Below, piece after piece: positions 1 through 32,092 of a stretch of 32,092 bases of DNA (positions within the stretch are counted from its first letter, which is position 1; every line of letters starts with the position of its first letter). The stretch is from positions 1 through 32,092 of the forward strand of contig JAGXSD010000012.1 in the NCBI GenBank assembly GCA_018333955.1. Reading direction: 5' to 3'. This DNA comes from Erysipelotrichia bacterium (GTDB lineage: Bacteria; Bacillota_I; Bacilli_A; Erysipelotrichales; Erysipelotrichaceae). The position numbers were made by a program, and so were the translations under genes. The notes under the pieces are model-generated. The model was not told the origin of the DNA. It worked only from the letters and a program-made list of their open reading frames with translations, and did no database searches.

Positions 1-322
1 CTGAATTTGCAGGGCTATCCGAAACGCTATCTGGATTAAGTGATGTATATTTCGCTCATCCCTATGCCTCTTGGGAAAGAGGAGCCAATGAGAAACACAA
101 TGGAATTTTAAGACGCTTCATTCCTAAGGGGAAATCCCTTAAAGATTATACGGTCCAACAGATCAAACAAATGATGCATTGGATGAATCACTTGCCTCGT
201 AAAATACTCAATTATCAAACACCGACTGAATCCATCTTATTCCACTTTAATCAAATTCAAGGTACAAACGGTTCCTTAGTGACTTCTTAATTCAAAGTGG
301 ACGACTTCTCATTGCAATTTAC
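1..322 (+). mobile_element. Right end of an IS30-family insertion sequence
   Basis: The window opens inside an IS30-type element: the transposase C-terminus is followed by a short untranslated tail. The exact right end cannot be fixed because the left end is outside the window. I place it near the ATTGCAATTTACG stretch at 311-323, by loose resemblance to IS30-family ends (inference). The next gene, on the opposite strand, has its stop codon exactly here, which fits insertion into that gene. Confidence 0.7.
3..290 (+). CDS. IS30-family transposase, C-terminal part
   Basis: Open from the window edge in frame 3, giving 95 residues before TAA at 288-290. It shows the end of the IS30 DDE catalytic core: a YFAHPYASWERGANEKHNG block holding the catalytic Glu of the WERG motif, then RRFIPKG and a conserved tail with NYQTPTESI. 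Both are typical of IS30 transposases, which cut and join the element's ends. The N-terminal helix-turn-helix and the two catalytic Asp residues lie outside the window, so integrity of the whole gene cannot be judged. No frameshift is visible in the part present. Confidence 0.9.
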   Translation, partial: EFAGLSETLSGLSDVYFAHPYASWERGANEKHNGILRRFIPKGKSLKDYTVQQIKQMMHWMNHLPRKILNYQTPTESILFHFNQIQGTNGSLVTS

Positions 323-927
323 GCTTTATTCTCTTTTAATTCACTGATAATTTTCGTTTGAACTTGAGGTGATACTGTTTGATTCTCTGCCCAAATACAG
401 GAATCAATATGAAATGATTCTTCATGAACACACAACACACTCAATGTCACTTGAAGCATCGATATAAGTTGTTTAAGAATTTCCTTCACAAACTCCACTG
501 AATCTTCATGTTCAACATGTAGTATTTGATTAATTGCCATTTGACGTTGGATGACTTGTTGATATTGCCAATTTTGTTGTGTAAGTTGATGAATGTTTGA
601 ATCTTCATGAAGAAAAAGCATCCATGTCTTTTCATCGATTTTTGTAAGTTCTAGTTTATAGTTGTGTTCATGATAATTAATATGTTGGGATATTGTTTCA
701 TGAATCTTCTGATTAAAAAGAAGCCTGCTCCAATCCGTTGATGAATCAAGTGAATCAAGAATCTCATGCAGTTTAAGTTGGTTTGACTGGGTTGGTGTGA
801 GTCGAATGAGTGAATAAAAACTTTGGTTTGCATAATTTACCATTAATTGATGCTTATCATTGATATGTGCTAAACATGCACTAAAAGGCAATTTATTGAT
901 AACTTCATAAATGACATGATTTTGCAT
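319..927 (-). CDS. PAS/GAF-like signalling protein, probably 3' truncated by the IS30 copy
   Basis: 202 residues, no signal peptide or membrane segment, so cytoplasmic. Residues about 5-110 look like a PAS sensor fold. A Gln-rich helical linker follows (about 112-135). From about 140 the sequence looks like the start of a GAF domain (EFVKEILKQL, then beta strands with LSVLCVHEES) but ends after roughly 60 residues, where a GAF domain needs about 150 and is normally followed by an output domain such as GGDEF. The stop codon lies in the presumed IS30 terminus, so a longer gene was probably interrupted. The start is supported by a GAGGTG ribosome site 8 nt upstream. PAS and GAF assignments rest on pattern only; the family is unproven. 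Confidence 0.6.
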   Translation of the reverse strand: MQNHVIYEVINKLPFSACLAHINDKHQLMVNYANQSFYSLIRLTPTQSNQLKLHEILDSLDSSTDWSRLLFNQKIHETISQHINYHEHNYKLELTKIDEKTWMLFLHEDSNIHQLTQQNWQYQQVIQRQMAINQILHVEHEDSVEFVKEILKQLISMLQVTLSVLCVHEESFHIDSCIWAENQTVSPQVQTKIISELKENKA

Positions 928-928
928 T

Positions 929-1001
929 TTAACACCTCATTTCATTACACCACAAAGGTGGTTGTTGTGTTAATTATACCTTAAAACATTACTAAACTTA
1001 A
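929..1001 (-). promoter_or_regulatory. Promoter region of the PAS/GAF-like gene
   Basis: On the minus strand a perfect TATAAT lies at 973-978, with a weak TTAAGT 17 bp upstream (996-1001). Downstream, TTAACAC (929-935) and GTGTTAA (967-973) form an inverted repeat around an inner ACCAC/GTGGT hairpin (949-962). The right arm abuts the -10 and the left arm overlaps the ribosome site, so a regulatory role is possible. Confidence 0.45.
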
Positions 1002-1013
1002 AAGATTGACTTT

Positions 1014-1042
1014 CAAAAAAATGCCCTGATTTCTCAGAGCAT
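1014..1042 (-). terminator. Intrinsic terminator after etfA
   Basis: Read on the minus strand, ATGCTCTGA and TCAGGGCAT pair over 9 bp (one G-U) around a GAAA loop, followed by seven T. It begins 6 nt after the etfA stop and closes the acyl-CoA operon. Confidence 0.85.
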
Positions 1043-1047
1043 TAATC

Positions 1048-2037
1048 CTATAAATACATTTCTACTCGTTTTAATACTTCTATCGCATCTCCAACAACCC
1101 CAAGATGTGAGAATTGGAAGATTGATGCTTCAGGATCTGTGTTAATCGCAATAATCGTTTGGGCATTTTCCATACCAGCCGTATGTTGTGCAGCTCCTGA
1201 TATACCACAAGCAATATAAAGTGCCGGTCTAACACTCACGCCTGTTTGACCAACTTGAATGTCTTTTCCTACTTTGCCACTTTCAACCAACCCACGGGAA
1301 GCCGCAAATGAGGCATCAATTTTACTCGCAAAGTTTTGAAGTTTCTCTATGTGATTAACCATGCTACGCCCACCCGCAACAATCATATGTGCGCTCTTAA
1401 GATCAGCACCTTCTTTATGTTTAACTAGGCGTTCAAGCACTTCAATTTTATGAGTTGGTTTGAAGTCAAAGTCAAGTCGAATAGGATCAGCCACTGGTTT
1501 ATCATAAACAACCTTCACAAACACTTCTGGACGAATTGAAGACATTTGAGGATAAGAGAATGGACAAATAATGGTTCCATATAAGTTTCCACCAAAGGCT
1601 GGACGAGTCATCAGAAGTAAACGTGAATCTTCACTAGGATCAACTTCTAAATGAGTTGCATCAGCAGTCAGTCCTGTGCCCACTCTGGCCGCAACGCGAG
1701 GAGCGATATCACGCCCCACCACGGTTGCGCCAACAAGGAAGCATTCTGGATGATATGTTTCAATCACTTTAGCAAGTGCACTTGTAATTGCTTCAGTGGT
1801 TGGGAAACGTAAGACTTCATGATCAACAATAATGACTTTATCTGCACCATATTTATGGCAATCAGCAATGTGTTGTTCAACATGATGTCCACAAATAACC
1901 GCAACTACTTCCTGAGCAATACCTTTTGCGGCATATTGTTCTTTTAAGGTTTGAGACAGGGATAATAATTGAAATCCTGCATCAAGAGCATGGTCTTCAC
2001 GGACTTCAATGTAAACAAAGATATCTTTTACGTTCAT
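1048..2037 (-). CDS. etfA: Electron transfer flavoprotein alpha subunit
   Basis: 329 residues, usual for EtfA. It pairs with EtfB to shuttle electrons between an acyl-CoA dehydrogenase and a redox partner in the cytoplasm. The N-terminal adenine-nucleotide-binding-like domain is followed by the C-terminal FAD domain, with its hallmark QTGVSVRP, ACGISGAAQHTAGM, AINTDPEASIF and GVVGDAIEVL blocks. I chose ATG at 2037, 4 nt past the etfB stop, because homologues begin at the beta strand that follows; an in-frame ATG at 2049 that overlaps etfB is possible. No clear ribosome site is present, so translation is probably coupled to etfB. Last gene of the maoC-acd-etfB-etfA operon. Confidence 0.95.
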   Translation of the reverse strand: MNVKDIFVYIEVREDHALDAGFQLLSLSQTLKEQYAAKGIAQEVVAVICGHHVEQHIADCHKYGADKVIIVDHEVLRFPTTEAITSALAKVIETYHPECFLVGATVVGRDIAPRVAARVGTGLTADATHLEVDPSEDSRLLLMTRPAFGGNLYGTIICPFSYPQMSSIRPEVFVKVVYDKPVADPIRLDFDFKPTHKIEVLERLVKHKEGADLKSAHMIVAGGRSMVNHIEKLQNFASKIDASFAASRGLVESGKVGKDIQVGQTGVSVRPALYIACGISGAAQHTAGMENAQTIIAINTDPEASIFQFSHLGVVGDAIEVLKRVEMYL

Positions 2038-2041
2038 AGTG

Positions 2042-2827
2042 TTATGCATGATTATTTTGATGAATGATATCTGCAATCGTTTTAGCAGCAAGATCTAAAT
2101 CATCTTTAATCATTTGTCCTTTCTGGCTTACGCTCTTAACGAAGGTCTTCTTCACTTGAGTGAGTGATCCTCTTAATCCTACTTCATGAGGTTCTGCTTT
2201 TAAATCAACCGCTGTTAAGATAGGAATTGATTTTTCATCACTGTTCCAAACTAGTTTGAAGTTTCCTAAACGAGCTTTAATTTGATCCGCTAAAGTCGTA
2301 ATCAGACATGGGAAACTTACACGAATCTTCTCTTCCATATCTTCATAAGACTTCACCACAGTAATATTGGATTCATTGACATCTTCAACACGGGCAACAT
2401 AGGTGACTTGTGGAATATTAAGGAATTCAGCCACTTGAGGTCCAACTTGAGCTGTATCACCATCGATTGCTTGACGACCAGCGATGATTAAATCAAACTC
2501 ATATAACGCAATAGCTTTGGATAGGGTTAATGAAGTTGCCCAAGTATCTGCTCCCGCGAAGATTGGATCATTGACCAAGACACAGTCGTCTACGCCCATA
2601 CCATACAACTCTTTAAGCATTCCAACAGCTTGTTTAGGACCCATGGTAATCACACGAACATGTGTTCCTGGGATTTGATCTTTAATGCGTAATGCACTTT
2701 CTACGGATGCACGATCATCTGGGTTAATAATGGATTCAACCCCATCACGAATGAGTGTTCCCTTCACTGGATCGACTTTAATTTGAGTCGTATTTGGGAC
2801 TTGTTTTACTAATACGATGATTTTCAT
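2042..2827 (-). CDS. etfB: Electron transfer flavoprotein beta subunit
   Basis: 261 residues, standard EtfB length. The N-terminus MKIIVLVKQVPNTT, the NPDDRASVESALRIKD block, the GMGVDDCVLVND segment and the AGRQAIDGDTAQVGPQVAEFL motif identify the family. It forms the EtfAB heterodimer that passes electrons to or from the acyl-CoA dehydrogenase encoded just upstream (5-nt gap). In anaerobic Bacillota such EtfAB pairs can bifurcate electrons from NADH to crotonyl-CoA and ferredoxin; whether this pair does cannot be told by eye. A weak AAGG ribosome site lies 8 nt before the ATG. Confidence 0.95.
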   Translation of the reverse strand: MKIIVLVKQVPNTTQIKVDPVKGTLIRDGVESIINPDDRASVESALRIKDQIPGTHVRVITMGPKQAVGMLKELYGMGVDDCVLVNDPIFAGADTWATSLTLSKAIALYEFDLIIAGRQAIDGDTAQVGPQVAEFLNIPQVTYVARVEDVNESNITVVKSYEDMEEKIRVSFPCLITTLADQIKARLGNFKLVWNSDEKSIPILTAVDLKAEPHEVGLRGSLTQVKKTFVKSVSQKGQMIKDDLDLAAKTIADIIHQNNHA

Positions 2828-2832
2828 AGAGC

Positions 2833-3960
2833 TTACCTTAACACACTTGAGGCAATGACCATGCGTTGCACTTCAGATGTCCCTTCATAGATTTCAGTAA
2901 TCTTCGCATCACGCATCATGCGCTCAAGCGGATAATCTTTAATATAGCCATAACCACCTAGAAGTTGAACCGCTTGTGTAGTCACCTTCATTGCGGTTTC
3001 AGAAGCATGTAGCTTCGCCATAGCCGCTTCTTTAGAGAAATTCTTTTGGGTATCTTTAGCGCGAGCTGCTTGATACACCAACAATTGAGCGGCTTCAATT
3101 TGAAGTGCCATATCAGCTAAAACGAATTGTGTATTTTGAAAGTTTGAAATGGATTGTTTGAATTGTTTACGTTTTTTAGTGTATTCAACTGCTTCAGTAA
3201 ACGCTCCTTTAGCAATCCCTAATGCTTGAGCGGCGATTCCAATACGACCACCATCCAATGTTGCCATGGCAATCTTAAAGCCTTCTCCTTCTTTACCTAA
3301 ACGATTTTCAAGAGGAACCTTGACATGATCGAAGATAAGTTCAGTAGTACTAGATGCACAAATACCTAATTTCTTCTCTTTCTTACCAAAGCTAAAGCCT
3401 TCCCACCCTTTTTCAATCACAAAGGCTGAAATACCCTTCATACCAAGCTCAGGTTGAGTCATTGCAAAGACAACATAAATATCCGCATAAATTGCGTTAG
3501 TAATAAAGATTTTTGAACCTGTTAGTTCATAATAACCATCTTTAAGTACAGCGACAGTTTTTTGACCTGCAGCATCAGTCCCCGCATTAGGCTCAGTTAA
3601 TCCAAAAGCACCTAAGCGTTTTCCACTCATCATGTCTGGTAAGTATTTTTCTTTGATTGCATCACTGCCATACGCAATGATTGGATAAATGCCTAAAGAC
3701 GTGTGTGCCGAAAGGATAACCCCAGTTGACGCACATGCTTTAGAAAGTTCTTCAACAGCTAAAATATACGCTAAAGTATCCGCTCCAGCCCCACCATAGG
3801 TGTTGTAAGGAATACCCATCATGCCATGAGCAGCTAATTGCTTCACGGTTTCTTCTGGAAAACGATGATTTTCATCAATTTCTGCCGCAATTGGAGCGAC
3901 ATACTTTTGAGTAAACTCACGCATAAGTTGTTGTGTTCTTAAATGCTTTTCACTTAACAT
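2833..3960 (-). CDS. Acyl-CoA dehydrogenase, short-chain/butyryl-CoA type
   Basis: 375 residues, full length. It is an FAD flavoenzyme interconverting acyl-CoA and trans-2-enoyl-CoA. The first family signature (AFGLTEPNAGTDAAGQ) lies at about 130. The C-terminal signature (QLLGGYGYIKDYPLERMMRD, then EIYEGTSEVQ) supplies the presumed catalytic base Glu359, placed as in short-chain dehydrogenases and butyryl-CoA dehydrogenase. Adjacent etfBA gives its electron partner. Its ATG overlaps the maoC stop by one base (TAATG), so the two are translationally coupled. Thiolase and 3-hydroxyacyl-CoA dehydrogenase are absent from the window, so the direction (butyrate formation or fatty acid oxidation) is open. 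Substrate chain length is inferred. Confidence 0.95.
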   Translation of the reverse strand: MLSEKHLRTQQLMREFTQKYVAPIAAEIDENHRFPEETVKQLAAHGMMGIPYNTYGGAGADTLAYILAVEELSKACASTGVILSAHTSLGIYPIIAYGSDAIKEKYLPDMMSGKRLGAFGLTEPNAGTDAAGQKTVAVLKDGYYELTGSKIFITNAIYADIYVVFAMTQPELGMKGISAFVIEKGWEGFSFGKKEKKLGICASSTTELIFDHVKVPLENRLGKEGEGFKIAMATLDGGRIGIAAQALGIAKGAFTEAVEYTKKRKQFKQSISNFQNTQFVLADMALQIEAAQLLVYQAARAKDTQKNFSKEAAMAKLHASETAMKVTTQAVQLLGGYGYIKDYPLERMMRDAKITEIYEGTSEVQRMVIASSVLR

Positions 3961-4388
3961 TATTTTTGTCCCTTAGGTGGCATAATTTCCGCAACACCTT
4001 TAACCACGACGGTACCATCTTGATTAAATGCTGTTGTTTCTAATGTGACACGATTTCTTTCTTCATTAATTTCTACGACTTTAACTTCAGCTTTAATTTC
4101 ATCATTCATGTAAACAGGAGCCATATACTTAATACTTTGACTGAGATAAATAGATCCTTGACCAGGAAGTTGAGTTCCTAATAAAGTGGAAAACATTGAA
4201 GCAACATAGTGACCATGTGCAATACGATGCTTGAAACGTGTAGTTTGTGCGTAAGCCTCATCGAGGTGAATTGGATTCTCATCACCACTTACTTTTGCGA
4301 ATAATCTGATATCCTCATCGAGGATTTTTTTGGTCATAACGACGACGTCACCAATGTTTAATTCTTGAATGCTCTTTCCAGGTTCCAT
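3960..4388 (-). CDS. MaoC-family (R)-specific enoyl-CoA hydratase
   Basis: 142 residues, the usual size for single-hotdog MaoC/PhaJ hydratases, which add water to trans-2-enoyl-CoA to give (R)-3-hydroxyacyl-CoA. The active-site block SGDENPIHLDEAYA carries the Asp36/His41 pair, and RIAHGHYVASMFS supplies Ser64 in the place of the PhaJ active-site Ser. First gene of the acyl-CoA operon, preceded by an AAAGGAAG ribosome site and a strong promoter. An R-specific hydratase rather than a crotonase beside a dehydrogenase is less common in butyrate operons and suggests another chain length or direction. A MaoC-type dehydratase of another pathway is the alternative. Confidence 0.9.
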   Translation of the reverse strand: MEPGKSIQELNIGDVVVMTKKILDEDIRLFAKVSGDENPIHLDEAYAQTTRFKHRIAHGHYVASMFSTLLGTQLPGQGSIYLSQSIKYMAPVYMNDEIKAEVKVVEINEERNRVTLETTAFNQDGTVVVKGVAEIMPPKGQK

Positions 4389-4406
4389 GATTTTCTTCCT
4401 TTCAAT

Positions 4407-4422
4407 ATGAATGTTAGTTCAT
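4407..4422 (-). promoter_or_regulatory. Palindrome at the start point of the acyl-CoA operon
   Basis: On the minus strand, ATGAA and TTCAT arms flank 6 bp. The site begins where transcription from the promoter at 4427-4455 should start. TGAAnnnnnnTTCA resembles the outer part of TetR-family fatty-acid repressor operators such as Bacillus FadR. No such regulator gene is adjacent. Confidence 0.5.
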
Positions 4423-4426
4423 GTTA

Positions 4427-4455
4427 AATATAATATCTTGTGAATTTATTGTCAA
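4427..4455 (-). promoter_or_regulatory. Sigma-A promoter of the maoC-acd-etfBA operon
   Basis: Minus strand: perfect TTGACA at 4450-4455, a 17-bp spacer, then TATATT at 4427-4432. It is one of the best promoter matches in the window and lies about 40 bp before the maoC start codon. Confidence 0.8.
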
Positions 4456-4536
4456 GTAAATAATCGTATTTAGTGAAAAAAATAACAAATGTTTCTGTAT
4501 CACTAAAACCCCTTCACAAAAACCCTGTTTTTAAGT

Positions 4537-4566
4537 GTTACTGTAACAATTGTCACAACATTGTGA
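4537..4566. promoter_or_regulatory. Cluster of three overlapping palindromes
   Basis: Three symmetric elements overlap: GTTACTGTAAC (4537-4547), TGTAACAATTGTCACA (4542-4557, arms matching 7 of 8) and TCACAACATTGTGA (4553-4566, perfect 6-bp arms). The middle one fits the CRP/FNR pattern TGTGA-N6-TCACA at 9 of 10 positions. It sits about 90 bp upstream of the acyl-CoA operon -35 box. Confidence 0.45.
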
Positions 4567-4613
4567 ACAACAAATTACATGTTTTAAAGTTTGTGATAAG
4601 TTTGAATTAATTG

Positions 4614-4638
4614 CATAAAAAAAGAGTCTTTCGACTCT
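4614..4638 (-). terminator. Intrinsic terminator of the ArsR/permease operon
   Basis: Minus strand: AGAGTC and GACTCT form a stem around GAAA, followed by a run of seven T. It lies 7 nt past the stop of the last small thioredoxin-fold gene. Confidence 0.85.
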
Positions 4639-4644
4639 CACTCA

Positions 4645-4881
4645 TTAACTATTTTGGATAATCTTAATAATGTCTTCAACACTTGCGACTCGACCATAGG
4701 AGACCATTTTCTCATCAATAACAAGTCCTGGTGTTTTCAAGATGCCATACAGACTGTATTGTACTGGATCTTTAACTTTCTCAAACTGGGCATCAATTCC
4801 TAACTGCTTGACTGCTTCCTTTGCATTCTCTTCTAGTTTATTGCAGTTTGCACATCCACCACCTAAAATCTTTATTATCAT
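4645..4881 (-). CDS. Small thioredoxin-fold protein with CANC motif (thioredoxin_3 type)
   Basis: 78 residues from the ATG at 4881, chosen because an AAAGGAG ribosome site lies just upstream; a longer reading from 4905 would start inside the arsR end. The fold is the redox-active disulfide protein type: strand MIIKILGGG, CxxC (CANC) at residues 10-13, helix, then LKTPGLVIDEK with the cis-Pro typical of thioredoxins. Its paralogue lies at 5170-5412. Such proteins commonly accompany ArsP/YraQ permeases and ArsR, perhaps reducing or handing on thiol-bound metalloids; the exact role is unknown. Last gene of the operon. Confidence 0.85.
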   Translation of the reverse strand: MIIKILGGGCANCNKLEENAKEAVKQLGIDAQFEKVKDPVQYSLYGILKTPGLVIDEKMVSYGRVASVEDIIKIIQNS

Positions 4882-4892
4882 GGGTTTCTCCT

Positions 4893-5156
4893 TTATTTTT
4901 CCCAAAATTGTTGAATATGATTAAGCATTTCTGGATTGATTGACATGATCTTACGTGTACCATCTTTCGTCTCAAGTAATAACCCACATTCACGAAGCTT
5001 TTTTAAATGAAACGAGAGTGTTGGTTGACTTACATCTAGATTTAACACTTCACTGAACTCACATGCACAAATACTTTTCTTCTTTAATGAATCAAAGATT
5101 TGAAAACGTATTGGATCACCTAATACTTTGAAACATTCAATGAGTTTTTTATCCAT
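4893..5156 (-). CDS. ArsR/SmtB-family metalloregulator
   Basis: 87 residues with the compact winged-helix fold. The recognition helix is LNLDVSQPTLSFHLKKLRECGLL. The preceding segment SICACEFSEVL keeps the C-x-C of the ELCVCDL-type arsenic site at the start of the DNA-binding helices, so As(III), Sb(III) or another thiophilic ligand is the likely inducer. The start at 5156 is supported by AAAGGAG 5 nt upstream; a longer reading would run through the preceding gene. It sits between two thioredoxin-fold genes in the permease operon and presumably represses that operon from the region around 6439-6466. Confidence 0.92.
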   Translation of the reverse strand: MDKKLIECFKVLGDPIRFQIFDSLKKKSICACEFSEVLNLDVSQPTLSFHLKKLRECGLLLETKDGTRKIMSINPEMLNHIQQFWEK

Positions 5157-5169
5157 AATTCTCCTTTCA

Positions 5170-5412
5170 TTACTCAGTATTCTTCTCAAGTAATGCAATA
5201 ATCTCCTTAACTGATAGAAGTTTTCCTGATGATACAAGTTTTTCATTGATGACAAGTCCTGGACTTCCCATCATTCCATAACTCATCATGACACTATAAT
5301 CTGTAATTTTTTCGACTTGCGCAATGATTTGACTTTGTTTAAGTGCTTGATGCACTCTATCCTCTAGATTGTTACAATTAACACAACTTGGTCCACATAC
5401 TTTGATAATCAT
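5170..5412 (-). CDS. Small thioredoxin-fold protein with CVNC motif (thioredoxin_3 type)
   Basis: 80 residues, paralogous to the protein at 4645-4881. It starts MIIKVCGPSCVNCNNLE with CxxC at residues 10-13 (CVNC) plus an extra Cys6, and has the MGSPGLVINEK cis-Pro loop. A second run of Met residues (SVMMSYGMMGSP) is notable beside the active site and could favour binding of soft metals, though that is inference. It lies 8 nt after the permease stop with a TAGGAG ribosome site. Two different CxxC partners in one permease operon suggest sequential thiol exchange or different partners. Confidence 0.85.
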   Translation of the reverse strand: MIIKVCGPSCVNCNNLEDRVHQALKQSQIIAQVEKITDYSVMMSYGMMGSPGLVINEKLVSSGKLLSVKEIIALLEKNTE

Positions 5413-5420
5413 ACATTCTC

Positions 5421-6407
5421 CTATAGAAACATGTTAAACAAAATCCCAATGAGTAAAATGCCCAGGGATACATAGACCACAAAGATCACAAGTAACTTAG
5501 TTTTCACAACATTCTTTAACATAATTATACTTGGTAAACTTAACGCTGTCACACTCATCATGAATGCAAGTACAGTTCCAATTCCAACTCCCTTTGAAAC
5601 CAAGGCACTCGCAATGGGTAATGTTCCAAATAGACTTGCATACATCGGAATCCCCACCGCCGTGGCAATAAGCACTGAGTACCATTTATCTTGACCTAAA
5701 ACCAATAAAATCCATTCTTCAGGAATCCAATTATGAATACCCGCACCAATTCCTACCCCAATAATGACAAATAACCATACCTTTTTAAAGATATCCAAAG
5801 CCTGTTCTTTAGAAAACTGATGTCTTTCATTCCACGAAAGAGAAGGAACTTCAAGTTGCACCATAGGGTTATTATAAACAAATGGTTCAACATATTTTTC
5901 CAGCTTAAGACGGCCAATAATCCAGCCTCCAATGATCGCAAGAGTCATTCCCGTAAGCACGTAGATGATGGCTATTCTTACCCCAAAGAAACTTGTTATG
6001 AGTAAAACTGATGCGATATCCACCAGTGGAGAACATATTAAAAATGAAAATGTAACTCCAAGTGGTAATCCTGCATTGGTGAATCCAATGAAAATAGGTA
6101 TCGATGAACATGAACAAAATGGTGTTAGAATTCCAAATAATGCGCCAAGGAAATTTCCAAATAAACCCTTCACATGAGCTAAAGCTTTTCGAGTTCGCTC
6201 TGGTGGAAAAAAACTTTGAATGATTGAAATAAGATAGACTATGATGAATAATAACAAATAAATCTTAATCACATCATAAATAAAGAAATGAATGCTAGAA
6301 CCTATTCTATCTTCGAGTGACAAACCAAGCACATTTTCAACAAAAATCTCTACTAAGTCGTAAAGCCATTGCATTTTCAGTATTTGCGTATTAATCCAAT
6401 TCCACAT
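5421..6407 (-). CDS. ArsP/YraQ-type permease (DUF318 family)
   Basis: 328 residues with about eight membrane segments and a soluble loop between the two halves. The family hallmark TPFCSCSSIPIFIGF, with two cysteines inside the membrane, is followed by GVTFSFLICSPLVD; the second half carries GIPMYASLFGTLPIA. ArsP members export organoarsenicals and the wider family is linked to metalloid resistance. The start is set at 6407, 7 nt after AGAAGGG; the frame stays open to 6482 but that stretch holds the presumed promoter. First gene of the cassette permease, thioredoxin-like, arsR, thioredoxin-like. Substrate is not provable here; arsenic is favoured because of the C-x-C in ArsR. Confidence 0.9.
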   Translation of the reverse strand: MWNWINTQILKMQWLYDLVEIFVENVLGLSLEDRIGSSIHFFIYDVIKIYLLLFIIVYLISIIQSFFPPERTRKALAHVKGLFGNFLGALFGILTPFCSCSSIPIFIGFTNAGLPLGVTFSFLICSPLVDIASVLLITSFFGVRIAIIYVLTGMTLAIIGGWIIGRLKLEKYVEPFVYNNPMVQLEVPSLSWNERHQFSKEQALDIFKKVWLFVIIGVGIGAGIHNWIPEEWILLVLGQDKWYSVLIATAVGIPMYASLFGTLPIASALVSKGVGIGTVLAFMMSVTALSLPSIIMLKNVVKTKLLVIFVVYVSLGILLIGILFNMFL

Positions 6408-6438
6408 CATTTGACCCTTCTTATCTATTGTCACTTCA

Positions 6439-6466
6439 ATATTATCATTATATAGATATTTGTCAA
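6439..6466 (-). promoter_or_regulatory. Presumed ArsR-controlled promoter
   Basis: Minus strand: TTGACA at 6461-6466, a 16-bp spacer and TAATAT at 6439-6444. The surrounding AT-rich stretch has ATATT and AATAT inverted arms around TGTC, the kind of imperfect AT-rich dyad used by ArsR/SmtB repressors. Assignment to this ArsR is inference from operon position. Confidence 0.45.
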
Positions 6467-6502
6467 TATTTATATTTATCAATGTTTAGATTTCATATAC
6501 GT

Positions 6503-6529
6503 AAAAACACCTCAATAGTTGAGGTGTTT
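6503..6529 (-). terminator. Terminator after pflA
   Basis: Perfect 11-bp inverted repeat, AAACACCTCAA and TTGAGGTGTTT with a 3-nt loop, lying 5 nt after the pflA stop. T runs follow mainly on the minus strand. Confidence 0.85.
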
Positions 6530-6534
6530 GAATC

Positions 6535-7260
6535 TTAGCGTGCTAATGCTTGTATTAGAGTTTCTTGTAGATAATCAAGGACTGATCGATCTAAACCTTG
6601 AACTCCTTCAAGTGGATCTTTAATTCTGATGGTCGAGTATTTTGATTGACCCATGGTATGAAACCCTAAGAGTTCCACTTTCTCGACATTAGCCATATTT
6701 TTAATGACTTCTGCCAAAGCTAATATATGATCAACTGTATCATTCATCTGAGGAACAATCACATGTCGTATCCACATTGGTTTAAATGCTTTTTCACATG
6801 CCTTGATAAACTCTAAAGCTGTCGATGGTTTCACTTGAGTAAGACGCTCATAATCACACTCATCAATTCCTTTAATATCAAACAAAACCAAATCTACATA
6901 TTTTAAGATTTCATCAAAACTAGAAACTTGACCTACACCGGCGGTATCTAACACCGTATGGATGCCTTCAGCTTTACATGCTTTGAGCATCTCTAACAAA
7001 AACTTACTTTGAAATAGTGGCTCTCCTCCACAAAAGGATACTCCTCCACCATCTTTGAAGTATGGTTTCATTCTGCGAATCACTTTCATGAGTTCATCTA
7101 CACTGTATGATGTGCCAGCCTTTTCTTCCCACATATCAGGATTATGACAGTATACGCAGCGTAAAGTACATCCTGATAAAAAGATGACTGTGCGAACTCC
7201 TGGACCATCTGCGGTCGCAAAAGTTTCTATCTTACTAACAAATCCTCTAGACTGACTCAT
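6535..7260 (-). CDS. pflA: Pyruvate formate-lyase activating enzyme (radical SAM)
   Basis: 241 residues, normal for PflA. It uses S-adenosylmethionine and a 4Fe-4S cluster to place a glycyl radical on PflB. The cluster motif CTLRCVYC (Cys31, Cys35, Cys38) follows the usual [15 protein letters not shown] lead-in, and [15 protein letters not shown] is the SAM-binding GGEP region. Its ATG lies inside the last codons of pflB (14-nt overlap), so expression is coupled. Followed at once by a terminator, it ends the pfl operon. Confidence 0.96.
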
Positions 7261-9469
7261 GGAAAGTCCGTGCTATGACTTCTTTCTTTTGAGCTAACGT
7301 TAATCGAGCAAAGTGAACCGCATACCCTGATACACGAATGGTTAAATGAGGATACTTTTCTGGGTTTTCCATCGCATCAATAAGTTTAGCACGATCGAGA
7401 ACATTCACATTAAGATGATGTGCTTTCTGAGAGAAATACCCATCCATCACATTCACTGCGTTTTTAATCTGGGTTGCTTGATCATGTCCTAAAGCTTGTG
7501 GAACGATTGAGAATGTGTTACTCACTCCATCCATGCATACCTCTTCATAAGGAATCTTAGCCACTGAATTAAGCGATGCGAGTGCACCCGATTTATCTCG
7601 TCCATGCATTGGATTTGCTCCAGGAGCAAACGCTTCACCTGCTTTTCTACCATCAGGAGTTGCTCCGGTTTTTTTGCCATAGACCACATTAGACGTTATG
7701 GTGAGTACTGAAAGTGTATGTTTTGCATTTCTATATAATGGATGTAATTTTAAATAAGCGGAGAATCGTGTCACTATATCAACCGCAAGATTATCCACTC
7801 GATCATCATCATTTCCAAAACAAGGGAAATCCCCTTCAATATTGAAGTCAACCGCAATCCCTTCTTCATTACGAATAGGAGTCACCTTCGCATACTTAAT
7901 TGCACTAAGTGAATCCGCAACCACACTTAAACCAGCCACACCAAAGGCCATGAGTCGCTCAACATGAGTATCATGAAGGGCCATTTGCGCTGATTCATAC
8001 GCATATTTATCGTGCATATAATGAATCACATTCATGGTCTGAGTGTATAGTTTCGCAGTTTTTTGAAGGACCTCATCAAACTGTTTCATCACTGTATTAA
8101 AATCAAGAGGTCCATCAGCTAGTTTTTCAACACCTTTAAACATCACTTTGCCACTGATTTCATCAACACCACCATTAATCGCAAGTAATAAAGCTTTTCC
8201 TAAGTTAGTTCGAGCACCAAAATACTGCATGTTTTTACCGATTGTCATTGCGCTCACACAACATGAAATACCATAGTCACACCCAAATAGTGGTCTCATA
8301 AGATCATCATTTTCGTATTGAATAGCCCCTGTTTCAATGGACATACGTGCACAATAAGCTTTGAATGGTGCAGGTAAGGATTCACTCCATAAAATAGTCA
8401 TGTTTGGTTCAGGAGCAGGGCCAAGATTGGTTAAGGTATGTAAATATCTGAAGGAGGTTTTGCTTACTAAGGAGCGTCCATCATTTCCCATACCCCCAAT
8501 GGATTCAGTCACCCAAGTAGGATCTCCCGCAAAGAGTTCATCATATTCAGGAGTACGTAAGTGCCTTACAAGACGAAGTTTCATGATGAACTGATCAATG
8601 AGTTCTTGCGCATGAAGTTCATCAAGCAAGCCATCTTTTAAATCGCGTTCGATATAAATATCAAGGAAAGATGCGGTACGACCTAATGACATCGCTGCCC
8701 CATTACTTTGTTTTACAGCCGCAAGATAAGCGAAATACAACCATTGAACAGCTTCTTTAGCATTTGTGGCTGGCACTGAAACATCAAATCCATATCTAAA
8801 AGCCATTCGCTTTAAATCTTCTAACGCATGAATTTGATTCGCAACTTCTTCTTTTAAGCGGAAGCCTTCTTCATGCGTGATATCAATGGACGCATGGTCT
8901 GTTTTCTTAGCTACGATCAATGCATCAACACCATACAATGCAACACGGCGATAATCTCCAATAATACGTCCTCTTCCATATGCATCAGGCAATCCTGTAA
9001 GTAATCCAGTAGAACGTGCTGTAAGCATCTCTTTGGTATAGACATCAAAGACACCTTGATTATGAGTTTTATTCCAATCTTCAAAAGCCAACTTTAAATG
9101 AGCTGGAACATCTTTTCCATACGTTTTTAAAATTGATTCAACTAAACGATATCCACCATAAGGATTAATGATACGCTTTAGCGGAGCATCACTTTGTAAG
9201 CCTACAATCACTTCATCATCTTGTTTGATAAATCCAGGTTTAAAATGATTCACTCCTGAAACATTTTCTAAATCAATGTCCAAAACACCCAATTTAATCT
9301 CTTGGGCTAATAATGATTCACAGATGGTCCATAGACGTTGCGTCTTGGGCGATATATGGGCTAAGAAGGATTCATCTCCTTCGTAATGAGTTAAGTTTGT
9401 CTGAATAAAGTTTTCTACATCAATGGTGGTTTGCCACTGACCAGAAACGAAATTTCGATGTGCGTCCAA
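7247..9469 (-). CDS. pflB: Formate C-acetyltransferase (pyruvate formate-lyase)
   Basis: 740 residues, full length. It converts pyruvate and CoA to acetyl-CoA and formate under anaerobic conditions. The active-site Cys403-Cys404 pair sits in [32 protein letters not shown] is the conserved substrate-binding region; the radical Gly715 lies in RVSGYAVHF near the C-terminus. No ATG fits: the start is TTG at 9469, 7 nt after a perfect AAGGAGG site. PflA overlaps its 3' end. Likely controlled through the palindrome at 9573-9590. Confidence 0.97.
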
Positions 9470-9491
9470 CTGGTCTCCTCCTTATGAGATA

Positions 9492-9520
9492 ATCTTATCC
9501 TATCATTGATTAGAAGTTAA
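9492..9520 (-). promoter_or_regulatory. Possible pflB promoter
   Basis: Minus strand: TTAACT (9515-9520), 17-bp spacer, TAAGAT (9492-9497). Both boxes are imperfect, as expected for a promoter needing an activator or relief from a repressor. Confidence 0.4.
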
Positions 9521-9572
9521 CTCTAGCACTTTCGTGATGGTAGCGTTTTCAAGTTGTGTCACTTGATTGATT

Positions 9573-9590
9573 TTGTGATTTCACTCACAA
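9573..9590. promoter_or_regulatory. Rex- or CRP/FNR-like operator upstream of pflB
   Basis: TTGTGA and TCACAA form a perfect 6-bp inverted repeat with a 6-bp centre. It fits the redox sensor Rex consensus (TTGTGAAnnnnTTCACAA) apart from the inner pair, and the CRP-family pattern TGTGA-N6-TCACA perfectly. A second dyad, CAAGT and ACTTG, lies just beside it at 9550-9565. Redox control of pflB by Rex or a CRP/FNR member is well known in Bacillota. Confidence 0.65.
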
Positions 9591-9605
9591 TAACAACTTT
9601 GAACA

Positions 9606-9630
9606 CTTAAAAACCACCGTGAGGTGGTTT
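9606..9630 (-). terminator. Terminator of the alpha-galactoside operon
   Basis: Minus strand: AAACCACC and GGTGGTTT pair over 8 bp with a 4-nt loop; the stem runs into five T. It lies 6 nt after the stop of the DUF2200-like gene. Confidence 0.85.
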
Positions 9631-9636
9631 AACTCG

Positions 9637-9984
9637 TTATTGTGGAAATATCTTCTCTAAAGGTTTCCCCTTTGCGCAATCATCGACAAGCTTATCAAGG
9701 ATTCGAATGTTTCTCATTAAAGGATCTTCAATGGTTTCAACTCGAACGCCACAAATATTTCCTTTCACTAAGTGTGCTAAAGCATTAAGCTTAGGGGCCT
9801 TTTCAAAGAAATCTCTATTTGAGCGATGATCTGATAAAGCTTCCTGCAATGCATGTTCATCATATCCAGTATGCCAATAAATTAACTGATGTAATTCCTC
9901 AACACTTCGCCCCTTCTTCGTCACTTTAGTCACATAGTGGGGATAGATACTCGAAAAAGCCATATCAAAAATTTTGTGATGCAT
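9637..9984 (-). CDS. DUF2200-family protein
   Basis: 115 residues, the full length of the family, soluble. Recognised from the family pattern: YPHYVTKVTKKGRS at the N-terminus, WHTGYDE, FFEKAPKLN, GNICGVRVETIEDPLMRNIR and LDKLVDDCAKGKPLEKIF at the end. Function is unknown; the fold is small and helical and the protein is often a stand-alone gene. Here it is the last gene of the TetR-GPH-GH36 operon, 11 nt after the DUF4177-like gene, with an AGGAGGG ribosome site. A link to sugar use is suggested only by position and the shared terminator. Confidence 0.8.
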   Translation of the reverse strand: MHHKIFDMAFSSIYPHYVTKVTKKGRSVEELHQLIYWHTGYDEHALQEALSDHRSNRDFFEKAPKLNALAHLVKGNICGVRVETIEDPLMRNIRILDKLVDDCAKGKPLEKIFPQ

Positions 9985-9995
9985 AAACCCTCCTT

Positions 9996-10187
9996 TTAAT
10001 ACTCTCTTTCAAATACAAGTTCAATATAATCGGCCAATCCTTGAGCATACAATGCTGGGGCAAACATATGAACAAGTTTATACCCAAGTCGACCTTGTTC
10101 AATGATAATCTGATGGTAGTCTTGAGTTGGAACTTTTCTCATCAATTTATCCTTAAGTTCAATCCTAAAGATTTTATATTCAATCAT
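9996..10187 (-). CDS. Small DUF4177-like protein
   Basis: 63 residues. The pattern MIEYKIFRIELKDKL, then IIEQGRLGYKLVHMFAP, then DYIELVFERE is that of DUF4177 proteins (YKV strand, a GxxGWxLV-like turn, ending in a strand). Function unknown; these are small cytoplasmic alpha/beta proteins. It lies 9 nt after the GT-B-like gene and 11 nt before the DUF2200-like gene, inside the alpha-galactoside operon. Family assignment is by eye and moderately sure; the open frame and spacing make the gene itself convincing. Confidence 0.7.
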   Translation of the reverse strand: MIEYKIFRIELKDKLMRKVPTQDYHQIIIEQGRLGYKLVHMFAPALYAQGLADYIELVFEREY

Positions 10188-10196
10188 AATGTTCTC

Positions 10197-11651
10197 CTAT
10201 TCTTTTATCTTACCACAACTTTGGATAGCCTTATAGGCACCATGATATAGCTTTTGGTTATGCAGTTCAAGAATACGCTCATTCATCTGTCTTAATGCAG
10301 TATTATCTTCGAGTAAATATTTCATCATTTGATTCGCACTCTCAATGCTATCACATTCCATACTTCCATCACCAAGTTCACTACTATGAATCGCTCCCCA
10401 CATTTCATGACCCCCTACTCGTTTCACGAAACATTTAGGAATTGGATAAAAAGATAGTTCACTTGGTTTAGTCACTAAGATATCACTTTCACGCATTAAG
10501 ATATTGGTGGAATATACCGCTTCCATAATATCTTCATGATAGAATAGATGGATTCCTTTAATGTGATCGTTGTTTGCTTCTTTAACACAATCCAGTGTAG
10601 AACTCCAAGCTTGATGTAACGTTGGTTTCATTTCATTAAGTTGAGGTATATCTTTAAATAACTGAGTGAGAACATGATGATGATCTCCCACATTAATAAA
10701 CAAAACTACTTCTTCACTTTGAATCTTTGGAAGCAACTCTTGAATCATCTTCGCATAGAAATGCCCTTGAGCTCCAGCACCACCAATGGTCATCAAGATT
10801 CTTTTAGCCCTTTTATCATTGATTCGATTAAGACGACGCATTGAATCATGAACTAAGTTTTCCACGAGCTCATGATCGACATAATGGCCACAGAACGTAA
10901 TATCCTCATCTTTCATTGGTTTTAGAATCTTGTTTCCATCAAATCCTCTAAGTAATTTATACCCGATGGTTGCCGAATAGGTTTGAGTGGTATGAATACT
11001 CCCCTGTGCAAGATGAAGAGCCATTGGCCAATTATCAGGGATTACATTCACAACTTTCTTGATTCCTGCATGAATGGCTGCTTGAGCTGGCCAGACGTGG
11101 GTCGCAATAAAAGGAATATTTGGATCTAAATCATGGTAGATGGGAGTAAAACATGTACTCATCACTTGATCACTTGCGTTATACGATAGTTTCTTAAATC
11201 CTTCATAGTTAAGAGGTTCCCAATAGAAACGGTTAAATACACTGTATTTTTGTGACCATCTTGAACCTAATGAATACAATGAATTTAGATGAGTGATTAT
11301 CTTTGCGCCTGTGGTGGATTTAAACGAAGGTAAATCAAACCAATATGGTGTGTATCCACTAGCTCTTGCACATGAAGCTAGGGCTAAAGAGATACGATAA
11401 TGGCCATATCCCATACGAATATTACCAATGATAATCGGATTAGTTTGTTTAGCTTCCCACTGACACTCACCTTCCTCAAGAAGATAAATACCAAGTGCAG
11501 GCGTGAGTAAGGCATGTGGTGTTTCTTTTAAATGATAAATAGTATGTAAGTCATTTCCATATTTTTTAAGATATTTCTTCTTTTGATTAAGAGCTTTCTT
11601 GATAACAGTTTGTTTAATTGGATTATCAAAGATTTTAAATGGTTCATTCAT
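10197..11651 (-). CDS. GT-B-type glycosyltransferase-like protein of unknown substrate
   Basis: 484 residues, no membrane segment. Two features recall MurG/MGDG-synthase-like GT28 enzymes: an N-terminal NIRMGYGHYRISLALA (77-92), where such enzymes have a Gly-rich GGGH acceptor/phosphate loop, and a C-terminal DILVTKPSELSFY (390-402), like their donor-binding TKPGG segment, followed by RVGGHEMWGA. A central LMTIGGAGAQGHFY resembles the Rossmann start of the donor domain. Family and substrate are not recognised. It overlaps the GH36 gene by 8 nt, so it is made together with an alpha-galactosidase. Possible roles are alpha-galactosyl glycolipid synthesis, glycan remodelling or nucleotide-sugar metabolism; none is shown by the sequence. 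Confidence 0.75.
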   Translation of the reverse strand: MNEPFKIFDNPIKQTVIKKALNQKKKYLKKYGNDLHTIYHLKETPHALLTPALGIYLLEEGECQWEAKQTNPIIIGNIRMGYGHYRISLALASCARASGYTPYWFDLPSFKSTTGAKIITHLNSLYSLGSRWSQKYSVFNRFYWEPLNYEGFKKLSYNASDQVMSTCFTPIYHDLDPNIPFIATHVWPAQAAIHAGIKKVVNVIPDNWPMALHLAQGSIHTTQTYSATIGYKLLRGFDGNKILKPMKDEDITFCGHYVDHELVENLVHDSMRRLNRINDKRAKRILMTIGGAGAQGHFYAKMIQELLPKIQSEEVVLFINVGDHHHVLTQLFKDIPQLNEMKPTLHQAWSSTLDCVKEANNDHIKGIHLFYHEDIMEAVYSTNILMRESDILVTKPSELSFYPIPKCFVKRVGGHEMWGAIHSSELGDGSMECDSIESANQMMKYLLEDNTALRQMNERILELHNQKLYHGAYKAIQSCGKIKE

Positions 11652-13365
11652 GATTGTTCACACTTCGACTTTCATAAGGTTGGAGTAAAATACTTTGATT
11701 TCTAAATGGTTTTGCTTCTGTATTAATCCACCATGTTTGTGGCTGATGATTGAACATAATCATGAGTCGATAGACTCCTTTCTCAATACAATCTATGCTT
11801 TTAATTGTAATCTCATCATGATTCATACAAAACTCAAACAACTTAAGTTGTGACTCATCATATTCACGTATATCATCGGATGTGAAGAGCAAACCATGAG
11901 TCAACTTATTAATGATGGCCAAGGTATGTTTCTGAGTTTTCGACAACACATTTCCTTGTGTTCGAAGTATAAAGACATCAGGATCATTAAGAAAGAAACG
12001 ACCATGAAGTGGAGCTCTTGAGATTGCGTTATTAATTGCATGATAAGTTGAAATTCGCTCACGATGCATAAATTTCATAAACCATTTATCGTTATAATCA
12101 AGTCCTACATCGCATCCAATACGACAATAATCAACAAGACCAAAGGCACTCGCAAGTGGAACACCACATCCTAAAATCAGTTTATCTCCCACACATGATC
12201 GTAGGAAAACCATCGTTTCATGCATGAGTTGTCCACGTGATTTTGTGGAAGTAGGATACAAGCAAGCTGCATAAAGAAAATCAAGTTTGACCATATCATA
12301 GCCCCATTCATCAAGCATGACACGAAAGACATGACGCAGGTAATCTTGGACTTCCAAATTTTGCATATCTAAAATCGCAAAACCTCCCCAATTACCTCCT
12401 CCGAGCCTAAGATTTTGGTGTTCATCATGAAGAAACCACTCTGGATGAAGTGTGACAAGCTTTGAATCAAGTTGACTGACACAGGGAGCAAGCCATATTC
12501 CTGCTTTAAATCCCAACTGATGGATCTCATCCGCAATCATCTTTAGTCCCCGAGGAAACTTAACTTCATCTATGTCCAACCAATCCCCAATCTTACGTTG
12601 ATATCCATCATCGATTTGAATGAGGTTAATCATCGCATGAGATTCCTTCAATGCTTTGGCATTCTCATGAATAATCGTTTCATTAATGTTTTGGTAATGA
12701 TAATACCAACTTGTCCAGCCTGTCACTTGTTCGTGTGTTTTTAGCTTCACATCCATGACTTTCGCATATTCATCAAAGACTTCGAATTCATGACCTTCCA
12801 GTTTAATCACATCAAAAATGATTGTCGGTTTTTCGATATGAATATCTTTATTATCTTTTGTAATGACCCACAAATTAGATTGATGATTGTACTCAAAAAT
12901 AGTAAATCCAGTGGTTTCATTGCATGAAGCAAGCAAGGTAACATGATTAGCTTCTTTTAAAGATACATAGGTAAACCCATGAAACTTTCCTTTTCCATGT
13001 TTAAAAGGATGAATAAGTGTATCCCCATACTTATCAAATTGATACTTAGAAACCAAAGGCTTTGCATACTTCGACAAATAAGGCATCTTATCTTTCACAA
13101 ATAAAGGTTGGGTATCTGTCCAAGATTGATACCCATTAAAGGTCATGGCAGTATTTTGATTCACTTGATGTTTAAAAGTGAATGAAGTCTCTTTCATCAC
13201 AATATCGGTTTTTGGATGAAGTATCCATTGATATCGTTCTCCAAAAGGATGTGGACTTTTTCTAAATTCAAGAAAGGCTGATTCATGGTTTAAAGATGAG
13301 TGGAGTTCAATGATTTCATCTTTAACCATAATATGACATTTGAATTCATCATGCTTCCACATCAT
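11644..13365 (-). CDS. Alpha-galactosidase, GH36-like (clan GH-D)
   Basis: 573 residues, cytoplasmic, no signal peptide; shorter than the common 700-plus residue GH36 enzymes, mainly in the N-terminal beta domain. The barrel begins at TGWTSWYYHY (215-224). IQIDDGYQ (249-256) is the substrate-binding Asp-Asp; the nucleophile is Asp362 in YDMVKLDF and the acid/base is Asp419 in CRIGCDV. It hydrolyses terminal alpha-galactosides such as melibiose or raffinose, or a related alpha-glycoside. Its ATG overlaps the GPH transporter stop (ATGA), so uptake and hydrolysis are coupled, and the divergent galactokinase would use the released galactose. GH27 or GH31 are less likely. Confidence 0.92.
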   Translation of the reverse strand: MMWKHDEFKCHIMVKDEIIELHSSLNHESAFLEFRKSPHPFGERYQWILHPKTDIVMKETSFTFKHQVNQNTAMTFNGYQSWTDTQPLFVKDKMPYLSKYAKPLVSKYQFDKYGDTLIHPFKHGKGKFHGFTYVSLKEANHVTLLASCNETTGFTIFEYNHQSNLWVITKDNKDIHIEKPTIIFDVIKLEGHEFEVFDEYAKVMDVKLKTHEQVTGWTSWYYHYQNINETIIHENAKALKESHAMINLIQIDDGYQRKIGDWLDIDEVKFPRGLKMIADEIHQLGFKAGIWLAPCVSQLDSKLVTLHPEWFLHDEHQNLRLGGGNWGGFAILDMQNLEVQDYLRHVFRVMLDEWGYDMVKLDFLYAACLYPTSTKSRGQLMHETMVFLRSCVGDKLILGCGVPLASAFGLVDYCRIGCDVGLDYNDKWFMKFMHRERISTYHAINNAISRAPLHGRFFLNDPDVFILRTQGNVLSKTQKHTLAIINKLTHGLLFTSDDIREYDESQLKLFEFCMNHDEITIKSIDCIEKGVYRLMIMFNHQPQTWWINTEAKPFRNQSILLQPYESRSVNNHE

Positions 13366-14729
13366 TGTGATTGCCTTTCGTTATGGGTAATAACACTTTG
13401 AATTTCTTTCTCTTTATAGAATAATAACAACACTAATCCAAAGAAACAGAATATCGCCGCTGCGATGGCAGTGAGTCGAATGCCGAGTTCATTTGAACCA
13501 TTTCTTTCAATGAGAAGTAGTGCACTAATCACAAGCATTGAAATCATTTGTCCCATTTTAGACATAAAGGTTCTTGTACCAAAAAACATCGCTTCGCGTC
13601 GCACACCAGTTTTAATCGCATCATATTGAGCGATATCAGCCACCATGGCGTTAGGTAAGATACCAAACACAGCCATCGGAAACATCCCCAGTCCCACTAA
13701 GATATACGCTTGAGTCAATGTCACTATTGGCAATGTTCCTAAAAAAGCACCGAATGCATACGTCATGATAAAGAGAATGAATGCCACAATCATAAGGGCT
13801 TTCTTACCGAATTTAGTTGAGAGTAAGTTGACAGGGACATAGAAGATAAACGATCCTAAACCTAGTAAGACAAGCAGTGTTCCAGTCGTATCTTCTGGAA
13901 GCGATAATAAGATGGTTACATAATATATAAGTGCACTTTGAAAGATGGTAATCGCCACCCAATACACTAAATCAGAAAAGACGAAGATTGAAAAAAATGA
14001 ATTTTTAAAGGTGGCTTTAATCGAATCCATCATTTTAATGGTGGAAGGAACCGCTTGGGTATATTTCTTTTCATCAATGAAAATCACTGGAATGTAAAGA
14101 AAGATTAAACCAATAAATGACAAGATTGCGAATGCTAATCTCATCGCACTGACATTATCATATCCTAATGATTCAAAAGTTCCCCACAATAGCGGAGCTT
14201 GTGATGCGATCGCAAATCCTAAAAACCAGGTAATTGAGATATAGGTTGAAAGGTTGAGTCTTTCTTTAGGTGTTCGTCCCAATTCACTTAATAATGCGAA
14301 AAATGGTGTGACATACATGGTAAGGAACAAATAGAATAATAGAAGATTGATTGTTAACACCAAAACATTCCACCAACTCGATGCTGCGAAAGGATGAAAG
14401 AATACGAGTAGTGTAAAGAGTGCGAAAGGTAATGCCGAGCGTTGCATAAATGAAATTCGACGTCCTCGTTTATGTTGACTTTGATCACTTAAGGTCGCAA
14501 TCCAAGGGTCGGTGATCGCATCGAAGAAACGACCAAGCATCATGATAAGACCAATGATGGTTAAAAACCCAAAAAACTGCACTTGAGGTATACTGACTGG
14601 AATACCCGAAATATTGGTTGGAATGTAGTAGAAGATAAGATAGGTTGCGACAATTCCGGATAGTAATGACCATCCAAGTTGTCCTAATGCGTAAGCAAGT
14701 TGAATGCGGCCGGGTAATTTCTGCTTCAT
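13362..14729 (-). CDS. GPH-family sugar:cation symporter (MelB-like)
   Basis: 455 residues with about 12 membrane segments. The family motif after segment 2, GRFFDAITDPWIATLSDQ followed by KRGRRISFM, is that of glycoside-pentoside-hexuronide:cation symporters such as MelB. It probably imports the galactoside cleaved by the GH36 enzyme, using Na+ or H+. It overlaps tetR upstream and GH36 downstream by 4 nt each (ATGA), so all three are one translation-coupled unit. A GAGGC-type ribosome site lies just before the ATG. The sugar is inferred from context. Confidence 0.92.
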   Translation of the reverse strand: MKQKLPGRIQLAYALGQLGWSLLSGIVATYLIFYYIPTNISGIPVSIPQVQFFGFLTIIGLIMMLGRFFDAITDPWIATLSDQSQHKRGRRISFMQRSALPFALFTLLVFFHPFAASSWWNVLVLTINLLLFYLFLTMYVTPFFALLSELGRTPKERLNLSTYISITWFLGFAIASQAPLLWGTFESLGYDNVSAMRLAFAILSFIGLIFLYIPVIFIDEKKYTQAVPSTIKMMDSIKATFKNSFFSIFVFSDLVYWVAITIFQSALIYYVTILLSLPEDTTGTLLVLLGLGSFIFYVPVNLLSTKFGKKALMIVAFILFIMTYAFGAFLGTLPIVTLTQAYILVGLGMFPMAVFGILPNAMVADIAQYDAIKTGVRREAMFFGTRTFMSKMGQMISMLVISALLLIERNGSNELGIRLTAIAAAIFCFFGLVLLLFYKEKEIQSVITHNERQSQ

Positions 14730-15406
14730 AGAGCCTCCTTGTGTTGATGCGAACTGCCTATGTAAGACTTAATCATATCGATAACACAATCTAGTTGTGC
14801 TTGTTCCAAACCAGTGTCATCACTTCTTAAGATATGTCCTCGAAGGACTAATTTAGCGATGAGACTCATAAGTTGATGGGTCATGGTTAAATAGAGTAAC
14901 TCTGCATCAATATTCCTTTTAATGCTTCCATCTTGTTTCCCCTTTTCAATCATGCCAATCATGAGTGGTTTAAAGAATAGTACTTTCTCTTCATAGTCTT
15001 CAAGTAAGCTTTGATCGAGTTGATGGGTGATCACATAATTATCAAACTGTTCAAGAAATCGAAACAAATAAGGCTTATCTAAATAAAAAGACTTAAACAA
15101 GTTCAACATAAAAGTTACTTGTTCAAGTCCTGAGAGTGCCTTGAAATGTGATGGAAATGATTGATGGGTATCATGCGCAATCTGCTCCCATAGTAAGGAA
15201 GCTGTGGCCACCACCAAATGATGTTTTGACTCAAAGTATCGAAATGCACTGGCGACGCCCAGTGAAGACGCCTCCGCAACATCATTAAACGTAGTTGATT
15301 CAATGCCATTGGCGCAAAACAAATCTAAAGCATGTTGGATCATCTTGCTTTTACGAACTTGCTTTTGCCTTTTTAAGGTTTGAGTTGACGCTTTAAGTTG
15401 ATTCAT
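14726..15406 (-). CDS. TetR-family regulator of the galactoside cluster
   Basis: 226 residues. The N-terminal helix-turn-helix occupies about residues 18-65 (KSKMIQHALDLFCANGIES, TTFNDVAEASSLGVASAFRYFESK). The rest is a helical ligand domain without a recognised subfamily. It is first in the operon with the transporter and GH36 gene and reads away from galactokinase. Perfect or near-perfect palindromes with the same TGATA and TATCA ends lie at both promoters (15426-15442 and 15531-15541), so autorepression plus control of galK is likely. The ligand is probably a galactoside or sugar phosphate, by context only. The ribosome site is weak (AGG). Confidence 0.92.
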   Translation of the reverse strand: MNQLKASTQTLKRQKQVRKSKMIQHALDLFCANGIESTTFNDVAEASSLGVASAFRYFESKHHLVVATASLLWEQIAHDTHQSFPSHFKALSGLEQVTFMLNLFKSFYLDKPYLFRFLEQFDNYVITHQLDQSLLEDYEEKVLFFKPLMIGMIEKGKQDGSIKRNIDAELLYLTMTHQLMSLIAKLVLRGHILRSDDTGLEQAQLDCVIDMIKSYIGSSHQHKEAL

Positions 15407-15425
15407 GATGTGACCTGTGTTAAAT

Positions 15426-15442
15426 TGATAGTATAACTATCA
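15426..15442. promoter_or_regulatory. Operator 1 of the TetR regulator
   Basis: Perfect palindrome: TGATAGT, ATA, ACTATCA. It lies just downstream of the tetR -10 box, covering roughly +5 to +20 of the tetR operon transcript. Confidence 0.7.
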
Positions 15443-15453
15443 TCTTTAATTCT

Positions 15454-15481
15454 ATTATAGCATTACCCCAAAATTAGGCAA
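15454..15481 (-). promoter_or_regulatory. Promoter of the tetR-GPH-GH36 operon
   Basis: Minus strand: perfect TATAAT at 15454-15459 with TTGCCT at 15476-15481, 16 bp apart. The palindrome at 15426-15442 lies just downstream. Confidence 0.6.
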
Positions 15482-15502
15482 GATAATCTTAACTGAATTT
15501 TC

Positions 15503-15541
15503 TATCTTTACGTCTTAACACAATTTATAATGATACTATCA
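15503..15541 (+). promoter_or_regulatory. galK promoter with operator 2
   Basis: Perfect TATAAT at 15526-15531 with a poor -35 region 17 bp upstream (TATCTT, 15503-15508). TGATACTATCA (15531-15541), an 11-bp palindrome with the same ends as operator 1, overlaps the last -10 base and covers the start point. This layout suits repression. Confidence 0.6.
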
Positions 15542-15554
15542 ACAGGGGATCAAT

Positions 15555-16823
15555 ATGAAAATACACGAGTTCTCATCATGGATTAACTTAAAAGAAACAC
15601 AACATCGACTCAGTGAGTTATATCCTTCTATTACGGAAGCACAAAAGCGTATGTCAAAAAGTCTGAATTCATTTACCTCGTATTTTCCTAATCACGATGA
15701 AATCGAACTTTTTAGTTCAAGTGGAAGAGTTGAACTAATCGGAAACCATACAGACCATCAAGGTGGTTTAGTTTTAAGTTGTGCTATTCATCTTGATACT
15801 TTAGCCATAGTTAGTCACAACCATGACCATGTCATCCAATGTATTTCAGATGGATATGAACCAATTTCAATACGTTGTGATGATTTAGCATATAGACCTA
15901 GTGAGCAACATACTACTCAAGCTTTACTCAGAGGTTGTTTAGCATTATTCTCACAACATTTTCCTATCCAAGGATTAGACATCTCTGTTGATTCTATTAT
16001 TCCTATCGGATCAGGATTATCTTCATCTGCGTCTTTTGAATGTTTAATACTTTCAATCCTTAATGTATATTTTGGGAATTCTAGCCTAACACCTATGCAA
16101 ATCGCGAAAATGGCCCAAAAAGTTGAGAACGTGTATTTTGGAAAACCAAGTGGATTATTGGATCAACTATGCATAACCCATGGCGGAGTAAATCTGTTGG
16201 ATTTTAGACTTGATACACCCTCGGTTACTCCAATACCGAACAATACATTGTTTGATGACTACGATTTGTGCATTGTGAAAACTAGTGATAACCATTCAGA
16301 CTTATCAAAGGCATATCAATCAATTGTGAATGATTATCAAGATATCGCACATTATTATCATCAAAAACGATTAGTCGATGTTGATGAATCCGTGTTTTAT
16401 TCAGATTTGTTCAAATTACAACAATATTTTCCATCTCAAACACTTCTTAGAGCTCATCATTTCTTTAGTGAGCAAAAACGCGTTATTAAAGCTTACGATG
16501 CATTACTTATCAATGATTTTCATTCGTTTCTTAAACAGGTGAATCATTCCGGTCATTCTTCTTTTGAATATCTCAACAATGTCTTACATCCGATGAGTAA
16601 ACATCATAATATAGCATTAGGACTTGCGTTGACTCAACAATATTTAAACGAGTTAGGTGCTTCTCGAGTGCATGGAGGTGGCTTCGCAGGATCATTTCTT
16701 GTCATTACTCCAAAATCAAACAGTGATTATCTTGATTATTTGTTAAGAAGCACACTCGGTGCAGAGAATTACATGAAATGCAAGATCAGATCTACAGGTG
16801 TAAAGTGGTTATCTCATAAATAA
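15555..16823 (+). CDS. galK: Galactokinase (GHMP kinase family)
   Basis: 422 residues. It phosphorylates galactose to galactose 1-phosphate in the cytoplasm. The galactokinase signature is GRVELIGNHTDHQGG (57-71). Note Asn in place of the usual Glu of the GEHTDY form, a variant typical of galactokinases from anaerobic Bacillota (from memory). The ATP loop is IPIGSGLSSSAS (149-160), the catalytic Asp is Asp203 in KPSGLLDQL, and motif 3 is RVHGGGFAGS near 374. It starts after AGGGGATCAAT and ends at a bidirectional terminator. It is divergent from the TetR/GH36 operon and completes alpha-galactoside use. galE and galT are not in the window. Confidence 0.94.
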   Translation: MKIHEFSSWINLKETQHRLSELYPSITEAQKRMSKSLNSFTSYFPNHDEIELFSSSGRVELIGNHTDHQGGLVLSCAIHLDTLAIVSHNHDHVIQCISDGYEPISIRCDDLAYRPSEQHTTQALLRGCLALFSQHFPIQGLDISVDSIIPIGSGLSSSASFECLILSILNVYFGNSSLTPMQIAKMAQKVENVYFGKPSGLLDQLCITHGGVNLLDFRLDTPSVTPIPNNTLFDDYDLCIVKTSDNHSDLSKAYQSIVNDYQDIAHYYHQKRLVDVDESVFYSDLFKLQQYFPSQTLLRAHHFFSEQKRVIKAYDALLINDFHSFLKQVNHSGHSSFEYLNNVLHPMSKHHNIALGLALTQQYLNELGASRVHGGGFAGSFLVITPKSNSDYLDYLLRSTLGAENYMKCKIRSTGVKWLSHK

Positions 16824-16843
16824 AAATGCCGAATTGGCATTTT
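16823..16843. terminator. Bidirectional terminator between galK and the poly-Asp gene
   Basis: Perfect 8-bp stem, AAAATGCC and GGCATTTT with a 5-nt loop. It begins at the last base of galK and touches the stop codon of the convergent gene, with A and T runs on both sides. Confidence 0.85.
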
Positions 16844-17297
16844 AATCATCATCGTCATCATCATCGTCATCATCATCATCATCGTCATCATCATCGTCAT
16901 CATCATCATCGTCATCATCATCGACTCTTTTTTGATATTCAGGGAAAACGTTACGAATACGTCGACGTAATACCACTAATCGATAAGCATCCACTTCAAT
17001 CACATGAACCTGATTATTTATCGAAACACTCACTTCATATACTAAAGGTTGTTGATTCAATCTTAAATTCACATGCTCGATTCGATCAACATCGAATTCT
17101 TGATTAATGAAATCAATCAAAACATCAAAAGTAATGATTTTTGGCTCACGTATTGAATTCACTTCATCCTCATCAAGAAGTTCAACTTGTGTAGGCAATG
17201 TTGCATTAAAGCTCGCAATTAAAACTGTATCAAGCACCATAAAAAGAGATACCATTAGTACTAAAATCAAAACTAAGTTCATAACTCTAGTCTTCAT
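16842..17297 (-). CDS. Membrane-anchored or secreted PepSY-like protein with a 26-Asp tail
   Basis: 151 residues. Residues 1-30 form a signal peptide or membrane anchor (MKTRVMNLVLILVLMVSLFM, then an Ala/Ser stretch). Residues 53-115 look like a single PepSY unit: a helix (FDVLIDFINQEF) followed by strands (PLVYEVSVSI, VHVIEVDAYR). A basic stretch RRRIRNV precedes the tail, which is nothing but 26 Asp from residue 126 to the end. PepSY domains are found in peptidase inhibitors and envelope-signalling proteins. Outside the cell the tail could bind Ca2+ or other cations, or basic peptides (inference). The start overlaps the AraC-type gene end by 11 nt, so the two are co-expressed. Confidence 0.85.
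   Translation of the reverse strand: MKTRVMNLVLILVLMVSLFMVLDTVLIASFNATLPTQVELLDEDEVNSIREPKIITFDVLIDFINQEFDVDRIEHVNLRLNQQPLVYEVSVSINNQVHVIEVDAYRLVVLRRRIRNVFPEYQKRVDDDDDDDDDDDDDDDDDDDDDDDDDD
16845..16922 (-). repeat. Trinucleotide tract encoding 26 aspartates
   Basis: Seventy-eight bases of GAT/GAC on the minus strand: 26 consecutive Asp codons, 21 GAT and 5 GAC, with the GAC codons scattered at spacings of 3 to 5 GAT. The tract ends directly at the stop codon. Slippage would change tail length without shifting the frame. Confidence 0.98.
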
Positions 17298-19038
17298 TGT
17301 GCTTCTCCTTGATTAATGTACGATATGATTCAACTGTCATATTGACACGTTGTTTAAATTGAGTATAGAAATATCGAGGTTCATTATATCCTACTGCCTC
17401 ACTAATCTCCTTCCCACTCATGGAAGTAGTTTCTATTAGCTCCTTTGCTTTATTGATTCGCATGGAGATAAGGTACTCATTCATAGCATTACCGTGAGTT
17501 TCCTTAAATACTTGTCTAATATACCCTAGTGAAAATCCACAAGCATCAGCTAATGCCTCAAAAGTGAAAGAAGAAGAATATCCATGATTTGACAGATAGT
17601 TCATTACTTCATTCATTAATATAGTTTTTGATGTTAAGTATTCACTTTGATAAATGTCTGAGTAATACACAATGTTTTGCTTATCTAAAGTATCCGCATA
17701 TTGTGCAGCAGCTAGTGCACTTCGATAAGATGCTCTTAATCCTTCAATCGATAAACAAAGATCACTAACACCTAATTTGGCACTTTGAATTTTTTCAAGT
17801 TGATTTAAATCTTGATCACGAAATACATAAGCAAATACTCCCTCTGACATTTTAATCCAACCATTGATCACTTTATTTTGTTGCGAAATAAGAGCAACCA
17901 CAACTCTAAGAGGAAACGTTATGAATGAAACATCAATATGAGGTTCAATCAACGATGAAGAAAACAGTGATTTTAATTGAGTGGATTGTTGAGTTAAATT
18001 TAAATCTACGAATGCTGATTCTATGAGTTCAAATTCATCTTTAGCATCATGATAATCTTGCTTTACAAATTGATGAACCATTGATTGAATTGGAGCATAA
18101 AAGCGTTGTGATAAAACATATGAAACGATTAAATTAATCAACACAAACACCATAAACAAGGCAATTATTATTCTATTTGCTGAGATAATGGTTGATTGAA
18201 TGACTTCATATGGAGTTACGTGGAAAAAGATTAGATTATAATTCTTCATTTTCGAATACACCATAAGTGATTGAGAATTATCAAACTGATTTAACACGAA
18301 TTTAGACTTTGCATCAATTTCAAGTGGATTTGAATAACTTAAGGAAGAAGGAAATGATTGGCCTAGCCACTGTTGTGCACTATCGGCGATGACCACATTA
18401 TCTTCATTAATTATTAGAATTTCATAATTTGAATTAGGTGCTGTAAATAATGAAGACAAAACATCATCATTCAAATGAATAATCATCAATCTATCCAGAA
18501 CCCCAACATCATCATAAGATGCAAGTGTTAACGCAAGCACATATGCTTGATTAATTTTTTGATGATGAAATAAGCGTGTTGGGTTTAATTGAAATGAGGA
18601 GAGTGTTTGATTTAAAGAGACTGTAAGTTCATTCTCAGCTAAATTTGTCAATAACCCACTCGCATTATTTGAATACACAACACTTCCTTCTGAGAGATTA
18701 TAATACAATATTGCATCAACCAATGGATCGGCTAAAGCAGTTTGAGAAAGAAATGTTGTTAGGTTACTAACACTAGTGGAATCAGCTATTGTGAATTGTT
18801 GAATAACAGCTTGTTCATTAAATAAAAACACATATTCTGAAATCAAATCATCCAATAATGTTTGTGTTCCTTGTGTTGCCACATTCAATGACTGTGTAGC
18901 ATTTTCGACACTTTGATCCACAAGAAAACGAGCCATAAGATGCGAAGTGAGTACTGATAGAATTCCTGTTAGGATAATCCCACTTAATCCAAAGGCGATG
19001 ATCATGTTTTTCTGTACACGACGTTGACGCTGAATCAT
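17287..19038 (-). CDS. Membrane-anchored AraC-family regulator with extracytoplasmic sensor
   Basis: 583 residues from ATG at 19038. Segment 1 (about 12-34) and segment 2 (about 288-310) bracket a roughly 250-residue extracellular region that resembles Cache/YesN-type sensors. The cytoplasmic part ends in a two-motif AraC helix-turn-helix (478-583: FEALADACGFSLGYIRQVF, then GKEISEAVGYNEPRYFYTQF). There is no receiver or kinase domain, so it senses and binds DNA in one chain. I rejected the longer reading from 19092 because it runs through the terminator palindrome. Neighbours on both sides are secreted PepSY proteins, so their abundance or ligand may be its signal (inference). Confidence 0.9.
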   Translation of the reverse strand: MIQRQRRVQKNMIIAFGLSGIILTGILSVLTSHLMARFLVDQSVENATQSLNVATQGTQTLLDDLISEYVFLFNEQAVIQQFTIADSTSVSNLTTFLSQTALADPLVDAILYYNLSEGSVVYSNNASGLLTNLAENELTVSLNQTLSSFQLNPTRLFHHQKINQAYVLALTLASYDDVGVLDRLMIIHLNDDVLSSLFTAPNSNYEILIINEDNVVIADSAQQWLGQSFPSSLSYSNPLEIDAKSKFVLNQFDNSQSLMVYSKMKNYNLIFFHVTPYEVIQSTIISANRIIIALFMVFVLINLIVSYVLSQRFYAPIQSMVHQFVKQDYHDAKDEFELIESAFVDLNLTQQSTQLKSLFSSSLIEPHIDVSFITFPLRVVVALISQQNKVINGWIKMSEGVFAYVFRDQDLNQLEKIQSAKLGVSDLCLSIEGLRASYRSALAAAQYADTLDKQNIVYYSDIYQSEYLTSKTILMNEVMNYLSNHGYSSSFTFEALADACGFSLGYIRQVFKETHGNAMNEYLISMRINKAKELIETTSMSGKEISEAVGYNEPRYFYTQFKQRVNMTVESYRTLIKEKHNED

Positions 19039-19044
19039 AGTTTC

Positions 19045-19050
19045 ATTATA
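19045..19050 (-). promoter_or_regulatory. -10 box of a possibly leaderless AraC-gene transcript
   Basis: A perfect TATAAT ends 6 nt before the ATG at 19038, placing the predicted transcription start on the start codon itself. No good ribosome site is present and the -35 is poor. Confidence 0.35.
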
Positions 19051-19062
19051 CCTTATATTTTT

Positions 19063-19090
19063 TAAAAGAGGGTGGGCATGCATGCCCACC
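19063..19090 (-). terminator. Palindromic terminator after the four-PepSY gene
   Basis: GGTGGGCATG and CATGCCCACC form a perfect 20-bp palindrome starting 8 nt after the PepSY gene stop. CTCTTTT follows on the minus strand, so the U tract is modest. It probably separates, or partly attenuates, the downstream AraC-type gene. Confidence 0.65.
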
Positions 19091-19097
19091 ATATTGA

Positions 19098-20093
19098 TTA
19101 ATCATCGATTTCAAATTCTAAGATAGTTCCATCTATTCCATCAATTTCAAACTCATACTCAATATCATCAGACTTAAACTCAATATCATAATATGGATGA
19201 CCATCATCATAATCTAATTCTAGTTTTATCAGTACTGGGGCATCTCCAATACGAATACGGGCAATCTCGATAGCACGTTCTTTTGAGATCATAACGATTA
19301 ATTTGACATTTGAACTACTGTCATTTGAATCCATACTAGAGTCATCTTGACTTACTTGTGAACTAGAACCAGAGACTAAATCTATTATATCCCAGTCCTT
19401 GATTTGACCCGTAACAGCATCCACTTCTGCTTTGATTTTAGAATCCACTGATGAAAGAGTGACGTAATATTCTTGATCATCATTATCAAGCTCAACACTA
19501 ATGACAACGTAAGAAGTTCCAGCACGTTCTAATACAATACGTTTTACTTCATCAATAGAAATAAGATTCGTAACTTGACTCACTAAACCTTCTGCTTCCC
19601 ATTTGATAATTTCACCAGTTTTTGCATCAATCTCTACTTCAATCTTAAATCCTTCAGAAAGTAACGTAATCTCATATTCTACATCATCGTCATCATCATC
19701 CAGCTTAATTTCAATGAGAGAAAATCCTTCTCCTGCTCGATTAAGAGCAATGGCTTTCGCCTCTTCAACTGAGATCAGATCTCCATGTCGAATCCATGTA
19801 ACATCCCAATCATCCACAACTCCAGTAATAGCATTAACATCCACTTCGACTGACTTCTCATTATTAACTAAAATAATCTCATACTCACGATCATCATCGT
19901 CTAATTTAACACTTACTAATTCAAACACTTCATCGGTATAATTCATCGCAGCATCAATGGCCTCAGCCTCAGTTATGAACGAAGTGTTAATACTTGTTGT
20001 AAAGATTGGTGAGTTTGCTAGAGCAGGGACTAAAGTTAATCCTACAAATAACCCAGCAAGTATATACATACTATTTCTTATCCATTGTTTCAT
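19098..20093 (-). CDS. Secreted four-repeat PepSY protein with Asp clusters
   Basis: 331 residues from ATG at 20093, chosen for its AAAGGAGG site 6 nt upstream. The signal peptide ends near ALA-N (residue 27). Four PepSY-like repeats lie at about 40-96, 106-164, 178-234 and 268-331, each with the helix-strand-strand-strand order and a D-x-x-TG turn (AITG, AKTG, AVTG, GIDG). In every repeat the first hairpin carries an acidic run (KLDDDDRE, KLDDDDDD, ELDNDDQE, ELDYDDGH). A Ser/Asp-rich linker (241-262) separates repeats 3 and 4. No anchor is seen, so it is exported. The regular acidic loops suggest cation binding (inference). A hairpin follows, then the AraC-type regulator. Confidence 0.88.
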   Translation of the reverse strand: MKQWIRNSMYILAGLFVGLTLVPALANSPIFTTSINTSFITEAEAIDAAMNYTDEVFELVSVKLDDDDREYEIILVNNEKSVEVDVNAITGVVDDWDVTWIRHGDLISVEEAKAIALNRAGEGFSLIEIKLDDDDDDVEYEITLLSEGFKIEVEIDAKTGEIIKWEAEGLVSQVTNLISIDEVKRIVLERAGTSYVVISVELDNDDQEYYVTLSSVDSKIKAEVDAVTGQIKDWDIIDLVSGSSSQVSQDDSSMDSNDSSSNVKLIVMISKERAIEIARIRIGDAPVLIKLELDYDDGHPYYDIEFKSDDIEYEFEIDGIDGTILEFEIDD

Positions 20094-20155
20094 ATTGACC
20101 TCCTTTGGATGAATCAATCATATTTAATTCCAGCTTTTCCAACAATACAAATGGC

Positions 20156-20209
20156 ACATGTATAAGTTTTATTCATATTTTATACATGTTTGAAATTTAA
20201 TGTTTGAAA
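20156..20209. promoter_or_regulatory. Long inverted repeat and direct repeat upstream of the PepSY gene
   Basis: ACATGTATAA (20156-20165) and TTATACATGT (20180-20189) are perfect 10-bp arms 14 bp apart. Overlapping the right arm, ATGTTTGAAA is repeated directly at 20186-20195 and 20200-20209. These lie between divergent genes, upstream of the PepSY start. They are candidate sites for the membrane AraC-type regulator; that link is inference. Confidence 0.5.
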
Positions 20210-20222
20210 AATAAAGTTATAT

Positions 20223-20243
20223 AATTATTGTTTTACAATAATT
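20223..20243. promoter_or_regulatory. Palindromic operator 1 of the membrane protein/XRE/lipoprotein operon
   Basis: Perfect 21-bp palindrome with arms AATTATTGT and ACAATAATT around TTT. It covers the predicted -35 box. Its partner with identical arms is at 20265-20285, 42 bp away centre to centre. Confidence 0.7.
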
Positions 20244-20256
20244 TATAGTGTATGAT
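20228..20256 (+). promoter_or_regulatory. Promoter of the membrane protein/XRE/lipoprotein operon
   Basis: TTGTTT (20228-20233), 17-bp spacer, TATGAT (20251-20256). The -35 lies inside operator 1, and operator 2 falls at and after the expected start point. Confidence 0.5.
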
Positions 20257-20264
20257 TAATTCAT

Positions 20265-20285
20265 AATTATTGTAAAACAATAATT
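20265..20285. promoter_or_regulatory. Palindromic operator 2 of the membrane protein/XRE/lipoprotein operon
   Basis: Perfect 21-bp palindrome with the same arms as operator 1 and AAA in the centre. It runs up to the TTGGAGG ribosome site of the first gene, so a bound protein would block transcription just past the start point. Confidence 0.7.
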
Positions 20286-20294
20286 GGAGGCAAT

Positions 20295-21218
20295 ATGATA
20301 CGACACTTCAAAATAATTGTATTTGGACTTATCTTATTAGGCTTAGGAGTTTTATTCTTCGATGCACCCCCAATGAACACTCTTTTAGTATCTATTATCA
20401 GCTTTCCATTGACTATTTTGATTAAACTACTTCGTTTCTTATCACTTTCAAATCCAATATTGAATATCGTTGCTTGGCTTATTTTCATCATTATTGGGCT
20501 TATCCCCCCATTGATTTATTTTCTTTTTGTACCAAAGCAAAAAAGAATCTATAATCTGATGCTTTCTTTCCTATTTAGCTTATTTTTCTATGGAAGTGTG
20601 TACGGTGTACTGAATTACTCATTTGTGAAACCGATGATGCCCTATGAAAATATTGAACCTGTTTTACTATTCTCCATGAGCATCATTCTTATCAGTTTAA
20701 TTCTAGTAAACTTACTTATTTCTAATCTCCATCATTTCGTAAACTCTAACAGTAGTTTTAAACTACTCCAACTGATTTTACTTATAAGTAGTTTTGTGAT
20801 GGCATTAACACTTTTCCTTCCCTATGCTTCTTTATTCAAAAATTGGGATGGTTCATTGGATCATTTCATGCAGTTTTATCATCTTGTCTTTAACTCCTGG
20901 TTAACTCTACTTCTAATATTCATATTTAAAAGAATCATTGATCTCATAGATGTGATAAAGATTAAAACTTTCTCTAATGAATGTATCCCTTATCTAAAAA
21001 CCCTACAATCAAGTTCATTAATGTTATTTTTCTCATCATTAGGTGGTCCTCTCTTTTTTGGAATAGTAAGTTTTAGTTTGTATCAATCTCTCAATCATGT
21101 GAATATTTCAATTCAGTTTCCTTGGTTTGAAATGATTCTGGCCATTTTAGTCATCACCTTATCGACTGTTTTAACTGCAGGCGTTGAAACGACTCAAGAG
21201 AATGAAGGATTTATCTAA
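20295..21218 (+). CDS. Polytopic membrane protein of unknown function
   Basis: 307 residues with about eight hydrophobic segments and short loops; few charged residues. It starts after TTGGAGGCAAT. I do not recognise a family with confidence. The gene order, a multi-pass protein followed at once by a small XRE regulator, recalls DUF2975/YozG pairs of Bacillota, but this protein is longer than typical DUF2975. The last base of its TAA is the first base of the next ATG (TAATG), so the XRE gene is translationally coupled. Together with the lipoprotein this looks like a membrane-sensing unit controlled by its own repressor (inference). Confidence 0.8.
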   Translation: MIRHFKIIVFGLILLGLGVLFFDAPPMNTLLVSIISFPLTILIKLLRFLSLSNPILNIVAWLIFIIIGLIPPLIYFLFVPKQKRIYNLMLSFLFSLFFYGSVYGVLNYSFVKPMMPYENIEPVLLFSMSIILISLILVNLLISNLHHFVNSNSSFKLLQLILLISSFVMALTLFLPYASLFKNWDGSLDHFMQFYHLVFNSWLTLLLIFIFKRIIDLIDVIKIKTFSNECIPYLKTLQSSSLMLFFSSLGGPLFFGIVSFSLYQSLNHVNISIQFPWFEMILAILVITLSTVLTAGVETTQENEGFI

Positions 21219-21451
21219 TGGGGATTAAAGTTAATCTAGATGATCAACTTAAAACTGCTGGGATGAGTAGCAAACAGTTATGTGAGAAGGTTGGCATAAC
21301 CGAAGCTAATATGTCGCTTTTAAGAACTGGTCAAGTTAAAGGGATTCGCTTTGCGACACTCAATAAAATATGCTTTTACCTAAATTGTCAAGTCGGTGAC
21401 TTACTAAGATTTGATGGAGAACTCAACGAGGAAAATGATGATGAAAACTAA
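21218..21451 (+). CDS. Small XRE/Cro-type repressor (YozG-like)
   Basis: 77 residues, nearly all one helix-turn-helix: DDQLKTAGMSSKQLCEKVGITEANMSLLRTG, then RFATLNKICFYLNCQVGDLL, ending in an acidic tail. This is the single-domain Cro/C1 layout of YozG-like regulators, usually partnered with a membrane protein. It begins on the last base of the upstream stop and ends inside the first codons of the lipoprotein gene. The two identical palindromes at the operon promoter are the obvious candidate binding sites, which would make the operon self-regulated. Binding is inferred, not shown. Confidence 0.88.
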   Translation: MGIKVNLDDQLKTAGMSSKQLCEKVGITEANMSLLRTGQVKGIRFATLNKICFYLNCQVGDLLRFDGELNEENDDEN

Positions 21452-22253
21452 ACTATTAACACTAATCTTTCTACTAATGAGCTTAAGTGGTTGTGCACTT
21501 GCGAAGGCAGAAGTTCCAACCGTGGATCAAGACAACGAATCAACCCCAATAGGAATCTATATATTTATTAAGCAAGATTTCTTTTCTAATGAAGTCCCAT
21601 TTGATATCGATGATCCAAAACAAACATTCTTTATTCAAGAAGAAAAACTCGGTGAAAACAATGAGACTTATAATCATTCACGATCATCTGGACAGTTTTT
21701 TGAGTCACATACTCATATTCAGGTGAGTGATGTAGAGGATAAAACGGTGTTTACTGCTTCACTCCCTGTTTTTTCAGATAATCCACAATTTTTCAGATTG
21801 AATATCATTTATAAAGACAATCAGAATCAATATGTTACTCAACCTGGTAATTTGTACTTTATGGAATATGGCGGAGGTTTCAAATTCGAACATTCGACAA
21901 CAGAAACAATCAACGGTGTTTCAAAAAAGAAAACTATCGTATTTGATATCACCTTAAAGCCATTTGATCCCCTAGAGACTTTACAACTCATCATGATGGA
22001 TGAAAACTATGAAATCATTGACACAGTCGTTGTTAGTGATCAATTCAACATCGAAATTCAAGATCATATACGCTACGTTTTAATTGAAGAAACACGACTC
22101 AACATTGAACAAGAAAGAGTGAAGACATTAACCATGGTTGATGCCAAGACAATAAAAACCAATCAACCCTATTTTCAATCAATCATTACTTCTTCAAAGC
22201 ATCCACAAGGTTATGTTATCGGATTAAGCCTCTTTAAAGATGATAGTAACTAG
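21441..22253 (+). CDS. Putative lipoprotein of unknown function
   Basis: 270 residues from the ATG at 21441. Three ATGs in a row (21435, 21438, 21441) follow a GAGGA site, so the start is uncertain by one or two codons. The signal peptide MKTKLLTLIFLLMSLSGC has a clear lipobox (LSGC), with lipidated Cys18. The mature part is hydrophilic and beta-rich with no family I know. It overlaps the XRE gene by 11 nt and is the third gene of the operon. Expected location is the outer face of the membrane. It may act with the polytopic protein (inference). Confidence 0.82.
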   Translation: MKTKLLTLIFLLMSLSGCALAKAEVPTVDQDNESTPIGIYIFIKQDFFSNEVPFDIDDPKQTFFIQEEKLGENNETYNHSRSSGQFFESHTHIQVSDVEDKTVFTASLPVFSDNPQFFRLNIIYKDNQNQYVTQPGNLYFMEYGGGFKFEHSTTETINGVSKKKTIVFDITLKPFDPLETLQLIMMDENYEIIDTVVVSDQFNIEIQDHIRYVLIEETRLNIEQERVKTLTMVDAKTIKTNQPYFQSIITSSKHPQGYVIGLSLFKDDSN

Positions 22254-22277
22254 TAGTCATTAATTGATTCAATGATA

Positions 22278-22327
22278 AAACCCTCGATCATTTGCATGTG
22301 GATCATACACTACATTATCGAGGGTTT
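22278..22327 (+). terminator. Long-loop hairpin after the lipoprotein gene
   Basis: AAACCCTCGAT (22278-22288) and ATCGAGGGTTT (22317-22327) pair perfectly over 11 bp with a 28-nt loop; TATTGTTT follows. It lies 24 nt after the lipoprotein stop and before a convergent gene. The large loop is unusual for a simple terminator. Confidence 0.5.
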
Positions 22328-22345
22328 ATTGTTTGCGGCAAATGC

Positions 22346-22624
22346 TTAGTCTTTGCACGGTCCATCAGTTAATCCATAACTAGAACAATGATATTTTCTT
22401 ATTAACTCATACTTAGTGAATTGTATATTTATATTGGAGAAGACACTAAACTCACCTTTAAATAAATATAGAAACGCAAATCTTCGATACCTTCTTATCA
22501 TGTCTTTGATTTGATCTGGAGTAGGATGACGCTCATCAAGTAAAACAAAATACTGAAAATCAATTCGATTCAAATCAGCTGGAGGTTCCTTCTGATTTGA
22601 TAAAACCATAAAATAGCGCTTCAT
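22346..22624 (-). CDS. Small hypothetical protein
   Basis: 92 residues from the ATG at 22624; a GTG one codon earlier is less likely because AAAGGAG is best spaced from the ATG. No signal peptide, no membrane segment and no family recognised. The protein is basic and aromatic-rich in the middle (RRYRRFAFLYLFKGEFSVF) with two Cys near the end (KYHCSSYG, GPCKD). It is transcribed alone, convergent with the lipoprotein operon. The strong ribosome site and separate position support a real gene, but its role is unknown. Confidence 0.65.
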   Translation of the reverse strand: MKRYFMVLSNQKEPPADLNRIDFQYFVLLDERHPTPDQIKDMIRRYRRFAFLYLFKGEFSVFSNINIQFTKYELIRKYHCSSYGLTDGPCKD

Positions 22625-22710
22625 CACTATCTCCTTTCTTATATTCTTATCTTATCACTATATAAGTGGACTTGATATAGTCAAGCATTAAATCATTAAT
22701 CTTTAAACTA

Positions 22711-22736
22711 AAAGTGTCTTCTTAAGAAGACACTTT
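22711..22736 (-). terminator. Terminator overlapping the glycerate kinase stop codon
   Basis: AAAGTGTCTTCTT and AAGAAGACACTTT form a perfect 26-bp palindrome, and the stop codon (22722-22724) lies at its centre. TTTTAGTTT follows on the minus strand. Confidence 0.75.
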
Positions 22737-23864
22737 ATTTTTTAGTAACAGTGAATGAACAACACGATCCATACATGATGATAGATTCTCTTTGGCATGC
22801 AATTTCGCAATACTGAAATCAATGGGCTCAGGATTAATACTATGAATAGCACTGATTCCTTCATCAAACACCAAATCAATGCCTTCTCCAATTGCTCCAA
22901 CAATCGCAATTACAGGGATGTTGTGTTTTTTTGCACGTCTTCCAACGCCTACCGGAACTTTTCCACGTAAGGTTTGAGAATCAATTTTCCCCTCTCCCGT
23001 AAAAACAAGATCCGCATCCTGAATCAAAGTATCAAACTTAACCACATCAAGAATCGTTTCAATCCCCATCTGTAAGGTACTTCCAAAGAAAGCGACCATT
23101 CCAGCACCCATACCGCCAGCCGCACCACCTCCTGGTAATTCAGAAACATCCTCATGACACCATAACTGAATCATTGATGCAAGGTGTTTTAATCCTTCAT
23201 CAAGTTCAAGAACCATGTTTGAATCTGCTCCTTTTTGTGGTGAAAAGACATGTGCAGCACCAGTAAGTCCATAGAGAGGATTATCAATATCGCACATCGT
23301 AATAATATCTATTCCAAGAAGTCTTTGTTTAGCTTTAGATGTATCGATACGAGTGATATTTTTCAATGTTTTCCCAACCGGAATAAAACTTTGTCCATTT
23401 TGATCAAAGAACTCAACACCACACGCAGCAGCAGCTCCACAACCACCATCATTTGTACAAGAACCACCTAAACCGACAATGATTGTTTGTGCTCCATGAT
23501 TAATCGCATCAAGAATAAGCTCACCAACCCCATATGTCGTTGTTTGACTAGGATTTGGACGGTCCGCAACAAGTGGTAATCCTGCCGCTGCAGCCATTTC
23601 AATAATCGCAATATCCTCACCACTTCGACCATAGAATGATTCCATGGGTTCAAAATAAGGATTAAACACGCGACAGAGCATCTTCTCTCCCCCAAGGGCT
23701 GATAAAAAAGCATCAACACTTCCCTCACCACCATCCGCAACTGGAATGGTGATGACTTCACATTCTGGGAGGTGTTTGTTTATTTGTTCCTTCATAATCT
23801 CACACACAGAAGCAGAACTTAAGGTCCCCTTAAATGAATCTGGAATGCATACTATCTTTTTCAT
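22722..23864 (-). CDS. Glycerate kinase (GlxK/GarK family)
   Basis: 380 residues, full length. It phosphorylates D-glycerate using ATP (2-phosphoglycerate in the bacterial GarK class), feeding lower glycolysis. Family marks: start MKKIVCIPDSFKGTLSSASV, then PVADGGEGSVDAFL, GLGGSCTNDGGCGAAAACG, LPGGGAAGGMGAG and FTGEGKIDSQTLRGKVPVG. It is 33 nt downstream of the GntP permease with a GAGGAGGG ribosome site, so the two are one operon. The CdaR-type regulator and DsrE-like gene lie upstream. The stop codon sits inside the terminator palindrome. Confidence 0.95.
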   Translation of the reverse strand: MKKIVCIPDSFKGTLSSASVCEIMKEQINKHLPECEVITIPVADGGEGSVDAFLSALGGEKMLCRVFNPYFEPMESFYGRSGEDIAIIEMAAAAGLPLVADRPNPSQTTTYGVGELILDAINHGAQTIIVGLGGSCTNDGGCGAAAACGVEFFDQNGQSFIPVGKTLKNITRIDTSKAKQRLLGIDIITMCDIDNPLYGLTGAAHVFSPQKGADSNMVLELDEGLKHLASMIQLWCHEDVSELPGGGAAGGMGAGMVAFFGSTLQMGIETILDVVKFDTLIQDADLVFTGEGKIDSQTLRGKVPVGVGRRAKKHNIPVIAIVGAIGEGIDLVFDEGISAIHSINPEPIDFSIAKLHAKENLSSCMDRVVHSLLLKNKVSS

Positions 23865-23897
23865 ATTTCCCTCCTCATGTGTGAAGTTAACAATATT

Positions 23898-25307
23898 TTA
23901 TAAGAATAAAGATAAAGCGAAGATAGATACCATTGCGGCAATACCCATCACTAAAGTTACTGCAGTTTGAGTCAAGTAGCCTTCTTCAGCTTTCATTTGA
24001 CCAAAGTTAGTAACCACCCAGAAATAACTATCGTTCGCATGGGATACTGTCATCGATCCAGCACCAATAGCCATGACCGCAAGGGCTGCAAGGACTGGAG
24101 TATTTAAGCCTAATGCAACCATGAGTGAATCAGTCGCTGCATAACTTCCTAAGATTCCCGCAGTCGTTACGATTGCGACTGTTGAGGAACCTTGTGCAGT
24201 TTTTAAGATAGCAGAAATTAAGAATGGGAAGAAGATACCCACACCGGCAATCACAGCCGCGTTAGCGCGAATGTATTCCACAAAACCTGCAGAGGCAATG
24301 ACACGCCCTAATACACCACCCGCTGCGGTCACAAATAAGATTGGCCCAACGATTTTTAGAGTATCATTTGTTAATCCATTAAACTCATCTTTTTTGCCAC
24401 TCGCAAATAATAAGACGATACCAAAGAGAAGCCCTACTGTTAATGCAATGACAGGATTTCCTAAGAAACGAATGATCGGAATTAATTGACCTGTCATTTT
24501 TAAAGCTACTACAACTGAACTTAAAGCCATAAGTAGAATAGGAACTACAATTGGTGCTAACGCATTAAATCCATTTGGAAGTTTACCATATTCCGCAACA
24601 AGTTGTTCGTAAGTTTGAGAAACTAATGTATTATCATCATCTTCAACAGTCTTGACTTTTTTACCAATCATCTTCGCAAAGAAGTACGCTGCAAGTAATG
24701 TAGGGATAGAGACTAATGCGCCCATCCCCATCACAAGGATTAGATTATCCGCAAGACCTGCAGAACCAGCTGCTGCAATCGGGCCTGGGGTTGGAGGAAT
24801 TAACACGTGAGATGCATATAAACCTGCAGATAATGCAACGGTCATTGCCACACTAGAAGCTTGAGTTTTACGACGCAAAGCTTTACGAATTGGATCAAGA
24901 ATAACAAAACCACTATCACAGAATACTGGAATTGAAACAATCCATCCCATAATCATAATCGCTAACTCTGGATTTTTCTTTCCAACGAGCTTAACGACCA
25001 AATCCGCAAGTTTAATAGCCGCTCCAGTACGCTCCAGTAATGTTCCTACTAAAGCTCCTAGAATAATAACAATCCCAATACTTGAGAATGTTCCACTAAA
25101 ACCTGCACCAATGATGGTTGCAATACCTTGACGTGCAGGCGTTGTGTCAGTCGCTGCGATGTCAATGAGTGGAATACCGACGATGATAGCCAAAACTAAA
25201 GATGTTCCCATAATGGCTAAGAATGGGTGAAGTTTGAATTTCGAAATTGCTAAAATCATGACAATGATGGCAATGACGAAGGTGACGATTAATGGAATAC
25301 CAGTCAT
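23898..25307 (-). CDS. GntP-family permease
   Basis: 469 residues, about 12-14 membrane segments. Family features include CDSGFVILDPIRKALRRK, LYASHVLIPPTPGPIAAAG and a C-terminal GAGSMTVSHANDSYFWV. GntP carriers import gluconate and related sugar acids with protons; beside glycerate kinase and a CdaR-type regulator, glycerate is the most likely substrate here (context inference). The start is supported by AAAGGAGAACGAGT before ATG. Upstream lie a TATAAT box, a 16-bp palindrome and an inverted pair of cre-like sequences, so the gntP-glxK unit probably has its own regulated promoter. Confidence 0.94.
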   Translation of the reverse strand: MTGIPLIVTFVIAIIVMILAISKFKLHPFLAIMGTSLVLAIIVGIPLIDIAATDTTPARQGIATIIGAGFSGTFSSIGIVIILGALVGTLLERTGAAIKLADLVVKLVGKKNPELAIMIMGWIVSIPVFCDSGFVILDPIRKALRRKTQASSVAMTVALSAGLYASHVLIPPTPGPIAAAGSAGLADNLILVMGMGALVSIPTLLAAYFFAKMIGKKVKTVEDDDNTLVSQTYEQLVAEYGKLPNGFNALAPIVVPILLMALSSVVVALKMTGQLIPIIRFLGNPVIALTVGLLFGIVLLFASGKKDEFNGLTNDTLKIVGPILFVTAAGGVLGRVIASAGFVEYIRANAAVIAGVGIFFPFLISAILKTAQGSSTVAIVTTAGILGSYAATDSLMVALGLNTPVLAALAVMAIGAGSMTVSHANDSYFWVVTNFGQMKAEEGYLTQTAVTLVMGIAAMVSIFALSLFL

Positions 25308-25322
25308 ACTCGTTCTCCTTTA

Positions 25323-25338
25323 AACACCTATAGGTGTT
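25323..25338. promoter_or_regulatory. 16-bp palindrome in the gntP leader
   Basis: AACACCTATAGGTGTT is a perfect palindrome lying between the predicted start point (near 25343) and the gntP ribosome site. It is a candidate repressor operator at about +5 to +20. Confidence 0.5.
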
Positions 25339-25349
25339 CACTTTATTTC

Positions 25350-25408
25350 ATTATAAGAAATGAATGCGCTTACTTATATAGTCCAAGAAACAATTGTAAG
25401 CGCTCTAT
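25350..25408 (-). promoter_or_regulatory. gntP promoter with inverted cre-like sites
   Basis: Minus-strand TATAAT at 25350-25355 with a poor -35. ATGAATGCGCTTACT (25360-25374) and TTGTAAGCGCTCTAT (25394-25408) each miss the CcpA cre consensus WTGNAANCGNWNNCW by one base. They share GCGCTTAC/GTAAGCGC as an inverted pair 22 bp apart. CcpA control or a CdaR dyad are both possible. Confidence 0.5.
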
Positions 25409-25417
25409 TTTGTCATC

Positions 25418-25448
25418 GAAAACAAAAACATGAGTTTATCTCATGTTT
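25418..25448 (-). terminator. Terminator after the DsrE-like gene
   Basis: Minus strand: AAACATGAG and CTCATGTTT pair over 9 bp with a 5-nt loop, then TTGTTTT. It separates the cdaR-dsrE unit from gntP-glxK. Confidence 0.8.
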
Positions 25449-25453
25449 CAATT

Positions 25454-25774
25454 TTAAAAAGTAAGTGTCTTATCAGCCCATTCAATCATATTCAAACAAT
25501 CCATCATCGTGCTTATAGGACACATATTACTTCCTTCCATCAGGCGTGATTTTAAGCAAGTTCCACAGGCAAGGATTTCTCCACTAGACTCAAAAAACAG
25601 TCTCACCTGATTCGCAACATCAAATTGTCCCTCACTCAACGTCTCAATTTCAACCCCTGCTCCCATTAAAAAAACTTTCACTTCGTGTCCTGCCTTGCTG
25701 GATGTATTCGCAAGTCTCATTGCATTCCAAGATTTCTCAGCATCATTAGTTTCGATGATTATTCCAAGTTTCAT
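25454..25774 (-). CDS. DsrE-family sulfur-carrier-like protein
   Basis: 106 residues. The N-terminus MKLGIIIETNDAEKSWNAMRLA and the segment HEVKVFLMGAGVE match the DsrE/DsrF Rossmann-like fold. ACGTCLKSR gives a CxxC at 70-73, with Cys70 near the place of the active cysteine of DsrE-type proteins; Cys85 and Cys93 follow. DsrE proteins carry persulfide sulfur or serve as small redox partners. It lies 49 nt after cdaR, with AAAAGGAG upstream, and before gntP. A role in glycerate use is not evident, so it may only share transcription. Confidence 0.85.
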   Translation of the reverse strand: MKLGIIIETNDAEKSWNAMRLANTSSKAGHEVKVFLMGAGVEIETLSEGQFDVANQVRLFFESSGEILACGTCLKSRLMEGSNMCPISTMMDCLNMIEWADKTLTF

Positions 25775-25823
25775 AGCGACTCCTTTTCACACTATTATAA
25801 AACTAATTAGGTTACAAATAATT

Positions 25824-26960
25824 CTATAATGACTTAAAGAAAACGATTGCTAGAGTATATAGTGGAATGGCACTAAAATGTCGTGGATCGTGTCCCGTAA
25901 TCTCTGTAAGTTTGTTTAATTTATACTGAAGCGTGTTCTTATGAATAAATAAATGAGATGCAGCCTGGGTTAATGAACCATTAAAAGCATATAGTACTTC
26001 ACACAATTGTAACGCTTCTTTAATGTCATCCATACTCGCAAAATTAAACAGTTTATCAATAAATTCTTGTCGTAAAGGTGAAGAAATCTCAGAAAGTAAT
26101 AACTCAAGTTGTAAATCCTGATATCCCATGATGGGTTGAGTTGGCATACTTAAAGCTGCATTAAGGGCCTTCTTTGCTTGAATATAATGATGATGTGCTT
26201 GAGTATAGTCGAAGGTAGAGGCATCAAATCCAAACCTTACTTCCCATTCATAATTACCTTTAATCGTATCTCTAACCTTCTTACACAATGATTTAATTTG
26301 ATCATCATTTGAATCTAGTATTAAAAAAACATGCCGTGTTCCGATTCTAAGAGCATACGTTTTATGATGATCACACATGGCTTGCTTCAAATAGCGTGTA
26401 GCCTGATCAAGTTGAACTTGTTGACGCATCTTATCGGCGTGCTCTTGATCAAGAAAACTAGCCATAACAATTCTTCGTGGTGTTTTAATCATCACCCCTA
26501 AAGAATGAGCGGTATCAAGAAAGTTTGGTTCATGAGCTGTATGAGCATGCATCAACCAATTTTCTAAGAAACGGGAAACCATCTTCTCTTCTTGAGCTTT
26601 TGCTTGTTTTACATTCTCATCACGGATATACATTTGGGTAAACTTGCGGATAATCTCACCATACTTCTCAACTCGCTCTTTATCACCTGTAATGCCAATG
26701 ACCCCGACAATATCATTATCAACAACGATAGGTAGATTAACTCCTCGCTTTGATCCTGGATATTCATCATCAGATTCAATGACAATATAGGGTAAGTTTT
26801 CATCAATGAGTTTCTTTGCACCCATGTGAAGACTTCCAATACGATTTGGGTCACTTGATGCGATAATCACTCCTTCTTGATTAATAAAATTGATATGTTG
26901 AGAAAGAATCGTACTCAATTCTTCCACCATCTGCATTGCGAATGTTGTCGATAGATTCAT
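25824..26960 (-). CDS. CdaR-family sugar-diacid/glycerate regulator
   Basis: 378 residues. The N-terminal diacid recognition domain (about 1-135) has the typical INQEGVIIASSDPNRIGSLH, SKRGVNLPIVV and GVIGITGDKERVEKYGEIIRKFTQ. The C-terminal PucR-type helix-turn-helix (about 318-378) has the FNGSLTQAASHLFIHKNTLQYKLNKL pattern. CdaR is an activator of glycerate, glucarate and galactarate genes and responds to sugar acids such as glycerate. It lies upstream of dsrE, gntP and the glycerate kinase on the same strand, so control of gntP-glxK is expected. The start has a GAGGAT site 6 nt upstream. Confidence 0.93.
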   Translation of the reverse strand: MNLSTTFAMQMVEELSTILSQHINFINQEGVIIASSDPNRIGSLHMGAKKLIDENLPYIVIESDDEYPGSKRGVNLPIVVDNDIVGVIGITGDKERVEKYGEIIRKFTQMYIRDENVKQAKAQEEKMVSRFLENWLMHAHTAHEPNFLDTAHSLGVMIKTPRRIVMASFLDQEHADKMRQQVQLDQATRYLKQAMCDHHKTYALRIGTRHVFLILDSNDDQIKSLCKKVRDTIKGNYEWEVRFGFDASTFDYTQAHHHYIQAKKALNAALSMPTQPIMGYQDLQLELLLSEISSPLRQEFIDKLFNFASMDDIKEALQLCEVLYAFNGSLTQAASHLFIHKNTLQYKLNKLTEITGHDPRHFSAIPLYTLAIVFFKSL

Positions 26961-27024
26961 AAATCATCCTCACTATTGCTTTCAATGTATCATATTCTTG
27001 AATTAGAAATAAAGAGAAAATAAA

Positions 27025-27057
27025 CCAAAACAAAAGCATCAAAAAGATTTGATGCTT
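27025..27057 (-). terminator. Terminator after the UPF0316 gene
   Basis: Minus strand: AAGCATCAAA and TTTGATGCTT form a perfect 10-bp stem with a 4-nt loop, followed by TTGTTTTG. Confidence 0.8.
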
Positions 27058-27063
27058 CCAGTC

Positions 27064-27696
27064 CTATAAATTAGACTTTGGTTTAAAAAGTTCTTTGAAT
27101 TCTTCTACTAGTGTATTCAATAGTTTTTTTATACCCTTAAGATGCTGATTCTGCAGTAAAAACTGTGAAGGAATCCTTTGGGCATTCCTTTTCATCAACT
27201 GCTCGATATATCCACCTTTAAATCGAGTTGGTTCATAGGCAATAATAAATGCATGAGGTTCAAAGGACTCAATGATATCAAACAAATCCTTCTCAATCGA
27301 TCGCTTAGTGAGGATATCTAGCATATAACGTGTTCCTTCACGTCCATCGCCTTGAAAGACAGTGACTCCAAATCCATAGGATCGAAGTGAATTAATTAAT
27401 TCTTGATTTTCTTGTTTAATATTCACTTGCACACTACGATATCCAATAGCTATTCTATCTTCGATTTTTATTCCAACAATAAGACCTAAAGAGAAGCCTA
27501 AAGCATACACGACCATAGCCAAAGTCGATTGATCACCGGTTAAAACTAAGGCTAATCCAAAGACATAGATAATGGCTTCCAGAAATCCAAAGAAGGCCGT
27601 CAATAGTGTAAGTTTCTTAACCATACTTATCGTTCTTAAGGCAAGCATAGGAACATAACATAGTTGTAGAATCAAAATTAGAATAATATGATTCAT
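27064..27696 (-). CDS. UPF0316 membrane protein (DUF5698 plus DUF2179, YebE type)
   Basis: 210 residues. Three membrane segments lie in the first 80 residues (about 4-23, 31-53 and 60-78), with LALRTISMVKK between. A soluble DUF2179 domain (about 110-165) follows, with YGFGVTVFQGDGREGTRYMLDILTKR. This is the UPF0316/YebE arrangement of Bacillota; function unknown, and DUF2179 is a ferredoxin-like domain thought to bind a small ligand. A basic C-terminal tail extends beyond the usual end. It has its own terminator. It lies downstream of purH on the same strand, and B. subtilis yebE also lies close to the pur genes (from memory). Confidence 0.88.
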   Translation of the reverse strand: MNHIILILILQLCYVPMLALRTISMVKKLTLLTAFFGFLEAIIYVFGLALVLTGDQSTLAMVVYALGFSLGLIVGIKIEDRIAIGYRSVQVNIKQENQELINSLRSYGFGVTVFQGDGREGTRYMLDILTKRSIEKDLFDIIESFEPHAFIIAYEPTRFKGGYIEQLMKRNAQRIPSQFLLQNQHLKGIKKLLNTLVEEFKELFKPKSNL

Positions 27697-27760
27697 AAAT
27701 ACCTCCTTAGTTTCTTTCTACTTTAACAAATTACACCTTCTTTGACAAATTCACTCCATT

Positions 27761-27780
27761 AAAAATCTCAAGGCCTAAGA
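27761..27780 (-). terminator. Weak terminator after purH
   Basis: Minus strand: TCTTA and TGAGA pair over 5 bp around GGCCT, followed by TTTTT. The stem is short, so read-through into the UPF0316 gene is likely. Confidence 0.35.
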
Positions 27781-27802
27781 GGTGGATATGATAACATTCT
27801 CA

Positions 27803-29326
27803 TTATCCATGTTTGAAATGACGCGTTCCTGTGAAAATCATGGCTATGTTGTTTTTCTTGCATGCTTCGATACTAAGTTCATCTTTAATTGAACCACCAG
27901 GTTGAATTATGGTCTTGATATGATAAGAAGCAGCTAATTCAACGGTGTCAGGCATTGGAAAGAATGCATCAGAAGCTAATACTGCTCCTTGAGCTTTTTC
28001 TTGCGCCATTTCTAGTGCAATCTTTGCTGCCCCAACTCGATTACTTTGCCCACCTCCAATTCCTAGTGTCATGCCATTTTTCGCAATGACGATTGCATTG
28101 CTTTGTACATGCTTACATACTTTCATCGCAAAAATACAATCATGTATTGTTGAAACATCAACGCTACCCACCACAACATTCATATTGGATTGATCAAGTT
28201 CAATGTGATCTTTAGTTTGCATTAAGATTCCACCATTAACACTTGAAAAAGTCATATTTGAATCTTTTTCATAGGTTGAGTTTGTCTTTATAAGTCTTAC
28301 ATTCGCTTTTTGGGTAAGTATAGCCATAGCTTCAGTTGAAAATGAAGGTGCACAAATCACTTCTAGAAATATTTGACTGAGTTGATGTGCAATAGGTGCA
28401 TCGACTTCTTGATTAAAGGCGACAACCCCTCCAAATATGCTCACTTTATCACCTTCATAAGCTTTTTGCCAAGCCTCTAGTAATGTATCCGCAATACCAA
28501 CACCACAAGGATTGGTATGTTTAACTGCCACACAACATGGTTGATTAAACTCAGCTAAGATTTGTAAAGCTGCGTGACTATCTTGAATATTGTTATAAGA
28601 AAGTGCTTTACCATGTAGTTTTTCTGAGTTCACAATTGAATTTGGTTCAATCCAAGCAGATCTATAAAATGCAGCGTTTTGATGAGGATTCTCACCATAG
28701 CGTAAATCCATGACTTTAGTGTATGAGAGAGTGAGTGTTTTAGGAAATATCTCTTGATTCAGCGTTTGCGCAATCAAACTATCATATGAAGCCGTGTGTT
28801 TGAATGCCTTTGAAGCCATCTCTTTTCTAAACTCTAAGGACGTTTCATGAGTTTGATTGAGTTCATGAATGAGTCGATCATAATCATTCACATCACAAAG
28901 GACACAAACATCGTGATAGTTTTTTGCGGCTGCTCTTAATAGAGTGGGTCCACCTATATCAATGTTTTCAATCATGTCTTCATAAGACTTCTTGGAATCT
29001 TTTATTGTTTCTTCAAATGGATATAAGTTCACAATCACATAATCAATAGGTTTAATACTGTGTTGTGTAATAGTTTTCTGATGATTGATATCATCTCTTT
29101 TAAATAATATCCCTCCCGCTATCATGGGATGTAATGTTTTAACACGTCCATCAAGCATCTCAGGGAAATGAGTAACCTCCTCTATGGATGTTACATTAAA
29201 TCCATGAGATTTTAAATATGCGAATGTCCCACCTGTTGAAATAAGTTCAATCTGATGTGAGGTGAGGTGTTTTGCCAGGTATATCAAATGAGTTTTATCA
29301 CTTACACTTATTAATGCACGTTTCAT
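27803..29326 (-). CDS. purH: Bifunctional AICAR formyltransferase/IMP cyclohydrolase
   Basis: 507 residues, full length. It carries out the last two steps of IMP synthesis: formylation of AICAR by 10-formyl-tetrahydrofolate, then ring closure. The N-terminal MGS-like cyclohydrolase domain has KRALISVSDKT, STGGTFAYLKSHG, RVKTLHPMIAGGILF and IDYVIVNLYPFEETI. The transformylase domain has LRYGENPHQNAAFY, AVKHTNPCGVGIA with the catalytic Lys-His, and IGGGQSNRVGAAKIAL. It has its own AGGAG start site. No other pur genes are present, so it appears as a single-gene unit. A weak hairpin follows. Confidence 0.97.
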   Translation of the reverse strand: MKRALISVSDKTHLIYLAKHLTSHQIELISTGGTFAYLKSHGFNVTSIEEVTHFPEMLDGRVKTLHPMIAGGILFKRDDINHQKTITQHSIKPIDYVIVNLYPFEETIKDSKKSYEDMIENIDIGGPTLLRAAAKNYHDVCVLCDVNDYDRLIHELNQTHETSLEFRKEMASKAFKHTASYDSLIAQTLNQEIFPKTLTLSYTKVMDLRYGENPHQNAAFYRSAWIEPNSIVNSEKLHGKALSYNNIQDSHAALQILAEFNQPCCVAVKHTNPCGVGIADTLLEAWQKAYEGDKVSIFGGVVAFNQEVDAPIAHQLSQIFLEVICAPSFSTEAMAILTQKANVRLIKTNSTYEKDSNMTFSSVNGGILMQTKDHIELDQSNMNVVVGSVDVSTIHDCIFAMKVCKHVQSNAIVIAKNGMTLGIGGGQSNRVGAAKIALEMAQEKAQGAVLASDAFFPMPDTVELAASYHIKTIIQPGGSIKDELSIEACKKNNIAMIFTGTRHFKHG

Positions 29327-29375
29327 GTTTAGCTCCTAAATCAGTTTTATAGTGTTAATTATCGCACATCATTTC

Positions 29376-29405
29376 ATTTAAAAACCACCATTGCTCTTGG
29401 TGGTT
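29376..29405 (-). terminator. Terminator after the OFA transporter gene
   Basis: Minus strand: AACCACCA and TGGTGGTT pair over 8 bp with a 7-nt loop, then TTTAAAT. It lies 22 nt past the transporter stop. Confidence 0.8.
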
Positions 29406-29427
29406 GTAAATTTGAAATAAGCTTTCC

Positions 29428-30636
29428 TTATTGTTTTTGAAAGAAAAATATGGTGCTTACGATTCCAATGACACAAACTGCTAAAACATACCAGAATATC
29501 AACTGAATTTGATTAAACACACTTAGAATACTCCCTGATGTGAGTACCCCTAAGATAGCTCCAACACCATATGCTGTAAAGATCACTCCATAATTTTGAC
29601 TGTAATTTTTCAATCCATACAGCTTCATGGTCGCAGTTGGAGCAATAGCTAGCCAACCTCCCAAGTTGAACCAAAAGATGATAAAGGACATTGAGAATAT
29701 CAACGGATTATTTTCCCCAAAAAACAACATCAAGAGGGCGGCACTGGCAATCAAACTAAACGATATCATCATTGCACTGGCAATACTTAATCGATCGCTA
29801 ATCCATCCAAATAACGGTCTCCCACCTCCATTAAACATGGCAAAGATAGCCATCCATTGACTGATGTGTACAACCTCCATTCCAACATACTGTGTTCCTA
29901 TATTGGCTGTTAAGCCTATAAGCGTTAATCCGATCATGGTCCCTAAAATGAAGTTGAAGTATAGTCCTTTAAAGCTATTTTGAGACATCATTGCCTTAGT
30001 GTCTAAATCAAGTGATATTGTATTAATATTTACTTTTGGTTGGAAATTGATAATTTCCTCATGGTTAGGAAATCGAATTGGAAAAACTAAGATTGGAAGT
30101 AAAAGTATAAAACTCACTCCTAAAACTAAGAAGGCTTGCATCACTCCAAATAATTGTATCAATTGACTTGCAAGAGGTGCAGTAATCAAAGGTGATAAAC
30201 CAAACCCAACAATAACACATCCTACGGCAAGTCCCTTCTTATCAGGAAACCATTTTGCGACCACAGCCATAGGAACGCCATACATCACCCCTACACCAGC
30301 TCCACTTAGCACACCATAAGTTATGGTGAAAAGCAAAATATTGTATGTGAAGGATGAAAAAATCCAACCTAACGCAACCAACAATCCTCCTCCAAGCAGT
30401 AGTATTTTAGGATGAACTTGTTGAATGAATTTCCCTGTTATCAACATAAAAATGGCATAAGATGCTAAGGCAACCATGTATGGGTATCCACTGATGGCTG
30501 TATTAACATTAAATACCACTTCAATTGCAACTCTAAAAACACTGTATGAATACACAGTGCCAATCATAAGCATAATCAGTAAACCCAATATTACAAACTT
30601 CCAACGTGAAAGTGTTAATTGTCTATTTAATATCAT
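29428..30636 (-). CDS. OFA-family MFS transporter (oxalate/formate-antiporter-like)
   Basis: 402 residues with 12 predicted membrane segments. The start (LGLLIMLMIGTVYSYSVFRVAIE), LSGAGVGVMYGVPMAVVAKWFPDKKGLAVG after segment 4 and GGGRPLFGWISDRLSIA in the second half are typical of OFA carriers, which exchange small carboxylates such as oxalate, formate or pyruvate. The window encodes pyruvate formate-lyase, so formate or another small acid is plausible, but the genes are far apart and substrate is not shown. The ribosome site (TAGGAG) is 10-11 nt from the ATG, longer than ideal. Single-gene unit with its own terminator. Confidence 0.9.
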   Translation of the reverse strand: MILNRQLTLSRWKFVILGLLIMLMIGTVYSYSVFRVAIEVVFNVNTAISGYPYMVALASYAIFMLITGKFIQQVHPKILLLGGGLLVALGWIFSSFTYNILLFTITYGVLSGAGVGVMYGVPMAVVAKWFPDKKGLAVGCVIVGFGLSPLITAPLASQLIQLFGVMQAFLVLGVSFILLLPILVFPIRFPNHEEIINFQPKVNINTISLDLDTKAMMSQNSFKGLYFNFILGTMIGLTLIGLTANIGTQYVGMEVVHISQWMAIFAMFNGGGRPLFGWISDRLSIASAMMISFSLIASAALLMLFFGENNPLIFSMSFIIFWFNLGGWLAIAPTATMKLYGLKNYSQNYGVIFTAYGVGAILGVLTSGSILSVFNQIQLIFWYVLAVCVIGIVSTIFFFQKQ

Positions 30637-30743
30637 TGATGATACTCTCCTAGTGTTGGTGAATCCAAAATACTTTGAAGTTCAATGGATTAACTTGACC
30701 TATTTTAACACAAATATTCTAAAAAAGTAAAAATACTATCTAT

Positions 30744-30769
30744 AAAAAAAGGCTGTTTTATCAGCCTTT
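30744..30769 (-). terminator. Terminator of the F420/NADP reductase-like gene
   Basis: Minus strand: AAAGGCTG and CAGCCTTT pair over 8 bp with a 6-nt loop, followed by seven T. Its 5' arm begins within the stop codon. Confidence 0.85.
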
Positions 30770-31328
30770 ATTTAACAAGTCTAAATCCACCGGTCCAACT
30801 TATTTGTTCACGAATTGCGAGTGTGATTTGCAAAAATCCAATAGCTTCTAATTCACGTGATCTTTTTAATGAGCCTGCATCCATCATCACTAATCCAGAG
30901 CCAGTGAATGCTTGTGCCAAAGTTGCTTTAGCTTGATCATCATCTGAAGCCATAAGTACAGTGATTGCTTCATCACTTGCTAATGTCCCTGCAAAGTTCG
31001 TATTAAAAGCTTTGACTACTTTTGAATCAGGTAGCATTTGTGCAAGAAGTTGTGAAGCTGAACTATCAGCATCCACCACAAGTCCATCCATAGTTGTAAA
31101 GTTTACAGGATTTGTAATATCCACAACAACTTTCCCTTTGAGAAATTCTTTATATTTCTCCACAATACTATGAATCGCACCATATGGCACCGCAAGTATC
31201 ACAATTTCTCCTAATGTTGTGGCAGTGTCCTGTGCTGATACAAAAGTATAACTTTGATTGGATTTTTGTAGACGAGATGCAATAGCTTGAGCCATATTGC
31301 CTTGACCAAATAATGTAATGTTGTTCAT
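30768..31328 (-). CDS. NADPH-dependent F420 reductase-like oxidoreductase
   Basis: 186 residues, short for the family. A Rossmann start NNITLFGQGNMAQAIASRL gives the nucleotide-binding loop GxGxMA; VILAVPYGAI, VVVDITNPVNF and KVVKAFNTNFAGTL are the marks of the F420-dependent NADP oxidoreductase fold. Most bacteria of this type lack F420, so it is probably an NAD(P)-dependent reductase of unknown substrate. It has a good AAAGGG site and is divergent from an HxlR regulator; such pairs often respond to electrophile, quinone or redox stress. Single-gene unit ending in a strong terminator. Confidence 0.9.
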   Translation of the reverse strand: MNNITLFGQGNMAQAIASRLQKSNQSYTFVSAQDTATTLGEIVILAVPYGAIHSIVEKYKEFLKGKVVVDITNPVNFTTMDGLVVDADSSASQLLAQMLPDSKVVKAFNTNFAGTLASDEAITVLMASDDDQAKATLAQAFTGSGLVMMDAGSLKRSRELEAIGFLQITLAIREQISWTGGFRLVK

Positions 31329-31385
31329 ATAAACCCTTTCTTAATGATGCTTGCGTTTAATGTAGCATCTGATATAATATTAACA

Positions 31386-31408
31386 GTACTAACTATTATG
31401 TAAAGTAC
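31386..31408. promoter_or_regulatory. Inverted repeat proximal to the reductase gene
   Basis: GTACT and AGTAC arms enclose 13 bp. TACT/AGTA dyads are typical of HxlR/YodB-type operators. It lies between the divergent starts, over the likely reductase promoter. Confidence 0.5.
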
Positions 31409-31423
31409 GCACTATTTTGTATT

Positions 31424-31445
31424 ATAGTATACATAATGATACTAT
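31424..31445. promoter_or_regulatory. Inverted repeat before hxlR
   Basis: ATAGTAT and ATACTAT are perfect 7-bp arms 8 bp apart. The right arm touches the GGAGG ribosome site of the HxlR gene, so binding would repress its own gene. Confidence 0.6.
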
Positions 31446-31454
31446 GGAGGATTT

Positions 31455-31772
31455 ATGTCAGAACAACCACAATCTTGTCCAGTCGAAATCACACTCGCAT
31501 TACTTTCAAGTAAATGGAAGATTCTAATCATTCGAGAACTACTCACTGGAACTAAACGTTTCAGTGATATTAAACGCGCTTTAGGTGATGTAACTCAAAA
31601 AATGCTGACTCAAAGTTTAAGAGGACTTGAAGAAGATGGTTTAATTATTCGAAAGGTTTATCCGGTTGTCCCACCTCATGTAGAATATTCCTTATCAGAA
31701 TTAGGACAAAGTCTTAACCCAGTCATTGAATCCATGAGAGCCTATGGACAATATTATCGATCTCAATCATAA
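31455..31772 (+). CDS. HxlR-family regulator with N-terminal cysteine
   Basis: 105 residues, standard length. The winged helix-turn-helix pattern is SSKWKILIIRELLTGTKRFSDIKRAL, then VTQKMLTQSLRGLEEDGLI, then the wing VPPHVEYSLSELG. Cys8 (QSCPVEI) is in the place of the redox cysteine of YodB/HypR-type members, which sense quinones, aldehydes or hypochlorite by thiol chemistry. It is divergent from the reductase gene, and two inverted repeats in between are the probable operators. A GGAGG site precedes the ATG by 8 nt. An IS element begins about 20 bp after its stop. Confidence 0.93.
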   Translation: MSEQPQSCPVEITLALLSSKWKILIIRELLTGTKRFSDIKRALGDVTQKMLTQSLRGLEEDGLIIRKVYPVVPPHVEYSLSELGQSLNPVIESMRAYGQYYRSQS

Positions 31773-31809
31773 AATAAAGAGATTCACGTAGTTGAACTAG
31801 TAAACTAAA

Positions 31810-31846
31810 AGTAGACATTCAATAAAAAAGGATGTTTACTTTTTTT
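31810..31846 (+). terminator. Terminator-like hairpin inside the IS end, before orfA
   Basis: AGTAGACAT (31810-31818) pairs with ATGTTTACT (31832-31840) with one G-U, and the stem can extend two more pairs; six T follow. It uses part of the terminal repeat and lies 14 nt before orfA, so it should stop transcripts entering from hxlR. Confidence 0.65.
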
Positions 31847-31860
31847 ATAGGAGGAACACT

Positions 31861-32092
31861 ATGGGACGTCCAAAAGGTGGAAAGAATAAGCAGTATAGTT
31901 TCGAATATAAGTTACGGATTGTGAATGAATATGTGAATGATCATGAATCATATTCAACTCTTGTAAGTAAATATAGAATCGTTTTTTCAGTGATTCATCG
32001 TTGGGTCAGGATTTATTTGGACAAAGGTGAAGAAGGATTAAAAGGAATACATCAACGTAAAGGTAATCCTTACGCGGCTTTACACACGAGTC
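31861..32092 (+). CDS. IS3-family OrfA (helix-turn-helix), cut by the window end
   Basis: 77 residues visible, reading MGRPKGGKNKQYSFEYKLRI and onward. The YKLRIVNEYV, ESYSTLVSKYRIVFSVIHRWVRIY and KGEEGLKG blocks are the N-terminal DNA-binding region of IS3/IS150 OrfA, which joins OrfB by frameshifting to form the transposase. The start has a strong TAGGAGG site. The gene runs off the window, so its integrity is unknown. Confidence 0.88.
   Translation, partial: MGRPKGGKNKQYSFEYKLRIVNEYVNDHESYSTLVSKYRIVFSVIHRWVRIYLDKGEEGLKGIHQRKGNPYAALHTS

Follow-up and report, generated by a model that had tools for sequence, protein, structure and literature searches.

The window analysed here (the whole stretch of 32,092 nt, contig 12 of a metagenome-assembled genome from an Erysipelotrichia bacterium) carries three genes on its minus strand, transcribed in the order PepSY4, membrane AraC regulator and poly-Asp protein. 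A preliminary description had claimed this order on one strand and an overlap of 11 nt between the last two genes, and gene reading agrees on both (overlap at 17287–17297). The module comprises the following features.

19098..20093, minus strand: PepSY4, a secreted acidic four-PepSY protein of 331 aa (gene reading and Pfam)
17287..19038, minus strand: one-component membrane AraC regulator of 583 aa (Pfam, predicted structure, start from relatives)
16842..17297, minus strand: membrane-anchored poly-Asp protein of 151 aa (gene reading, Pfam, fold prediction)
20175..20186, minus strand: candidate regulator binding site, TGTATAAAATAT in the window (sequence comparison with relatives)
20117..20122, minus strand: possible −10 box of PepSY4, TATGAT, with TTGTTG 17 nt upstream (read from sequence)
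19071..19090, minus strand: terminator-like hairpin between PepSY4 and the regulator (sequence comparison)
19045..19050, minus strand: TATAAT, −10 box of the regulator gene, 12 nt before the ATG (sequence comparison)

On the opposite strand, an open reading frame at 16826–17107 begins with a His-rich stretch facing the poly-Asp tract; it is probably not a gene, and we rejected it as an antisense mirror of that tract.

Architecture of the three proteins

The start of PepSY4 was assigned to the ATG at 20093, giving 331 aa, in preference to an upstream TTG. The protein has a signal peptide ending in ALA, after which cleavage probably occurs (judged by eye), and a net charge of −53 counted after this peptide. 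Pfam identifies four PepSY domains (PF03413; E = 1.7e-30, 105.6 bits against a cut-off of 24), and the repeats carry Asp clusters (LDDDDR, LDDDDDDV, LDNDDQ and LDYDDG) at a constant position, the first β-hairpin of each, as had been noticed from the sequence. These clusters exaggerate a family trait, because the corresponding hairpin in many PepSY domains of the family already reads roughly DxDDG.

The regulator start was placed at 19038 by comparison with relatives. The 583-aa chain consists of a first transmembrane helix (TM1), a dCache-like ectodomain (about residues 33–282), a second helix (TM2), a linker with weak similarity to GGDEF_2 and a C-terminal AraC/YesN-type helix-turn-helix (HTH; HTH_18, E = 1.1e-14 in Pfam). 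The structure predicted by AlphaFold with eleven aligned sequences has two long, membrane-length helices, a tandem Cache ectodomain (Cache-fold matches at E = 1e-9 to 1e-6, for example the histidine kinase ectodomain 8w7p at 5e-9) and an HTH that matches YesN (3lsg, 33% identity); the linker between TM2 and the HTH is modelled at low confidence. The chain thus has the transmembrane helices, extracellular sensor domain and C-terminal AraC HTH that characterize membrane one-component AraC regulators, as the preliminary description had proposed, and the module contains neither a histidine kinase nor a response regulator.

The poly-Asp protein comprises an N-terminal transmembrane helix, a PepSY-fold domain, a basic stretch and a C-terminal tail of 26 Asp residues encoded by mixed GAT and GAC codons. 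Its PepSY match in Pfam lies under the cut-off (E = 0.015, 16 bits). The predicted structure shows the transmembrane helix, further helices followed by four strands, and the 26 Asp; the fold of its core best matches the PepSY-fold proteins YpmB (2gu3), CD1622 (4exr) and YpeB (5boi) (Foldseek probability 1.00, but E = 0.01–0.11), with vibriolysin also among the matches. Sequence identity to YpmB and YpeB is about 22% over the match, and we know of no poly-Asp tail in either.

C-terminal tails of this kind (26 to about 50 residues) are seldom found in the phylum. Runs of at least 14 Asp codons occur in 6 of the 146 family genomes, always at the locus of the PepSY gene and AraC regulator, and elsewhere in the phylum they occur in 3 further genomes (372 genomes scanned), where they are internal to unrelated proteins. 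We are aware of no role for C-terminal poly-Asp tails of this length. A separate locus (L173, G224:C30, 405–3977) holds a 1191-aa open frame, possibly for a surface protein, with an internal run of about 68 Asp.

Conservation of the PepSY–regulator association

The regulator was found in 9 of the 146 family genomes, all within two Erysipelotrichaceae genera, and in the genomes that carry it PepSY domains map immediately beside it. The preliminary description had suggested a search of relatives for conserved gene order; in that search, a PepSY gene lies directly upstream of the regulator at all nine loci with readable flanks, the window included, whereas none of the 26 control loci, drawn from the next-nearest AraC HTH matches, has PepSY within 1.5 kb (neither the conservation nor the control counts are phylogenetically independent). 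Outside the family, class- and phylum-wide searches with the regulator returned generic AraC HTH matches only, which served as controls.

The three-gene order is kept within the window's genus (G143, G128, G036 and G080), the regulator of G128 being broken by frame changes in this metagenome-assembled genome (MAG). In the second genus (G007, G118 and G063) and at locus L064, the gene directly upstream of the regulator encodes a two-PepSY protein that itself bears the Asp tail, and a third gene is absent. The loci of G138 and L063 are cut by contig ends. Because the genes flanking the module differ between the two genera, the association is more than the inherited synteny of a long block. A similar arrangement recurs at a distance: at a Eubacteriales MAG locus (L062), found by scanning named genomes with the regulator alignment alone and no PepSY or Asp information, the regulator is 22–24% identical and the next two genes downstream encode secreted, Asp-tailed proteins; one, of low complexity, contains a run of 16 Asp, and the other combines an Asp/Ser tail with a PepSY domain that Pfam scores above its cut-off (8.6e-8). 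We conclude that the genes are truly associated and that their association is conserved.

Other PepSY contexts also occur in the family. In G106, a further genome of the window's genus, the AraC regulator is not seen, and genes for an OmpR-type regulator and a histidine kinase adjoin one for a PepSY lipoprotein. Two loci in another Erysipelotrichaceae genus (L020 and L021) encode, next to a response regulator, PepSY proteins whose C-terminal tails are rich in Trp and Asp (for example DWDDQWDDDDDDDDRYDD), and are a two-component version of the acidic-tail theme.

Regulatory DNA and transcription units

A candidate binding site, TGTTGAAAATRT, is found upstream of the PepSY gene in relatives of both genera, about 90 nt before the start codon; its AAAATRT core falls at −87 to −90 in each genus. 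A 12-mer is common to G036/G080 and G063 at the same offset, a length reached in none of 1000 shuffles. The window's own copy deviates, reading TGTATAAAATAT in place of TGTTGAAAATRT. Across ten genomes scanned with zero mismatches, the longer pattern TGTTGAAAATRTRMWG matches only upstream of the PepSY gene; as this pattern was built from the sites it matches, only the absence of other matches is informative. The motif fits the PepSY gene as a target of the regulator, and we infer that it may serve as the regulator's operator; it is the single element on which the putative autoregulation of the module rests. A dyad operator was considered and set aside: in only two relatives does an imperfect palindrome of 32 bp stand out (0/300 shuffles), and it does not do so in the window or in the second genus.

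In the window's genus, a strong hairpin separates PepSY4 from the regulator gene, and both of its arms have changed together in relatives (GGTGGGCATGCATGCCCACC versus GTGTAGGGCAGACGTGCCCTACAC). TATAAT precedes the regulator in all nine sequences compared, 12 to 15 nt from the start codon in the window's genus; with only 12 nt before the ATG in the window, the regulator transcript may be leaderless. The hairpin and the separate, conserved TATAAT argue against a single three-gene operon; PepSY4 can thus be transcribed apart from the regulator gene, and the latter jointly with the poly-Asp gene.

Further upstream, PepSY4 and a gene for a 307-aa membrane protein diverge, and the promoter region that separates them holds two copies of a palindrome, AATTATTGT-NNN-ACAATAATT, at 20223–20243 and 20265–20285 of the window; G036 and G080 have a similar pair. 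The 307-aa membrane gene is followed by a small HTH gene, of which the palindromes may be the operators.

Proposed mechanism and comparison with known systems

Function has been assigned only recently to PepSY proteins encoded beside two-component sensors. Such pairs form a known and widespread module, PepSY genes lying near two-component genes more than 60 times more often than expected (PMC12714742). The gene for the PepSY protein DbfQ of Vibrio cholerae lies upstream of two-component genes; DbfQ binds the histidine kinase DbfS at its sensor domain with a Kd of 30 nM and is inferred to bias it toward phosphatase activity, and the DbfQRS pathway responds to membrane damage and polymyxin B (PMC12714742).

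On balance, we lean towards the view that the locus encodes a conserved module for envelope signalling whose receptor is of the one-component type, with a PepSY feedback loop and PepSY proteins acting on the receptor from outside; the best reading by analogy is that it would be, in logic, the one-component counterpart of the PepSY/two-component module DbfQRS. The dCache ectodomain would face outward, its state setting the activity of the intracellular AraC domain, which would bind roughly 70 nt upstream of the predicted PepSY transcription start and control the PepSY gene, closing the feedback loop. The secreted acidic PepSY protein would act on the receptor from outside, as DbfQ does on DbfS; so would, in the window's genus, the poly-Asp PepSY-fold protein anchored in the membrane. 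Sequence comparison establishes the gene association, the domain make-up, the Asp tails, the shared upstream motif and the separate −10 box; beyond these, we infer that PepSY binds the receptor and what the signal would be. With DbfQRS as precedent, the acidic PepSY proteins probably act on the dCache receptor. The envelope-sensing unit of the preliminary description is plausible: it survives the first refutation test named there, a lack of conserved gene order in relatives, and the motif fits PepSY as a target, but its claim that no system of this kind had been described has to be corrected, as PepSY/two-component modules are known and DbfQ binds its sensor (PMC12714742).

Charge bears on the input as well as on the partnership. 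The ectodomains (net charge −9 to −18) and the PepSY proteins (−48 to −68) are all acidic and would repel each other electrostatically unless bridged. Contact would therefore probably need polyvalent cations or cationic molecules, making cation or cationic-peptide sensitivity the predicted input of the receptor. A more specific version, which we put forward tentatively and regard as rather improbable, is a cation-gated complex in which Asp-tailed or Asp-hairpin PepSY is bridged by divalent cations to the acidic dCache domain of an AraC activator; metal loss or cationic peptides would displace the bridging cations and so switch transcription, following the logic of PhoQ-type sensing with one protein.

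The same repulsion favours the main rival, in which the PepSY proteins are outputs only: dCache would bind a small molecule or ion, and the regulator would turn on acidic surface PepSY proteins whose role at the envelope is to bind cations or cationic peptides and which have no effect on the receptor. Small molecules are the usual ligands of dCache domains, and a protein partner may therefore be dispensable here; the dCache structures among our matches, too, have amino acids, organic acids and the like as ligands. A motif ahead of the PepSY gene would also be expected. However, the poly-Asp gene overlaps the regulator gene and is thus probably co-expressed with the regulator rather than only controlled by it, and PepSY proteins are repeatedly encoded beside sensors, one of which, in the case studied, is bound by its PepSY protein (PMC12714742). 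Overall we regard an outputs-only arrangement as possible but unlikely.

Much further down in probability is a role in proteolysis, in which the PepSY proteins would inhibit or chaperone an extracellular protease and the receptor would report envelope proteolysis. Protease inhibition or chaperoning is the older view of PepSY, which occurs in protease propeptides and in YpeB, and both YpeB and vibriolysin are among the fold matches; yet no protease gene was seen within the module in the relatives read, whose neighbouring genes are only partly annotated. Strongly disfavoured, and to our minds scarcely credible, is the reading of the genes as chance neighbours with an Asp tract produced by codon slippage. 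GAY tracts can expand, and tail length does vary across relatives, from 26 to about 54 codons, but this variation is in frame, the GAT and GAC codons are mixed and no such tracts are found elsewhere in the family, on which grounds we rejected slippage; the pairing, moreover, is conserved in two genera with different flanks and recurs beside the distant regulator of the Eubacteriales MAG.

Several known proteins share single features with the module. YesS/YtdP-type transmembrane AraC regulators of Bacillota combine transmembrane helices, an extracellular sensor and a C-terminal AraC HTH in one chain, a build shared by the present regulator; known examples are linked to carbohydrate uptake genes, unlike the PepSY linkage seen here. 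Among PepSY proteins, UipA is said, in the title of the paper on it, to bind uranium and iron, and LanPepSY reportedly binds metals; to our knowledge, neither UipA nor LanPepSY has a poly-Asp tail or an AraC partner. The present PepSY proteins are putative metal binders. In the literature searched, partly by title, we found no description of PepSY paired with a one-component AraC receptor, or of poly-Asp tails.

Together, these comparisons identify the locus as a variant of PepSY–sensor modules, with a one-component receptor and poly-Asp tails, and not a wholly new kind of system. The finding of this pairing with a receptor of an unrelated type points to a general role for PepSY proteins as extracytoplasmic partners of sensors; with its single receptor, the module makes a simple system for testing that role. 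As in DbfQRS, a secreted PepSY protein is encoded immediately upstream of a membrane sensor, here in a pairing conserved across relatives (9/9), and feedback on a shared promoter, proposed for the present module from sequence, would be a further likeness. In contrast to DbfQRS, a single dCache–AraC chain is the receptor, and both kinase and response regulator are absent. The PepSY proteins here carry poly-Asp tails and acidic repeats, four or two in number, and their gene is set apart from that of the receptor by a hairpin and a separate −10 box.

Follow-up and report, generated by a model that had tools for sequence, protein, structure and literature searches.

The stretch of DNA analysed here (hereafter the window; 32,092 nucleotides) is one entire contig, C12, of a 1.81-Mb Erysipelotrichia bacterium genome in 64 contigs. 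It contains a predicted promoter bearing two palindromes, downstream of which lie three forward-strand genes that overlap or touch one another. The first encodes a membrane protein of 307 aa (P0002, 20295–21218), the second an XRE regulator of 77 aa (P0001, 21218–21451) and the third a predicted lipoprotein of 271 aa (P0003, 21438–22253). The stop codon of P0002 overlaps the start of the XRE gene, and the XRE protein is predicted here to be an autorepressor acting on the two palindromes.

P0001 belongs to the HTH_26 family (PF13443), which it matches over residues 6–66 with 74.5 bits against a cut-off of 22, and a search among solved structures of XRE relatives returned one weak match, 3tyr (E 0.002). 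P0002 is all-helical in the predicted model and ends in the sequence QENEGFI. Searches of Pfam and NCBIfam assigned no family to P0003, and a fold search against the PDB with models of P0003 and P0002 gave no match at E 0.001 or better and therefore pointed to no function for either. The same two family collections revealed no known type II toxin–antitoxin toxin partner adjoining the XRE gene, in either P0002 or P0003.

Divergent from the operon, on the reverse strand, lie genes encoding a protein with several PepSY domains (19098–20117) and an AraC-type regulator with a long N-terminal part (17287–19092). Elsewhere in the window, a galactokinase-like GHMP kinase (15555–16823) scores well below the NCBIfam galactokinase cut-offs.

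Palindromes and predicted promoter of the operon

The two palindromes, which are assigned to neither strand, are designated O1 (20223–20243), reading AATTATTGT-TTT-ACAATAATT, and O2 (20265–20285), reading AATTATTGT-AAA-ACAATAATT. Both have 9-bp arms, match the palindrome pattern with 0 mismatches and are conserved in relatives; their starts are 42 bp apart, and the 21-mer of O1 is the exact reverse complement of that of O2. An initial annotation of this DNA had reported two perfect 21-bp palindromes 42 bp apart, and their coordinates, arms and spacing were all confirmed. With up to three mismatches allowed, shuffled versions of the window contained 0.23 palindrome matches on average, compared with the two perfect ones observed.

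Many genomic copies away from promoters had been named in that annotation as evidence against an operator. The genome scan did not find them: O1 and O2 are the only matches with up to two mismatches in the whole genome (1,811,363 bases, 64 contigs). At three mismatches there were four other matches, and the reversed-pattern control also gave four. No wider regulon was seen in this genome, in which sites matching a looser core with up to one mismatch stood at background level (19, compared with 15 for the reversed core). One further perfect match to TTATYG-N5-CRATAA, the core considered below, is present in the same genome on contig C56 (5279–5295).

Between O1 and O2 lies a predicted −10 hexamer, TATGAT (20251–20256, forward strand), and such a hexamer is also present in most of the corresponding gaps of relatives. 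A weak −35-like sequence, TTGTTT (20228–20233, forward strand), can be read from the sequence inside O1, 17 bp before the −10; a consensus promoter scan did not report the TTGTTT/TATGAT pair. Transcription would start near 20263. Relative to this predicted start point O2 covers approximately +3 to +23 and abuts the ribosome-binding sequence GGAGG (20286–20290, forward strand), which directly follows it and precedes the ATG of the first operon gene at 20295. The second palindrome runs from just after the predicted start point to the ribosome site, much as had been proposed. The companion proposal, that O1 covers the −35, is plausible, although the −35 is weak and was missed by the consensus scan, and the −10 is better supported. 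A −10-like hexamer (at least five of six matches to TATAAT) occurs in the gap between sites at 14 of 15 loci with a 41–43-bp spacing, mostly 8–9 bases into the gap, compared with 4.86 of 15 for shuffled gaps; this count used 15 of the 16 gaps, the second gap of locus L081 being left out. With O1 on the −35 side and O2 at the start point, the predicted layout is a blocking arrangement.

Conservation and spacing of the sites

The palindrome, with up to one mismatch, was present in 26 of 272 genomes of the family, compared with one for the reversed control, and in 19 of these 26 it lay beside an XRE relative. In the other seven (G009, G095, G175, G241, G242, G246 and G270) the sequence retrieved around the palindrome showed no XRE relative. 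Close relatives of the XRE protein (at least 56% identity) occurred in 19 of the 272 genomes, that of the window included, and the operator core lay upstream of the gene in all 19. A pair of operators was visible upstream in 17 of these, with a spacing of 42 bp in 12, 41 bp in three, 43 bp in one and 33 bp in one; 42 bp is the spacing form of the window's clade. In the two unpaired cases the locus is cut by a contig end (G268) or has a single site (G180). Across these loci the membrane protein drops to approximately 20% identity, and the XRE protein only to approximately 56%. Neither the palindrome nor an XRE relative was found in G265, a genome of the same genus that is 83% complete. Three loci (L081, L082 and L084) carry a third, weaker copy of the site (TTATTGTACAAACATAA or one further change) about 43 bp upstream of the pair.

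We also performed an unbiased search for every 6-base inverted repeat, with spacers of 0–14, upstream of 69 non-redundant XRE genes, a set that reaches to far more distant XRE relatives. The top repeats were AATTAT-N9-ATAATT, upstream of 31 genes, and TTATTG-N5-CAATAA, upstream of 24, both of which are parts of the O1/O2 palindrome; the counts were 0 in downstream flanks and 0.25 in shuffles. A larger set was assembled by fetching XRE loci for part of the matches only (the best first in each search, plus chosen lists), and 172 loci were reduced to 137 by removing those with at least 95% identity to another or with fewer than 400 bases upstream. TTATYG-N5-CRATAA was found perfect upstream in 92 of these 137 loci (0.1 in shuffles) and with up to one mismatch in 120 (5.1 in shuffles), and its arms occurred at any of 12 other spacers in at most one locus. 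A site with 11 of 12 matches was absent in 17 loci, five of which have a perfect site once either A or T is accepted at base 4. The site pair was first noticed at a single promoter; its sites belong to a broad family that extends beyond that promoter.

Fourteen plasmid loci were fetched later, hand-chosen from 159 records with most Klebsiella, Streptomyces and Priestia records left out; six of the 14 had a perfect core, and eight, from Bacillota, Bacteroidota and Pseudomonadota, had at least 11 of 12 matches. Two Streptomyces plasmid loci carried a shifted perfect palindrome, CTATCG-N5-CGATAG, an Edwardsiella locus carried TTAATG-N5-CATTAA, and a Novosphingobium locus had a weak site (10). No site above 10 was present in the Methylosinus plasmid locus, where a DUF2975 gene is annotated at only 366 bases and an IS transposase lies upstream, or in the Phocaeicola plasmid locus, which is without DUF2975. 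Among viral contigs, no XRE relatives were confirmed.

The sites recur at discrete distances from one another. Taking the best-scoring site in every one of 120 loci as the anchor, and counting as a partner any site with at least 9 of 12 matches, we obtained 74 counts at 21 bp, five at 31 bp, eleven at 42 bp and five at 43 bp, with approximately 0.7 expected per distance. These distances are close to two, three or four helical turns, as predicted for dimers on the same face of the DNA. A scan of trial periods gave a broad peak near 11, not a sharp one at 10.5. A hidden middle site at 21 bp in the loci with 41–43-bp spacing was considered and was not seen (mean score 4.7, compared with 3.9 at random).

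We scanned the contigs of 84,980 species genomes for pairs of cores spaced anywhere from 20 to 50 bp apart and identified 20 paired-core loci, 16 of which have an XRE relative in the operon. These 16 come from Erysipelotrichaceae, other Bacillota and Bacteroidota such as Winogradskyella, with spacings of 21 (one locus), 31 (four), 41 (three), 42 (five) and 43 bp (three). The other four (L054, L061, L063 and L066) have no XRE gene in the operon, and the pairs at L061, L063 and L066 were set aside as resembling short tandem repeats. At L054 (2447–2503), from a Bacteroidaceae genome with no XRE relative at E 1e-6, two cores lie 42 bp apart with a partial core between them.

The XRE protein as probable reader of the sites

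In a search that did not constrain base 4 of the half-site, a change from A to V at residue 30, in the recognition helix, goes with a change from T to A at that base: 17 of the 21 V30 loci, and 1 of the 88 others, carry TTAAYG in one or both half-sites, so that the exceptions are four of the 21 V loci and one of the 88. When 68 XRE positions are ranked by association with bases 4 and 5 of the half-site, residue 30 comes first; by eye it aligns with Gln29 of the 434 repressor, which we take to be a base-contacting position. On a tree of 135 of the 137 loci, 109 of them with a site, the independent changes are few: the tree-corrected test yielded two independent pairs on supported branches, 1.3 in the same direction and 0 opposite, which is not significant and leaves the test underpowered, and shared descent may lie behind the association.

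The initial annotation had taken the XRE protein of the operon as the simplest reader of the palindromes. Sequence comparison supports this, through the core found upstream of every one of the 19 close XRE genes, the inverted repeats recovered on the upstream side only, the residue–base association and the partner distances of about two, three and four turns. We consider it probable (roughly 0.85) that O1 and O2 together form the operator of the HTH_26 protein, the product of the second gene, which would autorepress the operon. One XRE dimer would bind each palindrome, and the two dimers would be aligned along one side of the helix with four turns between them, perhaps cooperatively. The dimer on the −35 side and that at the transcription start would close the promoter between them, and the XRE protein would in this way keep its own operon (membrane protein, XRE and lipoprotein) low and self-adjusting. 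In its arrangement the locus corresponds to a paired-operator autorepressor, with a matching pair of palindromes aligned on one side of the helix at the regulator's own promoter.

A role for the XRE protein as an activator or switch at these sites, instead of a simple repressor, is the least improbable of the alternatives, although we still regard it as unlikely. O1 overlaps the −35 region, a position from which activation by some regulators occurs, and a −35 so weak that the scan missed it would suit such a role; the position of O2, over the predicted transcript start and up to the ribosome site, is however that of a block, and the −10 is close to consensus. We give very little credence to the palindromes being bound by another regulator, either a global AT-rich-site protein or the AraC-type protein encoded at 17287–19092, with the XRE gene a mere neighbour. 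The AraC-type and PepSY genes do lie divergently upstream, and XRE binding is itself a prediction, but these two genes, kept in both same-genus loci tested, are replaced in the six loci tested from other genera, in which the XRE operon nevertheless retains the operator. Moreover, the pair occurs only once in the genome, unlike the sites of a global regulator, and the site varies together with the XRE recognition residue.

The chance is slimmer still that O2 and its twin are maintained as leader RNA hairpins that hide or expose the ribosome site, and not as DNA sites. A hairpin would fit O2, which follows the predicted start point, precedes GGAGG and has arms able to pair into a 9-bp stem closed by a 3-nt loop. 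O1, however, lies upstream of the predicted start point, and conservation extends to the sequence itself, beyond mere pairing. Where position 5 of a perfect site is C in one arm and T in the other, the RNA-pairing version is just slightly commoner (22 U·G compared with 16 C·A), and in many relatives with a pair 21 bp apart tens of bases separate the end of the best site from the start codon.

Paired operators are already familiar among autorepressors of the Cro/CI type. The repressors of phages 434 and lambda are Cro/CI-type HTH dimers that act on sets of short palindromes over a promoter, and the window, by analogy, also combines a Cro/CI-type HTH protein with short palindromes set over a predicted promoter. 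It differs from the phage systems in that the 77-aa XRE protein has no second, oligomerising domain, in its spacing classes of 21, 31 and 42 bp, and in an operator that would serve one operon and not a phage switch.

The membrane protein and its conserved tail

In 131 of the 137 loci an open reading frame of 80 aa or more terminates close to the start of the XRE gene. Among ten such counterparts of P0002 from other loci, seven pass the cut-off for DUF2975 (PF11188), one falls just below it and two have no match. P0002 occupies the usual DUF2975 place, but it matches no Pfam family and is not itself DUF2975 by Pfam; the window's genes are recognized as a DUF2975–XRE gene pair by the helical protein preceding the XRE gene and by its tail. 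YoaS is presumably a DUF2975 protein, and we take YozG to be its partner in Bacillus subtilis. A gene pair of Xre and a 'YoaS-like' membrane protein, described as a 'likely permease' and counted at 32 occurrences, has been listed and, in that listing, set aside as not toxin–antitoxin (Makarova et al., 2009; PMC2701414). Like that pair, the window has an HTH_26 XRE gene directly after a membrane-protein gene; it differs in that the membrane protein is longer and diverged, without a Pfam match, and in the added lipoprotein gene. In open-licence PubMed Central papers we found no description of the operator or regulation of the XRE–DUF2975 pair.

The tail analysis used 126 of the 131 upstream proteins, P0002 included, and the QENEGFI of P0002 resembles their common tail. 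In most of them the consensus is approximately [LI][QK]xE[NQ][DE]LT[IV], with Glu at −6 in 107 of the 126, Thr at −2 in 96 and Ile, Val or Leu at −1 in 124. Some upstream open reading frames have no tail (for example L098, L187 and L236). Among the membrane proteins that precede XRE genes (20295–21218 in the window and counterparts from L075 to L246) the tail is common and the remainder highly diverged. Of the 122 loci with a tail, 110 had a site matching the core at 11 or more of its 12 bases, as did 10 of the 15 without.

The conserved tail suggests control of the repressor by the membrane protein; it would face the cytoplasm and touch the XRE protein. We offer only tentatively, and at clearly less than even odds, the broader idea of a module, present in four or more phyla, whose small membrane protein would use its C-terminal tail to retain or free its own repressor. 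A change at the membrane would then free or block dimers acting on the shared operator code TTATYG-N5-CRATAA, in pairs two, three or four turns apart. For a gene pair that is widespread in bacteria and whose membrane component is a domain of unknown function, the comparison provides a predicted operator and a spacing rule. It also points to a residue that may contact the DNA and to a tail that may connect the membrane with the repressor, and with the operator in hand any genome can be searched for targets of such a regulator.

At the nucleotide level, synonymous codons vary in the tail, and therefore the protein is what is kept; for the same reason a disguised ribosome site is unlikely as the cause of the tail's conservation. 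In the window, a GAAGGA within the tail may also serve the XRE start.
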